Of a stretch of DNA of 64,000 bases, positions 1-64,000 are shown in pieces. The notes beneath the pieces were generated by a model. That model had not been told where the DNA came from and did not search any database. It was given only the letters and a program-made list of their open reading frames with translations. The stretch covers positions 62,001 to 126,000 of the forward strand of contig NZ_CAJGZN010000001.1 in NCBI RefSeq assembly GCF_904846235.1. Direction: 5' to 3'. Source of the DNA: Psychrobacter immobilis (GTDB lineage: Bacteria; Pseudomonadota; Gammaproteobacteria; Pseudomonadales; Moraxellaceae). The position numbers and the translations under genes are program-made. Every line of letters starts with the position of its first letter. Positions within the stretch are counted from its first letter, which is position 1.

Positions 1-1
1 A

Positions 2-463
2 TACGCTACTACCTTAACCGCCGTTCATGATTTGTCACGTTTTGGGGCAGAGGTTATTCGTGCCTCGCCTCGTCAGGCGGACGTCATGATCGTTGCTGGT
101 ACTTGCTTCGTTAAAATGGCACCTGTCATCCAGCGCCTATATGAGCAAATGCTTGAGCCAAAATGGGTTATCTCTATGGGTGCCTGTGCCAACTCGGGCG
201 GCATGTATGATATTTATTCTGTCGTACAAGGTGTCGATAAGATTATCCCTGTTGATGTGTATGTGCCAGGTTGTCCGCCGCGTCCAGAAGCGCTTATTCA
301 GGGTTTGATGTTGTTACAAGAATCTATTACTAAAGAGCGTCGTCCGCTGGGTATCCATGTCAATGAGCAGGGTATCTATCAGCCGCAAATGACGCCTGAG
401 CGTGACCGCAAGCAGGCAGATCGTATCGCTGTCAAAAACTTGCGCAGCCCAGACAGTATTTAA
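2..463 (+). CDS. nuoB: NADH-quinone oxidoreductase subunit B, 3' part (5' end outside window)
   Basis: NuoB is the peripheral-arm subunit of complex I that carries cluster N2, the last iron-sulfur centre before quinone. The reading frame is open from base 2, so the gene enters from the left; the TTG at 32 is internal and not a start. Visible signatures are the GACA segment and the [11 protein letters not shown] segment, which hold two of the N2 cysteine ligands. The adjacent cysteine pair that supplies the other ligands would lie upstream and is not seen. About 154 residues remain of a usual 160-220. The next gene in the complex, nuoCD, starts 152 bp downstream after an unusual repeat spacer. 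Confidence 0.95.
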
Positions 464-517
464 GTTTCAAACAGCATTTAGACTTATAGCAACAGTTTCA
501 ATATTTTATGCGCTTAT

Positions 518-597
518 CATAGTTCGGTTATGATTAACATAGCTCAGTTATGGTTGACATAGTTCGGTTATGACTAACATAGTTCAGTTATGATTAA
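518..597 (+). repeat. Four tandem copies of a 20-bp unit in the nuoB-nuoCD spacer
   Basis: Units start at 518, 538, 558 and 578 and follow the pattern CATAGYTCRGTTATGRYTRA with no bases between them. Copies 1 and 4 differ at one position. The array ends a few bases before the AGGA ribosome-binding region of nuoCD. The unit is not a multiple of three and contains stop codons, so it is not coding. A regulatory or mRNA-structure role is possible but not shown. Confidence 0.9.
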
Positions 598-615
598 TGA
601 AGGAATACATCATTC

Positions 616-2391
616 ATGGTCACGGTAGTCGAAAACATAGATCCTAAGATCAAGCCCGTCCCAGCAGTCATCACAGAGCTGGAGCAAAAGTATGCTGGTA
701 AATTTGTCGTGCAGCAGACTGTGGATGAGATTCCAACGGTTTGGGTGGCGCGTGCTGATTTATTAGATATTCTTTTATTCTTGCGCAAACTGCCTAAACC
801 TTACGTCATGCTATTTGACTTGTCAGCGATAGATGAGCGTTTACGCCAGCATCGCGCGGGTTTACCTGACAGTGACTTTACGGTGTTTTATCACTTGATG
901 TCGCTTGAGCGCAATAGTGATGTACGTATCAAGGTCGCGCTGAGCGAAGACGATGTCAATGTACCGAGCGCCACCAATATTTGGCCAAACGCCAACTGGT
1001 ATGAGCGTGAAGTATGGGACATGTTCGGTATTGTCTTTACGGGCCATCCGCATTTGACCCGTATTTTATTACCAAAATACTGGGAAGGACATCCACTGCG
1101 TAAAGAATATCATGCACGCGCGACGGAATTTACCCCGTACTTCTTGAATACCGCCAAGCAACAATACGAGCAAGAAAACCTACGTTTTGTCCCAGAAGAG
1201 TGGGGCATGAAGCGTTCAGGTCGTGATGAAGACTTTATGTTCTTGAACATCGGTCCTAACCATCCCTCTGCTCACGGTGCATTCCGTTTGGTACTACAGC
1301 TCGATGGCGAAGAAGTTGTCGATTGTATTCCTGATATCGGCTATCACCATCGCGGTGCAGAAAAAATGGCTGAGCGTCAAACATGGCACTCATTTATTCC
1401 TTATACCGACCGTATCGATTATCTTGGCGGTGTGATGAATGAACTGCCGTACATCATGTCGGTCGAAAAGCTGGCTGGAATCACCATTCCACCACGTGCT
1501 GAAACCATCCGCGTGATGATGAGTGAGTTCTTCCGTATTACCAATAACTTACTATTCGTCGGTACGTTCATTCAGGATGCGGGCGGTATGACCCCTGTAT
1601 TCTATATGTTTACCGATCGCCAAAAAGCCTATGACGTCATCGAAGCCGTGACTGGCTATCGTATGCATCCAGCTTGGTTCCGTATCGGCGGTACTGCTGC
1701 TGATCTGCCACGTGGCTGGCAGCGTTTGGTTCGTGAGTTCTTAGATTGGATGCCAAAACGCTTGGACGAATATGTCAAAGCGGCATTGCAAAACAGCGTG
1801 CTCAAAGGCCGTACCCAAGGGGTTGCTCAATATAATGCCAAGCAAGCACTTGCTTGGGGCGTCACGGGTGCAGGTCTGCGTGCGACAGGCGTTGACTTTG
1901 ATCTGCGTAAAGCGCGTCCATACATGGGCTATGAGAATTACGATTTTGAAGTGCCAGTTGGTTACAACGGTGATGCTTATGATCGTTGTATGGTAAAAGT
2001 CGAAGAGATGCGTCAGTCATTGCGTATCATCCGCCAGTGCATGGACAATATGCCACAAGGCCCTTACAAAGCGGACCATCCTCTAGCAGTACCACCGCCG
2101 AAAGACCGTACCTTAAACGATATTGAAACTTTGATTAATCACTTTATCTCAGTATCTTGGGGTCCTGTGATGCCAGCGGGCGAGTGTACGACGATTGTAG
2201 AAGCGACCAAAGGTTTGAACAGCTATTACATCACTTCAGATAAGGCGACGATGAGCTATCGTACCCGTATCCGTACGCCGACATTTGCGCATTTGCAGCA
2301 GATGCCATCGGTGATTAATGGCTCGCTCGTCTCTGATGCCATTATGTATCTGGCATCGATTGATATTGTGATGGCGGATTGTGATCGTTAA
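616..2391 (+). CDS. nuoCD: NADH-quinone oxidoreductase subunit C/D, fused
   Basis: This is the fused NuoC-NuoD protein of the peripheral arm of complex I. Residues about 1-190 are NuoC, with the typical [11 protein letters not shown] segment near residue 130. From about residue 200 the protein is NuoD, the 49-kDa homologue derived from [NiFe]-hydrogenase large subunits, with the [15 protein letters not shown] start and a GYHHRGAEK segment near the quinone site. The C-terminal MADCDR ending is typical of NuoD. At 591 residues it matches the E. coli fusion (about 600). The ATG at 616 has an AGGA about 11 bases upstream, just after the 20-bp repeat array. Fusion of C and D is known from Gammaproteobacteria. 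Confidence 0.97.
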
Positions 2392-2514
2392 AGCCGCTGC
2401 TTCAAAAGTATTTGTTCATCAATATATTATTGCCTGATGGCACACCAAAATGCTGTTACTCGTCAATATACCCACAGTTTTAATCAGACTAATATTGGCT
2501 TGTGATAGAGCAGG

Positions 2515-3048
2515 ATGAGTGAGGAAAGACAGAAGATTATGAAAATTGTTTCCGACAAAATGCCAAAAGTAGATGTGGAAAGCATTCTCACCAGTGATGA
2601 AATCGCTGCCATTCATGAGTTTATGCACCATTACCCACAGGCGCGTGCCGCCTCGCTAGATGCACTAAAAATCGTGCAAAAGCGTAACGGCTGGGTTGAT
2701 GATGCGCAAGCAAATGCCATTGCCAACATTCTAGATATCCCGATGTCAGATATGGATGGGGTTGCGACTTTCTTTAACCGTATTTATCGCCAACCTGTCG
2801 GTCGCCATGTGATTCTCATATGTGACTCCGTGGCTTGTTATTTGACAGGTTATGAGGCGCTGTCAGCTGAGATTAGATCACAGCTAGGCATTGAGTACGG
2901 TCAAACCACTGCTGATGGACGTTTTACCCTATTGCCAATTTGCTGCTTGGGCAACTGTGATAAGGGACCAGCGGTACTGATTGATGAAGACACTTACGGC
3001 CCTGTCCAGCCATCTGAGGTCGCGCAATTATTGGAGCTATACGCATGA
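2515..3048 (+). CDS. nuoE: NADH-quinone oxidoreductase subunit E
   Basis: NuoE is the 24-kDa-type subunit that holds the [2Fe-2S] cluster N1a beside the flavin subunit NuoF. The four expected cysteines are visible in the CDSVAC and CCLGNC segments near residues 102-107 and 142-147. Length (177 residues) is close to the family norm of about 165-175. A second possible start is the methionine at residue 9; neither start has a clear ribosome-binding site. The stop codon overlaps the nuoF start as ATGA, which suggests translational coupling. The 123-bp gap after nuoCD holds nothing recognised. Confidence 0.96.
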
Positions 3049-4469
3049 GTTTAACGATTTCAGAGCAAATTGCTCGTCGCGGTCAAGGCCAAGCGCCAAG
3101 CCAGCTAAATGCACAGCGTGTTCCAATTTACGGTGATAAAGCGACAGCCACTAGTGAAACCAAGCCATTGACGTGGCGTCTAGCGCATCATGATGCGGTG
3201 CTTGATTTAGCCACTTATGAGTCTCTAAAAGGCTTTACGGGTCTAAAAGAAGCGCTATCTAAGTCGCCTAAAGACGTCGGCAATATGATTAAAGCGGCCA
3301 ATGTCCGAGGTCGCGGCGGTGCAGGTTTTAATGCTGGTCTTAAATGGTCGTTTATGTCGCCACCGGATGGTTTGCCGCGCTATCTCATCTGTAATGCTGA
3401 TGAAATGGAGCCGGGCACATTCAAAGACCGTTTGCTCATGGAGCGTCTACCGTTTCAGCTGATCGAAGGTATGCTCATTACTGCTCATGCGATTGGCGCC
3501 ACTGACGGTTATATCTTTATCCGTGGTGAGTATATCTTGGCCGCTGAACGTTTGGTCGCTGCTATCGAAGAGTGCTTGGCCAATAATCTCATGGGCGATA
3601 ATATTTTAGGCTCAGATTTTAGTTTTAATCTGCATGTGCATACGGGCGCTGGACGTTATATCTGCGGTGAAGAAACAGCGTTAATTAACTGTCTAGAAGG
3701 TCGCCGTGCTAACCCACGTACTAAGCCGCCGTTTCCGCAAATCTCTGGTGCCTGGGGTCGTCCAACCGTTGTCAATAACGTTGAAACTCTGTGTAATATG
3801 CCAGCGATTTTGAATCATGGCGTTGAATGGTATCAGTCGTTATCTGAAATCAAAGGCAAAAGTAAAACGCCAGGCACCAAACTATTTGGCTGCTCAGGAT
3901 TGGTCAATGATCCTGGTCTTTGGGAGTTACCGTTTGGCTATACGGCACGCGAAATCATTGAAGATTTAGCGGGTGGTATGAAAGATGGTAAAACACTGAA
4001 AGCTTGGCTACCGGGCGGCGCCTCGACTGACTTTTTGACCGCAGAACATTTGGATGTGGTGGTGGATTTTGACACCATTCAAAATGCGGGTAGCCGTATG
4101 GGTACTGGTCTGATTATGGTTGTTGATGAATCACAAGACATGGTGCCATTACTACGCAACCTTGAGATTTTCTTTCAGCGTGAGTCGTGCGGTTGGTGTA
4201 CACCATGCCGTGATGGTCTACCGTGGGGCGTGAAATTGCTTACCGCCATCAATGATGGTGAAGGGCAAGTGGGCGATGTAGAAAAACTAGAAGGCCTGAC
4301 GCGTGACTTATGGATTGGTAAAACATTCTGTGCGCATGCCCCAGGTGCAATGGAACCACTAATGAGTGCGATTAAATATTTCCGTCCAGAGTTTGATCAA
4401 AAAATCACGCAGGCGGTTGGTGTCGATGTTATTGATGCTGCAGCCAACCAACAGCCAGTAGTGAAATAA
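3045..4469 (+). CDS. nuoF: NADH-quinone oxidoreductase subunit F (NADH- and FMN-binding)
   Basis: NuoF binds NADH and FMN and holds [4Fe-4S] cluster N3, so it is where electrons enter complex I. The glycine-rich [13 protein letters not shown] segment near residue 87 and the [14 protein letters not shown] segment form the flavin and NADH sites. The cluster cysteines are in [12 protein letters not shown] near residue 383 and in the later [10 protein letters not shown]. At 474 residues it is slightly longer than E. coli NuoF (445), mainly through an N-terminal extension of about 30 residues. The start overlaps the nuoE stop by four bases. nuoG follows after 10 bp, with GGAGAG upstream of its ATG. 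Confidence 0.97.
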
Positions 4470-4479
4470 GGAGAGCGGC

Positions 4480-7400
4480 ATGGCAGTCATACATATTGAT
4501 GGAACCACTGTCGAAGTAGATAGCGCAGATAACTTGCTACAAGCCTGCTTATCACTTGGCATTGATGTGCCGTATTTTTGTTATCATCCAGCGCTTGGCT
4601 CAGTAGGCTCGTGCCGTCAGTGCGCGGTCAAACAATTCCAAAATAAAGAAGATATGGAAGCAGGTCGCGGTCGCCTTGTGATGTCTTGTATGGTCGCTCC
4701 TGGCGATGATATGTACATCTCGGTCACTGACGATGAAGCCAAAGCATTCCGCAAGTCGATGGTTGAGCTACTCATGACCAACCATCCACATGACTGTCCA
4801 ACCTGTGAAGAGGGCGGACATTGTCATTTGCAGGACATGACCTATATGTCAGGTCATAGCCGTCGTCGCTATCGCTTTACCAAACGCACGCATCATAACC
4901 AAGAGCTTGGTCCATTCATCGCGCATGAGATGAACCGTTGTATCGCTTGCTATCGCTGTGTACGTTTTTATAAAGACTATGCGGGCGGCGAAGATTTGGG
5001 TGTTTATGGCTCAAACAATCGTGTTTACTTTGGCCGTGATAAAGATGGTCAGTTTGAAAGCGAATTTTCAGGTAACTTAACCGAAGTCTGCCCAACAGGT
5101 GTGTTTACTGATAAAACCCACTCTGAGCGCTACAACCGTAAATGGGACATGCAGTATGCGCCAAGCATCTGTCATGGTTGCTCAGCTGGTTGTAATATCT
5201 CACCGGGCGAGCGTTATGGTGAATTGCGCCGTATCGAAAACCGCTATAACGGCGAAGTAAACCGCTATTTCTTATGTGACCGTGGCCGCTTTGGTTATGG
5301 CTATGTCAATCGTGATGATCGTCCAACCCAAGCGCTTGAACGTATCAATGATAAGCATGTCAAAATCAATATTGACTATGCATTAGATGAAACCATCAAA
5401 CGTATCAAAGATAAAAAAGTCATCGGGATTGGCTCACCGCGTGCCAGTTTAGAGACTAACTTTGCGCTAAAAAATCTCGTTGGGTTTGATAACTTTTCAA
5501 CAGGTCTGAATCACCAGCAGCAAGCACTGGTCAATAAATGCATCGAAGTGCTTAGCACGGAAGGCATTTATAACCCTAGCATGACCGATATCGAAACGCA
5601 TGATGCAGTGCTCGTATTAGGTGAAGACATCACGCAAACTTCATCACGTGTCGCGTTGTCAGTACGTCAAGCGGCAAAAAATGAAGGCTTGAAAATGGCG
5701 GCGGCGCTGCAAACGCAGCCGTGGCTTGCTGAACCAGTTAAGCGTATCGCTCAAGATGCGCTAAGCCCAGTCTATGTCATTGATGTGACGCAGACCAAGC
5801 TAGAAGATATCAGTAAAGTGAGCGTAGTGGCGACCCCTGAAGACATCACTAAACTTGGCTTTAAAGTCGCTGATGAGATTGCTAGTTTTGCTGATGATTT
5901 AGCAGAAATCGCAGATCCACAAGCAGTTGAACAAAATGCTGATGCCAGTACTGAGACTGATGGTATGCAAGCATTGGCTCAGCAAATCGCTTATGACTTG
6001 ATTCAAGCCGATAAGCCACTGGTTATCTCGGGTAGTAGCTTGTCGTCTACCGCATTGATAGAAGCAGCGGCGCAGATTACTCAAGCATTGACGCAAAAAC
6101 GCTCGGCTATTAGAGCGACTGAGCAGCAGCAAGTTGAAGCGCATAATGCCAAAGTAAAAGCTCAATCGCAGTCTGCTAATGACCAGCCTGAAGAAGACCA
6201 AGATTTATCTGCTAAGCCAAACAAACCTGAAACGGGCGTAAGTATAGAAGCGCAAGATGATGTAGAACGCGCTCCTGCCGAACCGCTCGAACTAAAAGAA
6301 GTAAACAATAAGTATCAGGCACAAGCAGGTATCTACTTAACGGTTACCGATGCCAATAGCATGGGTGTTTGCATGCTCGGCGGACAGTCAGTTGAAGAGT
6401 TATTAGCGACTGATTTCGATGTGATTATCGTCGCTGAAAATCAGCTGACTGATGCCATCGATGCCAATAAATTGACGCAGCTATTGACTGATAAAACGGT
6501 CATTGCGTTAGATCATCAGCTCCTTGATTGGCATAAAGACGTCGATATCGTATTGCCAGCGGCGAGCTTTGCAGAAGCGGATGGTACATTGATATCAGCT
6601 GAAGGCCGTGCACAGCGTTTCTTCCAAGTTTACGATAACGAATACTACCATCCGATGAGCAGTATTAAAGAAGGCTGGCGCTGGATACATGCTGTGCATA
6701 GCAGCATCGAAGGTCGTGATGTCGACTGGACGCAGTTGGATGATGTGATCAATGCATTGATTGCCACCCATCCTAAACTTGCGGGTATCAAAGGCGCTGC
6801 GCCTGATGCTGATTACCGTATAACGGGTCTTAAAATTGCTCGTCAGCCGCGTCGTTATTCAGGTCGTACCGCTATGCGTGCCCCGATATCCGTCCATGAG
6901 CCGATGCAACCAAAAGATTTAGACACCGGTTTAACTTTCTCAATGGAAGGTTATAGCGGTAAAGAAACGCCAAGCTCGATGATTCCTTTTGCCAATGCGG
7001 CAGGTTGGAACTCACCGCAAGCGTGGAACAAATACCAAGACAAAGTTGGTGGCCATCTGAAAAATGGCGATCCAGGTGTACGTTTGTTCGATCAGCTAGC
7101 ACGCCTAGCCACTCGTCAATATGTGGCGCCAGAAGCGATGTCTTCGAATACAACTGACTTGCAGCAAGGCCAAGCGAAACTGGTACCAATTCATAATATC
7201 TATGCCAGCTCAATGATGGCATCACGTAGCCCAATCGTCGCAGAGCAACTACCCGTTGCAGCATGGCGTATCGGTATAGACGATGCCAAAGACTGGAATA
7301 TCGCTGCTGGTGATTACTTGGCGATTGAAATCGATAAGCAACAAATTACCTTGCCAGTACAGCTGGTCGGTTATTTGGCAGAAGGCTGTATCGGTTACCC

Positions 7401-7557
7401 CGTTGGGCAGGTGAGTATCATTCACCCATCAATGCCAGCATCGGTACGTAAAGTGGATGCACCAGTAACGATGATGGGTAGCATGGCTAACGATATGATT
7501 AATGATAATGACACAGCGCAAATAAACGCAGCGCCGATCACCACACAGGAGGTGTAA
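4480..7557 (+). CDS. nuoG: NADH-quinone oxidoreductase subunit G, unusually long
   Basis: NuoG is the large iron-sulfur subunit of the NADH module. The N-terminal 220 residues carry a ferredoxin-like [2Fe-2S] site (CRQC, later CMVAPG), the histidine-containing [14 protein letters not shown] site and the CIACYRC...CPTGVF site. A CHGCSAGC segment with a distal cysteine near residue 267 matches the extra cluster N7, found in only some bacteria. The rest is the inactive molybdopterin-oxidoreductase-like domain. The protein is 1025 residues against about 910 in E. coli. Part of the excess is a low-complexity, Gln/Glu/Ala-rich stretch at residues about 538-603. nuoH begins one base after the stop, preceded by AGGAGG. 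Confidence 0.96.
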
Positions 7558-7558
7558 T

Positions 7559-8602
7559 ATGCAAGTTACCCGTATTATCCCTGATGTGCCAAGCTTTTTG
7601 GCCAATAGCATGAGCTTTGATACTTGGTCTATTCTGTTTTTGGTGGGTCAATCACTAGTTATCTTTTTGGTCGTGGTATTGGTTGCCGCGATGATGATTA
7701 TCTATGAGCGCCGTATGTTGGCCTTATGGCAAGATCGTTATGGTCCAAACCGTGTTGGGCCTTTTGGTTCGTTGCAGTTAGTCGCCGATATGCTAAAAAT
7801 CTTTTTTAAAGAAGATTGGACACCAAACTTTACCGATAAGTTTATGTTCACCTTGGCACCTGCGGTCGCCATGTTTACTGCCTTGGCCTCATTTGCCATT
7901 ATTCCTATCTCGCCAACGCTTGGCGTGGTTGATTGGGATATTGGTATTTTGTTTTTCTTTGCCATGGCTGGTATTGCTGTTTATGCCGTGATGTTCGGTG
8001 GTTGGGCCTCTGCTAACAAATTCTCGTTACTTGGTGGTTTGCGTTCAGCAGCACAGACAATCAGTTACGAAGTGTTTTTGGGTTTGTCGTTGATGGGCGT
8101 TGTTGCGCTAACAGGTTCATTTAACCTACGTGCCATTGTCGAAGCGCAAGCAGACGGCTGGTATATCATCCCGCAGTTCTTTGGCTTTTTAACATTTGTG
8201 GTGGCTGGTGTTGCCGTTACGCATAGACATCCATTTGACCAACCAGAAGCAGAGCAAGAACTGGCTGAAGGTTATCATGTTGAATATTCTGGCATGAAGT
8301 TTGGTATGTTCTTTATTGGTGAGTATGTCAACGTTGTCTTGATTTCTGCCTTGATGACTTGCTTGTTCTTTGGCGGTTGGCTTGCGCCGTTCAATTTAGA
8401 TATTCCATTTATTCCACCAGCTTTTTGGTTCATGATTAAAACGCTATTCTTTATGACCATGTTTGTTTTGGCTCGAGGCTCACTCATGCGTCCGCGTTAT
8501 GATCAGGTGATGAACTTTGGCTGGAAAGTATGTCTGCCCGTAACCTTGATCAATCTGTTGGTTACTGCTGCGGTCATTTTGATCTTTTCTCCAACGTTAT
8601 AG
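7559..8602 (+). CDS. nuoH: NADH-quinone oxidoreductase subunit H
   Basis: NuoH is the membrane subunit that links the peripheral arm to the proton-pumping arm and forms much of the quinone chamber. It is a multi-spanning hydrophobic protein of 347 residues (family about 325-345). Typical segments are [11 protein letters not shown] near residue 60, [12 protein letters not shown] near 223 and [15 protein letters not shown] near 241, with the conserved acidic residues of the quinone-entry loops. The AGGAGG sequence at 7547-7552 fixes the start at 7559. A 58-bp gap separates it from nuoI. Confidence 0.97.
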
Positions 8603-8660
8603 TCATTACTAGTAGCCATCACTGATGAACTAGGGTAAAGCTGATAAGGATAATAATCCC

Positions 8661-9209
8661 ATGTTTACTACCATAAAAAAGACCGTCATTGGTATATTTA
8701 CCATTGTCCGCAGCATGTGGATGGTCAATAGTCATGCGCTCAGACCGCGTGATACCATCCTTTATCCTGAAGAGCCGGTACCTGTACCGCCGCGTTTTCG
8801 TGGACGTATTGTCCTAACGCGTGATCCTGATGGAGACGAGCGCTGTGTCGCTTGTAACTTGTGTGCGGTGGCATGTCCGGTAGGGTGTATCTCATTACAA
8901 AAAGCCGAGCGTGAAGATGGACGCTGGTATCCAGAGTTTTTCCGTATCAATTTTTCACGCTGTATCTTTTGTGGATTGTGTGAAGAAGCCTGTCCAACGA
9001 CAGCGATTCAAATGACCCCAGATTTTGAACTGGGTGAATATAAGCGCCAAGATTTGGTCTATGAAAAAGAGCATTTGCTCATTTCAGGACCTGGTAAATA
9101 TCCTGATTATAACTATTATCGTGTGACAGGTATGGCGGTAGCAGATAAACCAAAAGGCGCAGCACAAAATGAGTCTGCACCGATTGATCTAAGGAGCTTG
9201 CTACCATGA
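8661..9209 (+). CDS. nuoI: NADH-quinone oxidoreductase subunit I, two [4Fe-4S] clusters
   Basis: NuoI is the ferredoxin-like subunit carrying clusters N6a and N6b, which pass electrons toward NuoB. Both CxxCxxCxxxCP motifs are intact: [12 protein letters not shown] and [12 protein letters not shown], about 40 residues apart. The 182-residue length matches E. coli NuoI (180). The ATG at 8661 is preceded by AAGGATAATAATCCC. The stop codon overlaps the nuoJ start. Confidence 0.97.
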
Positions 9210-9949
9210 TGAATATTTTGAACCATCCTGAATTGGCTGGGTTTTATTCACTTGCAGCAGTGGCGATATTTGCCAGTCTGCGCGTAGTGACTCAGGCCAA
9301 TCCAGTGCATGCTATCTTATCGATGATTGTGTCGTTGTTAGCAATCGCTGGGATATTTTTTGTATTAGGTGCGCCGTTTGCGGGTGCGTTAGAAATCGTT
9401 GTCTATGCCGGTGCCATTATGGTGCTATTTGTCTTTGTGATTATGATGCTCAACTTGGGCATGAGCAATGACGAGCGCGAAGAGCGTTGGCTCGATGCCG
9501 GCACTTGGGCGATACCGACAGGATTGACGATAATCATTGCCGTTGTGCTCTATGCGATGATTGGTCTCAATCACGATGAAGCGGTCATGATGGGTGGCAC
9601 GACTATCTCTGCCAAAGCAGTCGGTACGGTGTTATTTACTAAATACATTATGCTGGTTGAAGTAGCAGCATTGCTATTATTGGCAGCCTTGGTCGCCGCT
9701 TATCATTTAGGTAAAGAGACAGTCGACGATGAGGTCATCGGTAATGATAGCCAAAACTTCAAGCCAAGCGTAGGCAGTATCAAACAATACGACAATGATA
9801 GTACGCTTACACAGCATGACGGCGTAGAAATGGCTAAGCCTTACGAATATAAAGATGTTGACCCGCATGACTATGTAGGTATGAAGGTAGGCATGAAAGC
9901 AGGTAGTCAAGTAGGTGCGAATAAAGTTACGCGCAAGGAGTCAGACTAA
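9206..9949 (+). CDS. nuoJ: NADH-quinone oxidoreductase subunit J with a hydrophilic C-terminal tail
   Basis: NuoJ is a small membrane subunit of complex I that helps couple quinone chemistry to proton transfer. Five hydrophobic segments lie within the first 170 residues, and the [17 protein letters not shown] segment is characteristic. E. coli NuoJ has 184 residues; this one has 247, because a polar tail rich in Asp, Lys, Gly and Met follows the last membrane span from about residue 172. The ATG overlaps the end of nuoI, and the stop overlaps the nuoK start as TAATG. Confidence 0.95.
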
Positions 9950-10356
9950 TGGTACTAGCAGCAAGCGTGGCACAAGATGTGTCAAACGTGCCGTTTGCCC
10001 ACGAGGTGGCAGGCTTAGTACAGCCAGTTGCTGAGGCGCAAAATGTACTGGGTATGATACCCATGAGCCATGGACTGATTTTGGCAGGTATTTTATTTGC
10101 CATCGGTCTGTGCGGCGTCATGGTACGACGTAACTTCCTATTTATGCTAATGAGTCTTGAGATCATGATGAATGCGGCAGCATTGGCATTTGTAGTGGCA
10201 GGTAGTCGCTGGGTCGATCCAGACGGACAGATTATGTTTATCTTTATTTTGACCTTGGCTGCGGCTGAAGCGTCAATTGGTCTGGCAATATTATTGCGTT
10301 TTTATCATCAGCGTGGGCATCTCGATGTCGATAGCGCCAATGAGATGAAAGGATGA
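9949..10356 (+). CDS. nuoK: NADH-quinone oxidoreductase subunit K with an N-terminal extension
   Basis: NuoK is a three-span membrane subunit of the proton-pumping arm, related to MrpC. The core matches E. coli NuoK from an MIP-HGLILA segment at residue 36 and includes the conserved membrane glutamate in [12 protein letters not shown]. The 102-residue family length would need the internal ATG at 10054, but no ribosome-binding site precedes it. The upstream ATG at 9949 has a strong AAGGAG at 9935-9940 and overlaps the nuoJ stop, so the longer form (135 residues, polar extension of about 35) is preferred. The extension is not membrane-like. Confidence 0.93.
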
Positions 10357-10360
10357 TGTC

Positions 10361-12235
10361 ATGAGTTTATTACCATTAACCTTTATATTCCCGCTCATTG
10401 GCTTTTTGATTTTAGCCTTTATGCGCGACAAATTATCAGAGACGGTCGCAGCGATTGTTGGCGTGGGTAGCATGCTGTTATCAGCATTATGTACGCTAGT
10501 GGTTAGCTATACGTTTTTGACCACTAATCCAGCTGGAACGGTAATTGAGGTTCCGCTATGGACTTGGTTCCAAGTTGGCGATTTTGCGCCACATTTCGGT
10601 TTGAGCTTTGATGGTTTGGCATTGACCATGACAGGCGTCATTACTGGGATTGGCTTTTTAATTCATCTGTTTGCCTCTTGGTATATGAAAGGCGACACTG
10701 GATTTGCTCGTTTCTTTAGCTATATGAACTTGTTTGTGGCCAGTATGTTGTTACTGGTACTCGCAGATGATTTGTTCTTGCTATATCTCGGTTGGGAAGG
10801 CGTGGGTATCTGTTCGTACCTATTGATTGGTTATTATTACCATGATAGAGCCAACGGCCGTGCCGCGATGAAAGCCTTTACCGTTACTCGTGTCGGTGAT
10901 GTGTTCTTAGCCTTCGGTTTGTTTTTATTATTCCGCGAATTCGGTACGCTTAATATTCAAGAGATTATTACGCGCGCGCCAGAAGTGTTCGATGTGAATA
11001 ACCCAACGATGATGCTTACCACGATGATGTTGGTCGGCGGCGCGATGGGTAAATCAGCGCAGTTGCCACTACACACATGGCTTGCTGATGCGATGGCAGG
11101 TCCAACACCCGTATCGGCATTGATTCACGCTGCAACGATGGTGACGGCAGGGGTTTATTTAATAGCCCGTTTACATCCTTTGTTTGAGCTGACCCCAGGT
11201 ATCTTGTTGTATTGGGTTGGCGGCGTAGGGGCGTTGACGTTGGTCGTTGCTGGATTCTGTGCACTCGCGCAAACAGACATAAAACGTATTCTTGCTTATT
11301 CGACCATGAGTCAAATTGGCTATATGTTCCTCGCACTTGGCGTGGGCGCGTGGCAAGGGGCAATCTTCCATTTGATGACCCACGCTTTCTTTAAAGCATT
11401 GCTATTCTTATCATCAGGTGCGGTTATTCTTGCCGTACATCATGAGCAAGATATCTTTAAGATGGGCGGTCTGCGTAAAAAGATACCATTGGTATTTTGG
11501 TGTTATATCATCGGTGGTGGCGCACTCGCTGCCATACCTTGGGTTACCGTTGGTTTTTATTCTAAAGAAGCAATTCTTTGGGAGACTTATGCCACAGGTC
11601 ACTTAGTACTATTCTATATGGGTGTATTTGGTGCGTTCTTAACGGCCATTTATACGTTCCGTATGATTTGGATTATCTTCTTCGGTGAAGAAAAAACCCA
11701 TGCCCATAAACTATCAGGTGTGTCGTATTGGTTGCCTTTGACGGTATTACTTGTACTATCTACCGCTGTTGGTGCATGGATTACGCCACCATTGGATGGT
11801 GTATTGCCAGAGAGCGTTGGTCATCTATTAGAAGTCGCAGGTCAAGCACATGCTAAGCACACCGCAGAATATATCGCGATGGGTGCCATGGCAGCAGGTT
11901 TGATATTGGCTGCACTGTTGTATGTCGTCAATAAAGGCAGAATGCTCACTAGCTTTAAGCGCTCACGTATTGGTGGGGCGCTATATCACTGGTGTTATCA
12001 TGGCCTAGGTTTCGACGCGCTATATGATGTAATTTTTGTAAAACCCTTTTTATTCATCGGCCGCTTATTAAAAACCGACCCTATCGATAAAACGTGGTTG
12101 CTGTTACCTAAGCTGGCCTCAGCTGGTAATAAAGTATTGTCTGCGACGCAAACAGGGTCTCTTCGAGGTTATGCCACAAGCTTTGGCTTGGGTATGGCTG
12201 TATTGCTGGTGCTGGTAATGATGACGGTGGTGTAA
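10361..12235 (+). CDS. nuoL: NADH-quinone oxidoreductase subunit L
   Basis: NuoL is the distal antiporter-like proton-pumping subunit of complex I and carries the long lateral helix. It is a multi-span protein of 624 residues (E. coli 613). The GPTPVSALIHAATMVTAGVY segment near residue 247 holds conserved lysine- and histidine-region contacts of the Mrp-antiporter family, and the LGWEGVGICSYLLIG segment near 143 is also typical. The start lies 4 bp after nuoK, with GAAAGGATG upstream. nuoM follows after 3 bp. Confidence 0.97.
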   Translation: MSLLPLTFIFPLIGFLILAFMRDKLSETVAAIVGVGSMLLSALCTLVVSYTFLTTNPAGTVIEVPLWTWFQVGDFAPHFGLSFDGLALTMTGVITGIGFLIHLFASWYMKGDTGFARFFSYMNLFVASMLLLVLADDLFLLYLGWEGVGICSYLLIGYYYHDRANGRAAMKAFTVTRVGDVFLAFGLFLLFREFGTLNIQEIITRAPEVFDVNNPTMMLTTMMLVGGAMGKSAQLPLHTWLADAMAGPTPVSALIHAATMVTAGVYLIARLHPLFELTPGILLYWVGGVGALTLVVAGFCALAQTDIKRILAYSTMSQIGYMFLALGVGAWQGAIFHLMTHAFFKALLFLSSGAVILAVHHEQDIFKMGGLRKKIPLVFWCYIIGGGALAAIPWVTVGFYSKEAILWETYATGHLVLFYMGVFGAFLTAIYTFRMIWIIFFGEEKTHAHKLSGVSYWLPLTVLLVLSTAVGAWITPPLDGVLPESVGHLLEVAGQAHAKHTAEYIAMGAMAAGLILAALLYVVNKGRMLTSFKRSRIGGALYHWCYHGLGFDALYDVIFVKPFLFIGRLLKTDPIDKTWLLLPKLASAGNKVLSATQTGSLRGYATSFGLGMAVLLVLVMMTVV

Positions 12236-12238
12236 AAG

Positions 12239-13864
12239 ATGATTGAGTTACAACAAACGTGGATGCTACCAGCATTAATCGCAATTCCTTTTATTGCAGG
12301 ATTGCTATGCTGGGTAGTAGAGCGATTTAATAAACGTCTGCCGCGCTGGATTGCCTTGATCGGTATGATGTTGACCTTTGCTTTGTCATTGGTACTTTGG
12401 CAGCAGGGCGATTTTAGCGATATGAGTAAGCAGGTCATTGCGCCAGATGCTGCCGTGCCTTGGGTAGCAGAATTTAGTGTGCCGTGGATACCGAGCTTTG
12501 GTATTAGCTTTCATTTAGCACTAGATGGCTTGTCACTGATGATGGTAGCCTTAACAGGTTTGCTTGGTGTGGCAGCTGTTGCCTGTTCGTGGAATGAGAT
12601 TCAGCGCCGCGTTGGCTTTTTCCACCTGAACTTGCTATGGAGTTTGGGCGGCGTTATTGGTGTTTTCTTAGCGATTGACTTGTTCTTATTCTTCTTCTTT
12701 TGGGAGATGATGCTGGTTCCTATCTACTTCTTGATCGCCATTTGGGGTCATGATGTGGTTGGCAAAACCAAAGAATACGCTGCAACCAAGTTCTTTATCT
12801 ATACCCAAGCGTCTGGGCTTATCATGCTCATCGGTATTTTGGTATTGGTCATTATCAGCTACGCCCAAAAAGGGGTAGTGAGCTTTAACTATAATGACTT
12901 GCTCGGTACGTCACTTGGCGGCTGGGAATATCCAATCATGCTGTGCTTCTTCATTGGCTTTGCGGTGAAGTTGCCAATCATTCCTTTCCACGGCTGGTTG
13001 CCAGATGCGCATGCGCAGGCACCAACAGCAGGTTCGGTGGATTTGGCAGGGGTGCTCATCAAGACCGCTGCATATGGTTTGATTCGTTTTGTGTTGCCGC
13101 TATTTCCAGCAGCATCACAAGAGTTTGCACCGATAGCGATTACCCTAGGTACGATTGGTATCTTCTACGGTGCATGGCTTGCGTTTATGCAGACTGATAT
13201 GAAGCGTCTGCTGGCGTATACCAGTATCTCGCACATGGGTTTTGTGGTATTGGCAATCTATGCTGGAACATTGCTCAGCTTACAAGGTCTGATGATTCAG
13301 ATGCTTGCTCATGGCTTGAGTTCAGCCGCACTATTCATTATGGCAGGACAGCTATATGAGCGTCTGCATACACGCGATTTGACCTTGATGGGTGGTATGT
13401 GGGGACAGTTCCGCTACTACGCACCGATATTGATGTTCTTCTGTGCCGCGCTGCTAGGTATTCCAGGGACAGGTAACTTCATTGGCGAGTTCATGATTTT
13501 ATTTGGCTCATTTGCTCAGTATCCAGTGTTTGTGGTATTTGCGACATTCAGTTTGGTATTAGCAGGTCTTTATTCACTGATTTTGATTCATCGCGCGTTA
13601 TTTGGTGAAAACAACATCGCTGCATTGGCAGAGCGAGAGACTAAGTCACATGGCTTACCTGCACGTAAACTAAAAGATTTGGGCAAGCGCGAGCTGTCAT
13701 TACTACTGATATTAGCTGCTGGTTTGGTATGGCTCGGACTGTACCCACAGCCGTTCCTTGATACCTCAAGTCACGCTATGCAGTGGATCAATAACGCATA
13801 TATATACAGTCAAGTGACACAGGTAGATGCGTCGCAGCTGCTTGATGTAATGGAGGCACGTTAA
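12239..13864 (+). CDS. nuoM: NADH-quinone oxidoreductase subunit M
   Basis: NuoM is the middle antiporter-like proton-pumping subunit of complex I. It is multi-spanning and 541 residues long (E. coli 509). The HGWLPDAHAQAPTAGSVDLA segment near residue 256 is diagnostic, followed by a TDMKRLLAYTSISHMGFV segment. The region between residues about 455 and 490 is a charged loop (ERETKSHGLPARKLKDLGK) before the last span. Only 3 bp separate it from nuoL and from nuoN, consistent with a single operon. Confidence 0.97.
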   Translation: MIELQQTWMLPALIAIPFIAGLLCWVVERFNKRLPRWIALIGMMLTFALSLVLWQQGDFSDMSKQVIAPDAAVPWVAEFSVPWIPSFGISFHLALDGLSLMMVALTGLLGVAAVACSWNEIQRRVGFFHLNLLWSLGGVIGVFLAIDLFLFFFFWEMMLVPIYFLIAIWGHDVVGKTKEYAATKFFIYTQASGLIMLIGILVLVIISYAQKGVVSFNYNDLLGTSLGGWEYPIMLCFFIGFAVKLPIIPFHGWLPDAHAQAPTAGSVDLAGVLIKTAAYGLIRFVLPLFPAASQEFAPIAITLGTIGIFYGAWLAFMQTDMKRLLAYTSISHMGFVVLAIYAGTLLSLQGLMIQMLAHGLSSAALFIMAGQLYERLHTRDLTLMGGMWGQFRYYAPILMFFCAALLGIPGTGNFIGEFMILFGSFAQYPVFVVFATFSLVLAGLYSLILIHRALFGENNIAALAERETKSHGLPARKLKDLGKRELSLLLILAAGLVWLGLYPQPFLDTSSHAMQWINNAYIYSQVTQVDASQLLDVMEAR

Positions 13865-13867
13865 GTC

Positions 13868-15346
13868 ATGAATGATATTACGATGAATGATTTGATAGGA
13901 TTGTTGCCTTACGCGCCGATTATCGCCGTAGTGATTACGGTACTGACGGTTATGATCGCGATTACCTTTAAACGCTCGCACATGGTCACTGGTACGATTA
14001 CAGTGGCAGGCTTAAACATTGGTCTATTTACCCTGATCGGTCAGATGATCGGTGTGATTGAAAGCGGATCTATCGCGCCAAATGCTGAGCAGTTATTTGT
14101 TATTGATAACTTTGCTCAGTTTAATATGGTGGTGATTTTTATCTGTGCCTTGGCTTGTTGTACGCTGTCTTATGCGTATCTGGCCAACCTAAAAGACAAT
14201 AAAGAAGAGCTGTACTTGCTCATGCTGCTATCGACCATTGGTGCATTGCTCATGGTCAGCGCGCAGCATATGGCGTCATTCTTTATGAGCCTAGAGATGC
14301 TATCAGTACCGCTATATGGTTTGCTTGCTTATACTTATATGCGCAACCAGTCACTTGAGTCGGGATTGAAGTATTTGGTATTGTCGGCGACTGCATCAGC
14401 GACGTTGCTGATGGGTATGGCCTTTATCTATGCAGAAGTAGGCTCGCTAGCATTTAAGCCAATCAGCATGGTGCTAGGCAATATCTTTGAGTCGCCACTA
14501 CTGATATTGGGTGCGGCAATGATGATGTTTGGTATCGCCTTTAAACTCTCAGCTGCTCCTTTCCATATGTGGACACCAGATGTTTATGAAGGTGCACCAG
14601 CGCCTATCGCTACCTTTTTAGCATCAGTATCAAAAGTGGCGATGATGGCACTGGCCGTGCGTTTCTTAATCGATACTGCTTTGCTGGCATTGCCATCAGT
14701 GCAGATGCTATTGATGGTAATGGCCACTTTATCTATCTTGGTAGGTAACTTATTGGCAGTACGTCAAACTAGCCTTAAGCGTCTACTCGGTTACTCATCT
14801 ATTGCCCATATGGGTTATGTGATGATCGTTATCGTTAGTATTGGCTCGGCCGCTGATAGTATCTCTAGTATGTATATGGCGGTTTATGCCTTTACCTCTA
14901 TCGGTGCCTTTGGGGTAGTGACGTTGATGTCGAGTCCGTATCGCTTATCTGGTGAAGCTGATGAGTTGACGCATTATCAAGGGCTATTCTGGCGTCGTCC
15001 ATTATTGACCGCTGTCATGACTATCATGATGTTGTCATTGGCTGGTATTCCGTTGACGGCAGGCTTTATCACTAAGCTATTTGCTATCTTAGCTGCGGTA
15101 CAAGGCACCAACTGGTTCTTGGCTGCGATGATTATCTTGGGCAGTGCGATTGGTCTATTCTACTACTTACGCGTTTTACTCACGCTGTTCAAACGTCCTA
15201 AGCAGTTCATCGAGTTTGACGTGTCTGGGCAATGGGGTATTCGTACCGGTGGTATCATGGTCATTGCTGTGACGGCGATTATTCTATTCTTTGGTATCTT
15301 GCCAAATAGTATGATTGAGTGGGCAAGTTTGGCTCGCATTTGGTAA
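13868..15346 (+). CDS. nuoN: NADH-quinone oxidoreductase subunit N
   Basis: NuoN is the antiporter-like proton-pumping subunit next to NuoK. It is 492 residues, close to E. coli (485), and predicted multi-spanning. The APFHMWTPDVYEGAPAPIAT segment near residue 232 is diagnostic, as is SLKRLLGYSSIAHMGYV. It is the last nuo gene: a perfect GC-rich hairpin with a T run lies 65 bp downstream. Confidence 0.97.
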   Translation: MNDITMNDLIGLLPYAPIIAVVITVLTVMIAITFKRSHMVTGTITVAGLNIGLFTLIGQMIGVIESGSIAPNAEQLFVIDNFAQFNMVVIFICALACCTLSYAYLANLKDNKEELYLLMLLSTIGALLMVSAQHMASFFMSLEMLSVPLYGLLAYTYMRNQSLESGLKYLVLSATASATLLMGMAFIYAEVGSLAFKPISMVLGNIFESPLLILGAAMMMFGIAFKLSAAPFHMWTPDVYEGAPAPIATFLASVSKVAMMALAVRFLIDTALLALPSVQMLLMVMATLSILVGNLLAVRQTSLKRLLGYSSIAHMGYVMIVIVSIGSAADSISSMYMAVYAFTSIGAFGVVTLMSSPYRLSGEADELTHYQGLFWRRPLLTAVMTIMMLSLAGIPLTAGFITKLFAILAAVQGTNWFLAAMIILGSAIGLFYYLRVLLTLFKRPKQFIEFDVSGQWGIRTGGIMVIAVTAIILFFGILPNSMIEWASLARIW

Positions 15347-15361
15347 TGTCGCTGAGTTAAT

Positions 15362-15394
15362 ACAACAGATAAGTCGCTGCGATCTATCTGTTGT
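15362..15394 (+). other. Inverted repeat just after nuoN
   Basis: A 9-bp perfect inverted repeat (ACAACAGAT and ATCTGTTGT) with a 15-base loop starts 16 bp after the nuoN stop. It is followed by TACGGTTAAAAAA and not a T run, so it is not itself a standard terminator. It may protect the 3' end of the mRNA or work together with the terminator just downstream. Confidence 0.5.
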
Positions 15395-15410
15395 TACGGT
15401 TAAAAAACCA

Positions 15411-15450
15411 AGATGCGCCAGCTTTATGATAAGCTTGGCGCATCTTTTTT
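15411..15450 (+). terminator. Rho-independent terminator of the nuo operon
   Basis: The stem is AGATGCGCCA-GCTT paired with AAGC-TTGGCGCATCT, with one bulged T, followed by a run of T. It closes the nuo transcript before the fpr gene. Confidence 0.92.
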
Positions 15451-15540
15451 TATGCTTACCTTTTTGGTATTTATTTTCTTTTGCCTATCAAAGGTATCTT
15501 ATAAAAATACAGTTTAATAAAGTATAAGTGACGAATAATT

Positions 15541-16368
15541 ATGAGTGATAATATTCAAACAGTAACGGTGCTCAGTAAAACTACATGGACGCCGAACTTA
15601 TTTAGCTTTACCGTCAGCCGTCCCGATAGTTTTAAGTTTACAGCGGGGCAGTTTGTACGTTTAGGCGTCAATCCCAGTCAATTAAAATATTACCAGCAGA
15701 CTGATGCAAGTGATGAAACTGCTGATAGCGCATTGAATGAAGATGTCTTTCGCGCGTATTCGATTGTCTCTTCGCCCTTTGATGAGGTGATAGAGTTTTT
15801 CTCTATCGTGATTCCTGATGGTGCATTTACGTCGCAATTGCAGCACTTACAAGTGGGTGATGAACTGCTACTTAATACGATGCCATTTGGATTTTTGACG
15901 TTAGCACGTTACCAAAAACCATTGCCCAAAGACTTATGGCTGCTAGCAACAGGGACTGGTTTAGCACCGTTTTTGTCAATGCTGCAAGATTTAAAGACAT
16001 GGGAAGATTACGAGCACATCGTATTGGCTTATAGCGCACGTTCGCTCGATGAACTTGCTTACGTTGAGAAAATCGAAAGCCTACAAGAAGACTTCGGTAC
16101 ACTGGTTGATAATCCAGCAAAGCTTATCTTTATCCCAACCGTCACTCGTGAGCCTGTCGAAGGCGCGTTGTCAGAGCGTCTGCCGAAGCTACTGCTAGAG
16201 GGTACGTTACAAGCGCGCGCGGGTATCGCATTAGATATTGATACTACGCATGTCATGCTATGTGGCAACCCAGACATGGTAGAAGATACCAAAGAGGCGT
16301 TAAAGACATTGGGACTGGTAATGAATCGCCGCGGTGAGGGTAATATTGCCGTAGAGAACTACTGGTAG
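15541..16368 (+). CDS. fpr: Ferredoxin/flavodoxin-NADP+ reductase
   Basis: A flavoprotein of the ferredoxin-NADP reductase family, moving electrons between NADPH and ferredoxin or flavodoxin in the cytoplasm. The FAD-binding RAYSIVSSPFDE segment near residue 71, the nucleotide-binding ATGTGLAPFLSML segment near 137 and the ENYW C-terminus, with the terminal aromatic stacking on FAD, are typical of the bacterial Fpr type. At 275 residues it is a little longer than E. coli Fpr (248); part of the excess is a loop at about residues 44-66. It stands alone between two terminators. The ribosome-binding site is weak. Confidence 0.9.
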   Translation: MSDNIQTVTVLSKTTWTPNLFSFTVSRPDSFKFTAGQFVRLGVNPSQLKYYQQTDASDETADSALNEDVFRAYSIVSSPFDEVIEFFSIVIPDGAFTSQLQHLQVGDELLLNTMPFGFLTLARYQKPLPKDLWLLATGTGLAPFLSMLQDLKTWEDYEHIVLAYSARSLDELAYVEKIESLQEDFGTLVDNPAKLIFIPTVTREPVEGALSERLPKLLLEGTLQARAGIALDIDTTHVMLCGNPDMVEDTKEALKTLGLVMNRRGEGNIAVENYW

Positions 16369-16382
16369 TTGACGACTCCAAT

Positions 16383-16435
16383 AAAAAAACGCTGCATCTA
16401 TAAGGCCAATAACCTCTAAGCTGCAGCGTTTTTTT
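16383..16435. terminator. Bidirectional terminator between fpr and the convergent unknown gene
   Basis: The arms AACGCTGCA and TGCAGCGTT are flanked by a run of A on the left and a run of T on the right, so the element can work on both strands. The loop is about 25 bases. Confidence 0.85.
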
Positions 16436-16470
16436 ATGGGATAAAACATTGTCTTATGGGATGAAACATT
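16434..16470. repeat. Two 17-bp direct repeats with a 20-bp period
   Basis: TTATGGGATAAAACATT at 16434-16450 recurs with one change at 16454-16470. The pair overlaps the right edge of the bidirectional terminator and ends just before the stop of the minus-strand gene. Confidence 0.75.
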
Positions 16471-16476
16471 AGCGAC

Positions 16477-17256
16477 TTACTTTTGGCTTGGCTCAGTCGC
16501 ATCGTCTACAGGGTTAATAGGGCCTTGCATCAATTCAGGATCATCATCATCACCGATGATATCTTCGTTACTGCTGGCCGCCAGTAAATCACGATAGTTG
16601 ATTTGAGCCTTTAAAATCATTTGCTCTTCTTCTAGCTCGCCATAATTTATCTGTACCTTATACAAGGTACTCATGATTTTCTTATTGTTTTTTAACCAAC
16701 GATGGATATCGAGATAAATCACTTCGTCTTTTGCGCGAGCAATATTAACGTACGACAGAATGAAGCCTAAAGGGTCTTTTTTGAGGACGCTATGATAAAA
16801 CCAAATTGCCAGTTTGACGCCTTGACGTTTCACGAAAGATTCGCAGCGCAGATTTAATATATCGGTATAAGTTTGCTGACCAAATACAAAGCGCTGCACA
16901 TTGCGATCGAGCTGGACGTGAACTAGGCTAAAGTTACTTGCTACTTCGGCATAGATGCCGCCTGCATTGACAGTGCAGTACAAACGAAACCAGTCATCAT
17001 GCATCTCGACACGTAGCTCTAAAATGGCTTTTACATTGTCGGTGACGAATTTTTGTAGTGCATCATTAACGTAAGTCTGTGCCACTGGCAATGACAACTC
17101 ATCTTCGAACTTGTCCGTCGTCTTATTATAGATATCTTTAACCGATTGGGCGATACGCTCCCAACCACTGCCGAATGACTCGTCAAAACGATAGCCAATA
17201 CTCTCGAAGAACTCATCAAAATTGTCTGAATTATTCACGTTATCAAAGTCACTCAA
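16477..17256 (-). CDS. Conserved-looking protein of unknown function, acidic C-terminus
   Basis: I do not recognise this protein. It has no signal peptide or membrane span. It looks like a soluble mixed alpha/beta protein with several aromatic-rich strands (DDWFRLYCTVNAGGIY; LDIHRWLKNNKKIM), ending in an Asp/Glu/Pro-rich tail of about 30 residues. The longest frame starts with ATG at 17283, but that has no ribosome-binding site. The TTG at 17256-17254 is preceded by AAGGA with 8-base spacing, so a TTG start giving 259 residues is preferred. Its terminator is shared with fpr. It may be restricted to Moraxellaceae. Confidence 0.75.
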   Translation of the reverse strand: MSDFDNVNNSDNFDEFFESIGYRFDESFGSGWERIAQSVKDIYNKTTDKFEDELSLPVAQTYVNDALQKFVTDNVKAILELRVEMHDDWFRLYCTVNAGGIYAEVASNFSLVHVQLDRNVQRFVFGQQTYTDILNLRCESFVKRQGVKLAIWFYHSVLKKDPLGFILSYVNIARAKDEVIYLDIHRWLKNNKKIMSTLYKVQINYGELEEEQMILKAQINYRDLLAASSNEDIIGDDDDPELMQGPINPVDDATEPSQK

Positions 17257-17283
17257 ACTTATTATCCTTATAGGGCGCGTCAT

Positions 17284-17837
17284 TCAATCGGTGACGTAAA
17301 AATGGCTAAACAAACTTTGCAGGCTATCATTAATTTAAACGAAAGCTAATCATCTATAATTTCTAAATATCTACGACCATTAGTAATTTTTATACTGATA
17401 GGTAGCAAAAGCGAAAAACTGACCTCTGATACTAGTGCACAGTAAATCTGCGCTTATTGTGCTGCTTGATCATCTACTGTGCCTAATCAACACGATGCAC
17501 CGTTCTGATTGTTGCAAAGTATCGTGCTACTAATGCTATTATGCTAAAGCAGTATATAACAAATACAGTGGCTTCAAAATGAACACATGCGTTTTATAGC
17601 AATTCATTTGGTATAGGCAGTGTTTCGTCTGCCTTATATATTCTCAAATGCATGTTTTTCAATCAGCGGATAAGGTTACCAATACTGTATGGCAGATGTC
17701 AAAATGCCGTCTCAGTGCTTATACTGGCGACATAATTCTATGTCATGTTATGATAGCGCCAGTATAAATCATGCCCATCGTTACAACACTTGTTAAATAG
17801 TGCTTTGTACTGATGTGCTCACAAGCTGAGATTCATT
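17284..17837. other. 554-bp spacer between divergent genes
   Basis: No convincing gene or structural RNA was seen. It must hold the promoters of the two divergent flanking genes, but no clear promoter boxes stand out. The one notable element is a nested inverted repeat at 17721-17765, listed separately. Base composition is A+T-rich, as expected for a spacer. Confidence 0.6.
17721..17765. other. Nested inverted repeat upstream of the tonB-like gene
   Basis: The outer arms are ATACTGGCG (17721-17729) and CGCCAGTAT (17757-17765), a perfect 9-bp match. An inner hairpin GACATA-ATTC-TATGTC occupies 17729-17744. The element ends 72 bp before the GTG start. It is not followed by a T run. It could be an operator, a structured leader or a small mobile-element remnant. 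Confidence 0.6.
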
Positions 17838-18725
17838 GTGGCCTATATAAAAGACTCACAGAGCTATCATTTTTCCGCGCAAGCGCCCAAGCGCGATATA
17901 AGCTTGCCTGTTGCTATTGTTATTGCAGTGGCTGTTCATGTGCTGATTATTTTCGGAATTAGCTTTTCTATGGGAAAAGACCCAGCTGCTATGATGCAAG
18001 ATGTGGCAAAGGCGCTGACCGACAATATGAAGCCCAATGAAGATGCACACTTTATTGCCAACGCTTCACAAGAGGGCGGCGGTACAATAGAAGAGCAGCT
18101 CAGACAAGAGAACAATCAGTTAAGTGCAATGTCTGCTGAGCAAATGAGTGAGACTCAAGATATCGTTAATTTACAGCGTAAAGTACGTCAGCAGCGTTAT
18201 CAAGAGAGTTATCTGCGTACGACGTTAAGTTGGCGTCAGGCCACTGTAGAGTCGGATAATGACAGCGAGCAAGCGCAAGATGATGCAATGGCGCAAGAAG
18301 AGCGGCTACGTAAGCAGATTGCCACCTTAGAAGCTCAGCTATCTCAGCGTCAGCAGGTCTACGCAACCAAATCCAAAGTCGTGACGATGGATAGTAATTC
18401 GACCACACGGGGTGCGGCAGCAGACTATATCAATACATTCCGTGAGCATGTCGAGCGAGTGGGCAACTTGCATTATCCCGTACAAGCGCGTGCTCAAGGC
18501 ATTACGGGTGAAGTACGGCTAATGGTTATCATCAGTAACGACGGCAATATCAAAGCCATTCGACTGCTTGAAAGCTCGAACTCTACGATATTGGATGAAG
18601 CGGCCAAGCAGTCGGTACGACAAGCTGCACCCTTTGGTAAATTCACCGAAGACATGAACGATATCGTCGAGCTGCGCTTGATACGTACTTACCGCTATAG
18701 TGATACAGTCGAAGTAACGTACTAA
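17838..18725 (+). CDS. TonB-family protein with coiled-coil middle
   Basis: The N-terminus is cytoplasmic and short, followed by one membrane span at about residues 24-46 (VAIVIAVAVHVLIIFGISFS), an extended Gln/Glu/Arg-rich region likely to form coiled coil (about 85-180), and a TonB C-terminal domain from about 200 (YPVQARAQGITGEVRLMVII). TonB links the inner-membrane proton-driven motor to outer-membrane receptors. Unlike classic TonB, the linker is not proline-rich, and no exbB or exbD lies nearby, so it may be an alternative TonB or a TolA-like cell-envelope protein. The start is GTG; no strong ribosome-binding site is seen. Confidence 0.75.
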   Translation: MAYIKDSQSYHFSAQAPKRDISLPVAIVIAVAVHVLIIFGISFSMGKDPAAMMQDVAKALTDNMKPNEDAHFIANASQEGGGTIEEQLRQENNQLSAMSAEQMSETQDIVNLQRKVRQQRYQESYLRTTLSWRQATVESDNDSEQAQDDAMAQEERLRKQIATLEAQLSQRQQVYATKSKVVTMDSNSTTRGAAADYINTFREHVERVGNLHYPVQARAQGITGEVRLMVIISNDGNIKAIRLLESSNSTILDEAAKQSVRQAAPFGKFTEDMNDIVELRLIRTYRYSDTVEVTY

Positions 18726-18730
18726 GGTTA

Positions 18731-18865
18731 ATGTATTCATGCACTAAGAAGATAGGTGCTAAGAAGACAAGCACTAAGAAAAAAGCTACTGAAATTAAAG
18801 TTACTGAAATTAAAGTTACTGAAATTAAAGTTACTGAAAACACAACTGTTAAGAATAACGCTTAA
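18731..18865 (+). CDS. Candidate 44-residue basic repeat peptide
   Basis: An ATG 5 bp after the tonB-like stop opens a frame of 44 codons ending with TAA at 18863-18865. The product starts MYSCTKKIGAKK, is very lysine- and threonine-rich, and contains TEIKV three times in a row plus a partial fourth. The DNA repeat unit is 15 bp, so copies keep frame. AAGG lies only 3 bases before the ATG, which is closer than ideal. Whether it is translated is unknown; it could be a chance frame across a DNA repeat. Confidence 0.35.
   Translation: MYSCTKKIGAKKTSTKKKATEIKVTEIKVTEIKVTENTTVKNNA
18787..18838 (+). repeat. 15-bp tandem repeat, about 3.5 copies
   Basis: The unit TACTGAAATTAAAGT occurs perfectly at 18787, 18802 and 18817, with a partial fourth at 18832. 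The identity of the copies suggests recent slippage. It lies in the spacer between the tonB-like and mscS-like genes and is in frame with the candidate peptide. Confidence 0.9.
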
Positions 18866-18931
18866 CGCACTATTTTTTATAATCACAGATATCCAAGTTC
18901 ATAACACACAGCTATAAAATAAAGAGTCAGT

Positions 18932-19807
18932 ATGGAATTTTTAGGTTTTACCGTAGATGTCGCTACCTTAACGAGCAACGCCCTAGAGCTGGTCATTAAA
19001 ATCGCTTTAGCAATACTTATATTTATCGTTGGACGTTGGCTTGCCAAAAAGGCAGTCGCTTTTTCCGATCGCCTGATGACGCGTAGCCATCTGGATGAGA
19101 CAGTTGCTAGTTTTCTAAGTCGTCTATTGTATGGCGTGCTACTGGTCGTGGTAATTTTAGCTGCGCTTAGCAAAGTCGGTGTACAGACTACGTCTGTCGT
19201 CGCGATCTTAGGTGGTGCCGCTGTTGCCGTTGGTTTGTCATTAAAAGACCAACTATCAAATTTTGCCGCTGGTATTATGATTGTGACATTTCGCCCGTTT
19301 GTGCGCGGTGATTATGTACAGATTAGTAGCTACACAGGTACGGTGACTGAGATTACCTTGGTTAATACCCATCTGACGACCATTAATAATCACGATATCA
19401 TCATTCCTAATAGCGATATCACGACTTCACCTGTGGTCAATTATACAGCGCTACCCAATCGCCGCGTCGATATCACCGTCGGTATTGGCTACGATGCTGA
19501 TATCAAAACGGCTAAAGACGTGATGTTAAGTCTGGCAAAAAACAACCCATTGGCTTTCACTGATCCTGAGCCTATCGTGCGAGTGACCAATCTAGGCGAC
19601 AACTCAGTAGATCTTACCCTAAACGTTTGGACAACCAATGCCGACTGGTGGTCGATGCAATGCGAGTTACTAGAGCAATTCAAGCAAGCTCTAGATGATG
19701 AGAAGATTGAGATTCCATTCCCGCAGCGCAGTGTCCATGTTAAAGGTTTGGATCATATGATTAATCAGATGGGTCAAGCGCAAAAGTTGCCACTATCTAA
19801 AGATTAG
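18932..19807 (+). CDS. mscS: Small-conductance mechanosensitive channel, MscS family
   Basis: An inner-membrane channel that opens on membrane tension and releases solutes during hypo-osmotic shock. Three membrane spans are seen (about 17-37, 62-82 and 88-118). The third has the glycine/alanine-rich pore pattern ILGGAAVAVGLSLKDQLSNF typical of MscS TM3. A beta domain (FRPFVRGDYVQI) and a C-terminal alpha/beta vestibule follow. At 291 residues it matches E. coli MscS (286). It stands alone. No obvious terminator follows before convergent ybeY. Confidence 0.93.
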   Translation: MEFLGFTVDVATLTSNALELVIKIALAILIFIVGRWLAKKAVAFSDRLMTRSHLDETVASFLSRLLYGVLLVVVILAALSKVGVQTTSVVAILGGAAVAVGLSLKDQLSNFAAGIMIVTFRPFVRGDYVQISSYTGTVTEITLVNTHLTTINNHDIIIPNSDITTSPVVNYTALPNRRVDITVGIGYDADIKTAKDVMLSLAKNNPLAFTDPEPIVRVTNLGDNSVDLTLNVWTTNADWWSMQCELLEQFKQALDDEKIEIPFPQRSVHVKGLDHMINQMGQAQKLPLSKD

Positions 19808-19856
19808 TGAGTAGCTGTCTAAGAGTTAGAAAATTGTTTAATAAAGCAGTGCTAGT

Positions 19857-20456
19857 TTAGATATAAGGATTTGGTAGGTTTAGACCTGCCAAAACCTCAA
19901 TCTCAAAGTACTCCATCTCATCTTGCTCAGCTTGTCCGAGCTCGTGATCAAAACCCAGTAGGTGTAGCACGCCATGCACTAGCAAATGGCTGATGTGCTG
20001 CGCCACGGTTTTGTCCTGTTCATTCGCTTCACGTACCATCACTTCATGACAGATAATTAGCTCTCCAAGAGGTAATGTTGGCATTAGCTCAATGACGGCC
20101 GCAGGTAATTCGCTTGGATAAGACAAAATGTTGGTCGCATAGTCTTTACCACGTGCTTCTAGATTTAAAGCACGGCCTTCGACGTCATCAGTGATATATA
20201 TATCTAGTGTTTTAGACTTTTCTTGCCACAGCTCAGGATCGATATCTGCAAAATAGGGTAGGGTCAGACCATTATTAATACGACCGTCTATATAATCTAA
20301 AGTCGCCATCATGACTGATAGTAAATGCTCGCGATTATAAAAAGTATCTAATATTTCATCATCAATACTGTTGGTCGCACTGATATCAAGTGCTGCTAAG
20401 CTGGCATGGTTGCTAGCGATCTTGTCGTCAAAATTAGTATTGTCAGGTTGGCTCAT
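19857..20456 (-). CDS. ybeY: Endoribonuclease YbeY
   Basis: YbeY is a zinc-dependent single-strand endoribonuclease with roles in 16S rRNA maturation and ribosome quality control. The catalytic HGVLHLLGFDH motif near residue 165 is intact, followed by an EMEYFE segment. At 199 residues it is longer than E. coli YbeY (155), owing to an N-terminal extension of about 40 residues of unclear function. It lies downstream of phoL on the same strand, the usual pairing, but a terminator separates the two and a 313-bp gap could hold its own promoter. A GGAC sequence precedes the ATG. Confidence 0.93.
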   Translation of the reverse strand: MSQPDNTNFDDKIASNHASLAALDISATNSIDDEILDTFYNREHLLSVMMATLDYIDGRINNGLTLPYFADIDPELWQEKSKTLDIYITDDVEGRALNLEARGKDYATNILSYPSELPAAVIELMPTLPLGELIICHEVMVREANEQDKTVAQHISHLLVHGVLHLLGFDHELGQAEQDEMEYFEIEVLAGLNLPNPYI

Positions 20457-20769
20457 ATTGCTGTCCTTTTTATTATAAATGTGTTTCTAATGCTGCATCT
20501 TCTAGGTGATTTATTTGCCAGCTCTTTTAATATAAAAGTAGCTTAATTATTGTCTCTTATTGCTAAGTTTTTGACTCGTAAATAGAGGCCTATGTATAGA
20601 ATACATAGAGGCTACTATAGCTAAGTTACTGGTAGGCTACTAGTAGCGAAAGAGCTAAATTCAATAAACTGTTGGTAAGAAAAAACCGGACTACTTTGAG
20701 TAATCCGGTTTTCTTATACAAGCTAAATGCTCATAGCAAATGATTGTAATTCAATGATTAGCTTGATTA
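20457..20769. other. 313-bp spacer between phoL and ybeY
   Basis: It contains the phoL terminator and an imperfect inverted repeat around 20586-20611 (CTATGTA and TACATAG). No gene is seen. A promoter for ybeY should lie here, but no clear boxes were identified. Confidence 0.6.
20678..20715 (-). terminator. Rho-independent terminator of phoL
   Basis: Read on the minus strand, the arms AAAACCGGA and TCCGGTTTT (extended by TTACT/AGTA pairing) enclose a short loop and end in a run of T. Confidence 0.88.
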
Positions 20770-21873
20770 TTACAGATTGGCTGCTGCATTAGCGACGGCT
20801 TGTCTACGCTCTTGTTCTTTAATACGTTCAAACTTACGTTTTTCTTCTAAAGCCATTTGTTCTTCATCAAATACGTCATAGGCTTCAACAATTTGTTGTA
20901 CCAATTGATGTCGTACCACGTCTTTTGAATCAAACTTTGTGATATGAATCTCTTCGATATCCTTTAGAATATCCATCGCTTGTGCCAAGCCTGATTTGTG
21001 ACCACGTGGCAAATCGACCTGAGTAATATCCCCAGTGATGACGGCTCGTGAGCCAAAGCCCAAGCGGGTCAAAAACATTTTCATCTGTTCAGGCGTGGTG
21101 TTTTGCGCTTCATCTAGAATGACAAACGAGTTATTTAAAGTACGACCACGCATATAGGCAAGCGGCGCCACTTCAATAATCTGACGCTCAATCATTTTAC
21201 CGACTTTCTCAAAGCCTATCATCTCATAGAGTGCGTCATATAGCGGGCGTAAGTACGGATCGATTTTTTGGGTCAAATCACCTGGCAAGAAGCCCAGTTT
21301 TTCGCCAGCTTCTACCGCTGGACGCACTAGCAAAATACGCTCAATCTCATTACGCTCAAGCATATCGACGGCACACGCCACCGCTAGATACGTTTTACCC
21401 GTACCAGCAGGCCCAATACCAAACGACACATCAGAGCTCAGAACGTTTTTTACATAACGCTGTTGATTGCCACCGCGCGGAACGATGCGACCTTTACGTG
21501 TACGTAAACTGATGGGCGTAAATTCGCTAGCCTCATCCAAATCTTCATCATATTCCATGTCATCGTGATCTTGTTCGTCTTCTTCCATGTCTTCATCACG
21601 AGAGAGGCTAGATTGGATGATGAGATGCAGCTCTTCTGCACTGATGTCTTTGGTGTTCTGTGCTTCATCTACCATTTTGTAGATAATACGTTCACCACGT
21701 TCGACATTGGTCACATCGCCACTCAGGCAAAAATCGCCTTGGCGTTGCATGATTTTAATATCGAGGCGTTCTTGAATATATTTCATGTGATTGTTGTATT
21801 CACCAAGCACGGTTTTTAGCTGTGCTGGGGTCAATGATTCAAACTTTATACGGCGGCTCATGGAATCAGTCAA
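20770..21873 (-). CDS. phoL: PhoH-like ATPase (PhoL/YbeZ)
   Basis: A cytoplasmic P-loop ATPase of the PhoH family, commonly encoded beside ybeY and thought to work with it in RNA metabolism. Residues 1-100 hold a KH-like domain and an acidic linker (EEDEQDHDDMEYDEDLDE). The ATPase domain has GPAGTGKT near 158, VRPAVEAGEKLGFLPGD and an FVILDEAQNTTPEQMKMFL Walker B. It is 367 residues; E. coli YbeZ is 346. The C-terminus is a charged, likely helical tail. The start at 21873 has AAGGATAATC upstream on the minus strand. Confidence 0.93.
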   Translation of the reverse strand: MTDSMSRRIKFESLTPAQLKTVLGEYNNHMKYIQERLDIKIMQRQGDFCLSGDVTNVERGERIIYKMVDEAQNTKDISAEELHLIIQSSLSRDEDMEEDEQDHDDMEYDEDLDEASEFTPISLRTRKGRIVPRGGNQQRYVKNVLSSDVSFGIGPAGTGKTYLAVACAVDMLERNEIERILLVRPAVEAGEKLGFLPGDLTQKIDPYLRPLYDALYEMIGFEKVGKMIERQIIEVAPLAYMRGRTLNNSFVILDEAQNTTPEQMKMFLTRLGFGSRAVITGDITQVDLPRGHKSGLAQAMDILKDIEEIHITKFDSKDVVRHQLVQQIVEAYDVFDEEQMALEEKRKFERIKEQERRQAVANAAANL

Positions 21874-22472
21874 GCGATTATCCTTTTATTGTGTACCCGA
21901 CGCTATGATTTGGTTTTAATTGCGTGGCGGGTTGCAGAGATAAAATAGTTAGTGGCGTTACAGTATTTAGGTGGTAAAAAATTGTAGATGATAAAAATGA
22001 CGGCGATATTATTGTTGTTTTTGTGGAAGGTCGTGAATGAAAGTAATGAAAAGTCTTGCCTTCATTATGGTAGAGAATTTTTAAATTTCAAGCCATACAT
22101 CAGATAGATAACGCTGTTTTTGTATGCTGATTGCAACTGCTACAGCGATTTTCTATAGATCGATTCGATGTTGCTATCAGTTCTATATAATTCATCGCTA
22201 CCCACCATGTGATAGTGCTTTAATAAAATTAATATATTTGGGTTTTATAAATATAAACCTCGTTTACGATGAGAGTGGAGAAACGATTTGTCTACTGTTA
22301 AGACCACGGCATAATAGACAATTTGTGGTAATCTATGGGCGATACCATAGGTTGCTGCAACCCATCTAACAACAGTAGTGAAATGATAAAAATTATAAAA
22401 TAAAGTCAGTGACGAGCGGCTATCTATCACTAATAAATTGCTTGTCCAAAAGATTATAATAGGAAAATAACG
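21874..22472. other. 599-bp spacer between divergent phoL and ubiH
   Basis: No convincing gene and no tRNA was found; a frame at 22124-22369 has no ribosome-binding site and no recognisable product. The spacer is A+T-rich and should hold the two divergent promoters. Overlapping small inverted repeats at 22333-22365 are the only structure noted. Confidence 0.6.
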
Positions 22473-23801
22473 ATGCAAGATACTGATTCACATTTATCCA
22501 ATGCTGACAGCATACCTAAAAAGTTCGACAGCATCTCTAAAAACAAAGAAGCGATAACTGACCAGCAAGTGCTTATCGCAGGTGGTGGTCATGTTGGTTT
22601 GTCCTTTGCATTGCTATTGGCTCATCACGGTATTGCGAGCACCTTATTAGAAAAAAACAGCTATCCAACCATCAGTCCAACGGATGACAGTACTCGCAGC
22701 CATTATTTAGATAGTCGCAATACAGCGTTATCACGGCGCACGGTACAGATATATCAAGAGATTGGACTGTGGGATGAATTACAAAGCCATGCCTGCCGTA
22801 TCGATACCGTACAGATTAGTGAGCAAGGCAGTTTTGGGCGCGCGCAGCTGAATAAAGCAGAAGAGCGCGTTGAGTCATTTGGGCAAGTCATCGAAAACGC
22901 TTGGCTGGGTCGTAAGCTTTTATTAGCCGCGCAGCAAGCGCCATTAATTACCTTGATAGATAATGCCAATGTGACGACTGTCCAGCAGCAGGCCGATAGT
23001 GTGACGATTAGCTTTAATTACAATGACGAAGCCGAAAACGAGCAGCAGCTGCAAGCTAGCGTATTAGTCGCTTGTGATGGACGCGACTCTACAGTACGCC
23101 AATTGCTAGATATCGGTACAACTACGTATAATTATCAGCAAACAGCCATCGTCGGCGTAGTAGAGACAGATACGCCACACGAGCATGCAGCGATTGAGCG
23201 TTTCAGTCCAGCTGGCCCACTTGCCGTGCTCCCACTGACCGATCCAGAGGGTGATGGCAATGATGAGTATCAACACGGCTACAGGCGCTCTGTGGTGTGG
23301 GTATGCCCAACAGGTGAAGAAACCAGATACTTAGAAGACGACGCCCATTTCTTGCAGACCCTACAGCAAGCCTTTGGCCAACGCGCTGGCAAGTTTATCG
23401 CTGCTGGTCGCCGCGGCGCCTATCCATTGACCCGCGTACTAGCGAATAAGCAAGTAGAAGGACGCTGCGTCATTATGGGCAATGCTGCTCACACCTTACA
23501 TCCTGTCGCTGGCCAAGGCTTTAATCTCTGTATGCGAGATGCACATGTGCTGGCGCAAATGCTGAACACACAAATACTCAAAGGCGCAGATATCGGTGAT
23601 GCACAGTTATTAAAGCGTTATGAGAAAGCACGTCAAACCGACCAGAAGCGAGTGATTCGTTTTTGTGATGCGGTAGTACATGGCTTCACGCATCCTAACC
23701 CAGCGATTAAGCTGGTACGAAATATGGCTTTGTTGGCCTTTGATAAATTGCCAAATATTAAACCACTAGTCGCCACTTATGCGATGGGTCTAAAATCATA
23801 G
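22473..23801 (+). CDS. ubiH: 2-octaprenyl-6-methoxyphenol hydroxylase (UbiH)
   Basis: A flavin-dependent monooxygenase that hydroxylates the ring in ubiquinone biosynthesis. The FAD-binding GGGHVGLSFALLLAHHG segment is near residue 37, the DG motif VACDGRDSTVRQ near 200 and the second FAD motif MGNAAHTLHPVAGQGFN near 335. The VQISEQGSFGRA...SFGQVIEN stretch resembles UbiH more than the UbiF/UbiI branch. At 442 residues it is longer than E. coli UbiH (392), partly from a polar N-terminal extension of about 30 residues. AGGA precedes the ATG. A related gene follows. Confidence 0.85.
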   Translation: MQDTDSHLSNADSIPKKFDSISKNKEAITDQQVLIAGGGHVGLSFALLLAHHGIASTLLEKNSYPTISPTDDSTRSHYLDSRNTALSRRTVQIYQEIGLWDELQSHACRIDTVQISEQGSFGRAQLNKAEERVESFGQVIENAWLGRKLLLAAQQAPLITLIDNANVTTVQQQADSVTISFNYNDEAENEQQLQASVLVACDGRDSTVRQLLDIGTTTYNYQQTAIVGVVETDTPHEHAAIERFSPAGPLAVLPLTDPEGDGNDEYQHGYRRSVVWVCPTGEETRYLEDDAHFLQTLQQAFGQRAGKFIAAGRRGAYPLTRVLANKQVEGRCVIMGNAAHTLHPVAGQGFNLCMRDAHVLAQMLNTQILKGADIGDAQLLKRYEKARQTDQKRVIRFCDAVVHGFTHPNPAIKLVRNMALLAFDKLPNIKPLVATYAMGLKS

Positions 23802-23968
23802 TGCTATAGTTAAATCCTCTTTAAAAGAGTGACAGCGTTAACCTCGCTTGAAGTATTGCCTATACATCTGCACTCGGTTGCCTTGTCCCTCTTTTAAACT
23901 GAATCAACTAACTGTAATTAAGATTGATAATAAGCATTCTAATATTGAGCAATATTGAGAGACACCTT

Positions 23969-25252
23969 ATGAAAAACAACCATACGCTGATTATCGGTAG
24001 CGGTATCGTTGGGGCAACGCTTGCTCTAAAGCTGGCGCAAGAAAAAATGCCAGTGACGTTGATTGATGCCCGTCCTGAGCGTGATAAATCAGCTTGGCAA
24101 CATGTACTTAGCAAACGTGATGCACGTGTCTATGCACTTAGTATGGCTAGTATTAAGCTGCTCAATGACATTGGCGCGTGGCAAAAGATTGCCGCCTCTA
24201 AACGCAAAGCAGACTACTCGCAAATGCAGGTATGGCAGCTAAATGGGATGGGTGAGTTATTATTTGGCGAAAGTGAAGATATTGGCGCCGAGGATAATAG
24301 TAGTAAAAATCATAAGCCTACATTATTAGGTAGTATGGTCGAGCCTGCTGTTATCGAGCACGCATTATGGCAACGCTTGCATGAAATTGATGTCAGTGAC
24401 TATCTGACCCTTATCGCTGGTCATAAAGTTGTCAATATGGATTGGCTAGGGGTGCAGCAAGGCTACCGTGTAACTCTGGACAATGGCGAAGCGATTGATG
24501 CGTGTCTATTAGTTGGTGCTGATGGGCGCGGTTCATTTGTCCGTCAGCAAGCAGGGATTGGCGTAGATACACTTGACTATAAACAAACTGCCATCTGCTG
24601 TGCGATTCAGACTGAAAAACCACATCAAGCGACAGCACGTCAAGCTATGCTACCAACAGGTACGTTGGCACTATTGCCACTAGCTGATATAACCGATGTT
24701 GATAAGGCAAGCCCGCAGCATTGGCAGTCGATAGTATGGACATTGCCGCGCAATCAAGCGTTGGCATTGATAGAGGAAGAAGATCGTTTTATCGCTGATA
24801 AGTTAGCAGCTGCTAGCAATTACGAGTTGGGTGCGATTAATCAGATTGAGTCTATCGCTAGTTTTCCATTAGTGGCACAGCAAGCGAAAAGCTACGTCGC
24901 TGATAACTTGGTACTTATTGGCGATGCAGCTCATGGCGTACATCCGCTGGCGGGTCAAGGGTTGAACCTCGGTATGCTGGACGTGCAAGTATTATGTGAG
25001 CAATTAGCGCATGACTTTATACGTAGTGACGGTACGCTTTGGGGAAGTAATCAAACGCTACGTCATTATGAGCGTTCGCGCCGTCCGCATAACAGCCTGA
25101 TGATGCACAGCTTTTCTGCGCTTAACTGGTTATTTGCAGGGTCGCTTGCCCAAATTCGTCCTGTGCAGCAAATTCGTAATGAAGGCATGTACCGAGTCAG
25201 TAAAATAAAACCATTGATGCGCTTGTTTGCTAAGCAGGCGAGTGGGGTATAG
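23969..25252 (+). CDS. Ubiquinone-biosynthesis flavin hydroxylase, UbiF/UbiI branch
   Basis: A second FAD-dependent hydroxylase of the UbiH/UbiF/COQ6 family, expected to act on another ring position. The FAD motif GSGIVGATLALKLAQ is at the N-terminus, with LVGADGRGSFVRQQAG and IGDAAHGVHPLAGQGLNLGM further on. The VWQLNGMGELLF and MVEPAVIEHALW stretches resemble UbiI/UbiF. The frame is open upstream to a TTG at 23924, but the ATG at 23969 is preceded by GAGA and places the FAD motif where the family has it (427 residues). Which position it hydroxylates cannot be told from the sequence. It is probably co-transcribed with ubiH. Confidence 0.85.
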   Translation: MKNNHTLIIGSGIVGATLALKLAQEKMPVTLIDARPERDKSAWQHVLSKRDARVYALSMASIKLLNDIGAWQKIAASKRKADYSQMQVWQLNGMGELLFGESEDIGAEDNSSKNHKPTLLGSMVEPAVIEHALWQRLHEIDVSDYLTLIAGHKVVNMDWLGVQQGYRVTLDNGEAIDACLLVGADGRGSFVRQQAGIGVDTLDYKQTAICCAIQTEKPHQATARQAMLPTGTLALLPLADITDVDKASPQHWQSIVWTLPRNQALALIEEEDRFIADKLAAASNYELGAINQIESIASFPLVAQQAKSYVADNLVLIGDAAHGVHPLAGQGLNLGMLDVQVLCEQLAHDFIRSDGTLWGSNQTLRHYERSRRPHNSLMMHSFSALNWLFAGSLAQIRPVQQIRNEGMYRVSKIKPLMRLFAKQASGV

Positions 25253-25288
25253 GAATAACAATTTAAATTAAATAATAAGAATATTTTC

Positions 25289-26521
25289 ATGAAGCACATT
25301 TTAATCGACTATGAGAACATTCAGCCCAAAAGCTTCGATAATGTAGAGGTGGATGAATGTCATGTATGGCTTTTTTTGGGTATTAATCAGCAGAAGAGTC
25401 TACCTCTTGAATTGGTTGAAAACTTGCTCAGGTTTGATAATGAAAATGTGCACATTATTAAGATGCAACATGCAGGGAAGAATGCGCTAGATTTTTACTT
25501 GTCTTTTTATCTTGGCAAAATCTCTGAAATTGATCCTAGTGCTGATGTTTGTATTTTAGCAAGAGATAGTGGTTATGATATCTTGGTTGAGCATCTCAAT
25601 AGTGCCTATGATGGTATGAGTATCATGCGGTTAGAAAATGCTAATCAGCTAACTGTGGCTTACGAGTCAAACATAGAAAATGCATCAGATATAAAAAAAA
25701 GCCAACTTGTCATCGAAGACAGTCATCATATTTTGTGTGATGACGTTACTAGCGTTGCCATGGACAATAAAAAATCTTTAGCGCAAAGCCTTGAAGAGAG
25801 CGTTCCCAAATCGGTTATACATGAGTGTTATGTATTGGTTTTTGATAGCATTGTCAATCGTAAGGTTTTTTTACCGAGCTATAAATCCAACCTATTGTAC
25901 TCGATAAAGAAGTACGTTCCAGTGAAAGTACTAGAGAGATTCAATAGTACTGAGCAAGATTATATTTTTGAACAGGTTTTTGGAAAATTTATCAAAGCAG
26001 GACTTATTAGACTTGATGAAAATGGAGAAAAACTAAGTTATAAAGTAGACAGTCAAGGAATATTAGATTTAGTCACTGATCAAGTTTTACGAAGTAAGGC
26101 AAAAGAAATTGATGGATTGAATAATGTGATAAAGCAAAAACTTGCAAGTTATCGCCAAGCAAATAGTCAGGATCAAATTGATTTAGTTGTAACGTACCTC
26201 AAAAAGAAGGACATAATAAAACAAGATAATAAAGCTATCTATTACTCACCTTTCGATAATATCAAAGGAAATTCGAGTAAAGTTTCACAAGATGATAATA
26301 AGAATAGCAAAGACTCTGCTACAACATATCAACGTGCAATAGCACAGCTAAAAAGTAGACCAGCAGGTACTCGACCATCCAAAAAGTCAAGTTTAATAAA
26401 CTATCTTAAAAGCTATCTACGTAATGAGGACACTAAAGCAATTGATAAGCTAGTTAAACAGATGGTTAGTAATAAAATAATCGTAATATCAAATACGAAT
26501 AAGCTGATCTACAAAATATAG
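25289..26521 (+). CDS. PIN/NYN-like putative nuclease with helix-rich C-terminal domains
   Basis: The first 130 residues look like a PIN-like (NYN-type) nuclease fold: ILIDYENI near residue 4, GKNALDFYLSFYLG near 63 and ILARDSGYDILVEHL near 89, giving the acidic set D7, D68, D93 and D97 expected to bind metal. Such proteins are predicted RNA endonucleases. Residues about 160-260 and 340-410 look like winged-helix-type segments that could bind nucleic acid. The gene is visibly more A+T-rich than its neighbours and uses many AAA, ATA and AAT codons, which suggests recent transfer. It ends one base from the convergent lysO-like stop. Its target is unknown. Confidence 0.75.
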   Translation: MKHILIDYENIQPKSFDNVEVDECHVWLFLGINQQKSLPLELVENLLRFDNENVHIIKMQHAGKNALDFYLSFYLGKISEIDPSADVCILARDSGYDILVEHLNSAYDGMSIMRLENANQLTVAYESNIENASDIKKSQLVIEDSHHILCDDVTSVAMDNKKSLAQSLEESVPKSVIHECYVLVFDSIVNRKVFLPSYKSNLLYSIKKYVPVKVLERFNSTEQDYIFEQVFGKFIKAGLIRLDENGEKLSYKVDSQGILDLVTDQVLRSKAKEIDGLNNVIKQKLASYRQANSQDQIDLVVTYLKKKDIIKQDNKAIYYSPFDNIKGNSSKVSQDDNKNSKDSATTYQRAIAQLKSRPAGTRPSKKSSLINYLKSYLRNEDTKAIDKLVKQMVSNKIIVISNTNKLIYKI

Positions 26522-26522
26522 C

Positions 26523-27434
26523 TTAGCCAAGCGCCGAAAAGAACACCATCAGTACTGGCGAGACAATATTAATTAGGAAACCAAAGCTAATCGCTAGTGG
26601 CACGACTTTTAGACCACCTGACTGCTGAATGATAGGCAAGGTAAAGTCTAAACTGGTCGCGCCGCCAAGCCCAACCGCAGCGGAGGGGTATTTGCGCATA
26701 AATACCGGAATAAAGATTAACGCAAAGAACTCGCGTACCAAGTCATTAAACAACGCGACACTACCCCAAACCGCGCCATAAGCATCGGTCATGACAATCG
26801 CTGATAGCGAGTACCAACCAAACCCTGACGATAGTGCTAAGCCTTTCGTCCATGACACATCAGTAAATAGTAGTGCAAAGATAAGCCCACCCGCCAATAC
26901 CGCTAGCGTAAAGATGACACTCATTTCTACGCCGCGTTTATTCAGTAGTACTTCTTTTAAGGTGATGCCCGATCCTTTTAAGCCTATACCGACCAGTAAA
27001 ATCAAAATCATCAGCATGACAGTCATAGAGTTTTCAGGCGGCATATAATCAGCAGGCAAGAAATAGCCAATCACCATCCCGATCACCACACAAACCACTT
27101 GCGCCAAGCTACCTCGAATGCTCACCCGATGCTCTTTAGATTTTACGCTTGGTTTTTTGGCATGCCACGGGCGCAGATGATCGAACAACATCAGCCCAAA
27201 TAAACCTGAACCAATCGTCAGTATCGATAATACAGTGACATATAAGGCAATTTCACCCAACTGATTACCTAGACCTTCTACCTGAGACAGCTCAATACCG
27301 ATCAACGCTAGGATAATAAATACCAAGTATGATAGACCTTTGTCGGCCAATTTTGTCATAGTAGGGTTAGACGGAATGGCAAAGCCAATAAACATTGGCA
27401 TTAATACCAGAACAAGGGTGACTAGGCTTTCCAT
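26523..27434 (-). CDS. LysO-type lysine exporter family protein
   Basis: An inner-membrane protein with about eight hydrophobic segments, resembling the LysO (YbjE) family that exports lysine and toxic analogues in E. coli. The 303-residue length matches (E. coli 299). The SGFGWYSLSAIVMTDAYG and FIPVFMRKYPSAAVGLGGAT stretches resemble the conserved core of this family. It runs convergently into the PIN-like gene with no terminator between them. No lysine riboswitch is visible upstream. Substrate assignment is by family only. Confidence 0.82.
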   Translation of the reverse strand: MESLVTLVLVLMPMFIGFAIPSNPTMTKLADKGLSYLVFIILALIGIELSQVEGLGNQLGEIALYVTVLSILTIGSGLFGLMLFDHLRPWHAKKPSVKSKEHRVSIRGSLAQVVCVVIGMVIGYFLPADYMPPENSMTVMLMILILLVGIGLKGSGITLKEVLLNKRGVEMSVIFTLAVLAGGLIFALLFTDVSWTKGLALSSGFGWYSLSAIVMTDAYGAVWGSVALFNDLVREFFALIFIPVFMRKYPSAAVGLGGATSLDFTLPIIQQSGGLKVVPLAISFGFLINIVSPVLMVFFSALG

Positions 27435-27698
27435 GATAAAGGGCTCGCAGCATTTTTAATAAGGCGTTTTTAAGAAGCTGAAGATTGTACCATATAAGGT
27501 TAATAGTATTGATATGAGCCACTGAGATTCATTGTAAATCATCGCTCATTGTTGGCTAAACTGGAAAAACTGGACGATTATAATGATGTTAATAAATATC
27601 TTTTTCAAAATGTTTGAACGTTTTTGAGCGCTTTGTAATTCTTTACCTTATAAACTTTTGTTGCTACATTAAAGTACTGAAAATATTTGGCTAAACTC

Positions 27699-30407
27699 AT
27701 GTCGCTATATCAGCTCAAAACTCAGTTTCAAAATCAACTACGCCCGATAAGTAATGCGCTGGTTGAGCAAAATATTACTGCCAATCAAGTGACAGTATCC
27801 GCTGTTTTATTAAGTATCGGTACTGCTTATATAATTGCCAAACCAACGGCTGAACAGCAGCGGTTGTGGCTTTTATTACCATCATCATTGTTTGTACGTA
27901 TGGCACTCAATGCCATCGATGGCATGATGGCGCGTGAACATGGCCAGGCATCAACGCTAGGAGCCGTGTTAAACGAGGTAGGTGATATGGTTGCCGATAC
28001 GGCTCTATTAGCGAGTCTGGCGCCTCATATTCTGACCCCTCATATCAATAACAAAGAACGGCAAACGGTAATAGTCAACTTACCAACGAACATATCAATT
28101 TCTCAGCACCATATCACTGCTCTGATCGCGCTTAGTATTGGCACCGAGCTGTTGGGCGTTACTAGTAATACCATGTTAGGTGTTCGTGCTAACCAAGGGC
28201 CTTTGGGCAAAAGCGATCGTGCCTTCTTATTAGGTATGCTTGGTGCGTTTATGGGCATTAGAGCCAAAGCGCCAGTAAGTATTAAAGGGCAGGTGGCTTT
28301 ACCTGCTATCAGAATGAGTCAATTATTTATATCAACAGAGATAATGCTACTAAAGACCTGTCTCAATCGACTACGTTATATGACAGAGTTATACTTGATG
28401 CATAACCCACCTCAGCTGCGATCCGTACTGGGTGAGTCAACAAACAACTCACTATTTCTTACTGTTGTTTTACCAAGTACTTCTACTGATAACGCTCGCC
28501 CATTGGAGTTCAAAGAAATGCCAACCACAACCGTTGATAGTCAAAAATTCGAAGAACAGGCCAGTGTTGGTTTTGACTTGCCTGCATCTAAAATCATCAA
28601 TGGTGAAAGCTGTTATAACGCTTACGACGGCACGGCTATTTATTATCGCTATTGGCTAACGACGCCTTTAGAAGACATGAAAAAATCAGCTATCAAGCAA
28701 GCCAACCGACCGTTGCGCCAAGTTATCTTATTGCACCGAGGACATGAGCATTCGGGACGATTGGCAGAGCTGGGAGAGCAGTTTGCAACAGCTGGCTATC
28801 AAGTATTTGCTTGGGATGCACGCGGTAATGGGCGCTCAGGGGGTATAAAAGACCATGCTGAGAGCGTTACCGAGCTGGAGCGAGATTTAGAAGGTTTTGT
28901 ACAACTGGTGATTGGGCAAACAGGTATTGCTATCGAGGATACATTGATTGTCGCTAGCAGTATCGGCGCGGTATTGGCAGCAGCATGGGTACACGATTAT
29001 GCGCCAAATATTCGCGGGATGATATTGGGCACGCCTGCTTTGAGTATTCGTCTGTATCTGCCCTTTGCCATACCATCGCTAAAGGTGGCACGTACGCTAG
29101 GTCTGATGTCACGTGTCAGCAGCTATGTTAAAGCACAAGTACTGACCCATGATAAAGACGCGCAGCAAGCCTATAATGCCGATCCGTTAATATCCAACAG
29201 TATTTCGACCGACTTGCTCATCGACACTCATGCAACCGGTCAGCGTCTACTCGATGATGCTGGTGCTATCACCGTACCGACGTTTGTCTTATGCGCGGGT
29301 AAGGATTATGTGGTCGATAAGCAGGCTGAGCGGAAATTCTATGAGGCGATTAACACACCGATTAAACGCTGGCAGTTGTATCCAGACAGCTATCATGCAA
29401 TTTTTCATGAGACCAATAAAGCCGATGTCTTTGCCGACTGTATTGAGTTTGCTGAGGAAATATTTAGCACACCAGTCCAAGCCCCTGATTTGAGTACGGC
29501 TCACTTAAACAGTGCCAGTAAGGATAAAGTGGATCGTTTGGCGATTAAACCATTCAATCCAAACTTTGCGATTACCCGTTTTGCGATGCAGAAGTTTGGT
29601 CATGTTAGCGATGCGATTGCTACAGGACTTGAGCATGGCTTTGATTCAGGTCATTCACTGGATCATGTCTATTATAATAAACCCAGCGGTCAGAATAAAT
29701 TCGGACAGGCAGTCGATAAGTTTTATTTAAACAATATCGGCTGGCAAGGTATTCGCATTCGTCGTGAGCATATATTGGAATTGGCACGCTTAGCACTCGC
29801 AGATATCGAAGATAAAAACCAAGGTAGTAATAAATCATACCAACCAAAACTGTTAGATATCGCTAGTGGTCATGGTTTTTATGCGTTTGATCTATTGACA
29901 GAGTTTACAGATTTGCATGCTGAATTGCGTGATTATGAAATGCATAATATTCAGGCACTGCAAGCAAAAGCACAGCAGTTAGTGATTGCTGATCGAGTAG
30001 TAACCAGTCAAAAGGACGCCTTTGATCCTACTAGTTATATTAATGCAGATACGAATGACACTAGCGCCGATACTAAAAAAACAGATCTTGCTATTGCTTC
30101 TGGGTTATTTGAACTGTTCTCTGATAATGCGCTACTAGCGACAGCTTTGGCAGGTATTTATGACAGTTTAAAATCGGGCGGTTATCTGATTTATACCAAC
30201 CAACCTTGGCATCCTGAGCAAGAATTTATCAGTAAAACATTAAACAATCACCGTGGCAGTAGTTGGGTGATGCGTTGCCGTTCGCAAGCGGAAATGGATC
30301 AATTGGTTGAGCGTGCAGGTTTTAAGAAAGTCACAATGCGTATCGATCGCTTTGGTATCTTTACTGTTTCGTTAGCGATTAAAATCGCACCAGCTGATGA
30401 CGAGTGA
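27699..30407 (+). CDS. Three-domain lipid enzyme: CDP-alcohol phosphotransferase, alpha/beta hydrolase, methyltransferase
   Basis: Residues 1-230 are a membrane-embedded CDP-alcohol phosphotransferase-like domain (NAIDGMMAREHG, residues 71-82, then G88, N92, D96). Residues about 300-590 are an alpha/beta hydrolase related to monoglyceride lipases, with HRGHEHSGR near 346, candidate nucleophile S421 in ASSIG, D536 and H566. Residues about 610-902 are a class I methyltransferase with LLDIASGHGFYAFDL near 718. The frame extends to a TTG at 27687, but the ATG at 27699 is preferred. Two metal-binding aspartates of the first domain are asparagine. It is the first gene of a tight operon with the patatin-like and dehydrogenase genes. 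The domain set suggests synthesis and modification of an unusual lipid headgroup; the substrate is unknown. Confidence 0.85.
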   Translation: MSLYQLKTQFQNQLRPISNALVEQNITANQVTVSAVLLSIGTAYIIAKPTAEQQRLWLLLPSSLFVRMALNAIDGMMAREHGQASTLGAVLNEVGDMVADTALLASLAPHILTPHINNKERQTVIVNLPTNISISQHHITALIALSIGTELLGVTSNTMLGVRANQGPLGKSDRAFLLGMLGAFMGIRAKAPVSIKGQVALPAIRMSQLFISTEIMLLKTCLNRLRYMTELYLMHNPPQLRSVLGESTNNSLFLTVVLPSTSTDNARPLEFKEMPTTTVDSQKFEEQASVGFDLPASKIINGESCYNAYDGTAIYYRYWLTTPLEDMKKSAIKQANRPLRQVILLHRGHEHSGRLAELGEQFATAGYQVFAWDARGNGRSGGIKDHAESVTELERDLEGFVQLVIGQTGIAIEDTLIVASSIGAVLAAAWVHDYAPNIRGMILGTPALSIRLYLPFAIPSLKVARTLGLMSRVSSYVKAQVLTHDKDAQQAYNADPLISNSISTDLLIDTHATGQRLLDDAGAITVPTFVLCAGKDYVVDKQAERKFYEAINTPIKRWQLYPDSYHAIFHETNKADVFADCIEFAEEIFSTPVQAPDLSTAHLNSASKDKVDRLAIKPFNPNFAITRFAMQKFGHVSDAIATGLEHGFDSGHSLDHVYYNKPSGQNKFGQAVDKFYLNNIGWQGIRIRREHILELARLALADIEDKNQGSNKSYQPKLLDIASGHGFYAFDLLTEFTDLHAELRDYEMHNIQALQAKAQQLVIADRVVTSQKDAFDPTSYINADTNDTSADTKKTDLAIASGLFELFSDNALLATALAGIYDSLKSGGYLIYTNQPWHPEQEFISKTLNNHRGSSWVMRCRSQAEMDQLVERAGFKKVTMRIDRFGIFTVSLAIKIAPADDE

Positions 30408-30410
30408 TAG

Positions 30411-31604
30411 ATGAATAATCAGCTGGTTAAACCTTATGAGCGTGTTCAGCTTTTCTCAGGCGGAGGCTCACGTTTTGGTTATTATTTGGGCAGTTATGCA
30501 GCCCTAGCAGCGCATGATTTGACGCCAGACATTATCGTTGGTACTTGCGGTGGTAGTTTGTCTGCCTACTTAGTACACCTTGCGCCTGACCCTAAAGATT
30601 TGCAAGCATTGATGTGCAGCCGTGAGTTATATCGTGTCATCACTGCCATCAGACATGTCGCGCCAGATGAAGCCAATAAACGTCTAAAGCTGCGCTATAT
30701 GACACATGCACTCAAACGTTGGCGGTTATCAAAGCAAAGGGATAATGGACAAGGACAACGTCAAGCAGACAGTTACGAGCGACTGTTAAATGAGCTACAG
30801 CAGTTGGCAATGTTTCGTATCGATAACGAGCAGTACTGGCTGGATGAGCTGTCGCAGTTTGCTGCTAGTGATAGTGGTAGCGCTGCTGGTAAAACAACGC
30901 CAGAGATAGCTATCATTGCCAGTCGATTGTATCAAGCACCTGCTGATGGCTTATGTAATAAAAAACCTGTACTGCAAGAGTTGTTATTTGCGCCGCCGTG
31001 CTTAGCAAATTTACCAAATTCTGCATCAGGTCTGGCTGACGAACAAATAACGTCACCAGCGCATATATTTGCAAACGGACGCATACACCCGTCTGTAAAA
31101 GTACAGACGCAATGGGATTTTGCCCCAGTGATTCGCGCGTCTATGGCTGACATGTACTATCTACCGCCAACACATATCACAGAGCTTGGCTGGTGTTTAG
31201 GAGGTGTGATTAATCTCACACCGATTGAGTTGGCCTGTCAGTTGGGTGATAGCGTATTTGCAGAGACTAAGGCAGGTTATGACCCATGGCTGGCTGCTCC
31301 CGCGATTCAGCGCGTCTTTGGTTTTGATCCCAATGAGCGCTTGGCAGCAGTACACAGTTATCAACCAGTCAGTGTGTCGGCGCTCACTGAAACCATTAAT
31401 AAAAACCGTCAGCTACATTGGTTACCATTTGCAGATAACAAGCAGCAACTGAGAGGGCAAAATGTGCAAAAGCGGTTTAACCTAAAGCAAATGACTGTTG
31501 AGCTAATACACACCGACTATGACGGTTTTGTGCAGCAAATGCAGGCGCAATGGCAATATGGCTATCAGCGTACGGTCAACTATATACAGCAACATAAATT
31601 ATGA
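30411..31604 (+). CDS. Patatin-like protein lacking the usual catalytic serine and aspartate
   Basis: The N-terminal glycine-rich loop FSGGGSRFGYYLGSYAAL (residues 15-32) and the IIVGTCGGSLSAYL segment match the patatin phospholipase fold. In patatins the second segment reads GxSxG with the nucleophile serine; here residue 46 is cysteine (TGC at 30546-30548). The partner motif, normally DGG-x-x-N-x-P, appears as LGGVINLTP, so the aspartate is leucine. The protein may be a pseudo-enzyme or use a cysteine. It has no signal peptide. The start lies 3 bp after the previous stop, and the stop overlaps the next start. Confidence 0.8.
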   Translation: MNNQLVKPYERVQLFSGGGSRFGYYLGSYAALAAHDLTPDIIVGTCGGSLSAYLVHLAPDPKDLQALMCSRELYRVITAIRHVAPDEANKRLKLRYMTHALKRWRLSKQRDNGQGQRQADSYERLLNELQQLAMFRIDNEQYWLDELSQFAASDSGSAAGKTTPEIAIIASRLYQAPADGLCNKKPVLQELLFAPPCLANLPNSASGLADEQITSPAHIFANGRIHPSVKVQTQWDFAPVIRASMADMYYLPPTHITELGWCLGGVINLTPIELACQLGDSVFAETKAGYDPWLAAPAIQRVFGFDPNERLAAVHSYQPVSVSALTETINKNRQLHWLPFADNKQQLRGQNVQKRFNLKQMTVELIHTDYDGFVQQMQAQWQYGYQRTVNYIQQHKL

Positions 31605-32428
31605 AAAACATCGCAAAAGGTATCACTAGAAACCATGCGCCGCATATCATTATCGTTGGTGGTACGAGTGGCATTGGCTTGGCATTGGCGTTGCATCATC
31701 AGATGCTTGGCTGGCAGGTGAGCGTTGTTGGTAGTAGCGCAGCAAAGATAGCCGATATCAATAGCCAGCATCCTGCTATCGTAACTTATGTGTGTGATTT
31801 AACTGAACCAAATCAAACGCAAACGTTATTAGACAATTTGTCAGGTATTAGTTTTCAAAGGCTGATCTATAGTGCTGGTAGCTATACCAATGAGCGTATC
31901 CATCACTTAAATCAAGCAGATAGCGACCAAATGCTAGCGATCAATTTACAGGCGTTTGAGCAAGTTTTTAGATGGGCAAGCAGTCAATTAAAGCAGCAGT
32001 TAAAACAGCAATATCAGTCATTGGACGCTAGAAAAAGCGATAAACCTAGCATTGTCTGTATTGCCTCTATCGCAGGTACGATAGATTATCCTTATGCCAG
32101 TCTTTATGCAAAAAGCAAACGTGCAATGATTGCGACTGCTAGTGCTTATCGAGCAGCACTTGTACCTTATGATATCCAAGTGAACTGTATTGCCTCAGGC
32201 TATATCAATACTCAAGCATTGCGTGATTTAAACGATGGCGATGCTAGCCATAAGCCATTTATCATGAGCACGCAAGCGGCGGTTGATCATATTATGCAAG
32301 CGATTGACGATGATGTAGAGCTGGCGATATTTCCACGCTCGATGCGCTATATCACAAGTTTTTTAAACCATTTACCAAAGCCTGTGCTCAATTGGATATT
32401 GCGCAGTAAACTAGATAAAGCCAAATAA
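31601..32428 (+). CDS. Short-chain dehydrogenase/reductase
   Basis: A Rossmann-fold NAD(P)-dependent oxidoreductase. The cofactor motif GGTSGIGLALAL is near residue 21, the catalytic serine lies in CIASIAGT and the catalytic YxxxK is YAKSK near residue 168. At 275 residues it is a typical classical SDR. It overlaps the end of the patatin-like gene by four bases (ATGA), so it is translationally coupled and likely acts in the same pathway, perhaps on an acyl chain or headgroup intermediate. It runs convergently into the cdsA-like gene, 26 bp apart. Confidence 0.9.
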   Translation: MKNIAKGITRNHAPHIIIVGGTSGIGLALALHHQMLGWQVSVVGSSAAKIADINSQHPAIVTYVCDLTEPNQTQTLLDNLSGISFQRLIYSAGSYTNERIHHLNQADSDQMLAINLQAFEQVFRWASSQLKQQLKQQYQSLDARKSDKPSIVCIASIAGTIDYPYASLYAKSKRAMIATASAYRAALVPYDIQVNCIASGYINTQALRDLNDGDASHKPFIMSTQAAVDHIMQAIDDDVELAIFPRSMRYITSFLNHLPKPVLNWILRSKLDKAK

Positions 32429-32454
32429 TATGACTATCAATACTTTGACTAGGT

Positions 32455-33363
32455 TTAACCAAGTAACCAGTAGAGTAAGGTAAATACTGGAACTCCAATC
32501 AGTAAACTGTCTATCCGATCTAAGACCCCACCATGACCAGCGAGCATCGTTCCGGTGTCTTTTACCCCGTGCTGGCGCTTAAAGGCTGATTCTAATAAGT
32601 CTCCAAAGATACCGCTCACCGCCAAGCCATAGGCAGCTAATAGACAGACCCACCAATCAAAAGGAGTGAGCCAAAGACCTAATACTGCTGCCAATATTGC
32701 CGCAACTAAACTGCCAAAGATAGCACCTTCAATGCTTTTATTGGGGCTAATAATCGGCGCTAGACCTCGTTTAAACAGCTTACGTCCAAGCAGTCTTCCG
32801 CATAGATATTGGGCAATATCATTAAACTGACTGGCAAATAATACGAAGAGTAAAACACCATATTGTTCGCGTTGCCAGGTCAGTTGCTGCAAGATAATAA
32901 GGCTAATAATGAGTGAGAGGAAAGTAACACTCAGTAGCAGGTCTAAGAAGTTGAGCCGCGTATAGTGTTGAGTCAGATTGAGAGAGGTTTTCGCTAGCAG
33001 GGGAGTACTTGGCTGTAAACCTTGCCCTTGGAGTTTATGAATGAGCACGGCTTTACTGCGTAAACACCATAGGCGTTTAATCTCGTAGCTGCCGCGTAGA
33101 CCAATTAATATAAAAAATAAAATGAGCAGCCATTGATAGGGATATGCTTGCGAATAAGAACCTGGCGTATCGTGCGTTATTTTTGCAATCACATAGCAAG
33201 TGCAGAGCGCGGCTAACATCAACCACCACGAGCGGGCTATCAAGTAGATTTTTGGCAAACGTTTGCGCAGACGAGGTACGGCAAGTACACTCCAAGCCAA
33301 ACTGACGATTATCATTAGGGCAATCACAAACACAATATCAGAAGCCATACCGTGGACACTCAA
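32455..33363 (-). CDS. Phosphatidate cytidylyltransferase (CdsA family)
   Basis: An inner-membrane enzyme that makes CDP-diacylglycerol from phosphatidic acid and CTP. The family signature near the C-terminus is complete: SAFKRQHGVKDTGTMLAGHG followed by GVLDRID. A SPNKSIEGAIFGS segment is also typical. About seven hydrophobic segments are seen in 302 residues. CDP-diacylglycerol is the expected substrate for the CDP-alcohol phosphotransferase domain encoded in the convergent operon, which makes a functional link likely. It may be a second, pathway-specific copy, because housekeeping cdsA usually sits beside bamA and uppS; that cannot be checked here. Confidence 0.88.
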   Translation of the reverse strand: MSVHGMASDIVFVIALMIIVSLAWSVLAVPRLRKRLPKIYLIARSWWLMLAALCTCYVIAKITHDTPGSYSQAYPYQWLLILFFILIGLRGSYEIKRLWCLRSKAVLIHKLQGQGLQPSTPLLAKTSLNLTQHYTRLNFLDLLLSVTFLSLIISLIILQQLTWQREQYGVLLFVLFASQFNDIAQYLCGRLLGRKLFKRGLAPIISPNKSIEGAIFGSLVAAILAAVLGLWLTPFDWWVCLLAAYGLAVSGIFGDLLESAFKRQHGVKDTGTMLAGHGGVLDRIDSLLIGVPVFTLLYWLLG

Positions 33364-33469
33364 AGAAGAGGTAATATTTTAAGCCTATCCATAATGATAG
33401 CTTAAATGCCTCTTTAACTATAGTGTTAGATATCGCCCTTGATGGGCTTCGCTATTATTTATCGTAAGC

Positions 33470-35380
33470 TTAAATATGGTCAGTAACAGGTATTGGATAA
33501 CGCTCGTCTTCTATAATGTGAGAAAAGGAGTTAAGCGTAGTTTTTCTTAATGGCAGAATGATACTGGTCAAAGGCGTTTCAGCTAAGTCAGGATAATCCT
33601 CACGATAATGCCCACCGCGACTTTCGAAACGCTGATAAGCCGATTGAACAATCATCGCTGCTAACGCTAATTGCCTCGCCAATTGAAAAATGGCAAGCTC
33701 ACTGTCAGTAGTAGGGGCTTTACTACTCATATCAGATAGCATGGTTTCAGTATGTTTGATTGATTCTTGCCACTGCTCAATTTGTTGCAATGCTTGCTCT
33801 AACTGTTTGGCACTACGCGTGATGCCCATATTAGCTGTCAAAAGAGCTTTCAACGCTATAGTTATCCCTGCAATATCTACGTCAGAATGAAATGCTTTAT
33901 CAGCCTTATAAATTGGGAGTGATGACTGCTTAGAAGAGGGTAAGATAACAAATTGCGTGTTTTCTAGTGTCGGAGATTGCCAAATATCGGCAGCCAACTG
34001 ATGCAGTCCATAATAGGTAGTCGTATGTGGCTGTGCCATTTTTTCTAAAGCTTCAGCCGTTTTCTCTAAAGCCTCTAAGTTCTTTAGGCGTTCCAATTTT
34101 TTTAGATAACGAGGCAGATTAGCGGCGATGTTGCGACCAACTACCACACACTCCAACAATGAATTACTTGCTAAACGGTTGGCCCCGTGCAGCCCTGTAT
34201 AAGCAACTTCACCTGCTGCATACAGCCCTGCAATGTCGGTCAAACCATTAGCATCAGTCACTACGCCACCACAACTATAATGGGCAGTCGGAGCGACTGG
34301 AATAGGGTCTGTGGTCATATCGATGCCGAGTGCTAGCAGCGTCTGATAAATCTGCGGGAAATGTGCCTGTATAAATGCGGCTGGCAAGTGACTGACATCA
34401 AGGTTTACGTAGCCAAGTCCGTTACTACTAATCTGATTAGCTATTGCCCGAGCGACGATATCGCGTGGCGCCAACTCAGCGCGCTTATCAACGTCTAACA
34501 TAAAGCGCGTACCAGTCTGTGGACAATAGAGTCGTCCACCTTCACCGCGTAACGCTTCAGATATCAAAAAACTGCTGTCATCTAATGCCAGACCCGTCGG
34601 ATGAAATTGTACAAATTCTAAATTTGCCAAGCGGCAGCCTGCTTGCCATGCCATCATGACGCCATCACCAACACAGACATTAGGCGCGCTGGCACGCTTA
34701 AATAACTGACCTAAGCCACCACTAGCGAGTACGACAGCTGAACTATGAATGGTGAGTTGGCGCTTATTTACATGATCAAAGACCAACGCCCCTCGGCAAT
34801 GTTTGATCTCGCTATCGTTCATACTAAAAGAGGAGCTGCTAATCAGAGGTGAAGTCAGTAACTCTAATGCTTCATGATAAGGCAAGATAGTGATATTGGC
34901 CGCAGTCTGTGCTTTGATGTTTAATGCGTCCATCACGTGTCGACCTGTTGCATCATCCGCATGAGCCACACGTCTACAGCCATGACCGCCTTCTTTAGTC
35001 AAGTGTAAGTCACTGGTTTTTAAGACTGAAAAATCAGGTGTATTATCATTTTCTTTAGTTAAATTAGATTGAGTAAATGGCACACCTTGCTCGCATAGCC
35101 ACTGCACTGCTTGCTGTCCTGCACCCAAGATACGAGCAGTATTGTCCGTCGCACACAATCCTGCACCAGCGATTAAGGTATCAGCGACATGATCAGTCAC
35201 AGAGTCTGCTTTGTCTAAGCTGGCTGCGATACCACCTTGAGCGTAGTGACTTGAGCACACCTCAAGTGCGGCTTTGCTTAAAACAGTGATATTCAGTGAT
35301 TTTGGCAGAGATAGCGCGGTGCTCAAGCCTGCCAGACCAGCCCCAATAATAAGAACATCAGTTTTTATCATATTACTCAT
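33470..35380 (-). CDS. nadB: L-aspartate oxidase
   Basis: NadB is a flavoprotein that oxidises L-aspartate to iminoaspartate, the first step of de novo NAD synthesis. The FAD motif LIIGAGLAGLSTAL is at the N-terminus. SSHYAQGGIAA, EGGHGCRRVAHADDATGRHV and QFHPTGLALDDSSFLISEALRGEG (given here as the 34570-34640 region) are typical, with APTAHYSCGGV further on. The frame is open upstream to 35503, inside nadA, but the ATG at 35380 has CAGGAGC upstream and fits the family start (636 residues). It remains longer than E. coli NadB (540) because of polar inserts in the C-terminal helical domain. nadA lies immediately upstream. Confidence 0.93.
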   Translation of the reverse strand: MSNMIKTDVLIIGAGLAGLSTALSLPKSLNITVLSKAALEVCSSHYAQGGIAASLDKADSVTDHVADTLIAGAGLCATDNTARILGAGQQAVQWLCEQGVPFTQSNLTKENDNTPDFSVLKTSDLHLTKEGGHGCRRVAHADDATGRHVMDALNIKAQTAANITILPYHEALELLTSPLISSSSFSMNDSEIKHCRGALVFDHVNKRQLTIHSSAVVLASGGLGQLFKRASAPNVCVGDGVMMAWQAGCRLANLEFVQFHPTGLALDDSSFLISEALRGEGGRLYCPQTGTRFMLDVDKRAELAPRDIVARAIANQISSNGLGYVNLDVSHLPAAFIQAHFPQIYQTLLALGIDMTTDPIPVAPTAHYSCGGVVTDANGLTDIAGLYAAGEVAYTGLHGANRLASNSLLECVVVGRNIAANLPRYLKKLERLKNLEALEKTAEALEKMAQPHTTTYYGLHQLAADIWQSPTLENTQFVILPSSKQSSLPIYKADKAFHSDVDIAGITIALKALLTANMGITRSAKQLEQALQQIEQWQESIKHTETMLSDMSSKAPTTDSELAIFQLARQLALAAMIVQSAYQRFESRGGHYREDYPDLAETPLTSIILPLRKTTLNSFSHIIEDERYPIPVTDHI

Positions 35381-35450
35381 ATCACTGCTGCTCCTGTTAT
35401 TTTCATAGCGAGTGGTGCTGGGACGATCAACTGAATGCGACTGATTCATG

Positions 35451-36590
35451 CTAGGCTGCCCCAACGTTAGCGAACAGCGCACGGTCTTTGACAATGTCGC
35501 CACTGGCGGCTACGCGTTGCTTTTGTGCTTCAGCAAAATCGAGCATCCGTTGTAAAGGTTTCTTAGCTGCTACTGCCAGCTCAGGTGTCATAAGTACTTC
35601 ACAGCTTTGATTGGTTAAGCACTGCTCAATACCTTTTAGACCGTTCATGGCCATCCAAGGACAAAACGCACAGCTCTTACAGCTTGCACTCTCACCAGCA
35701 GTCGGTGCGGCCAAGAATCGCTTGTTTGGCGAGCGTTTTTGCATCTCGTGCAATATGCCCAAATCAGTAGCGACGATAAAGGTATCAGCATCCATCTCAT
35801 ACGTTGATTGCAAAAGCTTGCTAGTCGAGCCGACCACATCGGCTAGTTCAACCACGCTATCAGGTGACTCAGGATGCACCAAGACTTTGGCCTCTGGATG
35901 TTCCTCTTTTAATTGCATTAGCTCAGTGGCTTTAAATTCGTTATGTACCAAGCAAGACCCTTGCCACAGCAGCATATCTGCACCAGTCTCACGAGCGATG
36001 TATTTGCCTAAATGACGGTCAGGGCCCCAAATAATCGGCTCACCTTGGGCATGCAGATGACGGACGATGTCTATACCGACAGATGAGGTGACCACCCAAT
36101 CAGCTCTCGCTTTTACCGCGGCGCTGGTATTGGCGTAGACGACAACAGTACGCTCAGGATGGGCATCACAAAATGCTGAAAACTCTTCAGCAGGACAGCC
36201 CAAATCAAGCGAACATTCGGCTTCTAAATCTGGCATGAGGACAGTCTTTTCCATGCTTAATATTTTTGCTGATTCACCCATAAAGCGCACACCAGCGACA
36301 ACCAATGTTTGGGCGCTATGAGCTTGTCCAAACCGAGCCATTTCAAGTGAGTCACCGACGCAGCCACCGGTTGCCAATGCCAAGTCTTGGATAAAAGGGT
36401 CGACATAGTAGTGTGCTACCAGTACGGCATTATTCTCTTTTAGTAGCTTTTTGATATTTTCTTCGACTACGATGCGTTCAGTGCGAGGCAAGTCTGCTGG
36501 CATTTTAGCCTTGGCGTATTCAATGTTCATCTGAGTGGCGATGCGATTGTCCGTACTCATGATAGGTGCGTCGTAAGGATATTTTTTCAT
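35451..36590 (-). CDS. nadA: Quinolinate synthase A
   Basis: NadA condenses iminoaspartate with dihydroxyacetone phosphate to quinolinate and holds a [4Fe-4S] cluster. The expected cysteines are seen in [25 protein letters not shown] and the C-terminal [14 protein letters not shown]. The upstream start at 36659 has no ribosome-binding site; the ATG at 36590, preceded by AAAAAAGG, is preferred (379 residues, close to the family length of 350-370). nadB follows on the same strand. A perfect 25-bp palindrome about 86 bp upstream of the start is a likely repressor site. Confidence 0.94.
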
Positions 36591-36675
36591 AATGGCAGCC
36601 TTTTTTGGTGCAATAACGATAAATGTGTGTGCTAAAAAATGGGTAATTAGACATAACAAATTTATAGGTTATCTT

Positions 36676-36700
36676 AATTATGCTCATTTTGAGCATAATT
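36676..36700. promoter_or_regulatory. Perfect 25-bp palindrome, putative NAD-regulator operator (nadA)
   Basis: AATTATGCTCA and TGAGCATAATT are exact inverted repeats around a TTT centre. The core TATGCTCATTTTGAG also occurs upstream of nadC. Its position between nadA and the Nudix-like regulator gene fits an operator for that regulator. Confidence 0.8.
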
Positions 36701-36745
36701 ACAAGTGGTTTTTTATACTCAATAAGTCAAAAGATTGGTTTTTAG

Positions 36746-36757
36746 TGCTCAAAATGA
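36746..36757. promoter_or_regulatory. Half-site related to the nad operator
   Basis: TGCTCAAAATGA is the reverse complement of TCATTTTGAGCA, one arm and centre of the nadA palindrome; the other arm is not conserved. It lies nearer the regulator gene and could serve autoregulation. Confidence 0.4.
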
Positions 36758-36950
36758 CGTGCAGTTAAGCCGTACTGAGCTTGGAAATGGTACTAATTCA
36801 TGCCCCTTATAACTATTTATCGATATTGATTTTTCATACTTACAACCACAGACTATGATAGTTTTAGATTCGAGCTATACTAAGCCATACCATAGCTATT
36901 AACCCCAATAGCCTTTCACATTTCAGAGAAAAAGGATAATTCCCAAAGCC

Positions 36951-37982
36951 ATGACGTTGTCTTATTCACATGCGCACCAGCAAGGTAGCGGCACGACAGA
37001 AGTGGTCGCCGTATTGGTCGCTATCACAGATCATATCGCGCGCGTTCTAACCGTTGACCAAGGTAAGCTGTTGCCAAATGGGCCACTTATGCCGCTACAT
37101 CGCTCGTTACAAGCAGGTGTGCGTCAATGGGTAGAGGAGCAAACGCAGCAACCGCTTGGATATTTGGAGCAGTTATATACCTTTGTCGATACTAACAGGC
37201 GTAATATTGATGGCCATGCGTTGGTGTATGTGAGTTATTTAGGTTTGGTGCAAGAGACGCAAACGCAGGCACTCCAAAGCAAAGCACTCTGGCGAGATTG
37301 GTATGATTATTTCCCATGGGAAAATCATTTGGACGGTATGCCTAGTATTATTATGGACTTTATCGTGCCTGCGCTACTTGAATGGGCCAATACTGCCAAC
37401 GACTCGATTGTCCAACAGCGCAGGCGTCAGCGAGTTGGCCTGTGTTGGGGACTCAGTGAAGCGTTTTTGGCAAGTGGTCAACTACCAGACAGCCAATCAG
37501 TTAGCGAGCAGGATAATGAAAGTAGGGAATGGATCGCAGAGCATGTATTGCTACGTTATGAGATGCTTTATGAAGCAGGTCTAATCCCCGAAGCACCTAA
37601 TTATCCGCCCAACTATCAGGTTGTTGCTTTGCCAGAGGACTGGTCACAGCGCATAGGCGTACCGATGTATTATGATCACCGCCGCGTGATTGCTACTGCT
37701 ATCTCAAGACTGCGCGCGAAGATTGAATATAGACCGCTTATTTTTGGTCTGATGCCAGACGTCTTTACCTTGTCGCAGTTGCAGCAGAGTGTTGAGGCGT
37801 TATCAGGAGTTTGTTTGCATAAGCAAAACTTTCGTCGATTACTTGATTCACAAAACTTGGTAATGGAGACTGGGGAGAGTAGCAGTGCTCAGCGCGGTCG
37901 CCCTGCCAAGCTATATCGCTTTCGCCATGATATCGAGCTACAGAGTTTATTGATGGACAGTAAACTTCCCAAGCGCAAATAG
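36951..37982 (+). CDS. Nudix-like/winged-helix regulator of NAD synthesis (NrtR/NadQ type)
   Basis: Residues about 15-180 resemble a Nudix-like domain with a degenerate box (HRSLQAGVRQWVEEQTQ, then LGYLEQLYTFVD), lacking the glutamates needed for hydrolysis. The C-terminal 110 residues match the NrtR-type winged helix (VFTLSQLQQSVEAL; KQNFRRLLDSQNLV; RGRPAKLYRF). Such proteins are repressors that sense NAD-related metabolites. The gene lies between divergent nadA and nadC, both preceded by the same palindrome, which supports a local repressor of de novo NAD synthesis. AAAAGGATAATTC precedes the ATG. Choice between the NrtR and NadQ families is not settled by sequence alone. Confidence 0.85.
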   Translation: MTLSYSHAHQQGSGTTEVVAVLVAITDHIARVLTVDQGKLLPNGPLMPLHRSLQAGVRQWVEEQTQQPLGYLEQLYTFVDTNRRNIDGHALVYVSYLGLVQETQTQALQSKALWRDWYDYFPWENHLDGMPSIIMDFIVPALLEWANTANDSIVQQRRRQRVGLCWGLSEAFLASGQLPDSQSVSEQDNESREWIAEHVLLRYEMLYEAGLIPEAPNYPPNYQVVALPEDWSQRIGVPMYYDHRRVIATAISRLRAKIEYRPLIFGLMPDVFTLSQLQQSVEALSGVCLHKQNFRRLLDSQNLVMETGESSSAQRGRPAKLYRFRHDIELQSLLMDSKLPKRK

Positions 37983-38073
37983 TCATTTCAAGCCAGTCCG
38001 TTTTATCTCTAAAGTGGTTTGTAAAACGAAAAACTTGTCACCTTTCCTTGCAGGGTCGCTAACTTTACGCTAT

Positions 38074-38098
38074 ATTTATGCTCATTTTGAGTTTAAAT
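38074..38098. promoter_or_regulatory. Imperfect palindrome upstream of nadC, second operator copy
   Basis: ATTTATGCTCA-TTT-TGAGTTTAAAT shares the 15-base core TATGCTCATTTTGAG with the nadA palindrome. It lies 45 bp before the nadC start, a position suited to repression. Confidence 0.75.
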
Positions 38099-38142
38099 GA
38101 CGAGCAGTTTCTATCAATATCATGCCTAGATAAGGGTCAAAA

Positions 38143-39003
38143 ATGACAATTGAACAAGAGCCAGCATTGGATGTTGTATTGCTTAAACCATTGGTTGAGA
38201 ATGCATTAGCTGAAGATTTGGGTAGGCGTGGTGATGTAACGTCACAAGCTACTATCCCAGCCGATATGCAAGCGCAGTTGCAGATCAAAGCGCGGCAAGC
38301 AGGCGTGATATGCGGTATCGATTTGGCACGCTTGTCTTTTGCCTTAGTCGATGCGCAAATTGAGTTTATTGCACAAGTACAGGATGGCGAAACAGTAGAG
38401 GCTGGTGCAGTGTTAGCGACCGTAAAAGGTAACGCGCGTCACTTATTGACAGCAGAACGCACGGCACTGAACTTTATGACCCATCTCAGTGGTATTGCGA
38501 CAGCGACCCGTCAGATTGTCGATAGTGTGGCCCAATATCCTGCGCAGATTACTTGTACACGCAAGACCATTCCAGGCTTACGTATCGTACAAAAATATGC
38601 GGTACGCTGCGGCGGCGGACGCAATCATCGCTTAGGGTTGGATGATGCGATTTTAATCAAAGACAATCATATCGCTATTGCTGGTGACATCAAAACGGCC
38701 ATTCAGCAAGCACAGAAATTTGCTGGGCATCTGATTCCTATTGAGGTCGAAGTCGATACGCTAGAGCAATTAGAGCAAGCGCTCGATGCAGGTGTGAGTT
38801 TAGTGCTATTAGATAACATGTCGCCTGAAACATTGTCGCAAGCGGTTGCTATGTGTCAGGGGCGCGCAAAGACTGAAGCCTCAGGTGGTATTACGCCCGA
38901 AACGGTACAAGCGGCTGCAAGTACAGGGGTTGATTTTATCGCGATGGGTTATTTGACGCACAGTACGACTGCTTTGGATATTGGGCTAGATTTTAGTGCA
39001 TAA
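38143..39003 (+). CDS. nadC: Nicotinate-nucleotide pyrophosphorylase (carboxylating)
   Basis: NadC converts quinolinate and PRPP to nicotinate mononucleotide, completing the de novo branch begun by NadB and NadA. Typical segments are EDLGRRGDVTSQATIP near residue 24, ERTALNFMTHLSGIAT near 106, TRKTIPGLRIVQKYAVRCGG near 139 and EASGGITPETV near 245. The 286-residue length matches the family. A copy of the palindromic operator lies upstream. A small hairpin (AGCG-CGCT) follows at about 39028, but no clear terminator. Confidence 0.96.
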   Translation: MTIEQEPALDVVLLKPLVENALAEDLGRRGDVTSQATIPADMQAQLQIKARQAGVICGIDLARLSFALVDAQIEFIAQVQDGETVEAGAVLATVKGNARHLLTAERTALNFMTHLSGIATATRQIVDSVAQYPAQITCTRKTIPGLRIVQKYAVRCGGGRNHRLGLDDAILIKDNHIAIAGDIKTAIQQAQKFAGHLIPIEVEVDTLEQLEQALDAGVSLVLLDNMSPETLSQAVAMCQGRAKTEASGGITPETVQAAASTGVDFIAMGYLTHSTTALDIGLDFSA

Positions 39004-39305
39004 ATATAGATGTGCTAAAGGTTAATAGCGCTACATGCGCTCGATTTTATCGAAAAGACTATCAACGAGTTAGTAAAATGGTAATTTATACTGATAGCTT
39101 TTACTGATAATCGGTTAAATGCTTGTTTTTACACTGAAGCTTTACTAAGGTGACATGTAGGCGTAACGGCGCAAAGTTAATGATTTTCTTAGCTTATCTG
39201 CCTATGCTACAATGCCGTTTTTAACTGCCTATTGGGTCATCGTTGCACTCGCACGATGGCCTTATCTTTTTGCACAAGCGGTATCAATAGACAAGCGAGC
39301 GCTCA
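39004..39305. other. 302-bp spacer between nadC and marC-like gene
   Basis: No gene, RNA or strong terminator was seen. It is A+T-rich and should include the promoter of the MarC-family gene. Confidence 0.55.
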
Positions 39306-39947
39306 GTGAATACTGAAATTATCAAGATAATCCTAGCCTTTATGGTATTGATCAATCCATTTAGCGCATTGACGTTATTTTTAGATTTGACTCGCGGCTA
39401 TTCGATGAACAATCGACGTAAGGTCGCGCGCGTTGCTTGTCTGACCATTTTTATCACCATCAGCTTTTTTACGATTGCAGGTGAGACGCTACTAAAAACC
39501 CTTGGTATTTCTATCGGCTCGTTCCAATTGGCAGGCGGTATATTGGTGTTTTTAATTGCGCTAAATATGATGAATGGGGAGGGTAACCCGGTTAAACCTG
39601 ATCAAGAGAATTTTGATGTTGATCATGTGAAAGATGCGCCAGTTTCAATGGCAGCTGCTGTGGTTCCCCTCGCGATTCCGATGATGATTGGGCCTGGTGG
39701 TATCTCTACGGTTATCATTTATTCTTCACAAGTATCAGGTATTTTGCAGGTATCTGCCATTTTGATTGCTGGCTTATTTATCAGTCTGTTTTGCTACTTA
39801 GCATTGATGGCGGCAGGTCGTATCAGTCGCTTACTAGGTGATACTGGCTTGAACATCATGAGCCGAATCATGGGGATGCTATTGGCCGCCGTTTCTATCG
39901 AGATTATCGTTAATGGACTGCGTACGCTCTTTCCTAGCTTGATGTAA
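39306..39947 (+). CDS. MarC-family integral membrane protein
   Basis: A multi-span inner-membrane protein of the MarC/UPF0056 family, of unknown transport function. Six hydrophobic segments are visible in 213 residues, with the family start VLINPFSALTLFLDLT and the VPLAIPMMIGPGGISTVI segment near residue 120. Family members are about 200-220 residues. The start codon is GTG. It converges with the LysE/ArgO-like gene across a hairpin at 39966. Confidence 0.88.
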   Translation: MNTEIIKIILAFMVLINPFSALTLFLDLTRGYSMNNRRKVARVACLTIFITISFFTIAGETLLKTLGISIGSFQLAGGILVFLIALNMMNGEGNPVKPDQENFDVDHVKDAPVSMAAAVVPLAIPMMIGPGGISTVIIYSSQVSGILQVSAILIAGLFISLFCYLALMAAGRISRLLGDTGLNIMSRIMGMLLAAVSIEIIVNGLRTLFPSLM

Positions 39948-39965
39948 ACGATCAATACAATATTA

Positions 39966-40000
39966 CCGCTAACCATATATATTTATACAGTGGTTAGCGG
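39966..40000. terminator. Perfect 10-bp stem between convergent genes, possible terminator
   Basis: CCGCTAACCA and TGGTTAGCGG form a perfect stem with a 15-base A+T-rich loop, 18 bp after the marC-like stop. Neither side has a long T run, so termination efficiency is uncertain. Confidence 0.5.
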
Positions 40001-40096
40001 ATATCGACGTCATTCAGTATTATCCAATACGTCGTTTACTTAATATTCAGTTTATTCAACACTCAGCTTATCTATCATTTCTCAGTTATACCTCTA

Positions 40097-40699
40097 TCAG
40101 CTTTGATACAAATGCCAAGCCAGATAGAGCATTAGCAACCCTACCAAAGCGTCCAGTATGTTCCATGCTTTAGGCTTCTCAAATAGAGGCCTGAGTAATC
40201 GCGCACCATACCCAAGCGCAAAGAAGAAAAAGAACGAAGCGCTAATTGCACCTGCGGCAAACGTCAATTTACTGCTTGCGCCCGTAGAGACCATGCCGAC
40301 GAGTACCAATGTGTCTAGATAGACGTGCGGGTTTAACCAAGTAAAGCCAAAGCATAGTAACAAGGCTTTTTTTAAGCTAGTGACGACTTGTCCTTCAACA
40401 GTCAAAGCGTGTGACACGCGTACGCTGGCATACAAACTCTGTACACCATATCCTAATAAAAATATAACGCCTGCTATTTTTGCGATATCTATAACGTGAG
40501 GATAGCGAGCTGTAACTGCACCAAAACCACCAACGCCTGCTGATATTAAAAATGCATCGCTCACCGCACAAAACAAGCAAACAAAAAATATGTGCTCGCG
40601 TTTGAGGCCTTGTTTGAGTACAAAAGCGTTTTGGGAACCAATAGCAATGATGAGAGATAACCCAAGTAGGAAACCAGAAATATAATCGGGAGCATTCAT
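40097..40699 (-). CDS. LysE/ArgO-family amino-acid exporter
   Basis: An inner-membrane exporter of the LysE superfamily, most like ArgO (YggA), which exports arginine. The start GFLLGLSLIIAIGSQNAFVL is highly typical, as is GFTWLNPHVYLDTLVLVG near residue 118. It has 200 residues (E. coli ArgO 211) and about six membrane spans. Substrate is likely a basic amino acid, but that is inferred. No ArgP-type regulator gene is adjacent. Confidence 0.88.
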   Translation of the reverse strand: MNAPDYISGFLLGLSLIIAIGSQNAFVLKQGLKREHIFFVCLFCAVSDAFLISAGVGGFGAVTARYPHVIDIAKIAGVIFLLGYGVQSLYASVRVSHALTVEGQVVTSLKKALLLCFGFTWLNPHVYLDTLVLVGMVSTGASSKLTFAAGAISASFFFFFALGYGARLLRPLFEKPKAWNILDALVGLLMLYLAWHLYQS

Positions 40700-40844
40700 A
40701 ATACGGTGCTTAACGGTTGGCGTGTAGGAATGGTGACATTTTGCTTACTGGCAGGCCAGCAAAAACCTGCTAAGATACGCTATTGAATGAATGTATGCAA
40801 TATGCGCACAATGTGAGTGTAATAGATGAGGGGCAGAGCAAGTC

Positions 40845-41594
40845 ATGGTAGTCAGTTTGACAAGAATGCTACAGTCATTTGGGCAAGCTCAAGATGACCT
40901 ACCGACATTGGCAGCAAAGAATGCTCAGGAGATGAGCGTCAATCATGAACAGGATGCTGCTGCCAATAGTGATAGCAATCACGCAGTACAAGAGCGTTCT
41001 ACACTGACTCCGCCTGAACGTGTAAACCGCATATGTGATGCGTTGGCACAAGTGAGTGATAGCCAATCATCCACGCCTTTGACCGATCGCTATCTGAGTA
41101 ATCGTGCTCAAATGCGCCCAACCAATAGACCGCCTTTTGACCCAGATACTTTGTGGTATCTCAAACATGGACGTTGTCCGATTATGACTGAACTTGTTGA
41201 TGTGGTCGATGAGGCCACCCTAAATGCCATGCCTATTGAAGCCGTTGCGATATTAGATCGTATCAACGGTAAGCTAAAGCGTTATCGTGAATGGAGTAGT
41301 GAGCTGAACGAACAGCAACAGCAGCAGCATAACGAGCGTCAGTTCGTCATCGATAAATTGGTGTCCGAAAGTATCCCTGAAGCATTACATCATTATGAGC
41401 AGCTACAACGCTTTAGTCCGCATCGCACCAAAAATAACATGGTGCAGGGCAAGATGACTGCTGGTGATATGCTGACAGATTTGTTCTTAGAGATTGATTA
41501 TGAGCTTGACGAATTATTGGATGAATTGCATCAGACAGTCTTAAACCGCCTTGCCTCAACTCATCGTTATGTTAAGAGCCGTACGCAAAGTTAA
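40845..41594 (+). CDS. Unknown protein, first of three related genes (soluble)
   Basis: Not recognised. The 249-residue product has no signal or membrane span. The first 75 residues are polar and low-complexity. A RPPFDPDTLWYLKHGRCP segment lies near residue 93. The C-terminal 105 residues form a predicted helical domain: ILDRINGKLKRYREW, a Gln run (QQQQQ), FVIDKLVSESIPEALHHYEQ, then TAGDMLTDLFLEIDYELDEL and HRYVKSR. The same order of motifs recurs in the next two genes, so the three look like diverged copies of one domain. A candidate terminator separates it from the second gene. GAGGGGCAGAG precedes the ATG. Confidence 0.8.
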   Translation: MVVSLTRMLQSFGQAQDDLPTLAAKNAQEMSVNHEQDAAANSDSNHAVQERSTLTPPERVNRICDALAQVSDSQSSTPLTDRYLSNRAQMRPTNRPPFDPDTLWYLKHGRCPIMTELVDVVDEATLNAMPIEAVAILDRINGKLKRYREWSSELNEQQQQQHNERQFVIDKLVSESIPEALHHYEQLQRFSPHRTKNNMVQGKMTAGDMLTDLFLEIDYELDELLDELHQTVLNRLASTHRYVKSRTQS

Positions 41595-41679
41595 ATTTTC
41601 TCTGATGACACTTTCTCTCGTACATTTGCAAAGGTTAAGTATTATCAAAAAACACAATCGACCTAGTGCATAACAATAT

Positions 41680-41707
41680 AGGGCTTTAATAGAGCCTTAT
41701 TTTTTTG
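41680..41707 (+). terminator. Probable terminator after the first of the three related genes
   Basis: GGGCT and AGAGCC form a short stem with one bulge, followed by TTATTTTTTT. It would separate the first gene from the next two. Confidence 0.65.
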
Positions 41708-41769
41708 TTTAATAATAACAACCACAAAAAATCAGCCACGACATTCTGATAAGTAATAAGGACAATATA

Positions 41770-42456
41770 ATGACCCAAATGACTGCGATGTTCGTAATGT
41801 TTGTTTTGTATGGGCTGTTGCCAGCGGCTGGGTTATATCTAGGTTATCGTGGCATTAAAAAAGTCACAGCACCCAAAATGCTCGAATATAAGGCGATGCC
41901 GCAACTGGGTTATATACCTGAAAAAAGCCTACCTGTCGACATTAAAACTGCTTTGGAGCAAATTAATACAAAGGGTGAAAAGCTGCGGGTCATGTATGGC
42001 GATACCAATAACGATGGCAAGATTGATGATAAAGATACCGTCAACGAAACTTATATTATGATTCAAAACCTAATGGATAGGCATGTGCCACAAGCAGTCG
42101 CTGACTATCGTCGCTTGCACGATTTAGATGTGACAGATAGTGCGCTTGCTGATACTACCAAAATTAAACATTCTAATGTCACTGGTAAAGAAGCCTTATT
42201 AGATGTGCTTAAGACAATTAACACACAGTTCGATGACCTGCTCAACGCGTCATATCATCAAGACGGTCAAAAACTACTTGCAACCAATCGCTATCTCCAG
42301 AAACGTTTTGACAATCCTACTAGCAATGCAGATATTAAAAAGCCTGATAGTAATGCCAATAATAATATCAGTAGTGATGCGAGCAGTGATGTAAATATCC
42401 AAGCGATTGAAAGCCCAATTGGTGAAAATGTGAGTGCTAAAGACATTAAGCTATAA
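41770..42456 (+). CDS. Unknown membrane-anchored protein, second of three related genes, EF-hand-like loop
   Basis: Not recognised. One N-terminal membrane span (residues about 5-25) is followed by a soluble domain of about 150 residues and a polar Asn/Ser/Asp-rich tail. Residues about 77-88 read DTNNDGKIDDKD, which fits a 12-residue calcium-binding EF-hand loop (D1, N3, D5, G6, I8, D9, D12). The following helices (YIMIQNLMDRHVPQAVADYR; EALLDVLKTINTQFDDLL; NRYLQKRF) line up with those of the flanking genes. AAGGACAATATA precedes the ATG. It is probably co-transcribed with the third gene, 40 bp downstream. Confidence 0.8.
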   Translation: MTQMTAMFVMFVLYGLLPAAGLYLGYRGIKKVTAPKMLEYKAMPQLGYIPEKSLPVDIKTALEQINTKGEKLRVMYGDTNNDGKIDDKDTVNETYIMIQNLMDRHVPQAVADYRRLHDLDVTDSALADTTKIKHSNVTGKEALLDVLKTINTQFDDLLNASYHQDGQKLLATNRYLQKRFDNPTSNADIKKPDSNANNNISSDASSDVNIQAIESPIGENVSAKDIKL

Positions 42457-42496
42457 ATACAAAGTTGAATGGTGAAAGGATAAAGAGCAAGCGTAT

Positions 42497-43048
42497 ATGA
42501 GTATCTTAATAGGCATCGGTATTGTAACGACCGTCACTACCTTTTACTTAGGTAGAAAAGGCTGGCAGGCTTTTCATAAAGCCGTCGGTATCTCACCTGG
42601 CGTACTCACTTATCAGGATTACAATGCGCCCTTGTCATTAGCCACATTAAGCTTGCAGCAGTTAACGTTGAATAAACAGCACTTAAAAACATTGCCTGAG
42701 CAGCAACTGCGCCAGTTAAAACGCATCGATGAAAAAGTAAGCAGTTATCAAACCTATCAAGCGGCTCAATATGCTCAACATAAGACGCCAGCGATAACAG
42801 AAGCACAGTTTGTATTGAATAAAATGCTGCAAACACGGTTACCCGAAATGCTAGCTACTCATTACCAATTAACAAATATAAATGCCAAGAATGCAAATAA
42901 CGACAAGAGATTGGAAGCTAATGAGTTATTGCAGAGTGTTTTAGATAATATCGAGCAGCGTTTAGATAGACTCCTGGCGCAAATGGATGAGGAGCAGCTA
43001 CAAGAGCTGCGAGTCATGAAACAGTATATTAATAGTCACGATAGCTGA
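42497..43048 (+). CDS. Unknown membrane-anchored protein, third of three related genes
   Basis: Not recognised. A short N-terminal membrane span (residues about 2-19) precedes a soluble helical domain. The helices QLKRIDEKVSSYQTY, EAQFVLNKMLQTRLPEMLAT, NELLQSVLDNIEQRLDRLLA and MKQYINSH occupy the same order as in the two upstream genes. It lacks the EF-hand-like loop. At 183 residues it is the shortest of the three. It ends before a strong bidirectional terminator. Confidence 0.8.
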   Translation: MSILIGIGIVTTVTTFYLGRKGWQAFHKAVGISPGVLTYQDYNAPLSLATLSLQQLTLNKQHLKTLPEQQLRQLKRIDEKVSSYQTYQAAQYAQHKTPAITEAQFVLNKMLQTRLPEMLATHYQLTNINAKNANNDKRLEANELLQSVLDNIEQRLDRLLAQMDEEQLQELRVMKQYINSHDS

Positions 43049-43110
43049 GTCGTTATATCTATACTGAGCGACTGTGACGCCTGTAAACTTTGAAGCCTAT
43101 ATAAAGACAC

Positions 43111-43151
43111 AAAAAAGCGGTCAATGACTATTTATCATTGACCGCTTTTTT
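43111..43151. terminator. Bidirectional terminator between the unknown gene and rluB
   Basis: A perfect stem of about 16 bp (AAAAAGCGGTCAATGA and its complement) with a 7-base loop is flanked by A and T runs, so it can terminate both convergent transcripts. Confidence 0.93.
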
Positions 43152-43202
43152 ATGTTTATTCTAAATCTACTTAAGACTTAGAATAATGTTAAACCAATTT
43201 AA

Positions 43203-44132
43203 CTAGCGCTTATCATTGCGATCACGGGTGTTACGTGTACCGCGGCTGGCAGGGCTAGCGCTACTTTTAGGTTTCGCACTACTGTTGCGATTATCGCTGC
43301 GGGTGTCAGTGCGACGCGCTTTAAGCGGCTTGTTTCTGATACGTTCTTGCTTCTCTTTAGCAGCGCCATGTAGACCCGTGCCATAACGTGGGCGTAAGCT
43401 GACCAAATCCGTCAACGTATTGATTTCTTTTTTATCAAGCTCTAAGAAACGACCAGTACGTAGCTCTTTTGGTAGAACAATCGTGCCATAGCGTGTACGT
43501 AGTAGACGACTAACTTTTAGACCTTGTGATTCAAACAAACGACGTACTTCGCGGTTACGGCCTTCTTTTAGCTGGACGTGATACCACTTGTTGACGCCTT
43601 CGCCGCCGCCTTCTTTGATGTCTTCAAATTTTGCAAGGCCATCTTCTAGCATGACGCCAGCGGTCAATGCACGGGCGATATCAGACGTTACTTCACCCAA
43701 TACACGTACCGCATATTCACGAGTGACTTCACCAGATGGATGCATCAAGCGATGCGCCATTTCGCCATCATTAGTAAATAACAATAGGCCAGTTGAGTTG
43801 ATGTCCAAACGTCCAACCATTACCCAGCGGTCATGAGTCAGCTTTGGCAAACGCTCAAAAACAGTTGGGCGACCTTCTGGATCTTTAGCAGAGCAAACTT
43901 CGCCTTCAGGCTTGTAGTAAGCGATAACACGGCGACGCTTCTCGTTTTCAGAAGTGTATTTGATTTGACGGCCATCAACGCGAATCTCATCACCTTGCGA
44001 GACGCGATCACCGATGGTCGCAGGACCATTGTTAACCGTTACGCGGCCAGATTTAATAACTTCTTCCATTTGACGGCGTGAACCAAGTCCCATACGGGCG
44101 AGTGCTTTCTGTAATTTTTCGTCTTTCATCAT
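43203..44132 (-). CDS. rluB: 23S rRNA pseudouridine(2605) synthase
   Basis: RluB makes one pseudouridine in 23S rRNA (position 2605 in E. coli). An S4 RNA-binding domain (KALARMGLGSRRQMEEVIKS) is followed by the catalytic domain with the GRLDINSTGLLLFTNDGE motif, which holds the catalytic aspartate. The KEGRNREVRRLFESQGL segment is typical of the RsuA/RluB/E/F group. The C-terminal 50 residues are basic and Ser/Arg-rich. Two ATGs in a row begin the frame; AAGGA fits the second (44129) slightly better. At about 309 residues it is close to E. coli RluB (291). Confidence 0.92.
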   Translation of the reverse strand: MMKDEKLQKALARMGLGSRRQMEEVIKSGRVTVNNGPATIGDRVSQGDEIRVDGRQIKYTSENEKRRRVIAYYKPEGEVCSAKDPEGRPTVFERLPKLTHDRWVMVGRLDINSTGLLLFTNDGEMAHRLMHPSGEVTREYAVRVLGEVTSDIARALTAGVMLEDGLAKFEDIKEGGGEGVNKWYHVQLKEGRNREVRRLFESQGLKVSRLLRTRYGTIVLPKELRTGRFLELDKKEINTLTDLVSLRPRYGTGLHGAAKEKQERIRNKPLKARRTDTRSDNRNSSAKPKSSASPASRGTRNTRDRNDKR

Positions 44133-44451
44133 AATATCCTTGAGTCGGTGGGTTTACATTTCTCAATGTAAAAAATTGGATTGACTATTCTACGCTATTT
44201 TAACAAATTTAGCACGTAAACCAATACTTTACTGGTTAATGATGTATTCACCCATAAATACGTAATACTGTTTAATTGACTTATTATGAAAATTTATCAG
44301 TGCGCAGGCTTTATCTTACGCTAGGATTTTGTAGCGTACACAGGTACAATATTACTCTTAGTCAAAGATTGACGAACCAAAGGACAGGCATGCAAAGTAT
44401 TTGCGCGCGCTGTCTTTATTTTTTTATATCGTACCCTCTATTGGAGTTACT
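44133..44451. other. 319-bp spacer between divergent rluB and folD
   Basis: Holds the divergent promoters, but no clear boxes were assigned. A frame at 44276-44512 and an upstream TTG of the folD frame at 44401 lack ribosome-binding sites and are not taken as genes. Confidence 0.55.
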
Positions 44452-45330
44452 ATGTCTACTGCCCAAGAATCCGCTACCGTTTTGGACGGCAAAGCACTTG
44501 CCAAACAAATAGAACAGGATCTGCGCACGCGCGTAGATACGATTAAGGAAAAGACTGGCCGCACCCCAAGCTTAGCGACGATATTGGTTGGTGACGATCC
44601 AGCCTCTGCCACTTATGTTCGTATGAAAGGCAACGCTTGCAAGCGTGTTGGCATGGACTCTATACGCGTTGAGATGCCAAGTGCCACGACTACTGAGCAG
44701 CTCATGGCAAAGATAGATGAGTTAAATAGCAATCCAGATGTACATGGTATTTTGCTACAGCATCCGGTTCCTGAGCATATTGATGAGCGTGCTTGTTTTG
44801 AGCAGATTGACTTAGCAAAAGACGTCGATGGTGTGACTTGTCTTGGTTTTGGTCGTATGGCGATGCAGCAGTCAGCTTATGGCTCATGCACACCGCAGGG
44901 CATCATGCATTTGCTAGAGCATCATAATATCGAGCTATCAGGTAAAGAAGCAGTGGTCGTAGGGCGTAGTGCTATCTTAGGTAAGCCAATGGCAATGATG
45001 CTATTGAATGCTAACTGTACAGTGACTATCTGCCATTCAAGAACTCAAGATTTGGCAGCACATATTAAGCGTGCAGATATCGTGGTTGGTGCCGTAGGCG
45101 TACCTGAGCTGATTAAAGCGGAATGGATCAAAGCAGGAGCGGTTGTCATTGATGCAGGTTTCCATCCGACAGATGGTGGCGGTGTTGGTGATATCGAAAT
45201 GAAAGGCATGGAAAACATTGCCAGCGCTTATACGCCAGTGCCAGGCGGCGTTGGCCCAATGACTATCAACACGCTTATTCGCCAAACGGTCGATGCTGCT
45301 GAAAAATCAGCGGGTTTGAATAAAGGCTAA
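44452..45330 (+). CDS. folD: Bifunctional methylenetetrahydrofolate dehydrogenase/cyclohydrolase
   Basis: FolD interconverts 5,10-methylene-, methenyl- and 10-formyl-tetrahydrofolate with NADP in one-carbon metabolism. Characteristic segments are [19 protein letters not shown] near residue 41, [28 protein letters not shown], the NADP site [17 protein letters not shown] near 161 and [14 protein letters not shown] near 265. The ATG at 44452 is preceded by TTGGAG and gives 292 residues, matching the family (about 288). Confidence 0.97.
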
Positions 45331-45429
45331 AAAAATAGTCATACGAATACTGATTGCCGATATATAAGGGGCCTGAGGTAACATAGACTCAGGCTAAATC
45401 AACCACATTTCAGTTGATAGGACCTAAAC

Positions 45430-45948
45430 ATGGCTAAAAAAAACGTAGGTGTTCATGAGCGACTACAAAGTATTGGTAGAGAGTTTGTCGATGTCTGTCA
45501 TTACGTTATTTTATTTCTAATCAGTGTGGTTGTCGTTTGGACTGCAGGTAAAGAGTTTATTTATATTGTCCAAAAGGGTTCAGCGGATCTAAAAGACATA
45601 TTGATGTTATTTATTTACCTTGAGCTATTGGCTATGATAGGTATCTACTTTAAAACCCATCGACTGCCAGTACAGTTTTTGATATTTATTGCCATAACAG
45701 CATTGTCACGACATTTGGTGGTTGATGTGCAGGCGGTTTCAGACTATTTCCATTTATGGCTGCTAGCGACAATTTCCGTGGCCATCATGCTACTGAGCGG
45801 CTCTATTGTAATCCTGACTTGGACGGCCAAAACATTTGGTCGCCCAGAGGATAATCTTGATAAGCAGCATGCAAATCTAACAGTTAAGGCGCTATTGCCT
45901 GATAATGCTCAAGTACCTGATAGTCATACTAAGCATCGCCGTGAATAA
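45430..45948 (+). CDS. PsiE-family phosphate-starvation-inducible membrane protein
   Basis: A small inner-membrane protein of the PsiE family, whose function is unknown. Four hydrophobic segments are seen in 172 residues. The LFIYLELLAMIGIYFKTHRL segment and TALSRHLVVD match the family core. The N- and C-termini are polar. A terminator follows directly. No Pho-box was identified upstream. Confidence 0.85.
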   Translation: MAKKNVGVHERLQSIGREFVDVCHYVILFLISVVVVWTAGKEFIYIVQKGSADLKDILMLFIYLELLAMIGIYFKTHRLPVQFLIFIAITALSRHLVVDVQAVSDYFHLWLLATISVAIMLLSGSIVILTWTAKTFGRPEDNLDKQHANLTVKALLPDNAQVPDSHTKHRRE

Positions 45949-45977
45949 TTAGATAGCGTTACAAAAAGATAGCAACA

Positions 45978-46011
45978 TAAAAAAAGAGCGACCAGTGGTT
46001 GCTCTTTTTTT
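45978..46011. terminator. Bidirectional terminator between psiE-like gene and corA
   Basis: AGAGCGACCA and TGGTTGCTCT form a stem with one G-T pair, flanked by A and T runs on both sides. Confidence 0.9.
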
Positions 46012-46028
46012 ATGCCTAGCGTTTGGTA

Positions 46029-47243
46029 TTACAACCATTTCAATCTTTTGAAGTTATAGTACAGATAGCTACATAAGGCGATAATAATGACCATTATGAC
46101 AAGGTAAGAGTATTTCCAATGCAGCTCAGGCATAAAGTCAAAGTTCATGCCATAAATGCCAGCGATAGCTGTCGGCACTGCCAGAATACCTGCCCATGCA
46201 GCGAGCTTACGCACGACTTCATTCTGACCCATATTGACCATCGCCATATAGGTGTTCATCACCACGCTCAGCATTTCATTAAGACCATTAATAGCATCTA
46301 GGGAGTGCAATAGGTGATCGTTAACATCGCGAAAGTAAGGCTTAGCGGCTTGAGAAAATCCAGAGATAATCTCACTTTTTTTATGATTAATAAAAAAGCT
46401 ACAGATGTCTTGCACAGGTAAGATAATGGCGCGCATATGTACCAGTTGCGATTTGAGCTCATAAAGGTTTTTTAGCGTGCCTTTATCAAACTCAGAAGTA
46501 AATACATAGCGCTCCTGCTCGCGCAAGTAACGGCCCAATCGATCGGTAATCGGCATATAGTTATCAACGATAAAATCGAGGATAGCATGCAGTACAAAGA
46601 TAGGGCCCATGCGTAGCTTTTCAGGGCGACGATGACAATGCTCACGTACTGGCGCATAAGAGTTTGACGGGCCATTACGAATCGTAATCAGGTAGTTTTT
46701 GCCCATAAATATCGCAGTCGTACCATAACGAATGACGTTGTCTTCGAGTTTGGCCGTACGTAGCACCACAAAGACCATATCGTTGTCGTAGTTCTCTACC
46801 TTGGCTCGCTGGTGGTCAGCAAAGGCATCCTCAATCGCCAATTCGTGTAGATCAAAGGCGTCTTTCACCTTGACCATGGTCTCTAGGCTGGGGTCGTAAA
46901 GACCGAGCCAAATAAACTGACCATTATTACTCAGCGCACGGCTCACATCAGTAAGGGCGATTTTGTCTAGATTTTCGCCTGTTTTTCGCGAGTAAGCGTA
47001 GCAATTAACCACTTCATCTTTACTTGATGAATCAATGTCTTCATAGCGCTCAGAGTCAGGATCGTAGACCGTCATGGTCTCGATGGTATCCTGAGTTGTG
47101 GCTTCAGCATCGCCGTAGATATAGCTGTCATCATCATCTAGATAGAGATGCCTGTCATTCATATTGGCATAAATGTGGCTCATATTAGAGTCAGGTGCAA
47201 TGTGAGCCGTTTTTTTGATTAATTGGTTATTGTCGTTTTCCAT
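46029..47243 (-). CDS. corA: CorA-family divalent metal transporter
   Basis: A pentameric inner-membrane channel for magnesium or related divalent ions. The C-terminal end has two membrane spans with the signature YGMNF between them (AGIYGMNFDFMPEL). A large cytoplasmic domain precedes them, with a long helix. The N-terminal 90 residues are extra and acidic (YLDDDDSYIYGD), unlike short E. coli CorA (316 residues). The frame begins at 47258, but the ATG at 47243 has AGGAAAG at suitable spacing and is preferred (404 residues). No M-box riboswitch is visible upstream. Confidence 0.9.
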   Translation of the reverse strand: MENDNNQLIKKTAHIAPDSNMSHIYANMNDRHLYLDDDDSYIYGDAEATTQDTIETMTVYDPDSERYEDIDSSSKDEVVNCYAYSRKTGENLDKIALTDVSRALSNNGQFIWLGLYDPSLETMVKVKDAFDLHELAIEDAFADHQRAKVENYDNDMVFVVLRTAKLEDNVIRYGTTAIFMGKNYLITIRNGPSNSYAPVREHCHRRPEKLRMGPIFVLHAILDFIVDNYMPITDRLGRYLREQERYVFTSEFDKGTLKNLYELKSQLVHMRAIILPVQDICSFFINHKKSEIISGFSQAAKPYFRDVNDHLLHSLDAINGLNEMLSVVMNTYMAMVNMGQNEVVRKLAAWAGILAVPTAIAGIYGMNFDFMPELHWKYSYLVIMVIIIALCSYLYYNFKRLKWL

Positions 47244-47328
47244 ATACTTTCCTGTCATATAATAAAAAAATTCAATAATCCAAATATGCTGTGAACGCTG
47301 CTACGGTTTTATCGTGTGCCAATACTAA

Positions 47329-47718
47329 CTATAGGGCGTAGCTTTTTAGCGTATCGATATCTACCAATGCCAATAGACTCTCGTGACACGCTTCTAGTTT
47401 GATTTGCGGTGCAATATCGAAGTCCAGTGCTTCAACCCAACGTAGCGCGCAGATGCACCAGTAGTCACCAGGTTTGAGACCAGGAAAGTTGTATTCAGGT
47501 AGTGGGGTAATTAGGTCATTACCGCGACTGGCAGAGAAGTTTAAAAACTCGCTGGTCATCTTGGCACAGACAGTATGTTGACCAACATCATGGTTGCCAG
47601 TATGGCAAAAACCATTGCGATAATAGCCAGTGATGGGATCGAAACAACAGCTGGCAAGTGCGGTGCCTAAGACATTGGTTTGGTTGATCGCAGGATTTGG
47701 GTGGTAATCAGATGACAT
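47329..47718 (-). CDS. DUF2237 family protein
   Basis: A small soluble protein of the DUF2237 family, function unknown. The start NVLGTALASCCFDPITGYYR, the GNHDVGQHTVCAKMT segment and GDYWCICALRW are the family hallmarks. Cysteines and histidines are frequent and could bind a metal, which is inference. At 129 residues it is of family length. GGAAG precedes the ATG on the minus strand. It may be co-transcribed with corA, 85 bp downstream. Confidence 0.87.
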   Translation of the reverse strand: MSSDYHPNPAINQTNVLGTALASCCFDPITGYYRNGFCHTGNHDVGQHTVCAKMTSEFLNFSASRGNDLITPLPEYNFPGLKPGDYWCICALRWVEALDFDIAPQIKLEACHESLLALVDIDTLKSYAL

Positions 47719-48206
47719 AAGGCTTCCGAGATAAAAATATGTGTTAGTGTATCATGAGTCTGTGTTGATGACGCTGCGGTAATCGCGCTCATTATCTTAT
47801 GGTTAACAAAAAACAAACCTCTCGGCTATTCGCCCAATATTGAGCCAAATACATCAACGATGACTGTCACACCTACTAAGCTAATAAGCGGCAATTGAAC
47901 TGTAATTAGATAGTGATTGTGGCTAATTGTCACTAGGCGAACCTTGAGTGCTATGCTAAACTAAAGCATAAAGTGCCTTGATTATTTGTCGCAATTTTTT
48001 AGCGCATAAAGATACTCGTCTTATCATTCTAAATTATACTTATTATTCACCCTTTTGCGGTTACCTGGTTTGTTTATAAATAATTGGGTCAATGATGTTG
48101 CGCGTTAAAAATAAATACACACAGCGTCAATACCCGGCAAATCACCCTTTAAGTACCGCATCAGTACCGCGTTTTTGGTAAGCGATACGCCAAACAAGGA
48201 TTTATT
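47719..48206. other. 488-bp spacer upstream of hisZ
   Basis: No gene is seen. A possible promoter is TTGAGT at 47944-47949 and CATAAA at 47967-47972 with 17-base spacing. The same stretch holds an inverted repeat TATGCT/AGCATA at 47952-47970, and AGTACCGC occurs twice with an 11-bp period at 48152-48170. All are weak signals. Confidence 0.5.
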
Positions 48207-49505
48207 GTGTCTGTTAGTTCTGATTCTGCAAAACCTGCCCAGCCAAATTCTACCAACGAAACAGTGTCTCAGTCTGCCGAAAACAGTGCTGTACCCAATC
48301 GCATGCCATATTTGAGTAACTTTGGCAGTGATGTTGCCAATAGTTGGCTATTGCCTGATGGGGTGGTTGATGCCCTGTTTGAAGATGCGCATAAGCAAGA
48401 AGTGCTTAGACATCAGTTAATCGAGCAGCTTATTACTCATGGTTATCAGCTGGTTTGTCCGCCGATGATCGAGTTTACTGAGTCCTTGCTAAGTGATGCA
48501 TCAGAAGATCTAAAACGCCAAACCTTTAAGATTATCGATCAGTTGACTGGTCGCTTAATGGGCGTACGCGCTGACATTACCCCGCAGATTTTGCGTATAG
48601 ATGCGCATCATGGCGGTACGGGTATTGCGCGTTATTGCTATGTGGGCGATGTGATTCATACCTTGCCATCAGGTCTGTTTGGCTCACGTACGCCGCTACA
48701 GTTGGGTGCTGAGATATTTGGCTGTGCGTCACTAGCGGCAGATATTGAGCTGATAGATGTGCTGTTTACGATGGTGAATAAACTCAATATGAGTGCAGCG
48801 CTCCATATCGATTTGGGTCACGTAGCGATATTCAAACGTTTGGCTGAATTGGCTGAATTGTCAGACAGTGATACTGAGCAATTGATGTACTTATATGCCA
48901 ATAAAAACCTACCAGAGCTCAAGCGTGTTTGTCGCGCTTTGCCAATGGGTGATGATTTTTATGTGTTGGCACGCTTTGGTCACGATATCGCAAACTTATT
49001 GGCTAAATTATCAGATGCGGCGCAGCAAGACAGCCAAATCGCAACGGCAATCGATGAGCTACAGCGTTTGAAAAACTATCTACAAGACCAATGGCAGTGC
49101 CCAGTCAGTATCGATGTGACTGAGCTATCAGGTTATCACTATCACACTGGCATCGTCTTCAATGGTTATATCAATAGCGAAACGCAGCCACTCGTACGTG
49201 GTGGTCGTTTTGATGGTATGCAAAGCCAGACGCAAGCATTACGTGCGGCCACGGGCTTTAGTATGGATGTCAGCCGATTGCTGGCTCATACACAGTTAGA
49301 TGCGCCAACCGTTGTCTTGGTTGATTTTGCTGCGTTGACCAATGCAAATACAGATGAGATGCAGACGCTATTGCAACAAGTAGAGAGTCTACGTCAGCAA
49401 GGCTATCGCGTCACTATGCCGCTAGATGCACAGGACAGTCCAGATGATGTTACGCATCGTTTGAGCATATCTGATGACAGTCAATGGCAGCTACAAACTG
49501 TTTAA
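48207..49505 (+). CDS. hisZ: ATP phosphoribosyltransferase regulatory subunit
   Basis: HisZ is a catalytically inactive relative of histidyl-tRNA synthetase that activates the short form of HisG, the first enzyme of histidine synthesis. Class II synthetase-like segments are visible: WLLPDGVVDALFEDAHKQ, LICPP-type motif near residue 88, MGVRADITPQILRIDAHH near 117 and YHYHTGIVFNGYI near 311. At 432 residues it is longer than typical (about 390), through a polar N-terminal extension. The start is GTG with AAGGA six bases upstream. hisG is not in the window. The true hisS is at 56856. Confidence 0.92.
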   Translation: MSVSSDSAKPAQPNSTNETVSQSAENSAVPNRMPYLSNFGSDVANSWLLPDGVVDALFEDAHKQEVLRHQLIEQLITHGYQLVCPPMIEFTESLLSDASEDLKRQTFKIIDQLTGRLMGVRADITPQILRIDAHHGGTGIARYCYVGDVIHTLPSGLFGSRTPLQLGAEIFGCASLAADIELIDVLFTMVNKLNMSAALHIDLGHVAIFKRLAELAELSDSDTEQLMYLYANKNLPELKRVCRALPMGDDFYVLARFGHDIANLLAKLSDAAQQDSQIATAIDELQRLKNYLQDQWQCPVSIDVTELSGYHYHTGIVFNGYINSETQPLVRGGRFDGMQSQTQALRAATGFSMDVSRLLAHTQLDAPTVVLVDFAALTNANTDEMQTLLQQVESLRQQGYRVTMPLDAQDSPDDVTHRLSISDDSQWQLQTV

Positions 49506-49695
49506 TTGCCTGATAGTAGGCGATTGAATGGCGCACGCGGCCAAAAGTATTCAGTACAGGTTACGAGAACGCAAAATTATTTGTTAGATATCTCAGTGTT
49601 TCTATTTCATAAAGCACTGAGATAAAAAGATATAGCTAAGAAAATCATTTTAATTTTTCAGCTTTTATTGCACACACCTCAATACATAAAGGTAA

Positions 49696-50994
<1,299 letters not shown>

Positions 50995-51033
50995 TTTTTA
51001 CTATTAACTTAATTAAATAGTTTTTAGTATCAA

Positions 51034-51067
51034 TAAAAAAACCCCAATGCTGAGCGTTGGGGTTTTT
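51034..51067. terminator. Rho-independent terminator of purA
   Basis: AACCCCAA and TTGGGGTT pair around a TGCTGAGCG loop, with A and T runs on either side. Confidence 0.93.
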
Positions 51068-51327
51068 GCTTTTGTTAGAACTTATAGCATTATCAACGAC
51101 TAATGCACAATAAATTTACTTTTATGCAAGGTATGGTCATAAATTAACCCTATCATTTATGGCCTTAATCATTATAATAGGCAGCAATCCGATGTTGGCG
51201 CTTATGGTTATACACTGATATACCATGAGTTGTGTAAAACAGTCCAAGTCAACATTGTGGCTAAAGCTAAAACAACGCATTATTTTTTTCATATTTTATT
51301 GAATTTATCATTTATTAGGAGCTTCTC

Positions 51328-51759
51328 ATGGCTAACGAACGTACTTTATCTATCATCAAACCTGACGCAGTCGCTGGCAACCATATCGGCGCTATCTACA
51401 GCCGTTTCGAACAAGCTGGTCTAAAAATTGTTGCAGCTAAAATGATGCAACTTGATGATGAAAAAGCAGGCGGTTTTTATGCTGAGCACGCTGAGCGTCC
51501 ATTTTACAACGACCTAAAATCTTTCATGATGTCAGGTCCAGTATTGGTATCAGTACTAGAAGGCGAAAACGCTATCGCTCAGCATCGTGAAATCATGGGT
51601 GCAACTAACCCAAAAGAAGCTGCTGAAGGCACTATCCGTGCTGACTTCGCTAGCAGCATCGACGAAAACGCAGTACATGGTTCAGATTCAGCTGAATCAG
51701 CAGCACGTGAAATCAGCTACTTCTTCAGCGATGATGAAGTTTGTGCACGTACACGCTAA
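51328..51759 (+). CDS. ndk: Nucleoside diphosphate kinase
   Basis: Ndk balances nucleoside triphosphate pools by transferring the gamma-phosphate through a phosphohistidine. The start [20 protein letters not shown] and the active-site histidine in [16 protein letters not shown] are diagnostic. At 143 residues it matches E. coli Ndk exactly. TTAGGAGC precedes the ATG. The gene uses a narrow set of codons, as expected for high expression. It is the first gene of the conserved block leading to der, but a 513-bp gap follows. Confidence 0.97.
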
Positions 51760-52272
51760 TATAGTAAATCAGCGATAAGCTTTTACGGCATTCGATTTGT
51801 TTGAGGTAACTGCTATAATAAGACAGCTACGATTTAAACTGATCTTACCTGTATGAGTTTTATACTTGATTGACTATAGACGAATTATTTACAACATTGA
51901 TTGTTTATAATTGGTTTGCGAGACGGCTTATATCTTATGGGTATAGGCCGTTTTAGCTATTATAATAATATTATAGTTAAATAATTACTAAACTGCGACG
52001 GTATTACCCTCATCAGATGTACTACTTGTACAATATGCAATCGGCTGCCTTGTATCCGCTTTAGAGTTCTATAATTATATTATTCATTGAAATTCTTAGT
52101 GACTTGCCTCATTATTGATTTTACTTAGCGTTATCAATCCCTTATCAGCATGTTTCTGTCAATTTAGAAAACTGCGCTCATAGCGGATTGCTCATGCACT
52201 CACGTATGTATGGCAAAGCCCATATAAATAATTGCACCGCTTATCTAAGCTCCTGCAAAAAGGTTACCTATT
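51760..52272. other. 513-bp spacer between ndk and rlmN
   Basis: No gene is seen. A stem ACGGCTTATA/TATAGGCCGT at 51923-51953, followed by TTTT, may be a weak ndk terminator. The remainder is A+T-rich and probably holds the rlmN promoter. Confidence 0.5.
51922..51957 (+). terminator. Possible weak terminator after ndk
   Basis: A 10-bp stem with one G-T pair, an 11-base loop and four T residues. It lies about 160 bp past the ndk stop, so the assignment is uncertain. Confidence 0.45.
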
Positions 52273-53502
52273 ATGTCAACTGTTCAAGCACCTACTCAGC
52301 ACGTACCTGCTAAGATTACTGATAGCATTAAGCTAGTAGATGAGGCACATGCCAAAACCAATCTATTGGGTATGACGCAAGCGCAACTGGCTGATTACTT
52401 CAAGAGTATTGGCGAAAAACCATTCCGCTCAACTCAAGTGATTAAATGGATTTATCAGCATGGCGTGACAGATTTTGAGCAAATGACCAATTTGAGTAAG
52501 TCGTTGCGAGACAAATTGTCACTTAATGCTTGTGTGGTACCGCCCAAAGTGATTCATCGTCAATACAGCGATGATGGTACGCGTAAGTGGGTATTTGAAG
52601 TCACTGGTGGCTCGTTGGTTGAGACGGTGCTTATCCCTGCAGATGATAGCAAGTTAAATGGCCGTAAGACATTATGCGTGTCTTCGCAAGTAGGCTGTGC
52701 ACTAGACTGTAGCTTCTGTAGTACAGGCAAGCAAGGGTTTGAGCGTGACTTGAGTGCGGCTGAAATTATCGGTCAGTTATGGGTCGCTAATGCGTCATAT
52801 ATGACAGATGAAAATGAAAGCTTAGAAAACGTTGATCATAGCCTATGGGAAAATAACGTCACCAACGTGGTGATGATGGGCATGGGTGAGCCGCTATTGA
52901 ACTACAAGCCTGTAGTAGGCTCAATGGAGCTGATGCTAAGCGATCATGCTTATGGATTATCAAAGCGCCGCGTCACGTTATCAACTTCTGGTGTCGTCCC
53001 GAAAATGTATCAGCTAGCACAAGACATCGATGTGGCATTGGCCATTTCACTGCATGCGCCAAATGATGAGCTGCGTAACGAGTTGGTACCAATTAACAAA
53101 AAATATCCGTTAGAAGAGCTGATTGCAGCGGCAAAAAACTATGTCTATGATGTCAATCCACGTCATAAGAAGCACGTTACGATTGAGTATGTGATGCTTG
53201 ATGGGGTCAATGATAGCAATAAGCATGCCCATCAGTTGGTTGCGTTATTAGAAGGGTTACCAAGTAAAATTAACCTTATTCCGTTCAACCCATTCCCGCA
53301 TGCACCCTATGACAAATCAAGCAACAACCGTATTCATGCGTTTAGCAATATACTGAGCGAAGCAGGTTTTGTTTGTACGATTCGTCAAACACGTGGTGAT
53401 GACATCGATGCTGCTTGTGGCCAATTGGTTGGACAAGTGGCGGATCGTACTAGACGCTCAGCCGCATGGCAGCAGAGCATTAAAGATCGTGAAAGCGTTT
53501 AG
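52273..53502 (+). CDS. rlmN: Dual-specificity RNA methyltransferase RlmN
   Basis: A radical-SAM enzyme that methylates C2 of adenosine 2503 in 23S rRNA and adenosine 37 of some tRNAs. The [19 protein letters not shown] segment near residue 139 is the CxxxCxxC cluster motif. GMGEPLLNY and the later [18 protein letters not shown] are also typical. The C-terminal methyl-carrying cysteine lies in DIDAACGQL. At 409 residues it is slightly longer than E. coli RlmN (384), with a polar N-terminal extension of about 30. Confidence 0.97.
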
Positions 53503-53686
53503 CACGTTCTCTAGAAGATAAACGTTATATCTGACTGGTATAGCGTTTTAGCTGTCTTTTGTCTGTCGCAATGGTAAGAAAATGTAGCAATGACTGTCAA
53601 GATTGCAGAACGTGGCAATTAATAACAACTAAATTGTACTTATAGGGGTTAAATCTATTAAACTGAGGCTTCGAAGATCGAACGCA

Positions 53687-54649
53687 TTGAATCCCAGTTT
53701 TATGATGGCGGCTATGATGACTTCTAAAAATTCTTGTCAGTTCAAATATCAAAAATCATTTTCTAAGTTTTATAAGCAGTCGAGTATCAGTGCTGCGCAA
53801 ACCGCTTTGCCAAAGCGTGCAGTGCTGTCGGCAGTATTTGGCGTCCTTGTATTAAGTGGCTGTCAGACCACCCCTACTAATGATTTGCTAGGTAACTCTC
53901 CTTATCAAACATCTACGCGCGCTAGCAATGATCGAAATTTAGATCAGCAGGAAATCGCCCGTGTGCGTACCTCACTTGCCGCGCAATACATCCGAAAAAA
54001 TGAGCTAGATACCGCGCAGCAGCAGCTTGAAAAAGCCTTTGCTGCCGATAGCCGTTATGCGCCAGCCTATGATATGATGGGCGTTTTGTTGCAGCAAGAA
54101 GGCAGCCGTATCAATCTAGCCAAAGCTGATGAATACTTCAAAAAAGCAATCGCGCTAGATAAAGACTTTGTACAAGCACACAATAATTATGGCGTGTATC
54201 TGTCACAGACAAAGCGCTATCGTGAAGCAGCAGAACAGTTTGAGATTGCAGGGGCGTCGCTAGGCTATGAAGGTCGTATTGGCGCGCTAGAAAACCTAGG
54301 TCGTACTTATCTACAGTTAGGCGATAATAGTGCCGCTTCAAAAGCATTTTTACGCGCACTCGATGGCAATCGTAACAGCATCATTGCTCATATCGAATTG
54401 GTAGATTTGCTGCTGCAGCAACAGCGTGTACCGCAGGCACAGAGACTGTATGATGAGACGCTGATATTGGTGCAGGGGCAGGGTATTAGCCCGCGCTTGC
54501 TCTTACAAGGTATCAAGCTTGCAGCAGCACAAAATAATATAACAACGCGCCAGCAATTGGCACAGCAGCTTTTATCCGCTTACCCGCTAAGTGATGAAGC
54601 AAAACAACTTAAGACTTGGCTTAACAATCCAGAGGCACCATGGAAATGA
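53687..54649 (+). CDS. pilW: Type IV pilus biogenesis TPR lipoprotein PilW/PilF
   Basis: An outer-membrane lipoprotein that helps assemble the PilQ secretin for type IV pili. The lipobox VLSGC lies near residue 59 after a hydrophobic stretch, and tetratricopeptide repeats fill the rest (AYDMMGVLLQQEGSRINLAK; AHNNYGVYLSQTKRYREAAE; ALENLGRTYLQLGDNSAASK). The frame opens with TTG at 53687; ATGs at 53702, 53705, 53714 and 53717 are equally possible and none has a clear ribosome-binding site. The long N-terminus suggests one of the later ATGs. It overlaps rodZ by ten bases. Gene order is the usual one. Confidence 0.87.
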   Translation: MNPSFMMAAMMTSKNSCQFKYQKSFSKFYKQSSISAAQTALPKRAVLSAVFGVLVLSGCQTTPTNDLLGNSPYQTSTRASNDRNLDQQEIARVRTSLAAQYIRKNELDTAQQQLEKAFAADSRYAPAYDMMGVLLQQEGSRINLAKADEYFKKAIALDKDFVQAHNNYGVYLSQTKRYREAAEQFEIAGASLGYEGRIGALENLGRTYLQLGDNSAASKAFLRALDGNRNSIIAHIELVDLLLQQQRVPQAQRLYDETLILVQGQGISPRLLLQGIKLAAAQNNITTRQQLAQQLLSAYPLSDEAKQLKTWLNNPEAPWK

Positions 54650-55458
54650 TCACCCCATCATCTAACACTCAATCTAACGCTCAGGGATCATTTGGTGCCG
54701 TGTTGCAGCAAGCCCGTAAAAATAAGCAAGTAACTTTAGAAGCAGCGGCGGCTGAGCTGTTCATTCTAAAGCGTCATCTAGAAGCGCTAGAAAGCGAAAA
54801 CTTCGCTGAGCTACCACAGGCTGCATTTGCTCGTGGTTTTGCGATTAACTATGCCAAATATTTGGGTTTAGATTCAGCAAAAATCGCTAGTAGCTTCGAT
54901 GCCGCCTATCCTAATGAATTAAAGGCCAAATCAGCCAGCAATATCGATACGCCGCTGCGCCCAATGGGGACTTTGCAGCGTGATACTCATAACCGTATCC
55001 GCTTTAACCCTCTATTGATCATAGGCGTTATCGGATTAATTGTCTTGGCGGTGTTCCTATTCCGCATGGTGAGTAACGCTAGCAAAGAAAACACCCAAGA
55101 GCCTGTATCAGCTGTTGAAGACATGTCAGCGATAGAGCAAGCTCAAGGCGCTGCCATCAACAGTGATGGGAGTGGCGTTGGTGCCTCTGGCTCTGCATTG
55201 AATCTAGGTGATGCTGCAACGACTGCTAACCTCAACCTTGTATTGACAAGTGACGCTGTGGTTAGCATAACAGATGCTTCTGGAAACAGTTTAATAAGCG
55301 GTTCTCAGTCTGCGGGTAACTATGAATTGTCAGGTATGCCACCGTTTAACGTGCAAATTGATAATATCGACAATGTTAGCTTGATGCTCAATCAACAAGC
55401 CGTTGCGTTAGAGACGTATGCAACGGATAAGCAAGCCACTTTTGAATTAGCACCGTAG
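54640..55458 (+). CDS. rodZ: Cell-shape protein RodZ
   Basis: RodZ is a single-span inner-membrane protein that binds MreB and helps maintain rod shape. A helix-turn-helix domain of the RodZ type opens it (GAVLQQARKNKQVTLEAAAA; LEALESENFAELPQAAFARG), followed by one membrane span at about residues 124-144. A Ser/Gly/Ala-rich periplasmic linker leads to a small beta C-terminal domain. At 272 residues it is shorter than the E. coli protein (337). Psychrobacter cells are coccobacilli, so its shape role may differ; this is inference. Confidence 0.87.
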   Translation: MEMITPSSNTQSNAQGSFGAVLQQARKNKQVTLEAAAAELFILKRHLEALESENFAELPQAAFARGFAINYAKYLGLDSAKIASSFDAAYPNELKAKSASNIDTPLRPMGTLQRDTHNRIRFNPLLIIGVIGLIVLAVFLFRMVSNASKENTQEPVSAVEDMSAIEQAQGAAINSDGSGVGASGSALNLGDAATTANLNLVLTSDAVVSITDASGNSLISGSQSAGNYELSGMPPFNVQIDNIDNVSLMLNQQAVALETYATDKQATFELAP

Positions 55459-55483
55459 TCAGTTGCATAAGCGCCAAATTTAA

Positions 55484-55545
55484 ATAAAGCACTCATATGT
55501 TTGGATGAAGCATCCATGTGTTTGAATAAAGCGAATATGTGTAGG
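55484..55545 (+). repeat. Three degenerate 21-bp repeats between rodZ and ispG
   Basis: Units begin at 55484, 55505 and 55526 and follow ATRAAGC then ATRTGT. They are less alike than the nuoB-nuoCD repeats. No function is evident. Confidence 0.65.
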
Positions 55546-55616
55546 CTGATTTAGCTGGTTTATATTATATGTACAAAGGCCTAGGGCTTTTCTATTTTTG
55601 ATTTAAGGATTTATGT

Positions 55617-56732
55617 ATGTCAATGCCATCGCCTATTAATCGTCGTCTGACCAAAAAAATCTATGTCGGTGATGTCGCGATTGGTGGTGATGCACCAATT
55701 AGCGTACAGAGCATGACCAACACTGATACCTGCGATGTAGCAGCAACGGTCGCTCAGATCGAGCGCTGTGTTGAAGCGGGTGCGGATCTGATGCGCGTGT
55801 CAACGCCAACGATGGATACCGTCAAGGCGTTTGGTGAAATTCGTAAATTGGTAAGCGTGCCTTTGATCGCTGATGTGCATTTTGACCATAAAATTGCTTT
55901 AGCAGTTGCTGAAGCAGGTGCTGACTGCTTACGTATCAACCCTGGTAACATTGGTAGCGATGCCAAAGTACGTGAAGTGGTCGCTTGTGCTAAATATCAT
56001 AATATTCCTATTCGTATTGGCGTCAACGCTGGTTCTTTAGAAAAAGACATACAGCGAAAGTATACTGAGCCAACTGGTGAGGCAATGCTAGAGTCGGCAA
56101 TGCGCCATATCGATATTTTAGAGCGTCTTAACTTTGACCAGTACAAAGTATCTGTCAAAGCCAGCAACGTGTTTTTGACATTGGATGCTTATCGTTTAAT
56201 ATCAGCGCAAATTGATAACCCATTACATTTGGGCGTGACTGAAGCGGGTGTCTACCGTACGGGCGCTGTCAAATCTGCTATCGCGCTAGGTGGATTATTG
56301 CTAGATGGTATTGGCGATACCATTCGTATCTCATTAGCCGCCGAGCCTGAAGAAGAGATTAAGATTGGTTTTGATATCTTAAAATCGCTTAATATCCGCT
56401 CGAACGGTGTAAACTTTATCGCCTGTCCAAGCTGTTCGCGTCAAGAGTTTGACGTAATTAAAGTAATGACAGCGTTAGAGTCTCGCCTAGAAGATATTCG
56501 TGAACCGATGAATCTATCTGTGATTGGGTGCAAGGTGAATGGTCCAGGAGAAGCAAAAGAGGCCGATATTGGTATCGTTGGTGCTGCCCCTAGATCACTG
56601 GTCTATCGTATGGGTGAAAAAAGCCACCTTATCGATACAGGCAATCTGGTTGATGAAATAGAAGGTATGGTTCGCGCCCATGCAGAAGACTTGGCGAAAA
56701 AACGTGAAAATGAAATCATTCGCGTAAAATAA
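55617..56732 (+). CDS. ispG: 4-hydroxy-3-methylbut-2-en-1-yl diphosphate synthase
   Basis: IspG is an iron-sulfur enzyme that converts MEcPP to HMBPP in the MEP pathway for isoprenoid precursors. [20 protein letters not shown] near the N-terminus, [20 protein letters not shown] and [17 protein letters not shown] are typical. The cluster cysteines are in [11 protein letters not shown] and [10 protein letters not shown]. At 371 residues it equals E. coli IspG (372). ATTTAAGGATTT precedes the ATG. Confidence 0.97.
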
Positions 56733-56855
56733 GTCATAGAATAGATTGATACGTTGGGCTATATCGTCATAGCATCAATCACATACAACGCTTATTTAAG
56801 TACATAGAAAACAATAATAGAATACCTGTTAAACATTTAAGGATACGACCGTACC

Positions 56856-58145
56856 ATGATCAAAGCTATCAAAGGTTTTAATGATATTTTGCCTGACCAA
56901 TCCGCAAAGTGGCTGCATTTAGAAGCGATATTGGCTGATGTACTTGGTAGGTACGGTTACGAGCATATTCGCTTGCCTATCGTTGAACAGACGGATCTAT
57001 TTGCCCGTGCTATTGGCGGCGCGACTGACATCGTCGAAAAAGAGATGTACAGCTTTACTGATAAATCTGAGCCGCCAACGCCGTTAGCGTTGCGTCCTGA
57101 AGGCACAGCTGGAGCAGTACGTGCAGTTATCGAGCACAACTTGCTACGCGGTGACACGCCCAAGCTTTGGTACATCGGTCCGATGTTTCGCTACGAGCGT
57201 CCGCAAAAAGGCCGCTATCGCCAGTTTCATCAGTTAGGTGTCGAGAGCTTCGGTAGTGCACTACCAGATGCTGATGCTGAACTGATTGCGATGACTCATC
57301 TGATGTGGCAAGAGTTAGGTCTCAACAATGAGATGCGTTTGCAACTAAACAGTTTGGGTGAATTGGATGAGCGCTATGCTTATCGCGAAGCATTGGTTGC
57401 CTATTTAACTGATAAAAAAGACCAGCTAGACGAAGACAGCAAACGTCGCCTAACGACTAATCCTTTACGTATCTTGGACAGCAAAGAGGCGAGTACGCAA
57501 GCAGTATTGGCAGATGCGCCAAAGCTTGCTGACTTCTTGGGTGAAGAGAGTATGGCGCATTTTGAGCAGGTCAAAGCCTATTTGACTGCGCTTAATATTG
57601 ATTTTGAAATCAATCCGCACTTAGTACGTGGCCTTGATTATTACAATAAAACGGTATTTGAGTGGGTAACAGATAAGCTTGGAAGTCAAGCTACCGTTTG
57701 TGCGGGTGGTCGTTATGATGGGCTAGTCGGGCAATTAAAATCAATCGGTACAGATGGTAGTAAACCAGTCAAATCTGAGCCTGGTGTTGGTTTTGCAATG
57801 GGGCTTGAGCGTTTATTGCTACTCATAGAAGCGGTTGCGCCAATTGCTGACATACCTGCTTGTGATGTATTCATCGTTGCCCATCCTGAGGTATATAGTG
57901 CTGGTATAAGCTATGCACAGAACTTGCGTCACAGTCGTCCAGATGTACGAGTGAAGATGGCCAGTGCCACGAGTCTAAAAGCGCAAATGAAAAAGGCAGA
58001 CAAGTCAGGCGCGGCATTGACAGTCATCATCGCTCAGCAAGAGCTGGATGATAATACCATTAGTATCAAGGATATGCAGACAGGTGAGCAAAAGACGGTG
58101 GCACAAGATTGGCTATCAAATAAAGATAACTTTTCTCGTGGCTAG
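56856..58145 (+). CDS. hisS: Histidyl-tRNA synthetase
   Basis: A class II aminoacyl-tRNA synthetase that charges tRNA-His. Motif 1 region [18 protein letters not shown], then [19 protein letters not shown], motif 2 with [19 protein letters not shown], the histidine-specific [14 protein letters not shown] and motif 3 [12 protein letters not shown] are intact. At 429 residues it matches E. coli HisS (424). TTTAAGGATACG precedes the start. It is the standard neighbour of ispG and yfgM. Confidence 0.97.
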
Positions 58146-58215
58146 TCAATTTTTGACTAATCAGCTTCGTTTGTGGCACTAGCAATTTAATGTAAATTTT
58201 ATCAGGTAAATATAT

Positions 58216-59010
58216 ATGGCTCTGACACCTAATTCGCCAAATGCAGATAACTCCATGCAAGCGTTAAAGCAATATGGTAGTTATATCGTCACTGCGATTT
58301 TGTTAGCACTGGCCGCCTATTTTGGTTGGACATACTGGCAAAACAACCATGCGCGAGTAGATACCGTCGCCGCCGATCAATATGCTGATATTCAGCAGCT
58401 AAACGAAGAGGTCAAACTGGCCTCGCAAAACCCAGATTTGGAGGCAGAGGCTCAAGAAGCACTTACCCAAAGTCGTAGCCAGCTAGACAAAGATATTGAT
58501 ACCTTGGTCAGTACGCACGGTGAGTCGGTTTACGCATGGCAAGCGCTAATGATAAAGGCACGTCAACAAGTAGACAATGATGACTTTGCAGCAGCGACTG
58601 AGACATTCAAAAAAGCATTGGCCATCGATTTGGGTGATGCTGGTCTAGAAGCGATTACTCGTTTACGCTATGCAAAAACATTATTGGCTGCAGGTGATAC
58701 AGATGCTGCACTTTCAGAAGCAAACAATGATATGCCAAGCTCGTTTGAAGCAAGTCAGCAGGAGCTGCTAGGGGATATTTACTTAGCGCAAGACAATAAA
58801 GATTCAGCGATTAAATCTTATAGCAATGCGTGGGAGCTATTACGTAGCCGTCAAGAAACGCGTGCAGTATTGGCATTAAAGATGGAAAGCTTAGGTATCA
58901 CAGCTGAGCCGATTGCTGAACAAACCAGTCTTGTTCAAGAGCCATCTGCTCCTGAGCCGTCGCTAGTGATGGATACCTCGAACGAAGTCGCTGTCGAAGC
59001 AGGGCAGTAA
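58216..59010 (+). CDS. yfgM: YfgM-family tetratricopeptide membrane protein
   Basis: YfgM is an inner-membrane-anchored periplasmic TPR protein that associates with the SecYEG translocon and PpiD. One membrane span is seen at about residues 22-40 after a short cytoplasmic N-terminus (LKQYGSYIVTAILLALAAYF), followed by helical TPR-like segments. A Pro/Glu/Val-rich tail of about 30 residues makes it longer (264) than E. coli YfgM (206). It sits in the conserved order between hisS and bamB. Confidence 0.88.
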   Translation: MALTPNSPNADNSMQALKQYGSYIVTAILLALAAYFGWTYWQNNHARVDTVAADQYADIQQLNEEVKLASQNPDLEAEAQEALTQSRSQLDKDIDTLVSTHGESVYAWQALMIKARQQVDNDDFAAATETFKKALAIDLGDAGLEAITRLRYAKTLLAAGDTDAALSEANNDMPSSFEASQQELLGDIYLAQDNKDSAIKSYSNAWELLRSRQETRAVLALKMESLGITAEPIAEQTSLVQEPSAPEPSLVMDTSNEVAVEAGQ

Positions 59011-59038
59011 GTCAGTAGGCTAGATATTAAGTCAGTAG
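59008..59038 (+). repeat. Two 11-bp direct repeats with a 20-bp period after yfgM
   Basis: TAAGTCAGTAG occurs at 59008-59018 and 59028-59038. The first copy includes the yfgM stop codon. Confidence 0.6.
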
Positions 59039-59156
59039 TATAGTATTGAGAGTTGGTAATCATCCAAAGCTCTTTTTTAATATAACCTAATGGTTACTAA
59101 TTTGCCGTTGGCCAATTTACCAATTAATAATAATTTATCTGTAGTGAGAACATACA

Positions 59157-60365
59157 ATGACTCAATCTATTCGCTCTAGCAAAATGTTAAACACCAAGAC
59201 TATCAAAAAGACAGTCATGCATGTGGCCGTACTGGCAGTAATGAGCACGGCAGTGATTGGATGTAATCGCGGTATTAAGCCGGTCGTTAATGATCCGGTA
59301 AAATTGGTACAAATCGCTCAGCCGATTAGCGTACTACAGCCTGTATTTAGTACCGATGTTGGCAATAAAAAAGCCAGCAAAAAAGATCCGCTAGATTTGC
59401 AAGTTGGCTATGCCAATGGTCAAATCGTTACTGCATCACGCGGTGGTGAGCTGTCAGGGTTTAATAGTGCAGGCGAGCGCGTATGGTCAATCAATGTTGA
59501 CGACCAAATCACCGGCGGTGTTGCAGTAGATGCATTGAGCCAGACAGCTATCGTTAGTACTCGTGGTGGCAAGGTCATGGCGTTTGATAGCACGACTGGT
59601 GCAAAACGCTGGCAGCAGCAGTTATCAGGTTCGGTTTTGACGCCAGCACTGATTACCAATAATCGTGTGGTATTATCAGCAAATGATGGTTTCTTACATG
59701 GTCTGTCACTACAAACCGGACAATCAGTATGGCAGTTCGCAACTCAAGTACCTGCTATCAGCGTTCGCGGTAGCGCTGCGCCAACTTTATTAGACAATGA
59801 GACAGCGCTTTTAGCAACAGCTGATGGTCGCCTGCATGCAATTACTGTCGATAATGGTCTTCCGCTATGGTCAAGACGTGTTGGCGTAGGTGCTGGTAGT
59901 AGTGAAGTTGAGCGCATGAGCGATGTCGATGGCAAACCTATCTTAGATAAAAATCAGTTATTTGCGATCAGCTATAGTGGTCAGCTATTAGGTATTGATT
60001 TGGCCTCGCGTCAGGTGATGTTCGTCAATGAAATTGCAAGTCTCAAATCACTGGCGGTAAATCCTCAGCAAGTTATCGCTACCAGTTTAGATGGCAAAGT
60101 AGTTGCTTATGATCGCAACAGTGGCGAGACGCTGTGGGAAAGTGATGAATTGGCTTATCGTGATCTCACCAATCCTGTGATGATTGGCAATTATATTGCC
60201 ATTGGTGATTTCGATGGTGTAGTGCATTTGTTTGACCCTGCTACGGGTAGCATCGTTAGTCGCGTAGAGACAAAAGGTGCGTTGACCAACTTGCAAGTCC
60301 AAGGTAGCCGTTTAATGACTCAAAGTACGTCAGGACAAGTCGCTATCTGGCAGTTAGTGCGCTAA
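59157..60365 (+). CDS. bamB: Outer-membrane protein assembly factor BamB
   Basis: BamB is a lipoprotein of the BAM complex that inserts beta-barrel proteins into the outer membrane. A signal peptide ends in the lipobox VIGC near residue 36. The rest is an eight-bladed PQQ-type beta-propeller; repeated blade motifs such as STTGAKRWQQQLSG, LSLQTGQSVWQFAT and DRNSGETLWESDEL are visible. At 402 residues it is near E. coli BamB (392). It sits between yfgM and der, the usual order. Confidence 0.94.
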   Translation: MTQSIRSSKMLNTKTIKKTVMHVAVLAVMSTAVIGCNRGIKPVVNDPVKLVQIAQPISVLQPVFSTDVGNKKASKKDPLDLQVGYANGQIVTASRGGELSGFNSAGERVWSINVDDQITGGVAVDALSQTAIVSTRGGKVMAFDSTTGAKRWQQQLSGSVLTPALITNNRVVLSANDGFLHGLSLQTGQSVWQFATQVPAISVRGSAAPTLLDNETALLATADGRLHAITVDNGLPLWSRRVGVGAGSSEVERMSDVDGKPILDKNQLFAISYSGQLLGIDLASRQVMFVNEIASLKSLAVNPQQVIATSLDGKVVAYDRNSGETLWESDELAYRDLTNPVMIGNYIAIGDFDGVVHLFDPATGSIVSRVETKGALTNLQVQGSRLMTQSTSGQVAIWQLVR

Positions 60366-60758
60366 TAACTATATAGATAGGTGCTTATAGATAATTAACG
60401 AAGTGTAATATTTCACTATAGCCCTTAAGCCTATTCTTGATTGTCATTTATAAAACACAAACGCTGCTTAGTCAGCGTTTAGTGCCTTGTGTAAATTGCT
60501 TGTTTAAACACAGGCTTTCGCGTACTCTATGCGACCGATGTGCTATCCATATATACTACTGATTTATGTATAATAGGTATAATGAATCCATCCTATATAC
60601 TATTTTTAATCGTAAAATAGCCATCTATTATTTTTGCTATTGTTCTATCATCCATTTTAATTAACGGTCAATTGCAGCATATCTATTACTATTGTTATGT
60701 CACTGGTTATAAGAATAACTGTACTGCCCGTCATTGTGCCTTTCACTGAGAGTAACCC
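60366..60758. other. 393-bp spacer between bamB and der
   Basis: An 8-bp perfect stem (AAACGCTG/CAGCGTTT) at 60459-60480 has only a short T tract and may be a weak bamB terminator. TATAAT occurs at 60569 and 60578 without a matching upstream box. No gene is seen. Confidence 0.5.
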
Positions 60759-62180
60759 ATGAGTATCAAGCCTGTGGTCGCCTTAATTGGTCGTCCAAAC
60801 GTCGGTAAATCCACCTTATTTAATCAGTTCACAAAAAGTCGGCAGGCATTGGTCGCTGACCTTTCAGGATTGACTCGTGACCGTCAGTACGGTGATGCAA
60901 CTTATGAAGACAAATCCTTTATCGTTGTAGATACGGGTGGTATCGGTGAAGCTGATGACGGTAGCGGTAATATCGATGACTATATGTCTGAGCAGTCGCA
61001 TACAGCAATCCATGAAGCAGACATCATCGTATTCGTCGTTGACGCTCGTGCCGGTATGATTGGCGCTGATGCTGAAATTGGTAAGTTTTTGCATACGTTA
61101 GGCAAGCCTGTCTATGTTGTCGCCAATAAAGTCGACGGCGTACATGATGCAGCGCCTGCCGAGTTTTATGCATTAGGATTGGGCGAGCCGTATCCGATGG
61201 CAGCCAGTCATGGTCGCGGTGTGGGCAATTTGCTTGAAGTGCTAACAGCTGATATGCCTGAGCAAGAAAACATAGTAGAGCCAAGAGGCTTGAAGCTTGC
61301 CATTATCGGTCGCCCAAATGTTGGTAAATCAACGCTCGTAAACCGCCTGCTTGGCGAAGATCGAGTAGTGGTATTCGATATGCCAGGCACGACGCGTGAT
61401 AGTATTTATATTCCTTATCAGCGTGAAGGTCGCGACTATGTTTTGATCGACACTGCTGGTGTACGTCGCCGTGGTAAAATCGATGAAAAAGTAGAAAAAT
61501 TCTCTGTCATCAAGACCTTGCAAGCGATTGAAGATTCCAACGTAACCGTGATTGTCATTGATGCTCACGAAGGTATCGTGGATCAAGATTTGCATATGAT
61601 TGGTTACGCACTTGACGCTGGCCGAGCGTTAGTCGTTGCGATCAATAAATGGGATGGTCTAACGCAAGATCAAAGAGACTATATCAAGCTTGAAATGGAT
61701 CGCCGTTTTAGCTTTATCCCTTATGTAAAAATACATTTGATTTCAGCATTACATGGTACAGGTGTCGGTAATTTATATCCGTCTATCTTGCGTGCATACA
61801 AATCTTCGATGTTCGAAGTATCGACCAACCGTTTGACCCAGATTTTGCAAGATGCGGTAACGGCCAATCCGCCACCGACCGTTGCTGGTCGTCGTATCAA
61901 GTTACGTTATGCGCATATTGGTGGCCATAATCCACCCGTTATTGTTATTCATGGTAACCAAACCAGTGCGCTTCCTAAGAGCTATCAGCGTTATCTGGAG
62001 AATCAGTTCCGTCAGGTATTTAAGCTAGAAGGCACACCGCTTAACGTTATCTTGAAGCAAAATGACAATCCATATGCTAACAAGAGTGACACGCCGACTA
62101 AGGCAAAAGCTCAGCAATTGCGTCAACGTGAGCGTAATAGATCACAGAAATTTACTACCAAAGATAAAAAGCCTCGTTAA
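60759..62180 (+). CDS. der: Ribosome assembly GTPase Der (EngA)
   Basis: Der is an essential GTPase with two tandem G domains that acts in 50S ribosome assembly. Both P-loops are visible ([14 protein letters not shown] near residue 12, [14 protein letters not shown] near 184), with DTGG and DTAG switch-II motifs and NKVD and NKWD guanine-specificity motifs. A KH-like C-terminal domain follows, ending in a basic tail. At 473 residues it is close to E. coli Der (490). The spacer upstream suggests its own promoter. Confidence 0.97.
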
Positions 62181-62205
62181 TTCTAGTGTCTATTGGCTTA
62201 TAGTT

Positions 62206-62239
62206 AATGTCATCCGCTTGATAGTGTGATGACATTTTT
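62206..62239 (+). terminator. Rho-independent terminator of der
   Basis: AATGTCATC and GATGACATT form a perfect 9-bp stem with a 13-base loop, followed by TTT. It lies 26 bp after the der stop. Confidence 0.75.
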
Positions 62240-62376
62240 CTATTAATACTCTATAGGTTGAGCTCATAGGTATCTATCTTGCTTAGTACTTCAAAAAATA
62301 CTCAAATGTTTTACTTATCACATCTTTAAAATACCTGTACTATAAATGAAAGCTGCACGCGACTCAGTAGAGTGAT

Positions 62377-64000
62377 ATGAACAACCGTTCGTCTCAAACC
62401 ATCCCCGTACTTATCTGGCGTTCTGTCATACAAGCTGTCATATTGGCAGTGCTGGCAGGTTTTTTATTGCCTTTTATTTATGGCTTAGTACATTACTATC
62501 AAGAGAAAAACCACCATATCCAACAACTGGCAGCATTACTAACGACTAGTGCATCCACTGCAGATGGGGCACAGGTTGTGGCTAAGCAAGTTAATATCTT
62601 GTTAGAGAATGAGCCCACTATTCAAAGTATTGTATTTTACTCAACCTCTGAGCCGATTGAAGATATAGATCAGTCGCTTGATGACTGGAAAAACGCTTTG
62701 TTTGCGCATACTGTCAGTTTTAACTATCCAGTAGTTAGTAAGGGTATTGATGCCGGTAGTGTCACATCTAATAAGTCTGATACCAATCAACAGTTGGCAA
62801 TGGTTCTATCGAATGTTATGAGCGAATCGTCAGCGCCAGATGAGACGACTGATATAGCTACCGAAAATAGCACATTGATTGGTTATATTAATATTACGAT
62901 GGACGTAGAATTGCTACGTTTACATTGGTTCCAAAATATCCTGTGGTTATGGCTAACAACAGTGGTAATGATTGTTATATTTGCCTTATATATTTTTAGA
63001 AAGCTTAATTGGCCAGTTAAAGATATTGAAGTATTAACTGATGTTTGTGACATTGTCATAAACAACGCAAATCTAGAGCAATTACCAGTCATTCCGCAAC
63101 AATTTAATTTTCAAGAACTGACCCAAATCAAAAAAGCATTAATTGTGTTGTTCAACCGTTTACAAGAAGCACGGCAAGGTTATGAAACCCTTGCGGCCTT
63201 TGAACAGCAATTGCACAATAAAGATATGTCACTTGATGTGCAATTGCATAACTTTCAAAGCATGATTTCTCATGAGTTAAAAACGTCATTGAATGCAATT
63301 GTAGGTGGGTTACAACTATTGGATCACGAGGCGCTAAACAGAGAGCAAAAAGACGCGGTAGAGATTATCAGTAGTGGTAGTGATAAATTGGTATTGTCTT
63401 TAGATCATATTATACAGTTGAACCAGATCCAAAAAGGTCAAATAAGAATTCATAAAAATGAGTTTAACCCATTACAGTTAATCGCTGATCTGCTAGCTAA
63501 GTTTGAAAATACAGCTACGCAAAAAGGGCTAGAGCTGATTAGTAATATTCATCATATAGACTATAGCCTATATGGTGATTCAGAAAAAATACATCAGATA
63601 CTATCGATACTACTCAATAATGCGATTAAGTTCACGCCTGTCGGAAGAATTACGATTACGTCGCAACTGACACATTTTAATAAGAGTAATCGCTGGCAAA
63701 TTAGCGTGAAAGATACGGGTATTGGTATTGATAAGGAACACCTAGACGATATATTTAATCCGTTCTTTCAGGTAGATTCGTCGCAAACTCGCCAGTATGA
63801 AGGCTCAGGCGTTGGCTTGCCAATCGTTAGACAAATGGCTCAGCTTATGGGTGCTACTATAGATGTTGATAGTGTGCTTGGCGTAGGTACACAGTTTACA
63901 CTGACCATAGCGATGCCCAATCAACAGCAATCAAAGCAGCAGCGACTATTGTCTGGCCTAACGATTATTTATTATTATTATCATGAGACAGGCTCCTTGT
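62377..64000 (+). CDS. Sensor histidine kinase, 3' end outside window
   Basis: The ATG at 62377 opens a frame that runs off the window, 541 codons so far. Two membrane spans (about residues 17-42 and 188-207) frame a periplasmic sensor domain of about 140 residues. The dimerisation domain has the phosphorylated histidine in MISHELKTSLNAIVGGLQ, and the ATPase domain has the N box ILLNNAIKFTP, DTGIGIDKEHL and GSGVGLPIVRQM. The layout resembles hybrid kinases of the GacS/BarA group, which would add receiver and HPt domains downstream; that cannot be seen. No partner response regulator lies within the window. Confidence 0.9.
   Translation, partial: MNNRSSQTIPVLIWRSVIQAVILAVLAGFLLPFIYGLVHYYQEKNHHIQQLAALLTTSASTADGAQVVAKQVNILLENEPTIQSIVFYSTSEPIEDIDQSLDDWKNALFAHTVSFNYPVVSKGIDAGSVTSNKSDTNQQLAMVLSNVMSESSAPDETTDIATENSTLIGYINITMDVELLRLHWFQNILWLWLTTVVMIVIFALYIFRKLNWPVKDIEVLTDVCDIVINNANLEQLPVIPQQFNFQELTQIKKALIVLFNRLQEARQGYETLAAFEQQLHNKDMSLDVQLHNFQSMISHELKTSLNAIVGGLQLLDHEALNREQKDAVEIISSGSDKLVLSLDHIIQLNQIQKGQIRIHKNEFNPLQLIADLLAKFENTATQKGLELISNIHHIDYSLYGDSEKIHQILSILLNNAIKFTPVGRITITSQLTHFNKSNRWQISVKDTGIGIDKEHLDDIFNPFFQVDSSQTRQYEGSGVGLPIVRQMAQLMGATIDVDSVLGVGTQFTLTIAMPNQQQSKQQRLLSGLTIIYYYYHETGSL

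Follow-up and report, generated by a model that had tools for sequence, protein, structure and literature searches.

The window analysed here, a 64,000-nucleotide stretch from the 3.22-Mb genome of Psychrobacter immobilis, whose closest relatives are Psychrobacter species, carries a compact group of four genes (Table 1). The first encodes a 902-residue protein in which a YnbA-type domain, a hydrolase and a methyltransferase are joined in one frame; 3 bp past its stop begins the gene of a patatin-like protein, which the gene of a short-chain dehydrogenase/reductase (SDR) overlaps by 4 bp, and a CdsA-like gene converges on these three, its stop at 32455 lying 26 bp from that of the SDR gene. An initial annotation of this DNA had described the three-domain frame, the 3-bp and 4-bp spacing and the convergent CdsA-type gene, and open reading frames and domain profiles confirmed all of them. 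A 410-residue PIN7-domain protein, encoded at 25289–26521 next to the cluster, occurs in only some related genomes.

Table 1. Genes, domains and motifs of the cluster (positions in the 64,000-nucleotide window).
Feature	Position	Strand	Basis or remark
ynbA::ynbC fusion gene, 902 aa	27699..30407	+	ORF list, domain profiles, E. coli comparison
YnbA-type CDP-alcohol phosphotransferase-like membrane domain, residues 1-235	27699..28403	+	PF01066
Variant signature N71-x2-D74-G-x2-A-R79-x8-G88-x3-N92-x3-D96	27909..27986	+	Two Asp replaced by Asn
Linker, disordered, length-variable, residues 236-299	28404..28595	+	AF2 pLDDT, dN/dS
Monoglyceride-lipase-like hydrolase domain, residues 300-580	28596..29438	+	Hydrolase_4 E 1.5e-55, triad S421-D536-H566
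Methyltransf_20 class-I SAM methyltransferase domain, residues 581-902	29439..30404	+	PF12147 E 1e-88
Patatin-fold protein, Cys46 at nucleophile position, Leu263 for DGG Asp	30411..31604	+	PF01734
Short-chain dehydrogenase/reductase (SDR)	31601..32428	+	adh_short E 1.5e-26
YnbB-like CDP-diacylglycerol synthase paralogue	32455..33363	-	PF01148; CTP_transf_1 E 1e-40

The fusion gene starts at ATG 27699, where the conserved start reads MSLYQLK, and an in-frame TTG is also present at 27687. Compared with Escherichia coli MG1655, its product matched YnbC with 39.5% identity over residues 300–895 (E 3e-155) and YnbA with 36% (E 4e-33); the YnbA-type domain showed 36–38% identity to E. coli YnbA (E 4e-33 to 6e-37) and matched PF01066 above the cut-off of 22 bits (25.4 bits, E 2e-5). 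The hydrolase domain has the expected fold and a catalytic triad that is invariant among the aligned homologues, its best likeness being to monoglyceride lipases, with a weak resemblance to lysophospholipase L2 as well. Comparison of the predicted structure of the fusion with monoglyceride lipases, which the initial annotation had proposed, gave Z 35.7 to the mycobacterial enzyme 7ozm. The methyltransferase domain contains the SAM-binding glycine motif expected of a PF12147 protein, and its residues D720, G724 and G726 are invariant.

The AF2 model of the complete fusion (pLDDT 87, pTM 0.71) predicts long helices in the YnbA-type domain and falls under pLDDT 50 at residues 240–292 of the linker. 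Matches to the hydrolase domain filled the list obtained in the fold search with this model, crowding out the CDP-alcohol and methyltransferase domains, and a sequence search of the solved structures with the CDP-alcohol domain gave weak matches only, to phosphatidylinositol-phosphate synthases (E 0.003). All three fused domains are under purifying selection, with dN/dS of about 0.02–0.24, whereas the linker showed values of 0.3–0.6 against less than 0.25 in the domains, one near-identical pair excepted.

CDP-alcohol phosphotransferases are recognized by the signature D-x2-D-G-x2-A-R-x7,8-G-x3-D-x3-D (PROSITE PS00379; PMC9385802). The fusion does not conform to it, as the first and third Asp are replaced by Asn (N71 and N92), whereas the three canonical paralogues encoded elsewhere in the same genome read D-D-D-D. 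Using a pattern that also allowed the canonical Asp, we found N-D-N-D in 114 of the 115 motif-bearing ORFs of the fetched loci and N-D-S-D in the remaining one; some of these loci redundantly represent one and the same region of a genome. The initial assignment of a CDP-alcohol phosphotransferase-like domain thus holds as far as the profile match is concerned, but with two of the four signature Asp lacking, the chemistry of these enzymes cannot be assumed. Since the variant motif is conserved rather than decaying, and the second and fourth Asp are retained together with the G, A, R and G, catalysis seems to be altered rather than lost. No useful paper on Asn-variant CDP-alcohol phosphotransferases came out of a literature search. 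A second CDP-alcohol paralogue without the first and third signature Asp was observed immediately preceding or adjoining PlsC and YnbB in three loci (L141, 13727–14371; L188, 8420–9073; L107, 4686–5348), and may represent a separate YnbB-linked family.

The product of the second gene matches the Patatin profile (E 4e-14), and its model (mean pLDDT 71, pTM 0.79) adopts the patatin fold, shared with PlpD (5fya) at Z 17.7 and 3.6 Å over 233 residues. Patatin-like phospholipases such as PlpD use Ser, but the cluster protein and all its aligned homologues carry an invariant Cys (C46) at the nucleophile position, so that the G-x-S-x-G Ser is missing, and in the alignment with PlpD the Asp of the DG[GA] motif is replaced by Leu, Phe, Met or Ile in every homologue. 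Because both catalytic residues have been exchanged throughout, ordinary lipid trimming by this protein is unlikely, and it is perhaps an acyl-transfer enzyme and not a hydrolase. The SDR retains intact GGTSGIG and S...YxxxK motifs; no solved structure matched it below E 1e-15.

The alignments of more distant homologues begin only at residue 6, so the convergent gene probably starts at ATG 33348, 15 bp inside the listed TTG 33363. Its product shares 46% identity with E. coli YnbB across the C-terminal half and scores 97 bits against the CdsA equivalog PRK11624, far under the curated cut-off of 385. A better, full-length PF01148 match is encoded elsewhere in the genome (G000:C1:173529) and is likely to be the housekeeping CdsA. 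With this canonical candidate and the three canonical CDP-alcohol phosphotransferases located elsewhere, a housekeeping CdsA/PgsA role for the cluster is unlikely.

Within the genus the cluster has a patchy distribution. Methyltransf_20 was detected in 24 of 57 related genomes, 23 of them among the 36 of the same genus, the one remaining match being marginal. The fusion, the patatin-like gene, the SDR gene and the convergent CdsA-like gene showed an identical order and orientation in 20 of 22 other Psychrobacter genomes, as well as in several strain-named ones, so the conserved neighbourhood on which the initial annotation depended does exist. In most of these loci the set is flanked by a LysO gene and nadBA, and one (L036) has the whole set without those neighbours. 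Departures from the arrangement were also seen. In a Psychrobacter-like locus (L041, 7986–10602 and 4216–5709) the CDP-alcohol domain is split off, leaving frames of 139 and 720 residues, ynbB is missing and a YnbD-like gene occupies the convergent position. Psychrobacter sp. Choline-02u-9 (L123, 7989–10710) has a fusion frame interrupted within the hydrolase domain, and L043 (5242–7963) has an identical break, possibly through sequencing error. What looks like an interruption or partial duplication of the patatin-like gene was seen in L053 (8014–11563), its pieces lying about 1.8 kb apart, and the fusion stands alone in P. coccoides and is accompanied by the patatin-like gene only in P. submarinus (L119; L106 and L117). 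A cluster that is patchy, and decaying piecemeal in some genomes, must be dispensable. Promoter and terminator scans gave chance-level results only.

Beyond the genus, a map of eighty named loci revealed the YnbA, YnbC, YnbD, PlsC and YnbB modules together in Alpha-, Beta- and Gammaproteobacteria, Verrucomicrobia, Acidobacteria and Planctomycetes. This wider association and the conserved gene order rule out a chance neighbourhood. The variant with a patatin-like protein and an SDR was seen in Psychrobacter, Moraxella and Vibrio xiamenensis, where the PlsC gene is absent. In a single tree of the YnbC family, rooted at the midpoint, its members form one clade (SH-aLRT 100), with the Psychrobacter fusion in the clade opposite the YnbC/Arc1B sequences, and on this tree the variant would have arisen once. 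Moraxella lacunata (L122) and V. xiamenensis (L125) possess the same set, including the convergent ynbB; in contrast to Psychrobacter, they carry ynbA and ynbC as two genes and have a ynbD-like phosphatase gene after ynbB. Under this root, the most economical history would be the gain of the patatin-like and SDR genes, followed in Psychrobacter by fusion and the usual loss of YnbD. Searches of the P. immobilis genome, including one with the DSPc family that gave a positive E. coli control, found no YnbD-type PAP2 and dual-specificity phosphatase, and none was found near Psychrobacter clusters except in L041; this phosphatase is an accessory that is not present in every mapped family member. 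Two further observations concern copy and frame: V. xiamenensis has two cluster copies with identical YnbC proteins on two contigs (L125, L126), and in an Acetobacteraceae metagenome contig (L128) ynbA and ynbC also share one frame, which is possibly an assembly error.

YnbA-, YnbC- and YnbB-type proteins encoded together place the Psychrobacter cluster in a family that also includes the arc1 operon of Pseudomonas aeruginosa. Using a deletion-primer sequence printed in PMC8926400, we located PA2541 in a Pseudomonas genome in which the start- and stop-side sites match and the two outer primers do not, so that this genome belongs to P. aeruginosa or a close relative. The gene found there is a YnbA homologue (50% identity to E. 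coli YnbA), followed by YnbC (56%), a YnbD-like gene, a small ORF, PlsC and YnbB, an order that identifies arc1, from sequence, as a ynb-type operon. The YnbD-like protein, seen in a Pseudomonas relative, combines PAP2 and dual-specificity phosphatase domains. Our literature search found no paper equating ynb with arc1; the term "ynb" does not occur in PMC8926400, nor do the arc1 passages of PMC12663445 use it. The arc1 operon is induced by Gac/Rsm and needed to survive T6SS attack, with no clear toxin class (PMC8926400), and arc1A, like aas and arc3, gives protection from lipase effectors (PMC12663445). No paper was found in our searches on a ynb product or a Psychrobacter lipid product. In the literature searched, the initial statement that no described product is known for this gene set holds with respect to the product, but the set turns out to belong, as a variant, to a widespread operon type for which a defence phenotype has been published (PMC8926400; PMC12663445). 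A link to a T6SS of the carrier itself was not seen, as VipB occurs in 6 of 23 genus genomes with the cluster and in 4 of 13 without it (36 genomes), a result that is neutral for a defence role, and as an anti-phage system the cluster found no PADLOC match.

The fusion and the co-occurrence of the modules provide good support for the view that the proteins of the cluster work in a single pathway. We give an even chance to the explanation that these proteins constitute an auxiliary pathway for synthesis and remodelling of anionic phospholipids, separate from housekeeping synthesis and serving membrane defence, of which the Psychrobacter cluster would be one form of the ynb/arc1 type. The YnbB-like enzyme would make CDP-diacylglycerol, the YnbA domain would move the phosphatidyl moiety onto an acceptor of the glycerol type, the fused hydrolase domain would remove or move an acyl group, and the methyltransferase domain would methylate the product, so that transfer, acyl and methylation steps would be gathered on one membrane-bound protein. 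The Cys-bearing patatin-fold protein and the SDR would take the place of the PlsC acyltransferase, and the outcome could be an altered anionic lipid, or the repair of lysolipids, allowing the membrane to withstand phospholipase damage. This agrees with the dedicated phospholipid pathway of the initial annotation, given the canonical CdsA and CDP-alcohol phosphotransferases elsewhere and the ynbABC/arc1 homology; its trimming step by the patatin-like protein is doubtful. The main weakness is that the defence role may not carry over, because the phenotype comes from arc1, an operon without the patatin-like protein and SDR. The two Asn in the signature of the YnbA domain and the patchy, dispensable nature of the cluster also count against this explanation. 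The narrower proposal that ynb/arc1 makes an undescribed methylated anionic phospholipid against phospholipase toxins, with Asn-variant metal chemistry and, in Psychrobacter, a three-domain protein and a Ser-to-Cys patatin, is decidedly tentative.

Among other explanations, a pathway of lipid repair is possible, although rather improbable: the hydrolase would remove or recycle lysophospholipids, YnbB and YnbA would rebuild phosphatidylglycerol, and methylation would be a side step or tag damaged fatty acids. The protection conferred by Arc1A, together with aas and arc3, against lipase effectors (PMC12663445), the nearness of the hydrolase to monoglyceride lipases with its faint likeness to lysophospholipase L2, and the PlsC of the canonical operon are consistent with it, but repair alone hardly explains an invariant methyltransferase domain in every member, and the variant shared by Psychrobacter, Moraxella and V. 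xiamenensis lacks PlsC. It is also unlikely that the YnbA domain serves as a membrane anchor, a lipid-binding module or in some other chemistry while the hydrolase–methyltransferase part sets the output on an existing lipid. The near-universal Asn at the first and third signature positions, set against the canonical paralogues of the same genome, and the locus L041, where this domain is disrupted but the remainder keeps an open frame, would fit such a role; the conservation of the remaining signature residues in the changed motif and the CdsA-type gene that nearly always accompanies the domain speak against it. Finally, a route from CDP-diacylglycerol to a pyrophosphate-linked sugar lipid of the MPIase type, instead of a phospholipid, is highly improbable: YnbB overproduction raises this CdsA-derived glycolipid in E. 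coli, and YnbB cannot replace CdsA (PMC6362211), but ynbB deletion leaves the MPIase level unchanged (PMC6362211) and none of the mapped clusters contains a sugar-handling gene.

Returning to the auxiliary phospholipid pathway, the cluster is a real, conserved and fused form of a known, biochemically unsolved pathway, and our analysis joins the E. coli ynb operon, the P. aeruginosa arc1 defence cluster and the fused Psychrobacter set, which had not been linked in the literature searched. The natural ynbA::ynbC fusion is an argument for YnbA and YnbC working on successive steps, and the conserved Asn substitutions and the Cys-patatin pose concrete biochemical questions; through the ynb–arc1 link and these conserved variant sites, the lipid product becomes testable both in E. 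coli K-12 and in a non-pathogenic Psychrobacter. In E. coli K-12, the ynbABCD operon (b1408–b1411) encodes YnbA, with the same variant motif as the fusion, YnbB and YnbC, homologous to the CDP-alcohol domain, the CdsA-like protein and the hydrolase–methyltransferase part, respectively; it differs in that the genes are separate within one operon that includes the YnbD phosphatase and no patatin-like protein or SDR. In P. aeruginosa arc1A–F (PA2541–PA2536), arc1A corresponds to YnbA, arc1B to YnbC and arc1F to YnbB, again unfused, and a PAP2 and dual-specificity phosphatase protein, a small ORF and PlsC stand where Psychrobacter has the patatin-like protein and the SDR. On sequence comparison, the fusion is distinctive for Psychrobacter, the two genes being separate in Moraxella and Vibrio.
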